From Henriciella sp. (GTDB lineage: Bacteria; Pseudomonadota; Alphaproteobacteria; Caulobacterales; Hyphomonadaceae): DNA of 44,394 bases. The notes under the pieces are model-generated. The model had not been told where the DNA came from. It saw only the letters and a list, made by a program, of their open reading frames with translations, and did not search any database. The DNA is taken from contig DUBH01000004.1 of assembly GCA_012960415.1 (NCBI GenBank), positions 1-44,394 of the forward strand, given 5' to 3'. Both the position numbers and the translations under genes were made by a program. This document shows, one piece after another, positions 1 through 44,394 of this stretch (within the stretch, counting starts at the first letter, position 1; every line of letters starts with the position of its first letter).

Positions 1-93
1 GCGCCGATCGCCATGGACCAGGGTCTTCGCTTCGCGATCCGCGAAGGCGGCCGCACCGTCGGTGCAGGCGTCGTCTCGAGCGTCTCCAAGTAA
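1..93 (+). CDS. tuf: Elongation factor Tu, C-terminal fragment
   Basis: Only the last 30 codons and the TAA stop are in the window; the gene begins upstream. The readable peptide contains [17 protein letters not shown], the signature end of the third beta-barrel domain of EF-Tu, the GTPase that delivers aminoacyl-tRNA to the ribosome. A strong terminator follows 40 bp downstream. In many alphaproteobacteria tuf is followed by tRNA-Trp, secE and nusG. Here a sulfotransferase gene lies between tuf and tRNA-Trp, and secE/nusG do not follow. Confidence 0.93.
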
Positions 94-131
94 GACTGTT
101 CAGCCTCTCAACAGGCTGAAAAGCAGACAAG

Positions 132-163
132 AGGGCCGTCTCACATGAGACGGCCCTTTTTTT
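132..163 (+). terminator. Rho-independent terminator of tuf
   Basis: A perfect 10-bp GC-rich stem (GGGCCGTCTC at 133-142 with GAGACGGCCC at 147-156) closes a 4-nt loop and is followed directly by a run of seven T (157-163). It lies 40 bp after the tuf stop and should end the tuf transcript, isolating the following sulfotransferase gene. Confidence 0.93.
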
Positions 164-200
164 CGTTGCTGATCAGGGCAGCTTTTGCCAACACGGGCAC

Positions 201-950
201 ATGCCAAAGCGTATCGATTTCATGATTGCCGGCGTTCAGAAGGGCGGCACCACGTCGCTTGATGCCTACCTGCGCCAGCATCCCGGTATCGCCATGGCGA
301 AGAAGAAGGAGGTTCACTTCTTCGACAAGCGCCCGCCGACGCACATCCCCTTCATCGATTACGCCATCTATCACCGTCAGTTCGAATGGCGGCGGGAGGC
401 AGACGGTGCAAAGCTGGGCGAGGCGACGCCCATCCTCACTTGGTGGACGGGCTCACTGGAGCGGCTCTGGCGCTACAATCCAGAGATCAAGGTGATCACC
501 CTCCTGCGCGACCCCGTCGAGCGGGCCTGGTCGCACTTTCGCATGGACAAACGGCTGCAGCGTGAAGGCGCTAGCTTCTCGGACGCCATCCGCACGGAGC
601 GGGAGCGTGCGCGCCGCAGCCTGCCGAAGCAGGACCGCGAGCGCAGTCAGCTGGCGCGCGGCTACTATGCGCACCAGGTCCGTAATCTTCAGCGCCTCTT
701 CCGCGATGACCAGCTTCTATTCCTGCGCAGCGAATACCTCTCCAAATCCCCTCAGGAGACGCTGGACAAGGTGACGGACTTCCTCGACGTGGATCGCTTC
801 GCCTTCGAGCCGGAGCCGCGCCATAATAGCGCCAGCGACGATGAAAGCCTGTCACCGGCCGACAGGGCCTTTCTTGAAGATGCCTACAAATTCGATGCGC
901 AGGAGACGCGCAGGCTGCTCGGCTGGGACAAGTGGCCCTGGAGCGTCTGA
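201..950 (+). CDS. Sulfotransferase family protein
   Basis: A 249-aa PAPS-dependent sulfotransferase of the type related to heparan-sulfate N-sulfotransferase domains. The 5'-phosphosulfate-binding loop GVQKGGTTS is at residues 11-19, right at the N-terminus, and the 3'-phosphate-binding segment RDPVERAWSHF is at about 103-113. There is no signal peptide, so the enzyme should be cytosolic and would sulfate a glycan, lipid or small-molecule acceptor that the sequence does not identify. It stands alone between the tuf terminator and tRNA-Trp. No clear Shine-Dalgarno precedes the ATG; this start keeps the PAPS loop complete. An 8-bp hairpin (964-981) lies just after the stop but has no T-run. 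Confidence 0.85.
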   Translation: MPKRIDFMIAGVQKGGTTSLDAYLRQHPGIAMAKKKEVHFFDKRPPTHIPFIDYAIYHRQFEWRREADGAKLGEATPILTWWTGSLERLWRYNPEIKVITLLRDPVERAWSHFRMDKRLQREGASFSDAIRTERERARRSLPKQDRERSQLARGYYAHQVRNLQRLFRDDQLLFLRSEYLSKSPQETLDKVTDFLDVDRFAFEPEPRHNSASDDESLSPADRAFLEDAYKFDAQETRRLLGWDKWPWSV

Positions 951-1023
951 GGCCTTTTGCAGGACAGCCCATCTGGGCTGTTGCAACTCATCGCCTGATC
1001 AGGCATTACACCGCTTCGCCTGA

Positions 1024-1099
1024 GCGGGTATAGCTCAGCTGGTAGAGCGGCGGTCTCCAAAACCGCAGGTCCTGGGTTCAAGTCCTAGTGCCCGTGCCA
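1024..1099 (+). tRNA. trnW: tRNA-Trp (anticodon CCA)
   Basis: A 76-nt cloverleaf with encoded CCA. The acceptor arm GCGGGTA pairs with TGCCCGT using two G-T wobbles. The D arm begins GCTCAGCTGGTAGAGC. The anticodon stem GCGGT/ACCGC carries the loop CTCCAAA with anticodon CCA. The T arm is CTGGG-TTCAAGT-CCTAG. Confidence 0.95.
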
Positions 1100-1151
1100 G
1101 GCGGATTTCCAGCATGCTTCAGTGGCGCCTCGAGGGATTGCCACGTTGCTA

Positions 1152-1610
1152 ATGGCCCAAACTCCCTTATTTTCAGCCTTAGTGGTTACGTCGCTTCGTC
1201 TCCTAGGCCTCAGCCTGCTTGCGCTACTCGTGAGTGCAGGTCTGATCGGCTGCGCGGTCTTCTCGGCTGGCGCATCGACGCCTGCTGAGATGATGTCCGT
1301 TATGCCGGAAATGGAGCAGCACCAGCATGACCATGCGCATCATATGGCGCCCGGAGACCCGGCCCCGGCGCATGATCATGGCAGCGAGGATTGTGAGGGC
1401 TGTGCCCGCTCCCTGCTGAACCGCATCTCGATTGCGCCCGACCTGACACCGGTCTTCGAACAGCTTCCGGCGCACGTTTTCGTCATTCCCGCGGCGTTGC
1501 AGTTCGATGCGGAGAAAGACATCCCCGATCGCGCTGTGTGGCCGCCCGGGGATGAGCCGCCGATCCGCCCGGATACGCTCACCCACCGAAAAATCAGCCT
1601 TCTCATCTGA
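1152..1610 (+). CDS. His-rich exported protein preceding copA
   Basis: A protein of about 152 aa from the ATG at 1152; an in-frame GTG at 1122 would add 10 residues, and neither start has a good Shine-Dalgarno. It begins with a long hydrophobic stretch ending in LIGC, which could be a lipobox or part of a membrane anchor. Next comes a His/Met-rich segment (EQHQHDHAHHM, then HDHGSEDCEGC) containing a CxxC. The C-terminus is polar (RPDTLTHRKISLLI). I do not recognise a named family. The metal-ligand-rich segment and the position 78 bp before copA suggest a copper-binding envelope protein in the copper operon, but that is inferred from context. Confidence 0.7.
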   Translation: MAQTPLFSALVVTSLRLLGLSLLALLVSAGLIGCAVFSAGASTPAEMMSVMPEMEQHQHDHAHHMAPGDPAPAHDHGSEDCEGCARSLLNRISIAPDLTPVFEQLPAHVFVIPAALQFDAEKDIPDRAVWPPGDEPPIRPDTLTHRKISLLI

Positions 1611-1688
1611 TCCTTGCACGGCAGATGCGGCGCCTTGGGCGTGCCGCCCGTTTCCCGTTCAAGAACAAGATGAAAGACCGATTTTACT

Positions 1689-3707
1689 ATGTTCAACAGA
1701 CGATCATTTCTGGGCGCCGCGCTCGGCTCCAGTGCTGCGATTGGCAGTGCCAGCCTGCTGCCGGCATGGGCCCGCAGCGCCGTGCACGGCAATACCGGCA
1801 TCACAACGCTCACTGGCAATAATTTCGATCTCGATGTCGGCGAATTCGCCGTCAGTATCGGCGGCAAGATAGGCCATGCTGTCGGCGCGAATGGGACGCT
1901 GCCTGCGCCGCTGATCCGGTTCCGCGAAGGCGAGGAGGTGACGCTCAACGTCACCAACCGCCTGAAGGCCGATACGAGCATCCACTGGCACGGTCTTCTG
2001 GTGCCATTCTATATGGATGGCGTGCCGGGCGTCTCTTTCCCGGGCATCAAGCCGGGCGAGACTTTCCAGTATAAATTCGCCGTGCCGCAATCAGGAACCT
2101 ACTGGTATCACTCGCACTCCGGGCTGCAGGAACAGCAGGGTCATTACGGACCGTTGATCATCGATCCGGCCGGTGCTGACCCTGTTTCCTATGACCGCGA
2201 ATACGTCATGGTCCTGTCCGACTGGAGCTTCGAGCATCCGCACCGGATCTTCGAGAAGCTGAAAGCGTCAGCGGAGACCTATAATTTCAACCAGCGCACG
2301 CTTGGCGACTTTGCTGAGGACGCTGGCGAGGAGGGTCTTGGCGACGCGCTGGCGGACCGCGCCATGTGGGGCAGCATGCGGATGAGCCCGCGCGACATCG
2401 CGGACGTCACTGGGGCGACCTATACCTATCTGATCAACGGGCACTCGACCTTCGACAACTGGAATGGTGTATTCGAGCCTGGCGAGCGGGTGCGTCTTCG
2501 CATCATCAATGCCTCGGCCATGTCGATCTTCAATGTCCGCTTGCCCGGCCTGCCGATGACAGTCGTTGCTGCTGATGGTCTGTATGTGAAGCCTATCGAA
2601 ACGGATGAGTTCCAGATTGGCGTTGCTGAGACCTATGACGTCATTGTCGAGCCGCAGGATGCCAAGGCCTACGCCTTCGTCGCTGAATCGATCGACCGTT
2701 CAGGTCAGGCAGTCGCCACCCTCGGACCGCGCGCGGGCATGCGGGCAGAAGCGCCAGCGCTGCGCCCCGTGCCGACACTCACCATGAAAGACATGGCGAT
2801 GGACCATGGCAGCCATGGGGGCGTTTCCATGTCGGATAACAAAGCCGGGCAGGGTGAGGCGGCGGCCATGTCCCATGAGGGGCATGATATGGGCAGCATG
2901 AACCATCAATGGCACGATCTGTCCAACATGGATCACTCAGGCCACGATATGTCGGCCATGGAAGGGGGTATGCAGACCCACAATCACGCCGATGGGCCGG
3001 GCGTGGCCGGTCTGGCGATGATGCCGGTCAGCCGCCTCGATGAGCCGGGCATTGGCCTCGAAGATGTAGACCACCGCGTTCTGACTTATGCGGACCTGCG
3101 CTCGCTGGAGCCAAATTACGACACGCGGCCGCCAGAGCGTGAGCTTGAAATCCATCTGACCTCGAACATGCATCGCTACATGTGGTCGTTTGACGGGGTG
3201 AAGTTCTCCGAAGTCACCGAATCCATCCGCCTCAATGAAGGGGAGCGGGTCCGGTTCATGCTGGTGAACGATACGATGATGCCGCATCCGATCCACCTGC
3301 ACGGTATGTTTTTCGAGCTGGAGAATGGCGGTGGCAATCACCGCCCGCGCAAGCACACCGTCATTGTGAAGCCCGGCGACAAGGTTGCTTTCGATGTCTC
3401 ATCAGAACATGTCGGCGACTGGGCGTTTCACTGCCACCTCCTGTTCCACATGCATGCGGGCATGATGAATGTCGTTTCGGTCATCCCTGCGGCGGATGGC
3501 GCGGCGGCCGCGCCTGCAGACAGCCACGCCGGGCATGAAGGCATGGACCATAGCCAGCACGGCGGCATGGACCATGGCGACATGAACCATGAGGGGATGG
3601 ACCACGGCAACATGGATCAGGGGACCATGAACCACGATGGCCATTCAAACATGCAGCATGATGGCCATGATATGAGCCAGCACAAGGATCATGGAGGTCA
3701 CTCATGA
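1689..3707 (+). CDS. copA: Copper-resistance multicopper oxidase CopA (PcoA family)
   Basis: A 672-aa periplasmic multicopper oxidase that oxidises and sequesters Cu(I). The N-terminus MFNRRSFLGAALG is a twin-arginine signal. The copper ligand motifs of the three cupredoxin domains are present: HWHG near residue 100, WYHSHSG near 140, HPIHLHG near 533 and HCHLLFHMHAGM near 581. A His/Met-rich insert (about 371-434) separates domains 2 and 3, and the last ~60 residues are a long tail of MDHG, MNHEG and similar units rich in potential Cu(I) ligands. The gene overlaps copB by 4 nt (ATGA), indicating translational coupling. Confidence 0.95.
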   Translation: MFNRRSFLGAALGSSAAIGSASLLPAWARSAVHGNTGITTLTGNNFDLDVGEFAVSIGGKIGHAVGANGTLPAPLIRFREGEEVTLNVTNRLKADTSIHWHGLLVPFYMDGVPGVSFPGIKPGETFQYKFAVPQSGTYWYHSHSGLQEQQGHYGPLIIDPAGADPVSYDREYVMVLSDWSFEHPHRIFEKLKASAETYNFNQRTLGDFAEDAGEEGLGDALADRAMWGSMRMSPRDIADVTGATYTYLINGHSTFDNWNGVFEPGERVRLRIINASAMSIFNVRLPGLPMTVVAADGLYVKPIETDEFQIGVAETYDVIVEPQDAKAYAFVAESIDRSGQAVATLGPRAGMRAEAPALRPVPTLTMKDMAMDHGSHGGVSMSDNKAGQGEAAAMSHEGHDMGSMNHQWHDLSNMDHSGHDMSAMEGGMQTHNHADGPGVAGLAMMPVSRLDEPGIGLEDVDHRVLTYADLRSLEPNYDTRPPERELEIHLTSNMHRYMWSFDGVKFSEVTESIRLNEGERVRFMLVNDTMMPHPIHLHGMFFELENGGGNHRPRKHTVIVKPGDKVAFDVSSEHVGDWAFHCHLLFHMHAGMMNVVSVIPAADGAAAAPADSHAGHEGMDHSQHGGMDHGDMNHEGMDHGNMDQGTMNHDGHSNMQHDGHDMSQHKDHGGHS

Positions 3708-4504
3708 GACAGTCGATGATCAGGCAGGCAGCGTTCGCCGGCGTGGCGGCGCTATTTGCAGCGCCGGTGGCTCTGTCACAGGAAACGCAGAAGCATTGGG
3801 GGCAAGCAGACGAAATCTGGGGTGAGGCCGAAATGGCCGAGGCCCGCGATCAGGTGCTGTCCAGCCACGGCGACCTTCGCACGAGCTATCTGCAGGCAGA
3901 GCGCTTCGAGCTTCAGTCCTTTGATGATGAGGATGTCCTGCTGCTCGATGGCAATGCCTGGATTGGCGGGGATATCAACAAGCTCTGGTTCAAGACGGAG
4001 CTTGAATATCTGCCGGATGAAGGGGAGCTCGAGGAGGCTGAGGTCCAGGCGCTCTGGTCGCGTGCGATTTCTCCCTACTTCGATCTCCAGCTTGGTGTCA
4101 GGCAGGACTTTGAACCCCGGGGCCGTACGCACGCTGTGGCAGGCGTCCAAGGCCTCGCGCCCTATCTGTTCGAGGTTGATGCGGCAGCGTTCCTCTCGAC
4201 CGATGGCGACCTCACTTCGCGCGTTGAAACAGAATATGAGCTTTTGCTGACCCAGCGGCTCATCCTGCAACCACGCGCCGAGGTGGAGCTGTCTGCACAG
4301 GATATACCTGAACTGGAAACCGGCTCTGGCCTTGTCTCGCTGAGCGGGGGCCTTCGCCTCCGCTATGAGATCAAACGGGAGTTCGCGCCCTATATCGGCG
4401 TTGAGTACCAGCGCAGCTTTGGCGACACAGCGGACTATATCGAAGCCGCTGGCGGGGAAGCGGACGCCACCGCATTCCTGATCGGCATTCGCGCCTGGTA
4501 CTAG
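3704..4504 (+). CDS. copB: Copper-resistance outer-membrane protein CopB
   Basis: A 266-aa protein with a Sec signal peptide (cleavage likely after PVALS, about residue 25) and a mature region of alternating amphipathic strands ending in aromatic IRAWY, as expected for a small outer-membrane beta-barrel. Recognisable CopB/PcoB features are WGQADEIWG near the start, a central GGDINKLWFKTE and the late FAPYIGVEYQRSFGDTADY. The start overlaps the copA stop, and the CopA-CopB pair is the standard periplasm/outer-membrane copper module. The His/Met-rich N-terminal domain of some CopB proteins is absent here, the metal-rich sequence being in CopA instead. Confidence 0.93.
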   Translation: MRQSMIRQAAFAGVAALFAAPVALSQETQKHWGQADEIWGEAEMAEARDQVLSSHGDLRTSYLQAERFELQSFDDEDVLLLDGNAWIGGDINKLWFKTELEYLPDEGELEEAEVQALWSRAISPYFDLQLGVRQDFEPRGRTHAVAGVQGLAPYLFEVDAAAFLSTDGDLTSRVETEYELLLTQRLILQPRAEVELSAQDIPELETGSGLVSLSGGLRLRYEIKREFAPYIGVEYQRSFGDTADYIEAAGGEADATAFLIGIRAWY

Positions 4505-4703
4505 GGCCTCATCGCGCCTCCATTATTGCCGACTTGCCTATTCTTGCTGCGAGGTGTTTTGCAGATGAGACAGGCAGGCCGGCGATTGACGATGGGGACG
4601 GGGTTCACATTGCGGCCCTGAGCGCTCATGTTTACGCGGTCAGATATGGGCGCGCGTAGCGCAGCGCCCTTCAATAACAGAACCAAGGGAGCCAGCGCCG
4701 CCA

Positions 4704-6653
4704 ATGAGCCAAGACGTGTCCAACCATCCCGTTCCGGAGGCCTTTGCCAAACAGGCCAATCTCAGCCCCGAGAAATATGCCGAGATGTACAAGGCGTCCG
4801 TCGAGGACCCGGAGAGCTTCTGGGCTGAACATGGCAAGCGTATTGAGTGGATGGAGCCGTTCACGCAGGTAAAGGACGTTTCCTGGGACAAGAAGGACCT
4901 TCACGTCCGCTGGTTCGCCGACGGCACCCTGAACGTCACTGAAAGCTGTCTCGACCGGCAGCTTGAAACGCGCGGCGATAAGCCAGCAATCATCTGGGAA
5001 GGCGATGAGCCGGATGACAGCCACACGCTGACCTATCGACAGCTCTATCACGCGGTCTGCCGCTTCTCGAACGTCCTCAAGGAAATGGGCGTCAAGAAGG
5101 GCGATCGGGTCACGCTTTACATGCCCATGATCCCTGAGGCGGCAATGGCAATGCTCGCCTGCGCGCGGATTGGCGCAATTCATTCTGTTGTCTTCGGCGG
5201 TTTCTCGCCCGAGGCGCTGGCGGGCCGGATCGTGGATTGCGAATCGAAATTCATCGTCACCGCCGATGAGGGCGTGCGTGGGGGCCGCAAGGTGCCGCTC
5301 AAGGCGAACACGGACCGGGCCTGCGAGCTTGCCAAGGGCATGGTCGAGAAGGTTCTCGTGATCGAGCGCACGGGCGGCGATGTCGAGATGACGGCGGGCC
5401 GCGATGTCTGGCTTCATGAGATCGGCGCTGATGTCGCCGATACCTGTCCGCCAGAGCCTATGAACGCGGAAGATCCGCTCTTCATCCTTTATACGTCAGG
5501 CTCCACCGGCAAGCCGAAGGGCGTTCTGCACACCTGCGGCGGCTATCTCGTTTGGGCGTCGATGACGCATGAATATGTCTTCGACCTGAAAGAAGATGAC
5601 GTCTTCTGGTGCTCGGCTGATGTCGGCTGGGTCACAGGCCACACCTACATTGTCTACGGCCCACTCGCGAACGGGGCGACGTCTGTCATGTTCGAGGGTG
5701 TGCCGACCTATCCGTCGCCGTCACGCTTCTGGGAAGTCTGCGACAAGCATGGCGTGACCATCTTCTACACCGCGCCTACTGCCATCCGCGCCCTGATGCG
5801 CGAGGGCGATGGCCCGGTGAAATCGACCGACCGGTCATCGCTGCGCCTGCTCGGCACAGTCGGTGAGCCCATCAACCCCGAAGCCTGGGAATGGTATTTT
5901 AGATCGGTTGGCGACAGCCGCTGCCCGATTGTCGACACCTGGTGGCAGACAGAGACAGGCGGCACCATGATCGTGCCGCTGCCTGGGACGACGGTGATGA
6001 AGCCGGGCGCAGGCTCTCATCCGTTCTTCGGTATCGTGCCGAAGCTTGTCGATGCAGAGGGCGAAGTGCTGGAAGGCGAGGCGCAGGGAAATCTTATCAT
6101 CACCGGCAGCTGGCCGGGACAGATGCGCACTGTTTATGGCGACCATGAGCGCTTCGTGGACACGTATTTCTCAGCCTATCCGGGCAATTACTTCACCGGC
6201 GATGGCTGCCGGCGCGATGCGGATGGCTTCTACTGGATCACGGGCCGGGTCGATGACGTCATCAACGTGTCGGGCCACCGGATGGGCACCGCAGAGGTCG
6301 AAAGCGCGCTCGTCGCTCATAACGCTGTCGCTGAGGCCGCGGTGGTCGGCTATCCGCACGATATCAAGGGGCAGGGCATCTATGCCTATGTCACGACGGT
6401 GCAGGGCGTCGAAGGCGATGAGGCGCTCAAGAAAGAGCTGATCAAACATGTCCGCTCAGAGATCGGGCCGATTGCCAGCCCGGACCTTATCCAATTTGCG
6501 CCAGGCCTTCCGAAGACCCGGTCGGGCAAGATTATGCGCCGGATCCTGCGCAAGATCGCGGAAGATGATTTCGGGAACCTTGGCGACACGTCGACCCTGG
6601 CAGAGCCTGAAGTCGTCGATCAGCTGATCGATGGGCGCCAGAACAAGGGTTAG
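4704..6653 (+). CDS. acs: Acetyl-CoA synthetase
   Basis: A 649-aa AMP-forming ligase making acetyl-CoA from acetate, ATP and CoA; the length is typical for Acs. It shows the ATP-binding loop [11 protein letters not shown] near residue 263, [10 protein letters not shown] near 410, the hinge region [21 protein letters not shown] near 515, and the C-terminal [11 protein letters not shown] with the catalytic lysine near 606 that is usually controlled by acetylation. It is transcribed alone. The 199-bp upstream region contains a short GC-rich inverted repeat (4648-4670) and no other recognised element. A terminator follows the stop. Confidence 0.97.
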
Positions 6654-6681
6654 GCGAGCCCCGCGAGAGCGCGAATCAGAA

Positions 6682-6714
6682 AAGGCGCGGGACGAAAGTC
6701 TCGCGCCTTGTTTC
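6682..6714 (+). terminator. Terminator downstream of acs
   Basis: An 11-bp stem (AAGGCGCGGGA at 6682-6692 with TCTCGCGCCTT at 6699-6709, one G-T wobble) closes a 6-nt loop and is followed by a broken T-rich tail. It lies 29 bp after the acs stop. It may also act, less strongly, on the converging 47-aa peptide gene. Confidence 0.8.
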
Positions 6715-6761
6715 GTTCCGAAACGAGGTGTGATTGAGCAAGCCCTAGACGGCTCTTTCGC

Positions 6762-6905
6762 CTAGCGGAAGACCGCCAGCGATGCCATCTGCGGCTGCGT
6801 TGGTTCCTGCTGGACCTGCTTGTCTGCAGGCTCTGCTGCAAGGCCAAGCCAGCTGATCAGGATAGCGACGAAAAAGTCGCGGAGCGTCACAAGAAGCGCG
6901 ATCAT
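6762..6905 (-). CDS. 47-aa predicted membrane peptide
   Basis: A short reading frame on the minus strand. The N-terminus MIALLVTLRDFFVAILISWL is one hydrophobic helix or uncleaved signal, followed by a polar Gln/Pro-rich tail (EPADKQVQQEPTQPQM) ending in AVFR. A plausible Shine-Dalgarno (AGGGAAAA) lies about 5-12 bp before the ATG. The stop is near the acs terminator, so the two genes converge. I do not recognise the family; single-helix peptides of this layout are often missed in annotation. The evidence is the ribosome-binding site and a coherent hydrophobic/polar pattern only. Confidence 0.5.
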   Translation of the reverse strand: MIALLVTLRDFFVAILISWLGLAAEPADKQVQQEPTQPQMASLAVFR

Positions 6906-7066
6906 GGAGTTTTCCCTACCACCGAGAGACTACACATTAGCGATTTTCGATGTCATTTGCAATCGCAACTGTCGATCCCGGTGGGAGATTCCTGTTTAAC
7001 CGGCGGATAAGGGATGGCGTGCGAACTCTGTTCGCCGAGCACCGTATCAGGACTGGAAGACCAGAC

Positions 7067-7450
7067 ATGGCCGACACGCCGATCAACATAGACCATCTTC
7101 TGTCCATGACCGGAGGTGATGCGGACCTCGCTGATGAGGTGATCGGCATCTTCCAGCAGCAGGCTCAGATCTGGTCCCGTATGCTTGATCCGCGGGCGGA
7201 CCCGACGCAGTGGGCCGACGCGGCCCATACGTTGAAAGGCGCTGCGCTGAGCATTGGCGCAGACGACCTTGCGGCTGCCTGTCAGGCCGCCGAGCAAGCA
7301 GGCAGGAACAATCCGCCCAGCCCGGCAGGCGCGGCGCTTCTATTGAATGATGTAAAAGATCAGCTCGCCCGCACGCTGGAGGCGTGCGGCCGGGTGTCTC
7401 ACGCCTTGTCGAGACCCGGTTTGAGAGCGTCGAAAGCCTCGAATTCATAA
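7067..7450 (+). CDS. HPt (histidine phosphotransfer) domain protein
   Basis: A 127-aa protein consisting essentially of one four-helix HPt domain. The phosphoacceptor motif is AHTLKGAALSIGA, with the histidine near residue 50, followed by the usual LAAACQAAE helix. The start at 7067 is preferred because GGAAGA sits at the right distance and the 39 in-frame codons further upstream carry no domain. HPt proteins relay phosphate between hybrid kinases and response regulators; no kinase or regulator is adjacent, so this is an orphan. Its 3' end overlaps the opposing chorismate mutase gene by 52 nt. Confidence 0.82.
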   Translation: MADTPINIDHLLSMTGGDADLADEVIGIFQQQAQIWSRMLDPRADPTQWADAAHTLKGAALSIGADDLAAACQAAEQAGRNNPPSPAGAALLLNDVKDQLARTLEACGRVSHALSRPGLRASKASNS

Positions 7451-7743
7451 GCAATGCAGCGGTCGATCAGCGTCCGCCAGACTGGCTCTGCGATCGCAGG
7501 CGAAAGGCCCTGACGCTTTGATTCGGCGAGAACCTTGGTGACAACGTCTTCGATACGGGCGCGATCGTGCACGATGGACCGTGAACCCTTGATGCGGGCT
7601 GCAGCGTCCATGAAGGACTGGCGTTCCTGCAGCAGACCGACAAGGATCCGGTCCAGCCGATCAATTTCATAGCGAACATCCGCCATGGTTTCAGCGGTTA
7701 CTGCCGTGTGCCGACGCTCATTGCTGGTGGAACTGTCGCTCAT
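7399..7743 (-). CDS. Chorismate mutase (AroQ type)
   Basis: A 114-aa all-helical AroQ-fold monofunctional chorismate mutase converting chorismate to prephenate for Phe/Tyr synthesis. Visible features are the N-terminal helix RYEIDRLDRILVGLLQERQ, then AARIKGSR, then DRARIEDVVTKVLAESKRQGL and a C-terminal helix containing WRTLIDRCIAYE. The positions match the Arg, Lys and Glu/Gln active-site residues of the family. It could alternatively act in siderophore or salicylate chemistry, as some AroQ homologues are isochorismate-pyruvate lyases. The 3' end overlaps the HPt gene tail-to-tail. Confidence 0.88.
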   Translation of the reverse strand: MSDSSTSNERRHTAVTAETMADVRYEIDRLDRILVGLLQERQSFMDAAARIKGSRSIVHDRARIEDVVTKVLAESKRQGLSPAIAEPVWRTLIDRCIAYEFEAFDALKPGLDKA

Positions 7744-7799
7744 CTGTCCATCATTCCCGTTTGTCTGCGACGGGGGTTAGACGGCCCCTTACAAACGAT

Positions 7800-7829
7800 C
7801 AAGCGGGTGGGCGCAGGCCCACCCGCTTG
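7800..7829 (-). terminator. Hairpin downstream of sppA
   Basis: A perfect 13-bp inverted repeat (CAAGCGGGTGGGC with GCCCACCCGCTTG) and a 4-nt loop, 24 bp beyond the sppA stop. In the sppA direction the tail is only weakly T-rich, so it could be a terminator or an mRNA-stabilising 3' hairpin. Confidence 0.65.
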
Positions 7830-7853
7830 TCGTGTTGAGAAGGGAATGCCTGC

Positions 7854-9638
7854 CTAGCGTTCTATCATCATGGGCCCGCGGGCCTGGACCGGAGAGTCCT
7901 GCATCATGCTGCCCTGTTCGATCAGCATCTGCACGCGCTCATCCTCCAGGACCGCGCTGAGGCGGGCGAGGGTCTGCAGATCGCTTGCGGACGCTTCGCT
8001 CATTGGGCCGAGGCCCGGAATGCCGCCTTGCGGGACAGGGTAGAACTTCACGCGGATCTCGGTGTCTTCCTCGATGCCTGCAAGCTCACGCGCCTTTGCG
8101 ATGGCATCCATCAGGCCGCCAATCTCATCGACGAGACCGATCTCGAGGGCGTCAGCGCCTGACCAGACACGGCCGCGTGCAATGTCGTCGACTTGCTCAA
8201 CGCTCATGTCACGGCCTTCGGCGACCAGGCCGATGAAGCGGTCATAGCCACGTTCCAGCCAGGCCGTCAGCATGCCGCGCTGCTCGTCGGTGAAACCTTC
8301 GAGCGTTGAAAGAGCGCCTGCGAACGGGCCGCCAACAGACACAGTTTCCGCATTGACGCCAATCTGGCGAAGGCCTTCTGCCACGGCGAGCTTGCCGCCG
8401 AAGATACCGATAGAACCAGTGATGGTCGAACGGCTCGCCATGATCCAGTCAGCGCCGGTGGAGACATAATAACCACCCGAAGCCGCGACAGAGCCCATTG
8501 ATACGACAACCGGCTTCTCGGTCTCGCGCTGGATCGTCTCGATCGCGTTCCAGATCTGGTCCGATGCGGTTGGTGAGCCACCCGGGCTGTCGACGCGGAA
8601 GACGATGGCGGATACATCGTCATCACGGCCAGCTTCGAGAATCGCGTTGGCAATCATGTCCGACGCGAAAGCAGAGCCTGCATTGATCAGGTCGCCCGAA
8701 GCGCCGCCCGTCACGATCGGGCCTTCACCGCCAACGACAGCGATCATCTTGGAGCCCAGCGGGGCAGACGACGGCGTGTATTCAAGGATGTCGAGCATCT
8801 TCGCATCTTCGCCGGCACGTTCTTTGGCCGCGGAGATCGCATCTTCAGGCCAGCCAAGCTTGTCAGCGATACCCGCATCGATCATCGCTTGAGGGCTGAG
8901 CGGGCCGGACGTCAACGCATCGCTAAGCGCCGCATATTCAATGCCGCGGTCTTCCGCGATGTCCTGAAGCGAAGTCGACCAGAGCGATTCGGCAAGAGCG
9001 GTCATCGCTTCGCGGTGTGGCTCTGTATATCCGGTCTGTTTGTAGACGTTAGGAGCGTTCTTGTATTCGTAGAACTGTTCGATCTCGGCCGTGACGTTCA
9101 GCCGGTCCAGAAGGTCCTTGAAGAAAAGGGTCTCGAAAACGATGCCGCCTGGCAGGTAGTCGCCGCCCGGCTGAACCCAGATCTCGTCAGCTGCAGCGAC
9201 CGCGCGCAGTGCAGATGGGCCGCCAGCATACGTGCCCTGAGAGGAGACGATAACGAACTTGCCCGCATCGCGGAGGCGATGGATTGCATCGCGCAGCTCT
9301 TCGGCGCGCGATGAGCCGACCGAATATTCGCTTGCGCGGATTAGAACGCCTTTGACGTTCTCATCGGTGCGCGCCGCATCGAGACGGGTGAGAACATTGA
9401 CGAACCCCTTCTGACCGAAGATCGCACCAAGGCCCTGCGTGGCTGGCTGATCGGCGAGCTCATCGCGCAGGTCCATGGTCAGGACCGTATTGCCCGTAGC
9501 GCTGCCATCACTCTGAAACGAGGACAGCTGTGAATTGACGAAACCACCAATCATTGCGGCGGCGATGAATGCCAGTAGAATCGCACCTAGGATGGTGCCG
9601 ACGATCGCGCCGCCGAAGGCTGTGAAAAAAGTCTTCAC
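7854..9638 (-). CDS. sppA: Signal peptide peptidase SppA, 67K (long) type
   Basis: A 594-aa inner-membrane serine protease that degrades cleaved signal peptides. An N-terminal transmembrane helix (about residues 8-32) anchors two tandem S49 domains, as in the 67-kDa E. coli form. The general-base lysine is in YEYKNAPN (near K193) in the first domain and the nucleophile is in GSVAASGGYY (near S387) in the second. RVDSPGGSP and TITGSIGIFGGKL are typical S49 motifs. It is monocistronic, with a hairpin after the stop and tRNA-Pro upstream on the same strand. Confidence 0.95.
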   Translation of the reverse strand: MKTFFTAFGGAIVGTILGAILLAFIAAAMIGGFVNSQLSSFQSDGSATGNTVLTMDLRDELADQPATQGLGAIFGQKGFVNVLTRLDAARTDENVKGVLIRASEYSVGSSRAEELRDAIHRLRDAGKFVIVSSQGTYAGGPSALRAVAAADEIWVQPGGDYLPGGIVFETLFFKDLLDRLNVTAEIEQFYEYKNAPNVYKQTGYTEPHREAMTALAESLWSTSLQDIAEDRGIEYAALSDALTSGPLSPQAMIDAGIADKLGWPEDAISAAKERAGEDAKMLDILEYTPSSAPLGSKMIAVVGGEGPIVTGGASGDLINAGSAFASDMIANAILEAGRDDDVSAIVFRVDSPGGSPTASDQIWNAIETIQRETEKPVVVSMGSVAASGGYYVSTGADWIMASRSTITGSIGIFGGKLAVAEGLRQIGVNAETVSVGGPFAGALSTLEGFTDEQRGMLTAWLERGYDRFIGLVAEGRDMSVEQVDDIARGRVWSGADALEIGLVDEIGGLMDAIAKARELAGIEEDTEIRVKFYPVPQGGIPGLGPMSEASASDLQTLARLSAVLEDERVQMLIEQGSMMQDSPVQARGPMMIER

Positions 9639-9756
9639 GATAAATAGTCTCCAAACCCGTTCTTATCGGTTAACGATATGAACCTTATCGAATAAAAGTA
9701 AAGGGCAGATGTGAGCGCTATATTTTATTGGCTTGATCGCATTGCGAGCAGCTGAA

Positions 9757-9833
9757 TGGTCGGAACAGGAGGATTCGAACCTCCGACCCCCGCCTCCCGA
9801 AGACGGTGCTCTACCAGGCTGAGCTATGTTCCG
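9757..9833 (-). tRNA. tRNA-Pro (anticodon CGG)
   Basis: A 77-nt cloverleaf on the minus strand with encoded CCA. The acceptor arm CGGAACA pairs with TGTTCCG. The D arm is GCTCAGCCTGGTAGAGC. The anticodon stem CCGTC/GGCGG carries the loop TTCGGGA, giving anticodon CGG. The T arm is GGAGG-TTCGAAT-CCTCC. Confidence 0.95.
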
Positions 9834-9981
9834 AAGCCAGCGCGCGCCGCTATATATGAGCGTGGATTTGCTGACAAGAAGCCCCGCCTGCACGTGCTGT
9901 AATCGCTTCCACTGTCATTGTCTGAAGAGGGGTGTTGCAACGGCCATACAGTTTGAGTATGACCCGGCCTTCCTGAGATGT

Positions 9982-10056
9982 TGGGGTATCGCCAAGTGGT
10001 AAGGCATCGGTTTTTGGTATCGACATTCCCAGGTTCGAATCCTGGTCCCCCAGCCA
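9982..10056 (+). tRNA. tRNA-Gln (anticodon TTG)
   Basis: A 75-nt cloverleaf with encoded CCA. The acceptor arm is TGGGGTA against TCCCCCA, the anticodon stem TCGGT/ATCGA with loop TTTTGGT gives anticodon TTG, and the T arm is CCCAG-GTTCGAAT-CCTGG. Position 6 (T) faces C at position 67, so the acceptor stem has one T-C mismatch. The rest is canonical. Confidence 0.92.
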
Positions 10057-10520
10057 CTCTCTCTATTTGACCAACATGGTCTCCGCCTGCACAACCAGTG
10101 GGCGCGCAAACGCCTTTCAGGCGATCTTCGAAGTTCATTTTACCCGCAACGGGCGCAAAACGCGCCACGTACCTACTGCGATACGGGATTGTGCTTGCGA
10201 TTTGATCCGCTTAGCGTTTTAACGGCAAGCAAGACCCATTGATCCACGCCAGACGTGTTGCTACCGTCCGGTCGTATGGCGCTTGAATACCGACGGTATT
10301 GCCGGATCAAGTCTAGAACAGAAGAGTGCGAAAGAGCGCTCCGTACAATTGGGGAGGTGCCGGGTGTCTCAACGATGTCCGCCTCCGAACTGCCGGGATG
10401 TGTGTGTTTCCGGGATAAGCATAGAGTAGCGGCCCACCGTTCAGGGGGTGCAGGCCGTTTCGGAATTTCACCGTGCAGTATCGTTCTGCATGACCATTCG
10501 GAGAGTGAGAGGCAAACCTC
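10057..10520 (+). promoter_or_regulatory. Intergenic region before the TonB operon, with a 15-bp palindrome
   Basis: A 464-bp stretch with no convincing gene. It must hold the promoter of the following operon, but I see no good sigma-70 match. The one notable element is an odd-centred perfect palindrome at 10286-10300 (AATACCG-A-CGGTATT), about 220 bp before the DUF3450 start, which could be an operator. A Shine-Dalgarno-like AGAGG sits just before the ATG at 10521. Confidence 0.45.
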
Positions 10521-11300
10521 ATGAAAGAAGTACTGACACCGGCGCGGGGTGTTATCGCGGCGGCTCTTATCGCCGGGCTGGTAATGCCAGCAGTGGCGCA
10601 AAGCCAGTTGCGCCAGGCACTGGAAACCGGCGAACAGGCAACCCGCAGAGCCGAACAGGTGCAGGAGCAGATCAACCAGCTCGACGATCAGCGTTCTGAC
10701 CTGGTTAGCGAATTCCGCACGCTTCTCCAGCGCACGCAGGCCGCGCAACTTTATGCGCGCCAGCAGGAGAAAGTCGTTGAGAGCCAGCGCCGTGAGCTTG
10801 AGTCGCTCCAGGAGCAGCTTGGCCGCGTTGACGAGATCACCGCGCAAACGACGCCGATGCTCCTCGACATGATCGCTGACCTTGAGGCCTTCGTTCAGGC
10901 GGACCTCCCGTTCCGCACCGAAGACCGCATGGAGCGCATTGCGAACCTCCGGGCCGCAATGGAAAACGCACAGGTCCCAATCGTTGAGCAATACCGTCTG
11001 ATCATCGAGGCTTATAAGTCTGAGATGGAATACGGTCGCACGATCGACACCTGGCCTGAGGAAATTGACATCAACGGCAATACCGTGATGGTCGACATGT
11101 TCCTCTATGGCCGCGTCGCGCTCGTCTACATGTCGCCTGATCGCCGCTATGCAGCCCGCTGGGACCGCAATGAGCAGCAGTGGGTGCCGGTCGAGAGCCG
11201 CTTCAAGGAAGACATCGCCACTGCGATCAAGGTCGCGAAGGGCACCACGACGCCGAGCGTTCTCTACGCACCGGCTTCTAAGCTTGATGTCGAAGTCTAA
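10521..11300 (+). CDS. DUF3450 periplasmic coiled-coil protein of the TonB system
   Basis: A 259-aa protein with a Sec signal peptide (cleavage likely after AVAQ, about residue 27), then a long heptad-like helix (about 28-110) and a C-terminal globular part containing EYRLI-like and LYGRVALVYMSPD segments typical of DUF3450. Members of this family are encoded directly before TtpC/ExbB-type proton channels and are thought to be periplasmic accessory components of TonB2-type energisers. It is the first gene of a collinear operon with only 26 bp before the next gene. Confidence 0.88.
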   Translation: MKEVLTPARGVIAAALIAGLVMPAVAQSQLRQALETGEQATRRAEQVQEQINQLDDQRSDLVSEFRTLLQRTQAAQLYARQQEKVVESQRRELESLQEQLGRVDEITAQTTPMLLDMIADLEAFVQADLPFRTEDRMERIANLRAAMENAQVPIVEQYRLIIEAYKSEMEYGRTIDTWPEEIDINGNTVMVDMFLYGRVALVYMSPDRRYAARWDRNEQQWVPVESRFKEDIATAIKVAKGTTTPSVLYAPASKLDVEV

Positions 11301-11326
11301 GCGCCACCGATCCAGAGGAATATGAG

Positions 11327-12733
11327 ATGAAAAACTTCAAGAAGTCTCTGCAGACCCTTGGCGCGGCAGCGCTTGTTGCAGGTTCTGCATTTACGATTAC
11401 CGCCCCTGCCGTTGCGCAAAACAGCAATGTCTCGCTCAGCGACATTCTGCGCCGCGTCCAGCAGGACTCCCAGCAGATGTCGGCGGAAGACCAGCGCCGT
11501 CTGCAGGAATTCCGTCAGGAAACCGCTGAACAGCAGTCCCGCATGTCCGAAGCCCGTTCGCAGCTCCAGGCTGCTGAGGCTCGCGGCCGGACCCTTTCGG
11601 CAGAATTCGACGAGAACGAGCGTCAGCTTTCCGAGCTGTCCGCTGAACTTGAAACCCAGGCTGGTGACTTCGGCGAACTGCTTGGTCAGTTCCGTACCGC
11701 AGCTGGTGAGACGATGCCGATCATTCGTGAATCGCTCTCCAACTACGAGTATGGTGGCCGTGCCGAGAAACTCGCTGAAGTTTCCGAAGCCCGTTCGCTT
11801 CCAACTCGCGAAGACCTGGACGCACTTCCAAAAGCAATGCTGCAGGAAATGATCGCCCAGTCTGAGGTCAAGACCTTCACCACGTCCGTTGCGGGCGCTG
11901 GTCCAGAAGGCGAAGTTGCAGACGTTGAGCTGATGCGTGTCGGTATCTTCACCGCGGCAACGACCGACGATGTGCGCTTTGTGGAGGTCATCACCGATAC
12001 CAACAGCGAGCCTTATCTGCGCGTTCTCAAGGCCCAGCCGGGCGGCAGCTTCGCTTCCGCAATGCGTAGCCTGATCAACTCTGAGCCTGGTGAGACCGTC
12101 ATCACGCCGATCGACCCGTCCAAGGGTGACCTGTTCGCAGTCGCCGGCGAAATGCCGACCTTCGAACAGCGTATCCAGCAAGGTGGTACGGTTGGTTACG
12201 TGATCCTCGTTCTGCTTGCGATCGGTGCCGCGTTCGCGATCTTCAAGATCGTTACGCTCTTCCTCATGGGTTCCGCGATGCGCCGCACCGCAAAGACCCG
12301 CAAGGCAGGTACCGGCAACCCGCTGGCCCGCGTCTTCGAAGCTTACGAGCAGAACAAGCATCAGGACCTTGAGTCCCTCGAGCTGAAGCTTGACGAACAG
12401 ATCCTCCGCGAATCGCCGAAAATCGAGCGCTTCAACGACGTCGTTAAGGTTCTCGCCGCTGTTGCACCGCTTCTCGGCCTTCTCGGTACGGTTATCGGTA
12501 TGATCATCACCTTTACCGCCATCACCAACTTCGGTGCCGGCGATCCGAAGCTGATGGCCGGCGGTATCTCGGTTGCTCTCATGACGACGGTTCTTGGTCT
12601 CGTCGCAGCTATCCCGCTGCTTCTGCTTCACGCCATCGCGTCCTCCATGGCACGTGGCAACCAGCAGATCCTCGATGAGCAAGCCGCCGGCCTCGTTGCT
12701 GAGCGTGCAGAGTCCAACACGGTGACGGCCTAA
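11327..12733 (+). CDS. TtpC-like MotA/TolQ/ExbB proton-channel protein with periplasmic domain
   Basis: A 468-aa protein. It has a signal peptide (to about residue 29, TAPAVAQ), a long Gln/Glu-rich coiled-coil periplasmic region (about 30-270), a transmembrane helix near 290 (YVILVLLAIGAAFAIFKIV), and a C-terminal MotA/TolQ/ExbB domain with VLAAVAPLLGLLGTVIGMI near 380-400 and a final membrane helix. This layout is that of TtpC, the extra ExbB-like subunit of TonB2 systems in Vibrio and Shewanella. Its likely role is to couple proton flow to the TonB proteins encoded downstream. AGAGGA precedes the ATG. Confidence 0.9.
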   Translation: MKNFKKSLQTLGAAALVAGSAFTITAPAVAQNSNVSLSDILRRVQQDSQQMSAEDQRRLQEFRQETAEQQSRMSEARSQLQAAEARGRTLSAEFDENERQLSELSAELETQAGDFGELLGQFRTAAGETMPIIRESLSNYEYGGRAEKLAEVSEARSLPTREDLDALPKAMLQEMIAQSEVKTFTTSVAGAGPEGEVADVELMRVGIFTAATTDDVRFVEVITDTNSEPYLRVLKAQPGGSFASAMRSLINSEPGETVITPIDPSKGDLFAVAGEMPTFEQRIQQGGTVGYVILVLLAIGAAFAIFKIVTLFLMGSAMRRTAKTRKAGTGNPLARVFEAYEQNKHQDLESLELKLDEQILRESPKIERFNDVVKVLAAVAPLLGLLGTVIGMIITFTAITNFGAGDPKLMAGGISVALMTTVLGLVAAIPLLLLHAIASSMARGNQQILDEQAAGLVAERAESNTVTA

Positions 12734-12763
12734 CGGTCGTCACCTCCTTCGGGAGGTACCCTT

Positions 12764-13279
12764 ATGGGACTAGGACTTAACCAGCTTGAAGAATTTCTGG
12801 CGCGTGGCGGGCCCGTCCTGCTTGTCATTATGGTGGCGACGTTCATCATGTGGGCGCTTATTCTGGAACGGCTGTTCTACTTCCGCCTGGCCCACAAATC
12901 GGTCGCTAGAGAAGCGATCGAAGAGTGGAACGCCCGGTCGGACCGCAAGTCGGTGCTGGCACACTGGGTTCGCGACAAGCTGATCTCGGAAGTCCGGATG
13001 AAAGCTGAAGCGAACGTCCAGATGACCAAGGCAATGGTGGCTCTTGCTCCATTGCTCGGTCTTCTTGGCACGGTGACGGGCATGGTCGCAGTGTTCGACG
13101 TCATGGCGATCACCGATGGTGCTGATGCAAAATCCATGTCTGGCGGTGTGTCGCAAGCGACAATCCCGACCATGGCAGGGATGGTCGCATCCATCTCCGG
13201 TATCCTGTTCACCTCCGGCATGGACCGTAAGGTCAATCGCCTGGTGCAGGGCGTAGAAGACGAAATGGAGATTGCATAA
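12764..13279 (+). CDS. exbB: ExbB proton-channel subunit
   Basis: A 171-aa MotA/TolQ/ExbB family inner-membrane protein of the short type. Transmembrane helix 1 is at about 18-40 (GPVLLVIMVATFIMWALIL) and the conserved pore pair lies around VALAPLLGLLGTVTGMVAVF (about 92-112) and the final helix with TIPTMAGMVASISGILF. It partners ExbD to energise TonB. The ATG follows a strong GGGAGG site. The stop overlaps the exbD start by one base (TAATG), so the two are translationally coupled. Confidence 0.93.
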   Translation: MGLGLNQLEEFLARGGPVLLVIMVATFIMWALILERLFYFRLAHKSVAREAIEEWNARSDRKSVLAHWVRDKLISEVRMKAEANVQMTKAMVALAPLLGLLGTVTGMVAVFDVMAITDGADAKSMSGGVSQATIPTMAGMVASISGILFTSGMDRKVNRLVQGVEDEMEIA

Positions 13280-13686
13280 TGCGAGGCAGACAATCGAAAC
13301 AGGCCGATGAGGCAAGCGTCGATCTAACGCCGATGCTGGATGTGGTCTTCATCCTTCTCATCTTCTTCATCGTGACATCGACCTTCATCCAGGAAGAGGC
13401 GCTTGGCCTTGAGCCACCGCCTCCTCCGTCGCAGGCCGAGAGCAATCCGGACCAGTCAGCCATCCTGATTTACGTTGGTGAGGACAACCTCATTACCGTG
13501 AATGGTCGTCTGACGGACATCAGCGGTGTGCGGGCGAATATGGAGCGTCTCCGGGCAGAAAACCCTGAAAGCGCGCTCATCATCCAGGCGCATCCTCAGG
13601 CACGCACCGGCACGATCGTGAAGATCCGTGACGAGGCATACAATGCCCAGATGACCCGGGTGAACATCGTTCAGAGTGAAAGTTAG
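13279..13686 (+). CDS. exbD: ExbD biopolymer transport protein, copy 1
   Basis: A 135-aa single-pass ExbD/TolR family protein. It has a short cytoplasmic N-terminus, then VDLTPMLDVVFILLIFFIVT with the essential membrane-embedded aspartate near residue 25, and a periplasmic domain containing the INGR-like VNGRL and a C-terminal TRVNIV strand. It is the proton-translocating partner of ExbB. A second ExbD follows 12 bp later. The two share the membrane segment but diverge in the periplasmic part, so they may form a heterodimer or serve different TonB proteins. Confidence 0.93.
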   Translation: MRGRQSKQADEASVDLTPMLDVVFILLIFFIVTSTFIQEEALGLEPPPPPSQAESNPDQSAILIYVGEDNLITVNGRLTDISGVRANMERLRAENPESALIIQAHPQARTGTIVKIRDEAYNAQMTRVNIVQSES

Positions 13687-13697
13687 GAGACCGAAAT

Positions 13698-14114
13698 ATG
13701 GCACGTAGAAAACGTATTTCGTCGTCCAGCTCGTCAGCTGAAGATGACGTAAACCTCACGCCAATGCTTGACGTGGTGTTTATCCTCCTCATCTTCTTCA
13801 TTGTGACCGCGCAGTTCATCAAGGAACCTGGTGTCGAAATCAGCAGGACCGAAGTGGACAATACCGAGCGGCAAAACCCTCTCGGTATCCTGATCGCGAT
13901 CGATGAAGAGAGCGATATCTACATCGACAAGGAAGTCGTGACGCTCCAGGAAGTCGGTTTCCGCATTCGCGAACTTCGCGAAGACAATCCAAAAGGGCGC
14001 CTCGTCGTCCAGGCGGACCAGGATTCTGACGCGGGTGTTTTGATTTCCCTGCTGGAGATCATCAACAACGAAGATGGTTTGACCGCAGTGCCGGTCTCCG
14101 TCGAGCAGGAATAG
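13698..14114 (+). CDS. exbD: ExbD biopolymer transport protein, copy 2
   Basis: A 138-aa ExbD/TolR family protein with a Ser-rich cytoplasmic N-terminus (RISSSSSSAEDDVN), the segment LTPMLDVVFILLIFFIVT with the conserved aspartate near residue 25, and a periplasmic domain with IDEESDIYIDKEVV and VVQADQDSDAGVLI. TAGGAG sits at ideal spacing before the ATG. Together with ExbB, TtpC and TonB it completes the energiser. Paired ExbD genes are common in DUF3450/TtpC operons of marine proteobacteria. Confidence 0.93.
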   Translation: MARRKRISSSSSSAEDDVNLTPMLDVVFILLIFFIVTAQFIKEPGVEISRTEVDNTERQNPLGILIAIDEESDIYIDKEVVTLQEVGFRIRELREDNPKGRLVVQADQDSDAGVLISLLEIINNEDGLTAVPVSVEQE

Positions 14115-14123
14115 GAGAAACAC

Positions 14124-14750
14124 ATGTTTTCCAATCCAATCATTCGTTTGATCATTGGTATTCCTCTTGCGGCTATCGTTGTGTTCGCGCTCTTCACCTT
14201 CATGTACTCGATGATCAATCAGGAGTATGAGCAACCGGAGAATGCCGAACAGCGCGTTCTTGAGCGCATTACGCCGGCAGACGACAATCAGGAGGTGCGG
14301 ACACGCGCACGGAACAAGCCACAACGGCTCGATTCCGCGGACAAGCCGCCGCCACCACCTAAAATGTCCGCTTCGCGTTCGGACATTGATCTCCCGACGC
14401 CTAGCATCCAGGGTGCTGCGCCAACGGAACTCAATGTCGACCGTCTGGACTCGCTTGCGATCGACCCGGTTGCCATCTCGGACCGCGACGCCCAGCCGAT
14501 CCGCCCGCCGGTGCCGACCTATCCTCAGCGCGCAGCTGAGCGTGGCATCGAAGGTACCTGCGACGTCCGCTTTGACGTGGACACGCGTGGCCGCCCCTAC
14601 AATGTGACGGCGACCTGCAGCGATAGCGCCTTCAAGCGTGAAGCAGAGCGCGCCGTCCAGCGTGTGGAGTTCGCGCCGAAGATCGTCCGCGGTCAGCCGG
14701 CAGAGCGCCGCAATGTGGTCTACCCACTGGAATTCCGTCTCGACGGTTAA
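14124..14750 (+). CDS. tonB: TonB energy transducer, copy 1
   Basis: A 208-aa TonB. The N-terminal membrane anchor is at about 5-30 (IRLIIGIPLAAIVVFALFTF). The periplasmic linker is short, with just a PPPPP patch near 73 instead of long Glu-Pro/Lys-Pro repeats. The C-terminal TonB fold begins at YPQRAAERGIEGTCDVRFDV and ends with FAPKI and VYPLEFRLDG. It transmits proton-motive energy to outer-membrane receptors. It is the last gene of the first transcription unit: TAGGAG precedes it and a terminator follows the stop. Confidence 0.93.
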   Translation: MFSNPIIRLIIGIPLAAIVVFALFTFMYSMINQEYEQPENAEQRVLERITPADDNQEVRTRARNKPQRLDSADKPPPPPKMSASRSDIDLPTPSIQGAAPTELNVDRLDSLAIDPVAISDRDAQPIRPPVPTYPQRAAERGIEGTCDVRFDVDTRGRPYNVTATCSDSAFKREAERAVQRVEFAPKIVRGQPAERRNVVYPLEFRLDG

Positions 14751-14773
14751 TCCAGGGCGAAAGCTAAAATCAG

Positions 14774-14803
14774 AAAAGCCCGGTCGTCATGGCCGGGCTT
14801 TTT
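14774..14803 (+). terminator. Terminator of the DUF3450-ttpC-exbBDD-tonB operon
   Basis: A 10-bp stem (AAAAGCCCGG with CCGGGCTTTT) flanks a 9-nt loop, with T at 14799-14803. It lies 24 bp after the tonB stop and separates the first operon from the second tonB. The stretch 14804-15083 after it shows no convincing gene on either strand. Confidence 0.85.
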
Positions 14804-15083
14804 GCATTTTGGGCAGGCGATATTGTGGCGTTTGTCAGAAGAAGGCGTCTGGACGGTCGGTAACCTCTCCGTCCGCCTCGATCGGCGCGCTTCCACCGAA
14901 AATTATTCTCCCGAATTGTGCGGGTAGGGCAGGCGGTGACGAGGTCTAGCCGGGAAGGCGAGCTGCCCCGCGATCACGGACGCCGAAACTCCCGGAGACC
15001 CGCCTGTGTTCGGGCGCGGCAAACTCTGAAGTCTCGACGACTTTTCAGCATGGCTCGACAATTTCTCATCGCGCCACCTGACG

Positions 15084-15112
15084 TTGACAAGATTACTCGA
15101 TAGTAATAGTAT
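15084..15112 (+). promoter_or_regulatory. Sigma-70-type promoter with internal inverted repeat, before second tonB
   Basis: A consensus -35 TTGACA (15084-15089), a 17-bp spacer and a -10-like TAGTAT (15107-15112) lie 26 bp before the second tonB ATG, in an unusually AT-rich stretch. The spacer contains an inverted repeat TTACT-CGAT-AGTAA (15093-15106), a plausible repressor operator. A TATAAC three bases further right is an alternative -10 with a poor 20-bp spacer. Confidence 0.6.
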
Positions 15113-15138
15113 AACATCATAATATAAGGGAGAGCGCT

Positions 15139-15762
15139 ATGTTTCAGAATTCCCTCTCACGGCCACTCCTTGGTTTACCGATTGCCGCATTCATCGTGGT
15201 CGGGCTGTTTTCGTTCATGAGATCAATGATCAGTAGCGAGTTTACGCCACCCGAACCGGTCGAAGCGCGCGAAATTATCGTCCTCACAATGCCAGACGAA
15301 GCGCCGGAAAGGGCCCACAAGACGGCGCGACCACAGCGAATCGATCTGGCACCGCCCCCACCCCGGGCCCCGCGCTATCAGGCATCGGCGGATGCAGTTC
15401 CGCTGACGCAAGTCGCATTCGCCCCGGCTGATACAGGCCTCGAAAGTGCGGGACTGTTTGACCGATTGGTCATATCACCCATTGCCATCAATGAGCGGGA
15501 TGCGAGGCCGATCCAGCCACCGAATCCCGTCTATCCAAGCGCGATGCAGGCCCGTGGCATCGAGGGCAGCTGCGAGGTTCACCTGAATGTGGACCCGCAG
15601 GGACGCCCCTTTAATGTCGAAGCGATCTGTAGCCATGACGGATTTCGCCGGGAGGCCGAACGCGCCGTCAAACAGGTCAGATTCGTACCAAAAATCGAAA
15701 AAGGGTCGCCTGTGACGCGAACTGGCGTGATCTATCCGCTCGAATTCGGGATTGAGGGCTGA
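15139..15762 (+). CDS. tonB: TonB energy transducer, copy 2
   Basis: A 207-aa paralog of the upstream TonB with the same architecture: membrane anchor (about 7-28), short linker with a PPPP patch, and a C-terminal domain starting YPSAMQARGIEGSCEVHLNV and ending VIYPLEFGIEG. The linker differs strongly from copy 1, while the N-terminal M-F-x-N start and C-terminal fold are conserved, suggesting duplication followed by specialisation for different receptors. It has its own promoter and a good AGGGAG site. Copy 1 is in the operon with ExbB/ExbD, whereas this copy is separated from it by a terminator. Confidence 0.92.
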   Translation: MFQNSLSRPLLGLPIAAFIVVGLFSFMRSMISSEFTPPEPVEAREIIVLTMPDEAPERAHKTARPQRIDLAPPPPRAPRYQASADAVPLTQVAFAPADTGLESAGLFDRLVISPIAINERDARPIQPPNPVYPSAMQARGIEGSCEVHLNVDPQGRPFNVEAICSHDGFRREAERAVKQVRFVPKIEKGSPVTRTGVIYPLEFGIEG

Positions 15763-15962
15763 TCGAGTGCGTTGGCGCGCCGCTGAAGCGTTGACGCGGC
15801 GGGCCTGAGCAAGCATATCTTATAACAAAGCGAAGTGACGCTAACTGCCGATAAAACAGATATATCGCCGGCGGATCAATTTCAGGCAGATGCACGTTAA
15901 AGCCTTCAGGCGATGTGCATGAGAGAGTTTCCGCCGCTATCGGCGAAAAGGAGTGAGACACC

Positions 15963-17354
15963 ATGGGAATCAAGACCGTTCTGAGAAGTGCAGTCATGGT
16001 AGGCGCGATGTCTGTCATGGGCGCGGGCGCCGCGATGGCACAGGCCGCCAATTGTGAAGCTACCGAATTCAGCTCGACCACGGGTGAGCTTTACCTGAAA
16101 GCTGAGACCGAGCTGCTGCAAAACAAGAATGCGCAAGCTGCTCTTGGCGCGCTGAACCAGCTCCGTAACCAGGAACTGAACTGCTACGAGCAGGGCGCAA
16201 TCCTGAAACTTGGCGCCGCGATCAAGATTGAAGCAGGCGACTATGCAGGCGCCGTTCGCGATCTCGAACAGGCGATCAATCAGGGCTACATCCCTGCGAG
16301 CGAGCGTCAGACCACCTATTACAACATCTTCCAGATCTATCTGAGCCAGAACAATCTCGATAAGGCGCTGGAATACTCGCAGAAGTGGGTTCAGGCTGGT
16401 GGTTCTCCTGACCGCGACGCCAAGTGGCAGCTCGCCGTCGTCAACCAGAAGCTTAACCGCAACCAGGAAGCTCTTCGCTGGGCAGAGCAGGTCTTCCGTG
16501 AAGACGGCCCGAACGCAGAGCGTCAGGTCTATGACTTCCTGATCTATCTCTATGACGAGACGGGTCAGCGCGCGAAAAAGGCGGAACTGCTCGAAACGCT
16601 GCTCGCACGTAACCCGAATGAGCGCCGTCTCTGGGACGCAATCGCTGGCGACTATTTTGCCGGTGAGCAGGAGCGCAAGGCGTTTGAAGTCCAGAAAGCG
16701 ATGTATCTCGGCGGTATCCTTACCAAGGAAGACGAGATCATGCGGATCGTGAACTTCTACAACCGCTTCAACGCGCCGTATCAGGCCGCTCAGGTCCTCG
16801 AGAAGGAAATGAATGCTGGCCGCGTCTCGAAGACCTATGAGCGTATGGAGCTGCTCGCCAACCTCTATCAGGTGGCTCGTGAGTTCGACCGCGCAATTCC
16901 AGTCATTGAAGAAGCTGCCCGCATGAACAATAGCGGCGCGATGTATGAACGTCTTGGCCGCTCCTACGCTGAGCTTCAGGAATGGGCGAAAGCTGAGGAA
17001 GCTCTGACCCGCGCGCTCAATACCGGCGGTGTACAGGACCGCGGCCTTGCCTGGGTCCTGATCGGCCAGTCCCGTTATGAGCGCGGCGACCGCGCTGGTG
17101 CGCGCGAAGCCTTCTCTAACGCCAACAATCGCGGTGGCCGCGGTTGGCTCGACTTCATGCGCTCGGAAGAGCAGACCGAAGTCGCGCTCGTCCGCTTCGA
17201 GGCTCAAAGCCTTGTTCAGGACACCGAAAACGAGAAGCGCCGCTGTGAGCAGCTCGCCGTTCTGGGTGAAGGCAACGCACCTGAAGCCTGTGCAACGGTC
17301 GATGAGCGGCTCGCTGAGGCCCGCGCCGAATTCCAGCGGATCAGCGGCAGCTAA
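15963..17354 (+). CDS. TPR-repeat exported protein of the TonB cluster
   Basis: A 463-aa protein with a cleavable signal peptide (AGAAMAQ, about residue 28) followed by tandem tetratricopeptide-like helical pairs along the whole chain. Examples are GDYAGAVRDLEQAINQGYIP, NNLDKALEYSQKWVQAGG, and QEWAKAEEALTRALNTGG near 340. AAGGAG precedes the ATG at 9 bp. A periplasmic TPR protein is a regular last member of DUF3450/TtpC/ExbB/ExbD/TonB2 operons, where it is thought to help TonB interact with its machinery. It is 200 bp after the second tonB and ends in a strong terminator. Confidence 0.9.
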   Translation: MGIKTVLRSAVMVGAMSVMGAGAAMAQAANCEATEFSSTTGELYLKAETELLQNKNAQAALGALNQLRNQELNCYEQGAILKLGAAIKIEAGDYAGAVRDLEQAINQGYIPASERQTTYYNIFQIYLSQNNLDKALEYSQKWVQAGGSPDRDAKWQLAVVNQKLNRNQEALRWAEQVFREDGPNAERQVYDFLIYLYDETGQRAKKAELLETLLARNPNERRLWDAIAGDYFAGEQERKAFEVQKAMYLGGILTKEDEIMRIVNFYNRFNAPYQAAQVLEKEMNAGRVSKTYERMELLANLYQVAREFDRAIPVIEEAARMNNSGAMYERLGRSYAELQEWAKAEEALTRALNTGGVQDRGLAWVLIGQSRYERGDRAGAREAFSNANNRGGRGWLDFMRSEEQTEVALVRFEAQSLVQDTENEKRRCEQLAVLGEGNAPEACATVDERLAEARAEFQRISGS

Positions 17355-17380
17355 GCTTCGGCTCTCGCCTGAAGGCATTG

Positions 17381-17412
17381 ACCCCGGCGCTTGAAAAGGC
17401 GCCGGGGTTTTT
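17381..17412 (+). terminator. Terminator after the TPR gene
   Basis: A 10-bp GC-rich stem (ACCCCGGCGC at 17381-17390 with GCGCCGGGGT at 17399-17408) closes an 8-nt loop and runs into TTTTT (17408-17412). It lies 27 bp after the TPR stop and directly abuts the structured leader of the next gene. Confidence 0.93.
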
Positions 17413-17493
17413 CATTTCGGCTCACAGGGGAGTGCTTGAACCCGGCCGCTAAATGGTTTCAGTTGCAACCAATCAATTCAAAGGACACCTCCG
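17413..17493 (+). promoter_or_regulatory. Structured 5' leader of the Cys/Met PLP enzyme, candidate RNA regulator
   Basis: The 81 bp before the ATG can fold so that the Shine-Dalgarno AGGA (17482-17485) is bulged within a long-range helix. GGGG (17427-17430), GTG (17432-17434) and TTGAA (17436-17440) pair with CTCC (from 17489), CAC (17486-17488) and TTCAA (17477-17481). Inside are an apical hairpin TGGTT/AACCA (17454-17471) and a GCTAAA box (17448-17453) like the one I recall in SAM-II riboswitches. The rest does not match SAM-II as I remember it, so this is only a candidate regulatory leader. Confidence 0.4.
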
Positions 17494-18783
17494 ATGAGCA
17501 AGCCCGACAAACATTATCGCAAGCGCAAGATTGGCGAGCACAAGCTGAAGCCAGAATCCCTCGTCATGGGTTACGGCTTTGATCCGGCTATGTCGGAAAA
17601 CTCGATCAAGCCCCCGATCTTCATGACGTCGACATTCGCGTTCAAGTCGGCACGCGATGGCGAAGCACTGTTCCGGCAGCTCGCTGGCAAGCGCCTTGCC
17701 GATGATCCGGAAGAAGCCGATCTCATCTATACGCGCTTCAACAATCCGAACATGGAAGTCCTTGAGGACCGCCTCACGCTCTATGATGCTGGCGAAATGG
17801 CGTTGGTCTTCTCATCAGGCATGGGCGCGATCACGACGGCGCTGCTCGCCTGTGCCGGGGCAGGGACCACCATTCTTCACTCGAGCCCGCTTTACGGCGG
17901 TACCGAGGTTTTCATGCGCAGCTTCATGCCGGACTTTGGCGTGACGCCGTTCGAGATGGATGCCTGGGCCAGTGAGGAAAAGATACTTGAACGCGCGCGC
18001 GAGGCTGCAAAGACCGGGCCGCTGAGCGTCATCTTCACCGAATCGCCAGCTAACCCCACCAATGCGCTCGTTGACATCGCGGCGTGCAAGCGCGTCGCTG
18101 ACACGATCGAGAAGGAAACGGGCCACCGTCCAATCATCATGTGCGACAACACGATGATGGGCCCGATCGGCCATCTGCCGATCAAGCATGGCGCTGATAT
18201 CGCGCTTTACTCGCTCACCAAATATATCGGCGGTCACTCTGATCTGGTCGGCGGCGCGGCCATCGGCAGTGAAGCGGTCATCGCCAAGATCCGCCGGGTC
18301 CGCAACTATCTCGGCACCACGCTGGATGCCCATACCTGCTGGCTGCTGACCCGCTCGCTGGAGACGGTGCGCATGCGTATGGAAAAGGCGTTCGAGAACG
18401 CACGCATCTGCGCCGAATTCCTGCGTGACCACCCGAAAATCGGCAAGGTAATGTATCCAGCCTTCCTCGAAGAAGGTGACCCGCAGCGCAAGGTCTTCGA
18501 CGAACAGTGTGAGGCGGCTGGTTCGACCTTCTCGTTCGACGTTAAGGGCGGCAAGGAAGCGGCTTTCCGGCTGCTCGACAACCTTCAGCTCGTGAAGCTG
18601 GCTGTCAGCCTTGGCGGCACGGAAAGCCTGATGTGCCACCCGGGCTCGACGACCCACTCAGGCGTCGATGAAGAGATCCGCAAGCGGATTGGGTTTACCG
18701 ATGGTCTGGTCCGCTTCTCGGTGGGCGTCGAGGCGCCAGAAGATCTTCTGGTCGACCTCGAACAGGCCCTGGAGAAGGTCTAG
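17494..18783 (+). CDS. Cystathionine gamma-synthase / methionine gamma-lyase family PLP enzyme
   Basis: A 429-aa Cys/Met-metabolism PLP-dependent enzyme. It shows YTRFNNPNMEVLEDRL near 78, the phosphate-binding SSGMGAITTALLA near 108, YGGTEVF, the aspartate region CDNTMMGP near 216, and the PLP lysine in SLTKYIGGHSD near 238, followed by the C-terminal GGTESLMCHPGSTTHSG. The family covers cystathionine gamma-synthase, methionine gamma-lyase and O-acyl-homoserine sulfhydrylases, and the sequence alone does not separate them. AAGGA lies at good spacing. The structured leader upstream suggests regulation by a sulfur metabolite. Confidence 0.88.
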   Translation: MSKPDKHYRKRKIGEHKLKPESLVMGYGFDPAMSENSIKPPIFMTSTFAFKSARDGEALFRQLAGKRLADDPEEADLIYTRFNNPNMEVLEDRLTLYDAGEMALVFSSGMGAITTALLACAGAGTTILHSSPLYGGTEVFMRSFMPDFGVTPFEMDAWASEEKILERAREAAKTGPLSVIFTESPANPTNALVDIAACKRVADTIEKETGHRPIIMCDNTMMGPIGHLPIKHGADIALYSLTKYIGGHSDLVGGAAIGSEAVIAKIRRVRNYLGTTLDAHTCWLLTRSLETVRMRMEKAFENARICAEFLRDHPKIGKVMYPAFLEEGDPQRKVFDEQCEAAGSTFSFDVKGGKEAAFRLLDNLQLVKLAVSLGGTESLMCHPGSTTHSGVDEEIRKRIGFTDGLVRFSVGVEAPEDLLVDLEQALEKV

Positions 18784-18789
18784 TCGGCC

Positions 18790-19539
18790 TTATCCTCCGA
18801 AAGCATAAACCAGCGATGCGCGCGTGACCGTATCCGTCGCCTCAAATCCAGGTGGCGGGTTCGTGTCATGGCGCACATTGAATGAGAAACGCGCCGAGAA
18901 GGTATCGGTGAGTGCTGCAGTGAGAGCGGTAACGTTCACGAACTGCGTCGACTCGCTGGCATAGATGACGTCCGAATTGTTCGAGAAGCTCACTGCATCG
19001 TTGAATTTGTGTGAGAACTCCGATCGGCCAACGACGGACAGAGACTGTTCGGTGGAGGCGGGAACGAAGACAGGCGCGCCATTGCGGACCGTCGTGGTGG
19101 CCTGAACTTCGTCAATCTTGATGCCGGGGCCGCCCTGAACAGACCAGCTCGTGGTCTCGTTCTCGATGACCTGGTAGCCGAGGCCGCCGCCCACAAAGAC
19201 GCGCGAATCGAAGCCCGAAAATTCGTCCTTTTCATAGGAGGTGCGAGCGAAGGCAAAAAGCTTGTCGCCGAGCTGACGATCTACTTCGCCAGCCAGAAAT
19301 ATGCGGTTGCGGGTCTCGACGGAGTCGGTCTCGCCATATTCGACTGATGCCTCGCCGCTGTAGGTCCAGAGGCCAAGCTCACGGTTCAGTTTGACACCAA
19401 GACCAAGATCGGCCGTTTCGGTATTGCCAGTCGTATATCCGGCTGAGAAAGAGCCTTCGCCCGTCCAGCCATCGTCTGCCGCAGCAGCGGGGGCGATGGA
19501 AAGGCCGGCAAGGGCGGCGAACACAAAAAGTCGTCTCAC
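18790..19539 (-). CDS. DUF481 (YdiY-like) outer-membrane protein
   Basis: A 249-aa protein with a cleavable signal peptide (APAAAADD, about residue 21) and a mature part of alternating beta strands typical of DUF481. The mature part opens with WTGEGSFSAGYTTGNTET, has KLFAFARTSYEKDEFSGFDSR in the middle, and ends in LVYAFGG. Family members are small outer-membrane barrels, in some species induced by acid or salt. It converges on the PLP-enzyme gene with 6 bp between the stops. Confidence 0.9.
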   Translation of the reverse strand: MRRLFVFAALAGLSIAPAAAADDGWTGEGSFSAGYTTGNTETADLGLGVKLNRELGLWTYSGEASVEYGETDSVETRNRIFLAGEVDRQLGDKLFAFARTSYEKDEFSGFDSRVFVGGGLGYQVIENETTSWSVQGGPGIKIDEVQATTTVRNGAPVFVPASTEQSLSVVGRSEFSHKFNDAVSFSNNSDVIYASESTQFVNVTALTAALTDTFSARFSFNVRHDTNPPPGFEATDTVTRASLVYAFGG

Positions 19540-19668
19540 AGTCTTGTCTCCTGAGCATTAAAAGCGCTCCTCCTAGACGCTGCGGTCTCGATTGTTAACC
19601 GCGAGGGCCAGCGCGCGCTCAATAGCCGCAAAAGCTGCCAGCGACGGGCTTGCAGTTCTTCACGTCCC

Positions 19669-20940
19669 ATGAAACCAAGAAGCATGACTGATCTAGGCAA
19701 GAAAAATTCTGAAGACGAAGCCGTCTGCGAACGAATTGCGGCGGCCGAAAATGATATGGCGTCCCGCATGCTCGACTGGGCTGCGATCAATACCGGAAGC
19801 TGGAATGCGGATGGGTTGAAGACGCTGGCACCAAAGTTGGCCGATGCCTTCTCCGCGCTCGATGCAGAGGTGAAGCTTGATAAATCCCAGCCCTTTGAGA
19901 AGGTGGATGAAAAAGGCAAGGCCGTCGACTTTGAGACGGGTCCCATTCTTCGCGTCACCGCGAGGCCCGAGGCGCCTGTGCAGGTGGTGATGAGCGGCCA
20001 TTACGACACGGTGTTCCCGCCGGGCACGTTTACCGAGATCAAGGACCTGGGCGAGGGCCGCAAGAACGGCCCCGGCCTCGCCGATATGAAAGGCGGATTG
20101 TCCGTCATGCTCGGCGCTCTGCAGGCTTTCGAGGCAGGTCCGCTGAAGGACAAGCTCGGCTACCAGATCGTGATTTCTCCGGATGAAGAGATCGGTAATT
20201 TCGCAAGCGCGGGCGCTCTGAAAGAGGCAGCGTCATCGGGCGCGCTCGTTGGCATGACCTATGAGCCGTGCATGGAAACGGGCGCCATGTCCGGTGGCCG
20301 TAAAGGCTCCGCCGTTTTTGACATCGTCCTGCACGGGCGTTCGGCGCATGCTGGCCGGTCCAAGGAAGAGGGGCGTAGCGCCCTTGAGGCGGCAGCACAT
20401 GCGGTCGTTGATCTAGAAGCGCTGAATGGACGGCGCGAGGGCGTCTCCTTCAATGTCGGCGCAATCGATGGCGGCGGCGCGGTCAATATCGTGCCTGACC
20501 TGGCAATCATTCGCTTTGGCGCGCGGGCGCCTGACGCCGATGCGGCGCAGTGGGCGACGTGGGAGGTCGAGCGGATCTTCCGTGAGGCAACAGCCCGTGA
20601 CGGGATTACCGGTCATCTGCACGGCGGTTTCTACCGTCCTCCAAAGCCGCGTAACGATGCCCAGCAGGCCTTATTCGACGCCGTGGCGCAGACCGGCTCA
20701 GCGCTTGGTCTTGAGCTAACCTTTGAGGACACGGGCGGCGTCTGCGAAGGCAACAACATCTTCGCGGCTGGCGTGCCCAACGTCGATACGCTCGGCGTCA
20801 TGGGCGGACGCATCCATTCCAGCGAGGAATATGTCGTCATGTCAAGCCTGGTAGAGCGGGCGCAGCTTTCCGCGCTTCTCCTCAACCGGTTTGCGGATGG
20901 CCGCATCGATGCGGCGAAGATAAAGGCGCTGATGGAATGA
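19669..20940 (+). CDS. M20 family metallohydrolase in the arginine succinyltransferase cluster
   Basis: A 423-aa cytosolic M20 peptidase/deacylase with the di-zinc ligand set. The motifs are MSGHYDTVFPPG near 105, GLADMKGGLS near 138, the catalytic glutamate pair in SPDEEIGNFAS near 170, YEPCMETG near 198, and HSSEEYV near 383 with the last ligand. The middle lid domain contains HGRSAHAGRS. Its stop overlaps astA by 4 nt, so it is part of the AST operon. Family chemistry (DapE, ArgE, CPG2 type) makes N-succinylglutamate desuccinylase a natural guess, replacing the unrelated AstE. A second ATG at 19684 is an alternative start. Confidence 0.85.
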   Translation: MKPRSMTDLGKKNSEDEAVCERIAAAENDMASRMLDWAAINTGSWNADGLKTLAPKLADAFSALDAEVKLDKSQPFEKVDEKGKAVDFETGPILRVTARPEAPVQVVMSGHYDTVFPPGTFTEIKDLGEGRKNGPGLADMKGGLSVMLGALQAFEAGPLKDKLGYQIVISPDEEIGNFASAGALKEAASSGALVGMTYEPCMETGAMSGGRKGSAVFDIVLHGRSAHAGRSKEEGRSALEAAAHAVVDLEALNGRREGVSFNVGAIDGGGAVNIVPDLAIIRFGARAPDADAAQWATWEVERIFREATARDGITGHLHGGFYRPPKPRNDAQQALFDAVAQTGSALGLELTFEDTGGVCEGNNIFAAGVPNVDTLGVMGGRIHSSEEYVVMSSLVERAQLSALLLNRFADGRIDAAKIKALME

Positions 20941-21959
20941 CAGCCCCATATGTCATGCGGCCAGCGCGGCGGGACGACTTCGACGCGCTGATGACGCTGG
21001 CGGAAGAATCGGGCCCGGGCTTTACCAGCCTGCCTGTGCATGAAGGCATCATCCGTGAACGGCTGGAGAAATCCGAGAAGTCGTTCGCGGGCGAGATCGA
21101 ACAGCCGCAATATGGCAAATACCTCATGATGATGGTCAATCATGAGACCGGCGAAATTGGTGGCTGTAGCGCGGTCAAGGCAGGCACGGGCATCGACCAG
21201 CCCTTCTTCAACTATCGCGTCATCACGCTGGCGCAGGCAAGTCAGGCTGCTGATCGCCGTCACAATATGGATGCGCTGATCCTGACCAATGAGTTTGTTG
21301 GATTCACCGAGGTCGGCACGCTGTTCCTGCGCGCGGCGCATCGCGGCGGTGGGGCTGGACGGCTTGCGGCACAGTCGCGTTATCTGTTGATGGCGTCATA
21401 TCCCGAACGTTTCGGCGACATGGTGCTGGCGGAGTTGCGCGGCGTCGTTGATGCCAAGGGCGAGACCCCGTTCTGGGACGCGATCGGACGCCATTTCTTT
21501 CGCATGAGCTTCAGCGAGGCGGACATCCTGTCTGCCGTCTCGGACAATCAGTTCATCCTCGACCTGATGCCGAAATATCCCATCTATGTGGACCTCCTGC
21601 CGCCGGAAGCGCGGGAAGTCATTGGCCGCTGTCACTCTGACGGTGTCGGCGCGCTGAAGCTGCTCGAATGGGAAGGTTTCCGGTTCGAGCGGACGGTCGA
21701 CATTTTTGATGGCGGCCCGTTGGTCGCGGCCCCTCGAAAACTCATCCGCACCATCCGCGAGAGCCGCATCGTGACCCTCATCGAAGGTGAAGCGAGCGGT
21801 GAGAGCGGTATTGTATCGAATGACCACTTCAACGATATCCGGGTCAGCCTCATCGAAGGGGAAAGTCGCGGCGAGAATGAGTTCGTGACATCGAAGGCGG
21901 TTCTGGACCGCCTGAAGCTGCAATCAGGCAGCACAGCAAGACTTTGGCTAAGGAGCTAG
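20937..21959 (+). CDS. astA: Arginine N-succinyltransferase
   Basis: A 340-aa enzyme for the first step of the arginine succinyltransferase pathway (arginine + succinyl-CoA). Family features are MRPARRDDFDALMTLAEESG at the start, GFTSLPVH near 29, LTNEFVGFTEVGTLFLRAAHRGGGAGRLAAQ split around residues 118-145, FGDMVLAELRGVVD near 160 and SPFW-like TPFWDAIGRHFFRM near 178. It is translationally coupled to the upstream M20 gene and lies 9 bp from astD. Cytosolic, acting in use of arginine as nitrogen and carbon source. Confidence 0.95.
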   Translation: MTAPYVMRPARRDDFDALMTLAEESGPGFTSLPVHEGIIRERLEKSEKSFAGEIEQPQYGKYLMMMVNHETGEIGGCSAVKAGTGIDQPFFNYRVITLAQASQAADRRHNMDALILTNEFVGFTEVGTLFLRAAHRGGGAGRLAAQSRYLLMASYPERFGDMVLAELRGVVDAKGETPFWDAIGRHFFRMSFSEADILSAVSDNQFILDLMPKYPIYVDLLPPEAREVIGRCHSDGVGALKLLEWEGFRFERTVDIFDGGPLVAAPRKLIRTIRESRIVTLIEGEASGESGIVSNDHFNDIRVSLIEGESRGENEFVTSKAVLDRLKLQSGSTARLWLRS

Positions 21960-21968
21960 GCAAGCGCT

Positions 21969-23423
21969 ATGGCGAAAGGCACGTACATCAACGGCAAGTG
22001 GCACACTGGCGATGGAGACTGGTTCGAGAAGACTTCTCCAGCGACAGGCGAGACAAGCTGGGAAGGCCAGGCAGCAAGCCCGGCGCAGGTCAACGAGGCT
22101 GTAGAGGCCGCGCAGGACGCAGGGCGCGCGTGGCGCCATGTCCCGCAGGACACCCGTACCCGCATCCTCGAAGCCTATGCAGCAGAGGTAGAGAAGCGCA
22201 CCGACGACATCTCGAAGGCGATCAGCGAAGACATGGGCAAGGCCCGCTGGGAATCGGTTGCCGAAGCCGGTGCCATGAAGGGCAAGATCGCTGTTTCAAT
22301 CGAGGCGCAGGTTGAGCGCGCCGGTGGCCGCAGCCAAGACGCCGCCTTTGGCGGCGCCCACCTGACCCATCGCCCGCACGGTGTCATGGCGGTGTTCGGG
22401 CCGTTCAACTTCCCGGGTCACCTGCCGAATGGCCACATCGTTCCAGCGCTACTTGCGGGGAACACTTGCGTTTTCAAGCCATCAGAGCTCGCGCCCTCGG
22501 TCGCGAAGATCATGATCGACTGCTTTGAGGCAGCGGGGCTTCCTGAGGGCGTTCTCAACGTTGTGAATGGCGGACGCGATACGGGTGCGGCGCTCCTTGA
22601 TGCAGATGTGAACGGGGTGCTGTTCACAGGATCCGCCAAGACCGGCACGGCCTTCCACCGCCACTTTGCGGGTCGCCCGGACATCATCCTGGCGCTCGAA
22701 ATGGGCGGCAATAATCCACTCATCGTCTGGGATCCGGCAGACGCCGAAGCGGCAGGCGACATCGCCGCTCAGTCGGCCTTCCTGACCACCGGCCAGCGCT
22801 GCACCTGCGCCCGCCGCGTCTACGTGCCTGATAACGCCTTCGGCAAGTCAGTCATCGACGCCATTGTCGAGCGCGCGCGCGGCCTCAAGATCGGCGCATG
22901 GGACGAGGACGATATCTTCATGGGGCCGCTGGTGTCCGAGGATGCCGCACAGGCCGCCGTCGACTTCCAGACCATGCTGTCCAAGGCGGGCGGCAAACCG
23001 CTTCGCCGGCTGAAGCGCATGGACCGCGGCGGCGGCTTCGTCACGGCTGGCGTCATCGACGTCACCGATGCGAGCAATGTGCCGGACGAGGAGCTGTTTG
23101 GCCCACTCATCCAGATCCACCGCGTGAAGGATTTCGACGCCGCCATTGCCCACGCGAACGATACCCGCTTTGGTCTTTCTGGCGGGCTGGTCAGCGATGA
23201 CGATGCACTCTGGCTGCGTGCTCACAATGAGATGCGTGCCGGTATCCTGAACCGGAACCGGCCGACGGCAGGCGCCTCTGGCAATATGCCGTTCGGCGGG
23301 CCCGGCCTGTCAGGCAATTTCCGACCCGGCGCCTATTACGCGGCTGACTATTGCGCCTGGCCACAGGCAAGCCAGACCGCCGATCAGGCCACACGCCTCA
23401 AGGCACAAGGGTTTCCGGCCTAA
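21969..23423 (+). CDS. astD: Succinylglutamate-semialdehyde dehydrogenase
   Basis: A 484-aa NAD-dependent aldehyde dehydrogenase for the fourth AST step. The catalytic residues are the glutamate in LEMGGNNP (residue 244) and the nucleophile in TTGQRCTCARR (Cys278). The NAD-binding loop FTGSAKTG is at about 218, and NRPTAGASGNMPFGGPGLSG near 432 is typical of AstD. The length matches the family. It follows astA in the same operon. The next gene converges on it with 3 bp between the stops. Confidence 0.95.
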   Translation: MAKGTYINGKWHTGDGDWFEKTSPATGETSWEGQAASPAQVNEAVEAAQDAGRAWRHVPQDTRTRILEAYAAEVEKRTDDISKAISEDMGKARWESVAEAGAMKGKIAVSIEAQVERAGGRSQDAAFGGAHLTHRPHGVMAVFGPFNFPGHLPNGHIVPALLAGNTCVFKPSELAPSVAKIMIDCFEAAGLPEGVLNVVNGGRDTGAALLDADVNGVLFTGSAKTGTAFHRHFAGRPDIILALEMGGNNPLIVWDPADAEAAGDIAAQSAFLTTGQRCTCARRVYVPDNAFGKSVIDAIVERARGLKIGAWDEDDIFMGPLVSEDAAQAAVDFQTMLSKAGGKPLRRLKRMDRGGGFVTAGVIDVTDASNVPDEELFGPLIQIHRVKDFDAAIAHANDTRFGLSGGLVSDDDALWLRAHNEMRAGILNRNRPTAGASGNMPFGGPGLSGNFRPGAYYAADYCAWPQASQTADQATRLKAQGFPA

Positions 23424-23426
23424 TTC

Positions 23427-23963
23427 TTAGAACGGATTGAGCGAATAGCCGTCCTGCGCGAGCTGCGCATGAGCGGTCATAGCCGACAGCGAGAGCTCGA
23501 CACCGGGGATGAGGTCATCCTTGGTGAGCCCCCGCGCAGCCGCCGTCTGTCCGCAGAGAAAGATCGGCACGCCTGCGTCTAGGAGGGCGATGACGAGACG
23601 GGTCGTGTCGGTAGCATCTTCGGTCGGGCCGGGCTGGACGAGGTATTGAGCCGCGCCCCCATGAACCACGATGGCGGGGTTGATCGCATTCCGGTCTACA
23701 CCAGCCCGTGCATGCATATTGAGAAAGCGAGCAACCGTCTCGAACTGACGGTTCACCCCACCGCGCTCTTCGGTATCGGCAATGTCGAAAGCGACTTTCA
23801 GTTCGACGTCTTTGGCGAGGGGCAGGGCATCTTCGACCGTCGCAGACGGCCCGAACTCTTCGATCACGGGACCGGGTGTGAAAGCATCAGGCAGCGTCTG
23901 TGCATACGCGATCGTGCCAGGCACAAAAAAGACGGCGGCGGCGAGTGTTGGGGTCAGCTTCAT
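23427..23963 (-). CDS. Exported DsrE-family protein
   Basis: A 178-aa protein with a Sec signal peptide (FVPGTIAYAQT, about residue 21) and a DsrE/DsrF-like fold. Visible features are KVAFDIADTEERGGVNRQFETV-type helix entry split near 60-80, IVVHGGAAQYL near 100, and the conserved IFLCGQTAAARG near 135 with the single family cysteine, followed by GVELSLSAMTAHAQLAQDGY. The start at 23963 is chosen because GAGGAA precedes it and a signal peptide follows. It lies on the opposite strand between astD and astB, so it is not cotranscribed with either. Function is unknown; the family is linked to sulfur transfer or redox. Confidence 0.85.
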   Translation of the reverse strand: MKLTPTLAAAVFFVPGTIAYAQTLPDAFTPGPVIEEFGPSATVEDALPLAKDVELKVAFDIADTEERGGVNRQFETVARFLNMHARAGVDRNAINPAIVVHGGAAQYLVQPGPTEDATDTTRLVIALLDAGVPIFLCGQTAAARGLTKDDLIPGVELSLSAMTAHAQLAQDGYSLNPF

Positions 23964-24070
23964 GGTGGCGTTTCCTCGCGAAGGATAGATGTCAGCGATA
24001 ATGCGGGCGGTAGGGACGCTGTGTCCATGACCGGCTTCCATCATGCGGCAGGGCGGTGTATCCGGCCCTT

Positions 24071-25393
24071 ATGAGTACAGCACACGAAGTCAATTTCGAT
24101 GGCCTGATCGGGCCGAGCCACAATTATGGCGGCATGTCGGAGGGCAACCTCGCCAGCGCCCGCAATGAAGGCGACGTCTCCAATCCTCGAGAAGCGGCAA
24201 TTCAGGGCCTCGAAAAGATGCGCCTTCTGGTGCGTGCTGGCCTGAAGCAGGGCGTCCTGCCGCCGCTGCCGCGCCCGAACTTTGACCTGCTCGTGTCAGC
24301 AGGCTTCACCGGCAGCGACGCCGACATCATCACCGCAGCGGCGCGCACTCATCCGCAGATCCTCAAGGCCGCCTATAGCGCATCGTCCATGTGGGCGGCG
24401 AATGCAGCGACCGTTTCGCCATCGGCTGATGCCAGCGATGGACGCCTGCACCTTACCAGCGCGAACCTGTCGACCATGCTGCACCGCTCCATCGAGCATC
24501 CGGACACGACCGCGACGCTGATCTCCATCTTCGGGGATACGGAGCGGTTCGGCATCCATGCCGCGCTGCCCGCGCATGCGGACTTTGCCGATGAGGGCGC
24601 TGCCAATCATATCCGCCTCTGCGCGGATCATGGCGCGCCGGGCGTTGAAGTGTTCGTCTATGGCCGCGAAGCTGGCGAGAGCACTGTAGGTTTCCCGGCC
24701 CGTCAGACCAGGCTCGCCACTGAGAGCATCGCCCGCGCGCATACGCTGGCACCAGAGCGCAGCATCTTCGCGCGTCAGGCCCGCGCTGCCATTGATGCAG
24801 GCGCCTTCCACAATGATGTCGTCTGCGTCGGCTCGCTCGATACGCTCTTCTATCATGAGCTCGCCTTCGAAGAGACAGACGCTGTCCTCAGCGCCATCCG
24901 TAGGGCGGGTGACGGCCTGTTCGAGCTGAAGACTGTCATGGTGCCAGAAGCCGAGGTGCCGATCGGCGACGCGATCACATCCTACCTGTTCAACTCGCAG
25001 CTCCTGAAATGGCCGGGTGAGGACCGTCTCGTCCTGCTTGCGCCGCTAGAGACGCAGGAAACCGAGTCGACGCGCACCTTCTGCGAGAAGATGGTTGAGG
25101 GAAATGGCCCGATCGGCCGGGTCCAGTATGTCGATGTGCGCCAGTCCATGCGCAACGGGGGCGGGCCTGCCTGTCTGCGCTTGCGCGTCGTGATGACCGA
25201 TGAAGAACTTGCCGCCTGCCATCAGGGCGTTCTGCTGGACGAAGACAGGATCGACCAGCTGCAGGACATCGTTGCCAACACCTATCGCGACGGACTGGTC
25301 GCCGCAGACCTTGCTGATCCGGCTTTCGCTATTGAGTGCCAGACGGCCCGCGAAGCGCTGCTTGACTGTCTTGGACTGTCAGAGCTCGCCTAG
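24071..25393 (+). CDS. astB: N-succinylarginine dihydrolase
   Basis: An enzyme of about 440 aa for the second AST step (succinylarginine to succinylornithine, ammonia and CO2), a member of the amidinotransferase fold. The start reads HEVNFDGLIGPSHNYGG, a family hallmark. MWAANAATVSPSADASDGR near 105, FHNDVVCVGS near 247 with a catalytic histidine, and NGGGPACLRLRVVM near 360 with the C-terminal cysteine are also present. The ATG at 24071 is preferred over an in-frame GTG at 24056. Its TAG stop is the first triplet of a repeat element. astC is not in the window; ArgD-type transaminases often cover that step. Confidence 0.95.
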   Translation: MSTAHEVNFDGLIGPSHNYGGMSEGNLASARNEGDVSNPREAAIQGLEKMRLLVRAGLKQGVLPPLPRPNFDLLVSAGFTGSDADIITAAARTHPQILKAAYSASSMWAANAATVSPSADASDGRLHLTSANLSTMLHRSIEHPDTTATLISIFGDTERFGIHAALPAHADFADEGAANHIRLCADHGAPGVEVFVYGREAGESTVGFPARQTRLATESIARAHTLAPERSIFARQARAAIDAGAFHNDVVCVGSLDTLFYHELAFEETDAVLSAIRRAGDGLFELKTVMVPEAEVPIGDAITSYLFNSQLLKWPGEDRLVLLAPLETQETESTRTFCEKMVEGNGPIGRVQYVDVRQSMRNGGGPACLRLRVVMTDEELAACHQGVLLDEDRIDQLQDIVANTYRDGLVAADLADPAFAIECQTAREALLDCLGLSELA

Positions 25394-25539
25394 AGCGTTT
25401 CCGACTTTGACGGAAACGCGGAAGCGAGCAAGGCGAGCCCGGCGCGAATGCGCCGCCCCCGCGGAGCCGCCCGCATTGGCGGGCTAGCGTGAGCGCAGCC
25501 AAACCGAGGACAGATTCCGCTGAAAGCGGAATTGGTCTA
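25391..25539. repeat. Multi-hairpin intergenic repeat element (149 bp, imperfect terminal inverted repeats)
   Basis: The interval between two convergent genes is almost entirely hairpins: TTTCCG/CGGAAA near the left end, GGCGCGAATGCGCC, GCCCGCATTGGCGGGC, and ATTCCGCT/AGCGGAAT at the right end. The ends form an imperfect inverted repeat, TAGAGCGTTTCCG against TAGACCAATTCCG. Both ends begin TAG and supply the stop codon of the adjacent gene (astB on +, septoil-knot gene on -). It looks like a REP/MITE-type dispersed element. Only one copy is present here, so its repetitive nature is inferred. Confidence 0.6.
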
Positions 25540-25857
25540 AGGCACGCCCGGAAACGAGGTCACCATTTCAATCTCAATGTCGGGAAAGCTCTCGACAAAC
25601 TGGATGGTGAAGTCGGGAAAACTGTCGACCATCTGCCATTCGCCGCAATCATCCGGAAAACTCTCGACCAGCTTGACCTTCAGGTCAGGGAAGCTTTCGA
25701 CCACCTTGACCTTGATGTCCGGAAAGCTGCTGACGACCTGAACCTTGCCATTCAGCGGGGTGCCTTCGAACTGGCAGTCCGCGCCAATCACGTCATCTGC
25801 GGCAGCCGCCAAGGCGCCAGAGGCCGCAAGGGCCAATAGCGCCAGCGTGCGCTTCAC
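25537..25857 (-). CDS. 7(1) septoil knot domain protein
   Basis: A 106-aa exported protein. A signal peptide (about residues 1-20, GALAAAADD) is followed by about six short repeats of the form VVxSFPDxxV: VVSSFPDIKV, VVESFPDLKV, LVESFPDDCGEWQ, MVDSFPDFTI, FVESFPDIEI and MVTSFPGVP. This pattern matches my memory of the Septknot family, whose chain is threaded into a 7(1) knot. The function is unknown. The start overlaps the phhA stop by 4 nt, so it is translationally coupled to phenylalanine hydroxylase. The stop codon is provided by the end of the adjacent repeat element. Confidence 0.75.
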   Translation of the reverse strand: MKRTLALLALAASGALAAAADDVIGADCQFEGTPLNGKVQVVSSFPDIKVKVVESFPDLKVKLVESFPDDCGEWQMVDSFPDFTIQFVESFPDIEIEMVTSFPGVP

Positions 25858-26735
25858 TTGCCGCCATCCACCGGGGCAAGTCGCCCGCCAGCCTTTGCAT
25901 AGGCCTGGCTGCCACGCGTGATCACAGCGTCATCTGCGACCACGTCTTCAGGCTTCAGTGCGAACTTTCCCTGCATCCGGTCATAAATGGGCGCGAAATC
26001 TGTCTTCACTGTTGCGTCGAAAAGCTGCTCATAGCTATCGATGACGAAATAGGTCTGCTGGAAATCGTCGATCCGGTAGTCGGTCTTCATCAGGCGTTCG
26101 AGGTCAAACCCGATCCGATTGGGGGACGGGTCTTCCAGCGCAAAGATGCTCTCGGTCTTCGATGAGACGATGCCCGCGCCATAGATGCGCAAGCCTTCAT
26201 CGGTCTGGATCAGGCCAAACTCCACCGTGTACCAGTAAAGCGCCGCAAGGTTCTTCAGGGCCGCAAAATCAAGGCTGCGCAGGCCGCCCTTGCCATAGGC
26301 TTCCATATAGTCTGCGAAGACCGGATTGGTCAGCATCGGCACATGGCCAAAGACATCGTGAAAGACGTCCGGCTCCTGCAGGTAATCAAGCTCATTGCGT
26401 TTGCGGATGAACTGGCCCGCCGGAAAACGGCGATTGGCGAGATGGTCAAAGAAAACCTCGTCCGGCACGAGACCGGGGACAGCGACGACACGCCAGCCTG
26501 TCAGGGCTTCAAGCTCATCCGACATGGCTTCAAATTCGGGAATGCCGCCCTTGCCGAGGTCCAGCGCCTTCAGACCTTCAAGGAATTCAGGCGCCGCACG
26601 GCCCGGAAGCACGTCCATCTGCCGCTTGTACAACAGGTCCCACACAGCATGCTCATCGGCCGTATAGTCCGACCAGCCCTGATCAATGGTCCAGTCGTCT
26701 CTTGCGTTGGCGGGTTTCTCGGAATGGTTGCTCAT
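25854..26735 (-). CDS. phhA: Phenylalanine 4-monooxygenase
   Basis: A 293-aa tetrahydropterin-dependent, iron-containing aromatic amino acid hydroxylase converting Phe to Tyr; the length is typical for the bacterial single-domain enzyme. The iron ligands are in DVFHDVFGHVPML (two histidines, near residues 130-136) and WYTVEFGL (glutamate, near 176). FIRKRNELDYLQEPD precedes the iron site. The ATG at 26735 is the start; the frame stays open further upstream but only as the reverse of the neighbouring gene. It is divergent from the fumarylacetoacetase and maleylacetoacetate isomerase genes, so a Phe/Tyr degradation locus is split over a ~90-bp shared promoter region. Confidence 0.95.
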   Translation of the reverse strand: MSNHSEKPANARDDWTIDQGWSDYTADEHAVWDLLYKRQMDVLPGRAAPEFLEGLKALDLGKGGIPEFEAMSDELEALTGWRVVAVPGLVPDEVFFDHLANRRFPAGQFIRKRNELDYLQEPDVFHDVFGHVPMLTNPVFADYMEAYGKGGLRSLDFAALKNLAALYWYTVEFGLIQTDEGLRIYGAGIVSSKTESIFALEDPSPNRIGFDLERLMKTDYRIDDFQQTYFVIDSYEQLFDATVKTDFAPIYDRMQGKFALKPEDVVADDAVITRGSQAYAKAGGRLAPVDGGK

Positions 26736-26825
26736 GCAACTATTATAGCGCATCAAACGCTGAAAGAAATGGAAAGCTGGTCTTCGCACTGGCACAACGA
26801 CCGCAGAGAAAAGGAAACGTCGCAT

Positions 26826-27833
26826 ATGAAACTTGCCAGCCTCAAACAGGGACGCGACGGCCAGCTGGTCGTCGTCTCGAAAGACCTCACCCGCTATGCA
26901 GAGGCGACCCATATCGCCCCGACGCTGCAGGCCGCGCTCGATGACTGGGACATCAAAGCGCCGAAACTGGCTGCCCTCGCAAATGATGTCGAAGTCGGTT
27001 CGGTCCCGACCAAGCGCTTCCATGAGCATGACTGCGAATCGCCGCTGCCACGCGCCTATCAGTGGGCCGATGGCTCCGCCTACATCAACCATGTGGAGCT
27101 GGTCAGAAAAGCGCGCGGCGCAGAAGTGCCGGAAAGCTTCTACTCCGACCCACTCATGTATCAGGGGGGCTCTGACAGTTTCCTCGGCCCGCGCGACAAT
27201 ATCCCGCTCGGCGACAAGGCCTGGGGCCTCGATTTTGAGGCAGAGGTTTGCGTCGTAACTGGCGACGTCCCCATGGGCATTGATGCCAAATCGGCGCTCG
27301 ATCAGGTCAAGCTGATCATGATCTGTAATGATGTCAGCCTGCGAGGCCTTATCCCTAATGAACTCGCCAAGGGCTTCGGATTCTTCCAGTCCAAGCCTTC
27401 CAGCGCGTTCTCGCCGGTCGCCGTGACGCCTGATGAGCTGGGCGATGCCTGGAAGGATGGCAAGCTGCATCTGCCCATGCTGTCGACCTACAATGGCAAA
27501 CCCTTCGGCAAGCCTGATTGCGATGTCGATATGACTTTCGACTTCGGCACCCTGGTCGCCCACGCAGCGAAAACCCGCCCGCTCTGTGCTGGTACGATCA
27601 TCGGATCCGGCACGATCTCTAACCGCGATCCCGATGGCGGCGCTGGCAAGCCCGTCGCTGATGGCGGCCTTGGCTATTCCTGCATTGCCGAGATCCGCAT
27701 GATCGAGACGATCCGTGACGGCAAGCCTGCGACAAGCTTCATGGATGTTGGCGATAACATCCGCATCGAAGTGAAGGACAAGGCCGGGCACACCGTCTTC
27801 GGCGCGATCGAGCAGGATGTGGTGAAGGCATGA
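26826..27833 (+). CDS. Fumarylacetoacetate hydrolase family protein
   Basis: A 335-aa FAH-family enzyme, probably fumarylacetoacetase, the last step of tyrosine degradation (fumarylacetoacetate to fumarate and acetoacetate). Metal and active-site motifs include FYSDPLMYQGGSD near 98, the acidic LDFEAEVCVVTGD near 138, CNDVSLRG near 170 and GTIIGSGTISNRD near 258. AAGGAAA lies at ideal distance before the ATG at 26826. The 4-nt overlap with the isomerase gene supports a joint pathway role. It belongs to the shorter bacterial FAH type, not the 420-aa eukaryotic type. Confidence 0.92.
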   Translation: MKLASLKQGRDGQLVVVSKDLTRYAEATHIAPTLQAALDDWDIKAPKLAALANDVEVGSVPTKRFHEHDCESPLPRAYQWADGSAYINHVELVRKARGAEVPESFYSDPLMYQGGSDSFLGPRDNIPLGDKAWGLDFEAEVCVVTGDVPMGIDAKSALDQVKLIMICNDVSLRGLIPNELAKGFGFFQSKPSSAFSPVAVTPDELGDAWKDGKLHLPMLSTYNGKPFGKPDCDVDMTFDFGTLVAHAAKTRPLCAGTIIGSGTISNRDPDGGAGKPVADGGLGYSCIAEIRMIETIRDGKPATSFMDVGDNIRIEVKDKAGHTVFGAIEQDVVKA

Positions 27834-28477
27834 GTGAGCTGAAACTCTACGACTATTGGCGCTCATCCGCAGCTTACAGGCTGCGGATTGCGCTGAACCT
27901 GAAGGGCCTCGACTACACCTCCCAGTCAGTGAATATCGCCCCGGGCGCGGATGAGCAGTTTCAGGATGGCTACCGCGCGCTTAACCCGCAGATGCGCGTG
28001 CCGACGCTCGAAGTCGATGGCCGCCGCTCGGGCCAGTCCATGGCCATTCTGGAGTGGCTGGATGAAACCTATCCAGAGCCATCATTCTTACCGGCCGATA
28101 GCTGGGCCCGCCTTCAGGTGCGCGCCTTCGCCGACATCATCGCCTGCGACATCCACCCGATCAATAATCTGTCAGTGCTGATAAAGCTCCGCAAAGAGCT
28201 GGGGCAGGACGATGCGGGCGTCGGTGAGTGGTACCGCGACTGGATCATTCGGGGCTTCACGGCGCTGGAAGAAATGGCCGAGCCTCACAAGGCTAATGCG
28301 TTCCTGTTCAGCGATCAGCCAACGCTCGCCGATATCTGTCTCGTGCCGCAAATGGCGAATGCGCGCCGCTACGATACCGATCTCAGCCAGTTCCCGCGTC
28401 TGGTCGAAGTCGATGCGGCCTGTCAGAAGGTCGAGGCTTTCGCGAAAGCGGCGCCTGACATGGTGAAGCCGGACTAG
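27830..28477 (+). CDS. maiA: Maleylacetoacetate isomerase (zeta-class GST)
   Basis: A 215-aa glutathione transferase-fold enzyme that isomerises maleylacetoacetate to fumarylacetoacetate using glutathione. The zeta-class signature is clear: LYDYWRSSAAYRLRIALNLK at the start with the catalytic SSxxxR, then ALNPQMRVPTLEVDG near 50 and GQSMAILEWLDETYP near 66, then the helical domain with DIHPINNLSVL near 105. The start overlaps the FAH stop (ATGA). The preceding enzymes, 4-HPP dioxygenase and homogentisate dioxygenase, are not in the window. Confidence 0.95.
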   Translation: MSELKLYDYWRSSAAYRLRIALNLKGLDYTSQSVNIAPGADEQFQDGYRALNPQMRVPTLEVDGRRSGQSMAILEWLDETYPEPSFLPADSWARLQVRAFADIIACDIHPINNLSVLIKLRKELGQDDAGVGEWYRDWIIRGFTALEEMAEPHKANAFLFSDQPTLADICLVPQMANARRYDTDLSQFPRLVEVDAACQKVEAFAKAAPDMVKPD

Positions 28478-28490
28478 GCGGCCAAAAGCC

Positions 28491-28979
28491 TTAGTTCGCC
28501 TGCTCGCGCTTCAGGGCATACCCGTCAGCGGTGCGGTCCAGGACGAATGGAATGTCAGGATGGCTGACAGGCGTGTCGCTGTCATCGATGAGAAGATTGC
28601 CCTCTGAGACATAGGCCACGTAGTGCGTCTTATCGTTCTCTGCGAAGAGGTGATAATAGGGCTGGTCCTTTGACGGGCGCAGATGCTCAGGGATGGCTTC
28701 ATACCATTCATCGGAATTGGCGAAGACCGGATCGACGTCGAAGATCACGCCCCGAAACCCGAACATGCGATGTTTTACAACCTCACCGATCTGGAACTTC
28801 GCCTGTCTGCGGTCGATGGCGAAATGCGGGTGGCCGTCTTCGCCATAGGTTTCGTCAGTCTGTGATGCTTCGGTCATGGGATCCACATGTGCGACCTGAG
28901 CTTCGTATTCCGGCTCAACTGGCTTACGGGCGCTGAACAAAGCGGCAAGTCGCGAGAATATGCTGGGTCGTTGGCTCAT
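28491..28979 (-). CDS. hspQ: HspQ / YccV hemimethylated-DNA-binding domain protein
   Basis: A 162-aa protein with an unconserved, low-complexity N-terminal ~60 residues and a C-terminal YccV domain. The domain shows AKFQIGEVVKHRMFGFRGVI, then DPVFANSDEWYEAIP, DQPYYHLFAENDKTHYVAYV and a last SHPDIPFVLD strand. E. coli HspQ is a specificity enhancer of Lon and was also described as binding hemimethylated oriC. In alphaproteobacteria the domain is common in proteins of this length. A GTG at 28982 lies directly upstream, and no Shine-Dalgarno is obvious for either start. It converges on maiA. Confidence 0.88.
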   Translation of the reverse strand: MSQRPSIFSRLAALFSARKPVEPEYEAQVAHVDPMTEASQTDETYGEDGHPHFAIDRRQAKFQIGEVVKHRMFGFRGVIFDVDPVFANSDEWYEAIPEHLRPSKDQPYYHLFAENDKTHYVAYVSEGNLLIDDSDTPVSHPDIPFVLDRTADGYALKREQAN

Positions 28980-29030
28980 CACTGTTCAATGTGATATTGA
29001 CGCTACTAACCGACAAGATTTGGGCCTCAC

Positions 29031-30155
29031 ATGGCTGAAAAAAAATCGCGCGGCGGGCAGAGGCGTAACCGCCGGCCCGCGCGCAACGACCGGCGGCCAC
29101 CGCTTTATGCGGCGGTGGACCTCGGCACAAACAATTGCAGGCTGCTGGTCGCTGCGCCAACGCGTAAAGGCTTCAACGTGGTCGATTCCCATTCGCAGAT
29201 TGCTCGTCTCGGGGAGGGTCTGGAACAGTCTGGCCGTCTATCTGACGTTGCGATGAACCGCGCTTTCGATGCACTCGACGCGATTTCGAAAAAGCTGAAG
29301 TCCAAGCGGGTCGGACATGTCCGGTGCATCGCCACCGAAGCCTGCCGGAAGGCCGAGAACGGAGCCGATTTCATCAAGGAAATCCGCGAACGCACAGGCC
29401 TCACCTTTAAGATCATCGGGCCGCAGGAAGAAGCGCGCCTCGCGCTGATCGGCTGTCACAACCTCATCGATGAGGAGGCAAAATCGGTCCTCGTTCTGGA
29501 TATCGGCGGCGGGTCGACCGAGCTTTCGCTGGTGGACGCTGCCGCGGCGCGCGATAGCGGGCTCGATGGCATGCTGAAGAAGCCGCCAATCAAGGCGTGG
29601 ACCAGCGTGCCGCTTGGCGTTGTCACGCTGACAGAAGCCTTCGCCCATCTCGAAACAGAGGAAGAGGCCTATCCAGCCATGCTGGAGCGGGCAAAATCCT
29701 ATGTCGAGAAATGGGCCGAGAAACACGATATTCGCCGGATGCTCGCTGATGAGACATCCCACATCATCGGCACGTCGGGCACGGTCACCTGCGTCGCCGG
29801 GGTTCACTTCGGACTGGAGAAATACCGCCGCGACCTCGTGGACGGGCAGTGGATGGACCATGATGGCTGCTATTCCACCATGGATGCACTCATCACAGCC
29901 GGTCCCGAAGGCCGGGCCAAGTTCCCGACCATCGGCCATGACCGGGCTGGGCTCATGCTGGCAGGCTGCGCGCTGATGGATGCGGTCTGGTCGCTCGCCC
30001 CACATGCGCGTATGCGGGTTGCTGACAGGGGGCTTCGCGAAGGCCTCCTCCTGTCGATGATGAAGGGGCCGAAACGCAAGCGCTCGCGCGGCGGGCGCAA
30101 ACGCAAGGCGCAACAGAATAGCGGCAACAAGGCTGCAGCGGAGGCAAAGTCATGA
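29031..30155 (+). CDS. Ppx/GppA phosphatase family protein
   Basis: A 374-aa actin-fold phosphatase of the exopolyphosphatase/guanosine-pentaphosphatase family. It shows the first phosphate loop YAAVDLGTNNCRLLVA near 27, the CIATEACRKAENG segment near 100, EEARLALIG near 130 and the second phosphate loop VLDIGGGSTELSLV near 152. The N-terminal 25 and C-terminal 25 residues are Arg/Lys-rich tails (KGPKRKRSRGGRKRK), as often seen in alphaproteobacterial members and possibly RNA-binding. The frame overlaps rlmE by 4 nt, so stringent-response and rRNA modification functions are cotranscribed, a common alphaproteobacterial arrangement. Confidence 0.92.
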   Translation: MAEKKSRGGQRRNRRPARNDRRPPLYAAVDLGTNNCRLLVAAPTRKGFNVVDSHSQIARLGEGLEQSGRLSDVAMNRAFDALDAISKKLKSKRVGHVRCIATEACRKAENGADFIKEIRERTGLTFKIIGPQEEARLALIGCHNLIDEEAKSVLVLDIGGGSTELSLVDAAAARDSGLDGMLKKPPIKAWTSVPLGVVTLTEAFAHLETEEEAYPAMLERAKSYVEKWAEKHDIRRMLADETSHIIGTSGTVTCVAGVHFGLEKYRRDLVDGQWMDHDGCYSTMDALITAGPEGRAKFPTIGHDRAGLMLAGCALMDAVWSLAPHARMRVADRGLREGLLLSMMKGPKRKRSRGGRKRKAQQNSGNKAAAEAKS

Positions 30156-30865
30156 GCGATGACGAAAAGCGGCGCTGGAAAGGCCCGCCAAAGGAAAAGC
30201 AACAGACATCCGGTCGCCGCATGGGTGAGCGCAAGATCATTGCCCACAATGCCAAGGATGAAAGCTCGAAGCGCTGGATCGAACGCCAGTTGTCCGACCC
30301 GTATGTCCAGCGCGCGAAGAAGGACAACTACCGCGCGCGCGCAGCCTACAAGCTGCTCGAGATCGATGAGAAGACGAACATACTGAGAGGCGCAAAGCGC
30401 GTCGTCGACCTTGGCTGCGCGCCGGGTGGCTGGATCCAGGTCTGCCTTCGAAGCGGCGTGAAGGAGATTGTCGGCATCGATCTTCTGGCCGTCGATCCCA
30501 TTCCGGGTGCTCACATCATTCAGGGCGATATCAATGAGGCTGAGGATGTCGAGAAGATGATGGAAGGGCTTTCCAGCGCGCCAGACCTCGTCCTCTCCGA
30601 CATGGCGGCGAACACCACCGGTCATAAGCAGACGGACAGTCTTCGCACGGCCGCTTTGGCTGAAATGGCGCTCTGGTTCGCCAGCGAATATCTCACCCCG
30701 GGCGGAAATTTCTGCAGCAAGGTTTTTCAGGGCGGGGCGACGCCCGACATGCTGAATGACCTCAAGCGCATGTTCAAAACGGTCAAGCACATCAAGCCGC
30801 CCGCCAGCCGGGCGGGCTCGCCGGAGCTGTTCGTCGTTGCGCTCGGATATCGCGGACGCTCATGA
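30152..30865 (+). CDS. rlmE: 23S rRNA (uridine-2'-O)-methyltransferase RlmE
   Basis: A 237-aa FtsJ-type SAM-dependent enzyme that methylates U2552 of 23S rRNA. The FtsJ features are clear: RARAAYKLLEIDEK near 65 (catalytic lysine), VVDLGCAPGGWIQV near 84 (SAM-binding loop), GIDLLAVDPIPGA near 110, LSDMAANTTGHKQTD near 148 (catalytic aspartate) and GGNFCSKVFQGG near 188 (catalytic lysine). A Lys/Arg-rich 40-residue N-terminal tail precedes the domain. It is coupled on both sides by ATGA overlaps. Confidence 0.96.
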   Translation: MSDDEKRRWKGPPKEKQQTSGRRMGERKIIAHNAKDESSKRWIERQLSDPYVQRAKKDNYRARAAYKLLEIDEKTNILRGAKRVVDLGCAPGGWIQVCLRSGVKEIVGIDLLAVDPIPGAHIIQGDINEAEDVEKMMEGLSSAPDLVLSDMAANTTGHKQTDSLRTAALAEMALWFASEYLTPGGNFCSKVFQGGATPDMLNDLKRMFKTVKHIKPPASRAGSPELFVVALGYRGRS

Positions 30866-31917
30866 GCCAGCCGCCGCGGATCCTCGTGCATCGCACGCCG
30901 GGAGAAGTCCGCGCCGGGGCGTTCGATAGCGCAGGCAAGCCATTCCGCCTCTTTGTTGAGCGCTGGGGCGGCGGGGCAGGTGGCCTACGGCTCGGCGATG
31001 TCGCCGAGGCCCGCCTCCGCCGCCGCGCACCAGAGCAGGGCGGGGCGTTCTTCGAAGCCGCCTCTGGCGAAGAGATCTTCGTGCGCACGAGTGATACCGG
31101 CAAGCTGACCGAAGGCGCGAGCGCACCCGTCGAGATCGTCATGGAAGCGCGCCGTGACAAGCTCGCCCGCGGCAAGCTCAGAAAGTCGCTCCCGACCGAC
31201 ACCATCCCCGCCATCGATCGCTGGCGCACCTCCATCTCGGAGACCGCCGCCGTCGAAACAGCCGAAACCACAACCGACTATGACCAGATCGACAGCGCTT
31301 TCGATGAAGCGCTCGCCAGCTGGTGTCCTCTGCCCGGCGGCGGCAATCTCGGGATAGAGCGCACGCGAGCCCTAACCGCCATCGATATCGACACCGCAGG
31401 GCGCATCTCAAAGGGCAGCGCCGGCGCTCGCGCCTACAGCGTCAACCGCGAAGCCGTGCAGGAAGCAGCACGCCAGCTTTCGCTGCGCAATCTCGGCGGC
31501 CTCATCGTCATTGATTGTGTCGGCCCCATCACGGCATCAACAGCCGACAAGCTGCGCGCGGGGCTTCAGGAGAGCTTCGCCGCTTGCTCAACCCGCCAGA
31601 TCGACGTGCTGAAGCCGTCGCCCTTCGGCCTGCTGCAAGCAAAGCTGGCCTGGACACATGCCCCGCTGGAGGACCGGCTTCTCGATGCGCAGGGACAGCC
31701 GACACCAGAGACAGAACTCCTCGCCCTCTTCAGGGCCGCTGCGCGCGAAACGGCTGCCAATCGCACCGGCTTCTACAGGCTCACCCTGTCGGCGCGTGCC
31801 CTGCAGGCCTATATTGCGCGGCGAAAGCAATGCGACGACCTGCTGCGTGAGGCCTTTTCAGGCCGGGTGAAAATCGCCAGCGGCAAGGGCGAGAAATCCG
31901 TGGTGAGAAAAGAATGA
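30862..31917 (+). CDS. Ribonuclease E/G family protein, compact form
   Basis: A 351-aa protein of the RNase E/G family but shorter than RNase G. It has an N-terminal S1-like part (RILVHRTPGEVRAGAF), a middle region, and the DNase I-like catalytic subdomain with the two magnesium-binding aspartates in ALTAIDIDTAGR (near 174) and GGLIVIDCVGPIT (near 217). The Zn-link CPxC of RNase E is absent and the 5'-sensor region appears reduced. The gene lies between rlmE and yacG, the normal location of this compact alphaproteobacterial member, with 4-nt overlaps on both sides. Confidence 0.88.
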   Translation: MSQPPRILVHRTPGEVRAGAFDSAGKPFRLFVERWGGGAGGLRLGDVAEARLRRRAPEQGGAFFEAASGEEIFVRTSDTGKLTEGASAPVEIVMEARRDKLARGKLRKSLPTDTIPAIDRWRTSISETAAVETAETTTDYDQIDSAFDEALASWCPLPGGGNLGIERTRALTAIDIDTAGRISKGSAGARAYSVNREAVQEAARQLSLRNLGGLIVIDCVGPITASTADKLRAGLQESFAACSTRQIDVLKPSPFGLLQAKLAWTHAPLEDRLLDAQGQPTPETELLALFRAAARETAANRTGFYRLTLSARALQAYIARRKQCDDLLREAFSGRVKIASGKGEKSVVRKE

Positions 31918-32099
31918 GCAAATCGATCTGTCCGATCTGTGAAAGCCGGTCAGCTAATCCCAAATTCCGGCCCTTCTGTTCCAAAAGATGCGCCGATGTG
32001 GACCTGTCGCGCTGGCTGAAGGGTGGTTACGCCATACCGGGTCGGCCCGCCGACCAGGCCGAAGAAACACCGAGCTACAAGGAAGAGCGCGACGAGTAG
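31914..32099 (+). CDS. yacG: DNA gyrase inhibitor YacG
   Basis: A 61-aa zinc-binding protein with the four cysteines in CPICE (near 7-10) and PFCSKRCADVDLSRWL (near 22-26), followed by the YAIPG motif. E. coli YacG binds GyrB and inhibits gyrase activity. It is the last gene of the coupled ppx-rlmE-rng-yacG operon, overlapping the previous stop by 4 nt. The length is normal for the family. Confidence 0.95.
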   Translation: MSKSICPICESRSANPKFRPFCSKRCADVDLSRWLKGGYAIPGRPADQAEETPSYKEERDE

Positions 32100-32155
32100 C
32101 AGGCGCGGTGTTTTGGTGGCAGGCTACTGACTGCCTCAAAACGAAAGCTCTCGCC

Positions 32156-32554
32156 ATGCGCCCATACCTGTTCTCCGCCAGCCTTCTTCTTCTCGCTGCC
32201 TGCGCTGCACCCGGCGAAACCGCGCCAGATGACCCCAATCCCGCCGCACCCTATGAGCGCATAACGTTCGAAGGCGAAGTTGCCACTCCGGCAGAACGCG
32301 CGCGCTGCGAAGCGGCAGGTGGCACAGTGCAACGGGCCGGCATGCTTGGCTGGGAGAACTGCATCCAGACCTTCGCGGATGGCGGAGAGGTCTGCTCTGA
32401 CAGTGCCGACTGTATGGGGGAGTGTCGCAATACCAGCGAATTTGCTGAAGCGGGCGCGGCAGCGACCGGCCAGTGCACCATGAATGACAGCATCTTTGGC
32501 TGCTATCAGACGATCGAGAATGGGACGGCAGGCGCCGCGCTCTGCGTCGACTGA
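32156..32554 (+). CDS. Cys-rich predicted lipoprotein
   Basis: A 132-aa protein starting MRPYLFSASLLLLAACAAP, with a textbook lipobox LAAC (cysteine at residue 16). The mature part has spaced cysteines: RCEAAGG, WENCIQTF, GEVCSDSADCMGEC, TGQCTMNDSIFGCY and a final LCVD, suggesting disulphides in an outer-membrane lipoprotein. The ATG at 32156 is chosen because it begins the signal peptide; the upstream in-frame codons overlap yacG and are not protein-like. The family is not recognised by name. A truncated homologous segment occurs at 40671-40781, with the same cysteine spacing. Confidence 0.78.
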   Translation: MRPYLFSASLLLLAACAAPGETAPDDPNPAAPYERITFEGEVATPAERARCEAAGGTVQRAGMLGWENCIQTFADGGEVCSDSADCMGECRNTSEFAEAGAAATGQCTMNDSIFGCYQTIENGTAGAALCVD

Positions 32555-32562
32555 CGGGGGGA

Positions 32563-34239
32563 TCAGGTCGGCCGGGTTCGCATGGCGCCCGGCATTTCGT
32601 CATGCGTGAGCTCGTCCGCGTGGGTCCAGAGCTCGATCAGGATGTCGGCGGTATCCGGCTGCTTGGCCATATAGGCGAGCTTGTCAGCCGCCCCCATCAG
32701 GCTTGAAAAGCTGACCCCATCCGGGAAAGGTCCCATGATGGCACCGATATTCGCCGCGACATGACAACTGGTACCTGAATAGCTGACCGGTTGGCTGACA
32801 AGGTCGCTGACCTTGGTGAGCAGGCTTTCAACCTCGGCCCGCCTCAAGCCGCCGCGGATCAGGATGATAAACTCGTCGCCCCCAATACGAAAGAAATGTG
32901 CCTGCTTGGGCAGAACTGCGGAAATCCGGCGACTGATCTCGGTTAGAAGGTGGTCGCCAGCTGCATGTCCATGTGTGTCGTTCACAACCTTGAACTTGCG
33001 AAGGTCCATCAGGGCAAGAGCGCTCAGCTCGAGATTGCCGCCATCGAAACGCCTTGCGCATTCCATCATGGCGCGCCGGTTAGGCAGGCCTGTCAGCATG
33101 TCCGTACGCGCCGCGCGGGCCTCGCCGCGATATTTGAAGGCGAGAACGGCGTTGAATCTTAGCGCAGTCAGGAAAAGTCCCAGCCCGACCAGATGGTGAT
33201 TGATTGGCAGATACGGCGTGATGTCGATAAGGCGGCCATAGATCCAGACAGTGGCGAGGATCGTCGGGCACCAGCCAATCAGCAGCCCAGCGGCCCGTCC
33301 CTGTCGCTGAAAGGTGAGCGCGCCGAGCAGGCCAAGAATGATGAGGGGCGCGACAATGAACGCAAAAAGGAATGCTAGCGACGCGACGAGTCCCCCTAGG
33401 AACGGGGCAAGCAGTGTCGGCAATGCAGCAAACTGCAGAACGCGGAAGGTGCCGTCGATGATCGGCGTGGCAATCGGTTTGATATTGGCGCGAAGGAAGA
33501 CGACCGCAGTCCAAAGCAGAACAGCTTGCGACGTCAGCAGTAAATGCCGCGTATCGAGCATCACGTCGCCAAAAAGGCTTCCCATCAAACCGCTTGAAAT
33601 GAACACATAGACGGCCGCACTGATCGAAAAGCCGACAAAAGCGGCGGTGTCCGACCGGTCGAGCACTCTGCCAAGCGCCAGTGTCTGAAATGCGAGTGCC
33701 AGGAAAAGCACGATCAGCGCCACGCTGATGACGCCGAAAACAGCCACTTCTCCAATGATGCGGGCGGGGCTGGCGATCTCGAACGGCAGGATCAGGAAGT
33801 CCGGATGGGCAATGCGCACATAATAATCGGTATAGGCGGCTTGGTCAGCCAAAGGCAGTGCCCAAACCGGATATTGCAGGGGCAGGGGCGCGATTTCGGT
33901 CATGATTTTCCGGCCATCTGGAGAGATGGACGCAGCGTGAAGTGTCACGTCTTTCAGGTAGGGGAATTTGAGCTGCAGCCATTGCGGGGTTTCGCAGGCG
34001 CCTTGCCCCTCATGCGCAAACCTCAGCCAGAGAACGCCTGTTAAACTGTGGCCCTCGAAAAGGCCGCCGTTAGAGCCGCTAATGGCGGCAAAATCGCTCG
34101 TTCGTGTCGCCACCTCGCCAATATCGACGGCTGGATCGGCATTCTGGTACACGCTCGCCACGTAGTCACAGTTCTGGGCATTGGCCGCGGCAAAGCTCGC
34201 GGACAGGATCAGTGTGACAATGAAAACCACTGCGCGCAT
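32563..34239 (-). CDS. Membrane diguanylate cyclase with 7TM-DISM sensor
   Basis: A protein of about 558 aa. Signal peptide (MRAVVFIVTLILSASFA), periplasmic 7TMR-DISMED2-like sensing domain (about 20-160), seven-helix membrane region (about 165-375) and a GGDEF domain (about 390-540). The cyclase has an intact RIGGDEFIILI and MDLRKFKVVNDTHGHAAGD; the first metal-binding aspartate is present although the usual second acidic residue is Arg. The start at 34239 is preferred because AAGGA precedes it and a signal peptide follows. It makes c-di-GMP in response to an unidentified periplasmic ligand. Confidence 0.88.
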   Translation of the reverse strand: MRAVVFIVTLILSASFAAANAQNCDYVASVYQNADPAVDIGEVATRTSDFAAISGSNGGLFEGHSLTGVLWLRFAHEGQGACETPQWLQLKFPYLKDVTLHAASISPDGRKIMTEIAPLPLQYPVWALPLADQAAYTDYYVRIAHPDFLILPFEIASPARIIGEVAVFGVISVALIVLFLALAFQTLALGRVLDRSDTAAFVGFSISAAVYVFISSGLMGSLFGDVMLDTRHLLLTSQAVLLWTAVVFLRANIKPIATPIIDGTFRVLQFAALPTLLAPFLGGLVASLAFLFAFIVAPLIILGLLGALTFQRQGRAAGLLIGWCPTILATVWIYGRLIDITPYLPINHHLVGLGLFLTALRFNAVLAFKYRGEARAARTDMLTGLPNRRAMMECARRFDGGNLELSALALMDLRKFKVVNDTHGHAAGDHLLTEISRRISAVLPKQAHFFRIGGDEFIILIRGGLRRAEVESLLTKVSDLVSQPVSYSGTSCHVAANIGAIMGPFPDGVSFSSLMGAADKLAYMAKQPDTADILIELWTHADELTHDEMPGAMRTRPT

Positions 34240-34377
34240 CAGGTCGTCCTTCAGCCACGACCGTATCAATTCTACGTTGCGCCCGCGTTAAAAGAACGAG
34301 CGAATTGAGCACAATATTCCGCAACGGAATGGATAGGCGCGCCCTGATTTTTACCTGCGCACGGTCCTTGAGGTGCG

Positions 34378-34390
34378 AATGAATTGCATT
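34378..34390 (+). promoter_or_regulatory. Possible Fur-like operator before the TonB-dependent receptor
   Basis: AATGAATTGCATT is an imperfect palindrome (AATG-A-ATT-G-CATT) about 40 bp before the receptor ATG, inside a longer TGC...GCA symmetry (34374-34388). The arrangement resembles half-sites of iron-regulator operators, and a siderophore receptor would be expected to be Fur-controlled. No convincing -10/-35 pair accompanies it. Confidence 0.3.
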
Positions 34391-34430
34391 TACACGCCCC
34401 GATATTGAGATTTTTGAGGGGTCCCGGCAG

Positions 34431-36602
34431 ATGCCAAAGAGACATAGAACATTGCTCGTTGCAGGCGCGTCTATCCTGGCTTTGGCGCCAGTGGCAATGG
34501 CGCAGGACGAAGCTGGCGACGAAGCCCGACTCGACACCGTGATCGTGACCGGTGAAGCTTCGCAAGTTGAGCTGCTGGAGGCGTTTGAGGGCGGCCAAGT
34601 CGCACGCGGTGGCCGCGCAGGACTTCTCGGCAATCTCGATTTTCTCGATGCGCCCTTTGCAGGCACGGCTTACACCTCGGATCTTGTAACGGCGCAGCAG
34701 GCAGACAGCGTTGGGGATGTCCTGCAGAACGACCCAGTCGTGCGCATTGCAAAGGGTTTCGGAAACTTCCAGGAAGTCTACGTCATCCGCGGCTTTCCGG
34801 TCTATTCAGATGACGTCACCCTGAACGGTGTCTACGGCATCCTGCCGCGTCAGTTCGTGGCAGCAGAACTTCTGGAGCGCGTGGAAGTCTTTCGCGGCGC
34901 CAATGCCTTCATCAACGGCGCAGCCCCAGGCGGCAGCGGTGTGGGCGGGACCATCAACCTCGTGCCGAAGCGGGCGCCGGACGAAGGCATTCGCCGTGTG
35001 ACGGTTGGCTATGAGAATAATGGTCAGGCGTATGGTGCCGTTGATCTCGGCACGCGCTTTGGCCCCATGGGTGAGTGGGGCGTGCGGGTGAACGGCGTGC
35101 TGCGGGACGGCGAAACCTCTATCGATGGCCAGGACCGCTCGCTCGGCGTTGCCTCCATCGGTACAGACTATGATGGCGAACGTTTCCGCTTTTCGGCAGA
35201 CTTCGGCTATCAGGATAACCGCATCGACGCGCCGCGCCCGCAAGTGACCCCGCTCGGCGCGGTCCCCGAAGAGCCTGACGCAGACAGCAATTTCGCCCAG
35301 CCCTGGACGTATACGGATGAAGAGCAGCTCTTTGGCGTCGTTCGCGGCGAATACGACATCACCGACAATTTGACGGCATGGCTCGGCGGCGGTGCGCGCA
35401 ATGGCGAAGAAGCCAACGTTCTCGCCAATCCGAGCGCCGCAGCAGACGGCTCGCTCACGGCCTATCGCTTCGACAATACGCGCGAGGATGATGTGGTCTC
35501 ATTCGATACCGGTCTTCGCGCTGAATTCGAGACGGGTCCGATCGGACATCGCCTCGTCGTCTCAGCGTCGACCATCTCATCGGAATCCAAGAATGCCTAC
35601 GCCTTCTCGAACTTTGCGGGCTTTGCGACTGACCTCTACAATCCTGTCGATGTGACGCCGCCGGCACCAAACTTTTTCATCGGCGGCGACCTCGATGACC
35701 CGCTCGTGACGGAAGAGGTCGACAATCAGTCATTTGCGATCGCCGACACGCTGTCGCTCTTCGATGACCGGCTGCTCGCAACGATCGGCCTGCGCCAGCA
35801 GAAGATCGAAACAGCGACGTTCGACTACAATACGGGGGCCCGCCTCTCAGGCTATGAGGATGAGAAAGTGACGCCCGCGCTTGGTCTTGTCTGGAAAGCC
35901 AGCCCAAACCTCTCCATCTATGGCAACTATGCCGAGAGCCTTCAGCCCGGCCAGATTGCACCAGCCACGAGCGGCGGCACGCCAATCCTGAACGCGGGCG
36001 AAGTGCTTGAGCCGTTCACTGGCGAACAGGTCGAGGTCGGCGCAAAATACGATGCAGGCAATTACGGCGCGACCGTATCGCTCTTCCAGCTCAGCCGCCC
36101 GAATGCAATCGTCGCCAATCAGCGCTTCACCGCGTCTGGTGAGCAGGAGAATTCCGGCGTTGAGTTCAGCGTCTTTGGCGAACCAGTCGAAGGCCTCCGT
36201 GTCATCGGTGGGGCGACCTTCATCGACGCAGAACTCTCTCGCACTCAAGGCGGTGTAGACGAGGGCAACACGCCGATCGGTGTTCCGGAAATCCAGGCAA
36301 ACCTGAATGCTGAATGGGACGTTGCTGCGGTGCCGGGTCTCACGCTCGATGGCCGTGTCGTCCACACGGGCGACCAGTACGTGAACACGGCAAATACGGT
36401 GGAGCTTGATGGGTGGACGCGACTCGATATCGGTGCGCGCTACACCACGGACTTTGCTGCCCGTCCAGTGACGCTCCGTGCACGGATCGAGAATGTGACC
36501 GATGAGGCCTATTGGGCATCCGCGGGCGGCTTCCCGGGCGCGAATTACCTCATCCTCGGTAATCCGCGTACGCTTATGCTGTCAGCTTCGGTGGACTTCT
36601 AG
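34431..36602 (+). CDS. TonB-dependent siderophore receptor
   Basis: A 723-aa outer-membrane receptor. It has a signal peptide (APVAMAQ, about residue 25), a TonB box DTVIVTGEAS near 36, and a plug domain with SVGDVLQNDPVVRIAKGFG near 94 and YVIRGFPV near 118, containing ERVEVFRGANAFINGAAPGGSGVGGTI split near 148-170. A 22-strand barrel ends in ASVDF with the terminal phenylalanine. ISIYGNYAESLQPGQIAP-like sequence near 490 is typical of ferric-siderophore receptors. The next gene, 17 bp on, is a PepSY membrane protein, which fits ferrisiderophore reduction. Energy presumably comes from the TonB system at 10.5-17.4 kb. Confidence 0.93.
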   Translation: MPKRHRTLLVAGASILALAPVAMAQDEAGDEARLDTVIVTGEASQVELLEAFEGGQVARGGRAGLLGNLDFLDAPFAGTAYTSDLVTAQQADSVGDVLQNDPVVRIAKGFGNFQEVYVIRGFPVYSDDVTLNGVYGILPRQFVAAELLERVEVFRGANAFINGAAPGGSGVGGTINLVPKRAPDEGIRRVTVGYENNGQAYGAVDLGTRFGPMGEWGVRVNGVLRDGETSIDGQDRSLGVASIGTDYDGERFRFSADFGYQDNRIDAPRPQVTPLGAVPEEPDADSNFAQPWTYTDEEQLFGVVRGEYDITDNLTAWLGGGARNGEEANVLANPSAAADGSLTAYRFDNTREDDVVSFDTGLRAEFETGPIGHRLVVSASTISSESKNAYAFSNFAGFATDLYNPVDVTPPAPNFFIGGDLDDPLVTEEVDNQSFAIADTLSLFDDRLLATIGLRQQKIETATFDYNTGARLSGYEDEKVTPALGLVWKASPNLSIYGNYAESLQPGQIAPATSGGTPILNAGEVLEPFTGEQVEVGAKYDAGNYGATVSLFQLSRPNAIVANQRFTASGEQENSGVEFSVFGEPVEGLRVIGGATFIDAELSRTQGGVDEGNTPIGVPEIQANLNAEWDVAAVPGLTLDGRVVHTGDQYVNTANTVELDGWTRLDIGARYTTDFAARPVTLRARIENVTDEAYWASAGGFPGANYLILGNPRTLMLSASVDF

Positions 36603-36619
36603 GCACCAGAGGACAGGGC

Positions 36620-37756
36620 ATGGGTAAGCAGACGATCAAGTCATGGAGCTGGGTCCACAAGTGGACAAGCCTTCTGTGTACCCTGTTCCTGCTCATGCTC
36701 TGTCTCACGGGCCTGCCGCTCATCTTCCATGATGAGATCGACGGCGCGCTGAACACGGACAGCTGGACGCCGGCCAATCCGGCGGCTGAACACCTGACGC
36801 TTGACGAAATCCTCGACACGGCGCTGGAGAACCGCCCGGGGGAAGTGCCGATCTTCATGAGCTTCGACATCGACCGGCCGGTCGTGAACGTCACAAGTGG
36901 GCCAAGTGCGGACGCACCCGGTAGCGCCATGCACTTTGCCTCCTTTGATCTCACCAGCGGCAATCTCGTCCCGCCCGCCGACAATGGCGAAAGCGTGATG
37001 GAGTTTATCCTCCAGCTTCACACGGACATGTTTCTCGGCCTGCCGGGCATGCTCTTTCTCGGATTCATGGGGATACTCTTTGTACTTTCCGTCGTATCCG
37101 GCGTGGTGCTGTACGCCCCCTTCATGCGCAAGCTGGAGTTCGGGACCGTCCGGCGCCAGCAGTCAAAGCGGCTGAAATGGCTCGACTATCACAACCTCCT
37201 TGGCATCGTCGCCGTCGCCTGGTTGCTCGTCGTCGGTCTGACCGGCGTTATCAACACGCTGGAAGAGCCCATCATCGAAACATGGAAATCACAGGAACTG
37301 GCGGGCCTCGTCGCATCGAATGAGGGCGTGGCCGCCTCCGCCTCGCGGGCCTCGCTCGATGCGGCCGTCAACGCTGCCATCGAAGAAGCCCCGGACATGG
37401 AGCTCCAATTCGTTGCTTTCCCGGGAAGCGGCTTTTCGACGAAAGCCCATTACGCCGTCTTTCTGCATGGTCGGACCCCGGTCAGCGAACATGTCATCGC
37501 GCCCGTCCTGATCCATGCCGGGACGGGCGAAGTCGCCGGACTGCGCGAAATGCCCTGGTACGCAAAAGCACTGTCGCTTTCGCGGCCCCTACATTTTGGC
37601 GACTATGGCGGTCTCCTGCTGAAGCTGGTCTGGGCTGTACTCGACCTTCTGACCATCTTCCTGCTTGTAACCGGTGTCTATCTCTGGCTCGCCCGCGGCA
37701 ATCGCCGGATGCGCGTTGAGCGGCAGCTCGATACTGGCGAGGTCCTCAAAGCATGA
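36620..37756 (+). CDS. PepSY-associated transmembrane protein
   Basis: A 378-aa inner-membrane protein. It starts SWSWVHKWTSLLCTLFLLML (helix 1, with the conserved W-H-K-W region), has a periplasmic PepSY-like segment, a helix pair around FLGFMGILFVLSVVSGVVLY (about 150-170), a conserved cytoplasmic WLDYHNLLGIVAVAWLLVVG (about 190-210), and a last helix near 345 (VLDLLTIFLLVTGVYLWLAR). Such proteins follow ferric-siderophore receptors and are thought to reduce or release iron in the periplasm. It overlaps the next small gene by 4 nt. Confidence 0.9.
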   Translation: MGKQTIKSWSWVHKWTSLLCTLFLLMLCLTGLPLIFHDEIDGALNTDSWTPANPAAEHLTLDEILDTALENRPGEVPIFMSFDIDRPVVNVTSGPSADAPGSAMHFASFDLTSGNLVPPADNGESVMEFILQLHTDMFLGLPGMLFLGFMGILFVLSVVSGVVLYAPFMRKLEFGTVRRQQSKRLKWLDYHNLLGIVAVAWLLVVGLTGVINTLEEPIIETWKSQELAGLVASNEGVAASASRASLDAAVNAAIEEAPDMELQFVAFPGSGFSTKAHYAVFLHGRTPVSEHVIAPVLIHAGTGEVAGLREMPWYAKALSLSRPLHFGDYGGLLLKLVWAVLDLLTIFLLVTGVYLWLARGNRRMRVERQLDTGEVLKA

Positions 37757-37950
37757 ACGTCAACAAGCCACGCGTGAGACTATCCGCAAAGCGCCTCGGC
37801 GCCATCTTCGTACTGCCGGCGTTGATCTTCGCGGTCAGCCTGGCCGGGCTGGTCGCAGCGCTTCTCGTTGAAGGCCATGCCGACATTATCTTTGCGATCG
37901 CCTCAGGATTTGGATTGATCGTCGCCGCAGCGGTTTTGGCTCGGCGATAG
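37753..37950 (+). CDS. Small two-helix membrane protein of the receptor/PepSY operon
   Basis: A 65-aa protein with a basic N-terminus (MNVNKPRVRLSAKRL) and two hydrophobic helices (about 16-38 and 44-63). I do not recognise a named family. The ATGA overlap with the PepSY gene shows translational coupling, so it probably assists iron release or reduction. Short hydrophobic partners often accompany PepSY proteins. Confidence 0.75.
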   Translation: MNVNKPRVRLSAKRLGAIFVLPALIFAVSLAGLVAALLVEGHADIIFAIASGFGLIVAAAVLARR

Positions 37951-37976
37951 AGAGCCCATTTTAAAGGCAGCGCGCT

Positions 37977-39836
37977 TTAGGAGGCGAGCTTCACATTATC
38001 CGGGCGCGGCGCCACAAGTTGAGGCCGACCAACCCAGTACCCCTGGATCTGGTCAGCACCAAAAATCTTCATCTGAAGCGCCATTTCTTCCGAGCTGACG
38101 CCTTCTACGCACGTCACCAGCCCAAGCTCTCTGGCAAGTCTCAGCGCACCGCGCAGGATCGCTGTTTCGGTGGAATCGCCATTACGGCTCGCGGCATGAA
38201 CAAGGCTTTGGTCGATCTTGATCATGTCGAGCGGCAGGCGGCTCAGAAGAGAGAGTGAGGAATAGCCTGTGCCGAAATCATCGAGCGCGATTTTCATACC
38301 GGCACGTCTTGCCTCCTGGAGCGCCTCAGCATTCGCAGCGAGATTACGAAGCGCAACACTCTCGGTGATTTCCAGGGTCACATCGCTGGTGAGGAAGTCA
38401 TGGCCGTCGATGACGCGGCAGAGCTTCGAGACAAAATCATTCGTCTGCAGCTGGCCGGGGGAGATGTTGATCGAGACAGCGCGGCTTTGAGACGGCCAGT
38501 GCTGCAGGGCAACGTCCAGTGTGGTCCAGAGGAGCTCGTTCATCAGGCCGAGCTTTTCAGCCACCGGAATGAACTCGTTCGGCGTCGGTTGGCGCGAGCC
38601 AGTTGATGAAGTCCAGCGGGCGAGGAGCTCGTGGCAGACAATTTCCTTTGATCGCGCATCGGCAACCGGCTGCAGGGCCGGGCGAATATGACCCGCACCG
38701 AGGGCCGGAGGAAAAGAGATAGCAAGCCGCGAGGCAGAGATTGCTTCAGCGTCGATTGCCGGCGTAAAGCGGCCAAATCCACCGCCGGTTGCCTTGACCC
38801 GCCGCATCGCCGTATCGGCGCGGCTGAGGCAGGCCTGAAGATCGCCTTCCTTGCCGCTCGTTGTGGCGTAGCCGAGGGAAACGCCGACATGAAGGAGGCG
38901 ATCCTGCCAGCTTACATCGTGGGTTAGGGAGGCGTAGATGGCGGCGATGGACTTGTCGGTTTCGCCCGCAGAAAGGCTCGGATCGATAATGGCGGCGAAT
39001 TCATCCCCGCCGGGCCGGGCGGCGGAAATGACCGCTTCGCTCTGTTCGAGCCGGGCGGCAATCGCTTTCAGGACGGCATCGCCGGCTGCGTGGCCAAACT
39101 GGTCGTTGAGCGGTTTGAAGCTGTTGAGATCGATAAAGGCGAGGGTCAGGGCCGGATACTGGCTGACTGACGTTTCAAGCGCTTCGAGAAAGGCGCGCCG
39201 GTTGAGAAGGCGGGTCAGCGGATCAGGGGTCGCGAGCCGGTTTTTCTCAATAATAACAGCGACAAGCCGCTCATCAGTTTTCTGCCGGGAGATCTGGACC
39301 AGCGCCAGCAGCACAATAAGAAGCCCGCAGAAACAGGCCATGGTGGCCGTCAGGATCTGCTGCTGGAGCAGTGTTTCCGCGCCGAAGGGGATGACTTCGA
39401 TATAGAGCGGCGTCACCAGCCAGATCATCACGCCGTGCACCGGGGCGAGGGCAAACTGGAGGCGATAGTCGAGGCCGATGGCGATGAAGACCGGAATAAA
39501 GATCGGATAGAGAAGCGTATCGACCGAGATATCGCCCACCCGGAATTCGGTATAGGTGAAGGTCCAGTAGGCGAGGAAGAGGACAGTCAGCCCGCCATGC
39601 AGGAAAAGGCGTGTCTTGTAATCGCGGTGCGCCGAGAGCGCGATCGCTGACAGGATGACGGTATAAGTCCCTGCTTCCATGTAGGATTCTGTGTTGACGC
39701 CGCCGGTCACCACGGAGACTAAAAACGCCGCCCCGACGAGAAGCAGGCCAACCAGACCCACGCGCAGCGCAATCCGGCGGAACCGCTCATGCAGTTCCGA
39801 CAGGCCTGGCGCTAAGTCGGTTCGGTCCCTCTCCAT
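37977..39836 (-). CDS. Bifunctional membrane GGDEF-EAL c-di-GMP protein
   Basis: A 619-aa protein with a six-helix membrane region (about 25-195), GGDEF domain (about 205-365) with RPGGDEFAAII, and EAL domain (about 375-610). The EAL domain has ELL in place of EAL in CHELLARW but keeps NISPGQL, LEITES, LDDFGTGYSS, MIKIDQSLV, the catalytic glutamate in VEGVSSEE and QGYWVGRP. Both synthesis and hydrolysis of c-di-GMP are therefore possible. It is transcribed towards the receptor operon. About 54-61 bp before the start lies an 8-base G tract on the plus strand (39890-39897). Confidence 0.93.
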   Translation of the reverse strand: MERDRTDLAPGLSELHERFRRIALRVGLVGLLLVGAAFLVSVVTGGVNTESYMEAGTYTVILSAIALSAHRDYKTRLFLHGGLTVLFLAYWTFTYTEFRVGDISVDTLLYPIFIPVFIAIGLDYRLQFALAPVHGVMIWLVTPLYIEVIPFGAETLLQQQILTATMACFCGLLIVLLALVQISRQKTDERLVAVIIEKNRLATPDPLTRLLNRRAFLEALETSVSQYPALTLAFIDLNSFKPLNDQFGHAAGDAVLKAIAARLEQSEAVISAARPGGDEFAAIIDPSLSAGETDKSIAAIYASLTHDVSWQDRLLHVGVSLGYATTSGKEGDLQACLSRADTAMRRVKATGGGFGRFTPAIDAEAISASRLAISFPPALGAGHIRPALQPVADARSKEIVCHELLARWTSSTGSRQPTPNEFIPVAEKLGLMNELLWTTLDVALQHWPSQSRAVSINISPGQLQTNDFVSKLCRVIDGHDFLTSDVTLEITESVALRNLAANAEALQEARRAGMKIALDDFGTGYSSLSLLSRLPLDMIKIDQSLVHAASRNGDSTETAILRGALRLARELGLVTCVEGVSSEEMALQMKIFGADQIQGYWVGRPQLVAPRPDNVKLAS

Positions 39837-39937
39837 CCATTACTCATGGCATGAAGCGGTAAACTAGAGGTAATCAGATACAAAATTCTGGGGGGGGCAG
39901 CCGGCAGCGACCGGTCAAGCCCTGCGGCCCGACGCGC

Positions 39938-40597
39938 CTAGCCCGTATCATACCAGCCGACAAGCGCCCGCGCGACGCGTTCGGGCAGGGTGGCGGCGAT
40001 GAGGGAGATCTCTTCGCTGGCGCGCTTAAGATTGAGCGGTGTGAGGCAGAGCGGACGCGGGGCACCGGCGGCGCGAAGGCGGGCGAGCGTGAAGGCCATG
40101 CGCCGGGCCGCGCGTTCGGGGCGGCGGAGTACACCCATGATGGTGCAGTAGCGGTGTGCCAGCGGTGTTTTCGAGCGGAAGGCAGGGCGTGGCCCCGAAT
40201 GCTCGGCCGACAGGAGGGCAAACAGGTCAGACCCTGGTGGGGTGCGCTCTCTCAAACGGGGGAGGTAGGGGAAGCCCCGCTTGCGGGGGTGTTTGGGGTG
40301 TGAGGGTGCGGAGGGAGGTTGGGAGGGAGCGATTTGATTGGCCGAGGTCCCGGATAGCGGCTTTGCCGCTTCCGGGATGACGGGCATTTTCACGGACACT
40401 TCAATGGACGCCGCCATCAGGACGAGGAGGCGGCGCAGCAATGTCTCGATCAGGATGAGGCGGGCGCGCAGCTGCGCATAGAGCCGCCGGCCAAGCCCGC
40501 CGTCACCAGAGGACAGACCGGCTATGAAGTCAAGATCGGCCATCTCTTCGCGCAAGGCCCGAAGTCCCGCTGCCACAAAGCTGGATGTATCCTGCAT
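39938..40597 (-). CDS. Hypothetical protein, possibly interrupted by a palindromic insertion
   Basis: A reading frame of 219 aa. The N-terminal part (SSFVAAGLRALREEMADLD, then an Arg/Leu-rich helix ARLILIETLLRRLLVLM) and the C-terminal part (ISLIAATLPERVARALVGWY) look like real helical protein. The middle (about residues 75-115) is low-complexity Pro/Arg/Lys-rich and is encoded by hairpins and G-runs (40258-40376), suggesting an in-frame inserted repeat. No Shine-Dalgarno is visible. I do not recognise the family. Confidence 0.5.
   Translation of the reverse strand: MQDTSSFVAAGLRALREEMADLDFIAGLSSGDGGLGRRLYAQLRARLILIETLLRRLLVLMAASIEVSVKMPVIPEAAKPLSGTSANQIAPSQPPSAPSHPKHPRKRGFPYLPRLRERTPPGSDLFALLSAEHSGPRPAFRSKTPLAHRYCTIMGVLRRPERAARRMAFTLARLRAAGAPRPLCLTPLNLKRASEEISLIAATLPERVARALVGWYDTG
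40258..40376. repeat. G-rich, hairpin-containing segment inside the hypothetical gene
   Basis: The plus strand carries eight or more G-runs of three to five bases between 40258 and 40327, enough for a G-quadruplex, with a CCCCGC/GCGGGG hairpin at 40275-40288. At 40349-40376 is a longer hairpin, CCCGGA-AGCGGC against GCCGCT-TCCGGG with one extra T and a 3-nt loop. On the minus strand this reads through in frame as Pro-rich protein, as known for some palindromic elements inserted into genes. Confidence 0.5.
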
Positions 40598-40670
40598 GGC
40601 AGGGAGAATAGAGCGGGGCGCTCTACGGTGGGAAAGTCTAGCTGGTTTCGCAATTTGCGAGCAGAGAATT

Positions 40671-40781
40671 TTCGTCGGCAATTTCACCACCACCGGCCAA
40701 TGCGCCGTCACCGATAGCCCGATTGGCTGCTACCCATGGTGCAACAACGGTGTGGCGGATGGAATGATCTGCGTGGATTAG
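40671..40781 (+). pseudogene. Decayed 3' fragment of a paralog of the lipoprotein at 32.2 kb
   Basis: In frame to the TAG at 40779, the sequence TGQCAVTDSPIGCYPWCNN...CVD aligns without gaps to the last 29 residues of the lipoprotein at 32156-32554 (TGQCTMNDSIFGCY...CVD), with 15 identities including three cysteines. Everything upstream of residue FVGN is unrelated, and no start or signal peptide exists, so it is a 5'-truncated remnant. It lies exactly where the core genome gives way to the AT-richer island, so it probably marks the insertion or deletion junction. Confidence 0.7.
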
Positions 40782-40794
40782 TTAAAAAAGGGCC

Positions 40795-40824
40795 TTGATG
40801 TTCATTTTCTGTTCACCATATCCT
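40795..40824 (+). promoter_or_regulatory. Candidate promoter of the island operon
   Basis: A TTGATG (40795-40800) and TATCCT (40819-40824) pair with an 18-bp spacer lies about 30 bp before a strong AGGAGG ribosome-binding site (40844-40849). This is the only promoter-like pair between the pseudogene and the first island gene. The match is moderate. Confidence 0.4.
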
Positions 40825-40855
40825 CAGGTGACGTTTACTTAACAGGAGGTTAGTG

Positions 40856-41314
40856 GTGGGCGAAACAGGTTCGAAGGATGTTGGAGCAAATCTGAGCATT
40901 GTAGCGATTGTGCCATCGAAAAGCGATGTAACTGAAGACCAGCTCAAGGAATTACTCGACGAGGCTGGTGTAAAACCTGACGAAGTGCATTGCATCGATG
41001 AGAACGCCGAATTTGATGAAATTGATTTGGCAAACTGTACGATGATTGTGGTTTTAGATCAGCAAGTTCTTGAAGACGAAAACGTATATAACTCGGCGAG
41101 AGCCTGTGGGGTAGCTGGGGCAAAAGTCATAGTTCTGATCGGTGACGGCTTTGATTATCAAGACCTACATCCTTTGGCCAAGAGCTATGGCACACAATGT
41201 GGTTGGTCGGCCAAGGCTGTTTCTGACGCAATCATCGCGCCATCGCTAGCGGAGCCTGCCGGCCAGGATGGGAGCCAGTTGCAGCGCCCTAAGCCTAGGC
41301 AGGTGGATTGTTAG
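40856..41314 (+). CDS. Unrecognised Rossmann-like protein of the modification island
   Basis: A 152-aa protein starting at the GTG at 40856, which is 6 bp after a perfect AGGAGG; the GTG at 40853 is too close. The predicted layout alternates strands and helices: strand LSIVAIVP, helix TEDQLKELLDEAG, strand EVHCID, strand CTMIVVLD, helix VYNSARACGVAG, strand AKVIVLIG, then HPLAKSYG and a last helix. This is a small Rossmann-like fold, loosely like TIR/deoxyribosyltransferase-type nucleotide-binding domains, but I see no decisive catalytic motif. Base composition is much more AT-rich than the core genes. It leads a tight operon (18 bp to the next gene). Confidence 0.75.
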   Translation: MGETGSKDVGANLSIVAIVPSKSDVTEDQLKELLDEAGVKPDEVHCIDENAEFDEIDLANCTMIVVLDQQVLEDENVYNSARACGVAGAKVIVLIGDGFDYQDLHPLAKSYGTQCGWSAKAVSDAIIAPSLAEPAGQDGSQLQRPKPRQVDC

Positions 41315-41332
41315 AGGTAGAGGTGCCCATAA

Positions 41333-41953
41333 GTGAGAACTTACGCATATCGTCTCAATCATGATCTAGGTTTTGCGCCCAATCCTTTTTTTGGTTGGTG
41401 CACTTTAGCTTGTTGCATGCCAAGAATCCGAGAGCGCGCAGTTGATGGTGACCTAATTGTCGGAATGGCTGGCTCAGGAAAACAGGGGCTGAAGCGAATA
41501 TTCCCACAGTTAATCTACTGGATGCGAGTTACTGAAAGCCTTAGCTTTGACCAGTATTGGAATGATGCAAGATTTATACGCAAGCGTCCAAGTATGAGCG
41601 CTCCGACTTTCATGAATGTAGGGGACAATACCTACCGAAAATCGGAAGATGGAACTTGGAGATTTGAAAGTTCAATGCATTACGTTCCCGGCTCTCGGCA
41701 GCGCCATGATGGGCATGTGAAAATCGATACTAGTGTAGATAGAGTGCTTTTAAGTACAGAATTCACTTATTGGGGAGGTTCTGGTCCAAAAGTTCCGGAT
41801 TCATTGCTTGAAATATTTCCTGTTACACGTGGATATAAAGTTAGCCACGACACTAAGACGCTCGCCGATTTCCACGGTCTTATTGGAGTAGATAATGCTC
41901 GTGGAGTAGTGGGCGATCCCGCTGATTGGAATAACCGGAAGTATTTCAACTGA
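41333..41953 (+). CDS. Nmad2 (nucleotide modification associated domain 2) protein
   Basis: A 206-aa protein starting with GTG after GAGGTAGAGG. The N-terminal third matches my memory of Nmad2: YRLNHDLGFAPNPFFGWCTL, ACCMPRIR, GDLIVGMAGS and MRVTESLSFDQYWNDARF, followed by IRKRPS. Later come VGDNTYRK and VLLSTEFTYWGGSGP. Nmad domains were named because they occur with DNA base hypermodification enzymes; their biochemical role is not established. Neighbours are a MazG-like protein 10 bp downstream and a convergent hypermodification-type protein, which supports the call. Confidence 0.82.
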   Translation: MRTYAYRLNHDLGFAPNPFFGWCTLACCMPRIRERAVDGDLIVGMAGSGKQGLKRIFPQLIYWMRVTESLSFDQYWNDARFIRKRPSMSAPTFMNVGDNTYRKSEDGTWRFESSMHYVPGSRQRHDGHVKIDTSVDRVLLSTEFTYWGGSGPKVPDSLLEIFPVTRGYKVSHDTKTLADFHGLIGVDNARGVVGDPADWNNRKYFN

Positions 41954-41963
41954 GGGACGCATC

Positions 41964-43376
41964 ATGAAAACGTTGGAACTATATGAATTCGTGAATGAAA
42001 CTGATCTCTCGTTGGATGACGGTGTAGAGCAGCGAAAACGAATAGCAATCTTGGGCCTTGTTTCTGAGATAGGTTCGATACTTGCTGCGTTGAAAAAGGA
42101 CCTACTGGTTGCCAACAATAAGGAAAATACAAGAGAGCAATCGTTAGTGAGAGGCGAGCTGATCGAAGAGATTGGCGACACCATTTGGTATGCGGTGATG
42201 TTAGCGCAATGCATACTTGAAGATGAGCAGGCGGATGCCGCCCGCGACATTTTCAAGTCAGGCATCAGTCGGTTGAAACAACATCTAACTGGAAAGAGCC
42301 GGAATAACCGTCGAACCCAAGCGCAGTTGGAACCTGAAAAAATATCTGCATTTGTTAAAGAGGCGGATATCTTTCTGGAATCCGAAAATGCTTCAATCGA
42401 TGAATTTCAAATTTTGGCTTATAAGACCCGCAGAACCGACGATCGACAACTAAAAGACATATGCTCGGCAGTTCTACAACAGTTGGCGGCCCAACTTAGT
42501 CGGGATCTGCTTCCAGATAGCGAACTGATTTTAAATCACGAAGTTCGACCTAAGGATTCTGTAAAGGCATTAGGCGAAATGATCTGGCATTTAGCTGCGC
42601 TTGCCAGTCTTTTTAAATTTAAGCTCTCCGACAGCATTGCTGCAGTTAAAGAGAAATCTGAGTTTAGGAATCCAAGCGGTAGGCCTGGACCGGATCACTC
42701 AACAAAGGGTGATGCTGAAGAGCAATTTCCCAAAAAGTTTCAAGTGCATTTCGTATCGCTAAATGACAAAACAGCGGACATGTACTGGGTTGAGCACGAT
42801 CGATGCATAAAGAAACTCGGCGATCCCCTTACGGACAACAATTATGCTGATGACGGTTATAGGTTCCACGATGTGATGCACATTGCTTTTGCTGCCTATC
42901 TTGGTTGGTCTCCGAACTTGAGGTCCTTTATGGGGCTCAAACGAAAGTCTGTTGCAGAGATAGACAATGTAGAAGACGGAGGTCGCGCGAAGATTCTTGA
43001 AGAGGCGATAATCCTCGAAATCCACGAGACTGCCAAAGCCAAAAGAAAGCACCTTCAGTTTGCCGGATGCGCAGATACTGTTTCGCCATTCGGATATGAT
43101 AATGCACTGAATTTCGGATTTCTTCGACGATTGCGTGCGATGACGTTTGGCCACGAGGTTTACGAAAACCCCAAGCAAGATTGGGAGGCGGCTATCAAGA
43201 ACGGCTATCAGTGCTACGAGCAGCTACGCGAGCATATGGGAGGAATAATATCGGTAGATACTGACGAAAAAAGTATAAGTTTCACAGCTCTCGATGAAAC
43301 AAATCGGATTGACTATTCAACGCCTTCGATTCCGCCCAAGCGGCGTCTTTGCGAGGTTTGCAGAACGGCACTTTGA
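41964..43376 (+). CDS. MazG-like nucleotide pyrophosphohydrolase with C-terminal MazG_C-type domain
   Basis: A 470-aa protein. The first all-alpha NTP-PPase unit (about 20-90) has VSEIGSILA and the metal-binding GELIEEIGDTIWYAVMLA. A second, more degenerate MazG-like unit (about 125-235) contains KALGEMIWHLAALASLFKF. The C-terminal ~210 residues (from about FPKKFQVHF) have YRFHDVMHIAFAAYLGWSP and EEAIILEIHETA and fit the 'MazG C-terminal domain' of hypermodification operons. Phage MazG-like enzymes in such operons remove unwanted dNTPs. The gene overlaps the convergent gene by 95 nt. Codon use is AT-rich. Confidence 0.8.
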   Translation: MKTLELYEFVNETDLSLDDGVEQRKRIAILGLVSEIGSILAALKKDLLVANNKENTREQSLVRGELIEEIGDTIWYAVMLAQCILEDEQADAARDIFKSGISRLKQHLTGKSRNNRRTQAQLEPEKISAFVKEADIFLESENASIDEFQILAYKTRRTDDRQLKDICSAVLQQLAAQLSRDLLPDSELILNHEVRPKDSVKALGEMIWHLAALASLFKFKLSDSIAAVKEKSEFRNPSGRPGPDHSTKGDAEEQFPKKFQVHFVSLNDKTADMYWVEHDRCIKKLGDPLTDNNYADDGYRFHDVMHIAFAAYLGWSPNLRSFMGLKRKSVAEIDNVEDGGRAKILEEAIILEIHETAKAKRKHLQFAGCADTVSPFGYDNALNFGFLRRLRAMTFGHEVYENPKQDWEAAIKNGYQCYEQLREHMGGIISVDTDEKSISFTALDETNRIDYSTPSIPPKRRLCEVCRTAL

Positions 43377-44394
43377 CGCCCCAATCTTCCGGGTAAATCG
43401 GACAGTACATTTCCTTCGCGCTCCGCCGATAAGATTGTTTGATACGCGTCCTACCAGACACGCCTTTGATTTCTGGAAACGCCACACGAGTATACTTAGA
43501 AATTTCGCAGAACAGGTTCTGGCAATCAATCAGCTGGAGTGGGCGCCCCCATAAATCTTTGAAATCCAGACTAAACTGTTCAAAGTAGCGTTCTTGATTG
43601 TTAGCCATGTACGCGATGATTTGTTCAGCGCTGACATCGCGCGTGTTGACAAAACACTTAGAAATTCCGTCCAGCGCACCAGGACCGGCGACGACGAATT
43701 CCATTTCGCTGAAGTGGGTCAGACTGCTGTAGTTAATATCGGTGACGAACTGGAATGCCAAAAATGGTCCCAAAGAAGGCGCTGACAACAAAAGTTCGTA
43801 CGCTTCAGACATCCGACGGGCGCGACTTAGACGAGCTGGAAATTGCTCATCGAGCATCCAGTTGATTAAGGCCAAGTGACTGGAATGTTTGCGCTTGTGC
43901 CCGAAAAAGGAGCCGGCGGAAGCCATTATGTAAGCAGCAGAATAATTGCGATATCCTGCGTCCTGTCTGGATGACAAGAAAGCGTTCGCCTCATCAAAGT
44001 TAAGAGCCTCCGCAGTCAGTTCCCCGAATTCGTTCTCTAGAGCCTCCCAAGTTTCCACCTTATTGAAAATCTTGAATAGCAGAGTTCTGAAGAACAGATC
44101 TCGTGGCTCCCATGCATCCGCTTGCGGACCGATAACTTGGCTAATCAAATATTGACTGACGCGGTCAGATGCGCGGTACGCGTTTGTAAACCGATAGCTC
44201 CGAAGGATTTCATCTTCAGGATAATTTGTTGCCGGTCTCTCGCCCGAAACCCTCTCATGGAAAATGTTTTGCCGCGCAAATGCAAAATACCAATAGGCGT
44301 CAAAAGCAGGCGTGGTCTCTAGTTGAGCGCCGTGAATATTTATTGTCTTCGGTTGATGCGATGCGAGTATAATGGACGCAGGGGTCTCGGTGTT
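43282..44394 (-). CDS. 5-hmdU DNA kinase helical-domain protein ('putative DNA base hypermodification protein'), 5'-partial
   Basis: The frame is open from the stop at 43282 to the window edge, giving at least 370 residues; the true start lies beyond. The family pattern is very clear: AFDAYWYFAFARQNIF, YRFTNAYRASDRVSQYLI, RTLLFKIFNKVETWEALE, FLAFQFVTDINYS, FSEMEFVVAGPGALDGISK, WGRPLQLIDCQNLFCEIS, KYTRVAFPEIKGVSGRTRIK. The TTG at 44148 is inside the conserved segment DRVSQYLIS and cannot be the start. The domain is the helical part of phage 5-hydroxymethyl-dU DNA kinases; no P-loop kinase domain is visible in the part shown. Confidence 0.85.
   Translation of the reverse strand, partial: NTETPASIILASHQPKTINIHGAQLETTPAFDAYWYFAFARQNIFHERVSGERPATNYPEDEILRSYRFTNAYRASDRVSQYLISQVIGPQADAWEPRDLFFRTLLFKIFNKVETWEALENEFGELTAEALNFDEANAFLSSRQDAGYRNYSAAYIMASAGSFFGHKRKHSSHLALINWMLDEQFPARLSRARRMSEAYELLLSAPSLGPFLAFQFVTDINYSSLTHFSEMEFVVAGPGALDGISKCFVNTRDVSAEQIIAYMANNQERYFEQFSLDFKDLWGRPLQLIDCQNLFCEISKYTRVAFPEIKGVSGRTRIKQSYRRSAKEMYCPIYPEDWGVKVPFCKPRKDAAWAESKALNSQSDLFHREL

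Follow-up and report, generated by a model that had tools for sequence, protein, structure and literature searches.

A four-gene cassette in a defence hotspot of Henriciella sp. that may act on modified phage DNA bases

Background

Passages of PMC13160076 describe Brig3-BapA and Brig1/Brig2 as a base-flipping enzyme with an ASCH partner acting against modified phage bases. The same passages trace Brig1 and Brig3 back to uracil DNA glycosylases (PMC13160076). Passages of PMC13092281 report DefensePredictor candidates with MazG, MazG-C and nucleotide-modification domains that are predicted to be defensive. They also report validation in E. coli of units that combine a 5-hydroxymethyluracil kinase with a thymidylate synthase (PMC13092281). 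Our literature search on Nmad2, the Thoeris C-terminal cysteine and the combination of ACP, thymidylate synthase and TIR found no paper on the subject.

Here we describe a cassette that, on balance, is probably an accessory anti-phage defence acting on modified pyrimidine (thymine-like) bases of phage DNA and on their nucleotides. Its proteins resemble readers of, or actors on, altered DNA bases more than enzymes with which the cell would decorate its own DNA.

Locus and gene content

The window is the whole stretch of 44,394 nucleotides that was analyzed. ORFs for all four genes were found at 40853-44394, where a sequence-only reading had placed them. The locus contains the following features.

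39938-40711, minus strand: hotspot left flank, a 257-aa ORF without a Pfam match, outside the cassette
40782-44394: variable cargo segment, bounded by comparison with relative G387; on the right it extends past the window, to contig position 44,681
40853-41314, plus strand: gene 1, predicted degenerate ThsB-type TIR protein, 153 aa, last residue Cys
41333-41953, plus strand: Nmad2 protein, 206 aa (Pfam), AF2 model of PUA-like (YTH/EVE/ASCH/McrB-N) type
41964-43376, plus strand: MazG and MazG_C protein, 470 aa (Pfam)
43282-44394, minus strand: HMUDK_hel protein, 370 aa as far as the window end, with its start out of view (10-N gap)

All four cassette frames are open. The HMUDK and MazG genes overlap tail to tail by 95 bases. 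The GC content falls from 64% to 47% in the cassette block and rises again to 67%, which bears out the AT-richer, foreign composition noted earlier. The contig extends 2.5 kb beyond the window. It contains a 10-N gap at positions 4396-4405 of the locus (L002), then ORFs, with a conserved amidase gene last. The gap could conceal the HMUDK start or more. Further genes (methylase, nuclease or kinase) had been expected beyond the right end; none was seen among the ORFs viewed by eye in the assembled part, which holds no long operon. Pfam found no thymidylate synthase in the four cassette genes, and none was seen by eye in the ORFs up to the contig end. Capsid, tail and integrase genes were not seen by eye in translations from 34,431 on.

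Defence hotspot

The same two flanking genes are present in five congeneric genomes, and the cargo between them differs. It comprises Gabija, Hachiman, a type IIG restriction enzyme (twice) and an unclassified 1468-aa protein without a match. Homologues of the left-flank ORF sit beside other cargo in L030-L034. Homology to G387 ends on the left at L002:782 and resumes on the right at L002:4683. Against the four other relatives, the cargo borders are at L002:638-651 and 4930-4937. The cassette is the cargo of a defence hotspot: in four of the five relatives with both flanks, this site is occupied by unrelated, known defence systems. These occupants favor the conflict system that had been offered earlier as the alternative to DNA-base hypermodification.

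Gene 1

Gene 1 had been called Rossmann-like. Profile comparison now identifies it as derived from a ThsB-type TIR, with the presumed catalytic Glu lost. A profile of 5 gene 1 proteins matches one of 16 TIR proteins in hhalign with a probability of 96.8% (E 2.4e-10), and a ThsB_TIR match is present in 18 of 25 relatives of the first gene. A single-sequence search gave nothing above the Pfam cut-off, PF08937 included. Neither gene 1 nor Nmad2 received a useful name from PHROGs, NCBIfam or PADLOC. In a low-identity alignment, the presumed catalytic Glu aligns with a Ser of gene 1. This Glu is absent from 6 of 7 gene 1-type rows, which come from several genera and include that of the window, and the Cys is retained.

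This resemblance would fit a Thoeris-like course: a nucleotide signal made or released upon infection is sensed by the TIR-type protein, and nucleotide removal by MazG/MazG_C stops the cell. Elsewhere, TIR-Nmad2 loci also often include relatives of two L082 genes, either as a pair or fused into one. SLOG cluster2 was matched by 7 of 142 flank proteins; from set A10, 27 of the 169 flank ORFs were omitted, including all from L116, L119 and L121. Set A11 took 26 of 36 listed ORFs, with overlapping ORFs dropped. We nevertheless regard this course as rather unlikely, given the Ser of gene 1, the absence of a ThsB_TIR match from the whole genome of this organism and the absence of a SLOG match from the four cassette proteins. 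Neither a ThsA effector nor a SLOG gene was seen by eye among the right-hand ORFs. Eight related loci contain homologues of the PD-Lambda-2_B Xre-peptidase gene and L119 contains a fragment of one; the four genes of the window include none.

The lost Glu, together with an HMUDK frame that enters the 10-N gap, might also mark a decaying cassette without present function. This is quite improbable: four frames are open, the MazG Glu/Asp residues are retained, and the Glu is missing across several genera with the Cys kept.

C-terminal cysteine

Cys153 is invariant in all 25 rows of alignment A5. Trp and Gly residues are also invariant, in A5 only. As a raw count across related sequences, a Cys lies within the last 10 residues in 36 of 36 Nmad2-adjacent TIR-type proteins and in 3 of 30 other TIRs. 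It is 9 to 10 residues from the end, and not terminal, in four of the 36 (L067, L069, L070 and L074). The 36 proteins are the 25 of A5, four found by eye (L069, L070, L074 and L122) and L035-L041. Only TIR loci with a match to the local TIR profile were counted; ORFs open at the locus end (L193 and L202) were dropped, and the duplicates L182, L185 and L189 were counted once. The divergent or partial Nmad2 loci L042-L047, which have no TIR-type match, lie outside the count.

The C-terminal Cys is an unexpected invariant of Nmad2-adjacent TIR-type proteins. It is specific and is kept even without the presumed NADase residue. The simpler reading is that it may contribute to a metal site or enter a docking pocket on Nmad2, where C23, C28 and H116 are invariant. 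The idea that the Cys serves HMUDK_hel is weakened because four class genomes (G260, G077, G227 and G339; two of the four assemblies are of lower quality, at 83% complete and 10% contaminated) encode TIR-Nmad2-MazG_C with the Cys and have no HMUDK_hel match.

Nmad2 and MazG/MazG_C

The Nmad2, MazG_C and HMUDK_hel domains named in the sequence-only reading were all recovered as strong Pfam matches. Nmad2 matches PF18753 (E 2.2e-52). Its AF2 model (pLDDT 87.5, pTM 0.87) matches YTH/EVE/ASCH-type folds, and McrB-N also, with only moderate scores. An HMM search of the PDB gave no match.

The MazG/MazG_C protein matches MazG (4.2e-5) and MazG_C (4e-53). Pfam finds one MazG domain, at residues 32-90. 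The tandem MazG proposed earlier is a weak call: in a profile built from 21 relatives, positions 188-235 match the YpjD PDB entry (E 0.0089). E35 and D72 are invariant in 21 rows, and E68 and E69 are nearly so; we take these four residues to be metal ligands. The relatives in the PDB are dCTP pyrophosphatase and MazG-type proteins (E 0.003-0.3). With its conserved Glu/Asp residues, the protein is a putative NTP pyrophosphohydrolase. The single MazG/MazG_C sequence found no related loci in genome or viral contigs.

HMUDK_hel

HMUDK_hel matches PF18723 (6.9e-96). A kinase domain (Pfam) and a P-loop motif are absent from all four cassette proteins. The HMUDK_hel model resembles HhH-GPD glycosylases, and its best fold match is a phage DNA-base glycinyltransferase. 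An HMM search against PDB sequences gave only weak, unrelated-looking matches (annexin and aquaporin). The model suggests that PF18723 misleads annotation, since the protein of the window has no kinase motif and a predicted DNA-glycosylase-type fold. Database records label HMUDK_hel relatives "nucleotide kinase domain-containing."

The glycinyltransferase match would also fit a cassette that places hypermodified thymine in the DNA of its own cell, in the way that phages treat their genomes. A P-loop kinase and a thymidylate synthase adjoin the HMUDK_hel relative in two of the three annotated phage loci examined; the third has thymidylate synthase and glycosyltransferases. Such self-marking is unlikely here. 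Kinase and thymidylate synthase are missing from the cassette, and relatives fill the site with anti-phage systems, so the hypermodification proposed earlier is not supported. Within the organism's own genome, the partner thymidylate synthase as query gave only a 68-residue match (E 6.5e-4), and the partner kinase gave no match (an empty answer of such a search is uninformative).

The domains had been described as mostly of phages, which holds only in part for HMUDK_hel. It has tblastn matches in 469 phage records and falls in PHROG family phrog_2396 (1e-51). The MazG_C region matches PHROG 229 (phrog_229, 2.7e-16). In a tblastn search of 50,697 phage records, Nmad2 and MazG/MazG_C of the window gave no match at E <= 1e-5. 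Among the matches listed, HMUDK_hel is 22-37% identical to phage proteins, 46-51% to the best 13 plasmid proteins and up to 62% to proteins of bacterial genomes. Its alignment as query recovered related loci in genome and viral contigs, and a pattern scan found 18 HMUDK loci in 2.9 million viral contigs versus at least 561 in genomes. A phage or prophage remnant, with genes that once served the phage's own modification, would account for the phage matches; the closer plasmid and bacterial relatives, the two proteins without phage tblastn matches and the locus counts already make it highly improbable.

Co-occurrence and related loci

Nmad2, MazG_C and HMUDK_hel co-occur more than expected by chance. 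Among 385 class genomes, including that of this organism, Nmad2 is present in 13, MazG_C in 13 and both in 9 (hypergeometric P 1e-12, with kinship ignored). HMUDK_hel is present in 8 of the 385; six of these have MazG_C (1e-8) and four have Nmad2 (5e-5), again with kinship ignored. Related cassettes were found across phyla, and besides this recurring gene association there are fusions. In the HMUDK protein tree, TIR/Nmad2 and ACP/thymidylate-synthase partners have been exchanged repeatedly; labels were set by the author, 8 of 75 rows are unlabelled, and loci with both modules are labelled ACP type.

Proposed mechanism

We infer the defence against phage, the substrate, the roles and the mechanism as follows. 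Nmad2, with its predicted modified-base-reader fold, would recognize the altered base. HMUDK_hel, with its predicted base-flipping HhH-GPD-like fold, would bind it or alter it chemically. MazG/MazG_C may hydrolyze the matching (modified) dNTP, so that phage replication would be starved. Gene 1, TIR-derived, with the presumed NADase Glu lost and the C-terminal Cys kept, may be a non-enzymatic partner of Nmad2.

HMUDK_hel might instead couple a protein thiol to an activated thymine of phage DNA or nucleotides. The thiol would be the C-terminal Cys of gene 1/TIR, or in sister systems the phosphopantetheine arm of a dedicated acyl carrier protein. We consider this model-based idea clearly unlikely; if it is true, phage DNA would be tagged with protein and blocked. 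Under the preferred reading of a defence against modified bases, an orphan "DNA hypermodification" domain set would move into bacterial immunity, with a testable role for each part.

Comparison with known systems

The Yuavirus loci of Sphaerotilus phage SN1 and Pseudomonas phage vB_Pa-PAC9 resemble the cassette in having an HMUDK_hel relative beside other nucleotide-modification genes. It is annotated aGPT-Pplase1 in SN1 and 5-hmdU DNA kinase helical domain in PAC9. Both loci contain a P-loop kinase or NTPase and a thymidylate synthase, which the cassette does not. SN1 also has radical SAM and PLP genes, which the window lacks. Unlike these hypermodification loci, the cassette contains gene 1, Nmad2 and MazG_C.

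The best VIA match of the HMUDK_hel model is PUGT, the 5-phosphomethyl-dU glycinyltransferase gp46 of phage PaMx11 (PDB 8z2m and 8z2n). The identity is 10%, and PUGT is not among the HMM matches in PDB sequences. The likeness to Thoeris is that the TIR of L081 matches the PADLOC ThsB1 model (E 2.7e-55). The cassette differs in that gene 1 has no presumed catalytic Glu and the four genes include no ThsA/SLOG gene.

The DefensePredictor candidates in passages of PMC13092281 use the same domain vocabulary. The Brig systems in passages of PMC13160076 include no TIR or MazG, unlike the cassette. Brig1 and Brig3 are traced there to uracil DNA glycosylases, whereas the HMUDK_hel model is HhH-GPD-like (PMC13160076). 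The logic that the cassette may share with them is a base-flipping enzyme with an ASCH partner (PMC13160076).

Insertion site and layout of the cassette

Four open frames occupy a block of about 3.9 kb near the right end of the window. Pfam confirmed the domains that the sequence-only reading had called in three of them (Nmad2, MazG plus MazG_C, and HMUDK_hel), and gene 1 alone gave no Pfam match above the cut-off. The GC content of the block is 47%, against 64% on its left side and 67% on its right. The HMUDK and MazG genes overlap tail to tail by 95 bases. In 23 loci a MazG_C-type gene occurs together with an HMUDK gene, and the two were convergent in 14 and non-convergent in 9 (manual reading). 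In the 13 convergent loci where spacing was measured (including L041), the extremes were a 61-base overlap and a 22-base gap. The contig extends 2.5 kb beyond the window before it ends. After a 10-N gap (L002:4396-4405, where L002:782 lies at about window position 40782) this part carries remnants of the flank and an amidase gene that is conserved.

The left flank was compared with 61 genomes of the family. Matches covering most of the query came from its own genome and from five congeners, and 5/5 of these congeners also have the amidase gene on the opposite side. Between the two flanks the congeners carry the following.

Cargo of the shared insertion site in congeners
One congener: Gabija (GajA, E 1.8e-209; GajB, E 1.4e-125)
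One congener: Hachiman (HamA, E 2.2e-80; HamB, E 8.5e-188)
Two congeners: MmeI-like type IIG enzyme
One congener, L031:7287-11693: 1,468-aa protein without a family match

The two type IIG genomes have a longer stretch between the flanks, with a core-like GC content of 60-62% and other genes included. Homology to the congener G387 ends at L002:782 and starts again at L002:4683. The borders against the other four congeners lie at L002:638-651 and 4930-4937. Since known anti-phage systems lie between the same flanks in congeners, the cassette stands in their place. This position is the strongest evidence on its function. The 1,468-aa protein had no family at an E value of ≤0.001 in PADLOC or Pfam, and a GKT-type P-loop was seen in it by eye. 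It is a further defence candidate.

Two features were noted in the flanks. A REP-like palindrome at 40351-40382 lies within the left flanking ORF; it is single copy in the window, and many genomes of both the genus and the family have short near-copies. To the right of the island, L002:4646-4834 (minus strand) resembles by eye the leftover terminal part of an enoyl-CoA hydratase gene, and this stretch is common to G387 from L002:4683 on.

Gene 1

Gene 1 is a predicted TIR derivative. The first gene of related cassettes is often a ThsB-type TIR, with a PF08937 match in 18/25 aligned rows (E ≤ 0.01). By sequence, 18 rows are TIR-type, and the match is absent from the window's own row. No ThsB_TIR match was found anywhere in the carrier's genome. 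Two separate profiles of the gene 1 type matched the TIR profile in single comparisons (probability 96.8%, E 2.4e-10; probability 98.5%, E 3.4e-15).

The WVN.E motif includes a Glu that we take to be the catalytic residue of TIR proteins, and 18/18 TIR rows have it. In the low-identity alignment this Glu is replaced in 6/7 rows of the gene 1 type (Ser, Ala three times, Asp, and Leu), and L071 is the only one of the seven to have it. Trp, Gly, and Cys at or near the C terminus are kept in 25/25 first-gene rows. Cys lies within the last three residues in 32/36 Nmad2-adjacent proteins versus 2/30 TIRs not beside Nmad2, and within the last ten in 36/36 versus 3/30 (Fisher P 5e-12 and 2e-15, respectively, with relatedness ignored). 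Four loci (L112, L116, L119, and L121) have a second, different TIR gene directly upstream of HMUDK_hel, without a C-terminal Cys.

Co-occurrence and neighbourhood

Across the class (385 genomes), Nmad2 was present in 13, MazG_C in 13, and HMUDK_hel in 8, and they occur together more often than chance predicts. Nmad2 and MazG_C lie ≤2 kb apart on one contig in 8/9 genomes with both (manual reading); in the ninth, G274, they are on different contigs. A scan of 142 of the 169 flank ORFs of related cassettes, from 23 of 26 loci, found known defence proteins, and a scan of 26 ORFs from the left part of the window found none. SLOG cluster2 was matched 7 times among flank proteins of related cassettes.

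Thirteen loci (L082, L083, L108, L135, L113, L087, L099, L112, L116, L121, L038, L039, and L072) carry a conserved pair of genes (about 390 and 320 aa), a fused form of it, or just one of the two. One gene of the pair probably belongs to the SLOG cluster2 family.

Partner exchange around HMUDK

We retrieved at least 561 HMUDK relatives from the genome-collection scan and 18 from viral contigs. Partner counts among the best 80 of the genome loci depend on the queries used, are lower bounds, and record presence in the fetched locus, which is not always one operon. The automatic search placed a TIR/gene 1 gene with Nmad2 in 24 of the 80, and inspection of L069, L070, L074, and L122 brought the total to 28. 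An acyl carrier protein (ACP) gene was present in 32, with an ImmA/IrrE peptidase and thymidylate synthase in 32/32 and holo-ACP synthase in 20/32. A MazG or MazG_C gene was present in 51, or 54 counting three fusions.

Mapping the four context types onto a 75-protein HMUDK tree takes 14 changes, where the minimum is 3 and shuffling gives a mean of 29. The window's protein falls in a well-supported group, the smallest to include it, whose contexts are of the gene 1 (3), C1-peptidase (1), and ACP (1) types. Partner modules have been swapped repeatedly round a common HMUDK core. Both modules occur together in L072, L094, and L120.

The gene group ACP, HTH, ImmA/IrrE, thymidylate synthase, HMUDK_hel, MazG, and AcpS is widespread across many phyla (L078, L079, L080, L097, L098, and others). 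Two congeners (L051 and L052) share a near-identical stretch with HTH, ImmA/IrrE, C1-peptidase-like, 276-aa, MazG_C, and HMUDK_hel genes. By eye, genes resembling those for ParB and terminase lie nearby, as does a recombinase-like gene in L051.

Proposed function and comparison with known systems

We lean towards reading the cassette as a defence against phages with altered pyrimidines, its tasks split among its proteins and the catalytic steps inferred. Nmad2 would read the altered pyrimidine, HMUDK_hel would carry out base flipping or chemistry on the altered base, and MazG/MazG_C would hydrolyze dNTPs. A bolder variant, thiol-tagging of the altered base, seems improbable. Sister systems have ACP, often with its synthase, where this cassette has the Cys-tailed TIR/gene 1 protein, and the FDS motif was seen by eye in 30/33 of their ACPs. 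By fold, the HMUDK_hel model best matches an enzyme whose reaction attaches a nucleophile to an activated base. However, Nmad2 is accompanied by the Cys also in four genomes that lack HMUDK_hel.

The literature searched did not name the gene order of this cassette, which Burroughs et al. (2015) may predict, and made no mention of the C-terminal Cys of Nmad2-linked TIR/gene 1 proteins. In the portions available of the DefensePredictor paper (PMC13092281), E. coli units with 5-hydroxymethyluracil kinase and thymidylate synthase were validated, and MazG, MazG-C, and a nucleotide-modification domain were predicted to be defensive. The available portions of PMC9503650 contain SLOG and MazG but not the four-gene cassette. 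Homologues of the PD-Lambda-2 Xre-peptidase protein, as described in the available part of PMC9519451, adjoin gene 1 in several relatives. The closest worked-out case of modified-base immunity, going by the part of PMC13160076 available, is Brig3/BapA.
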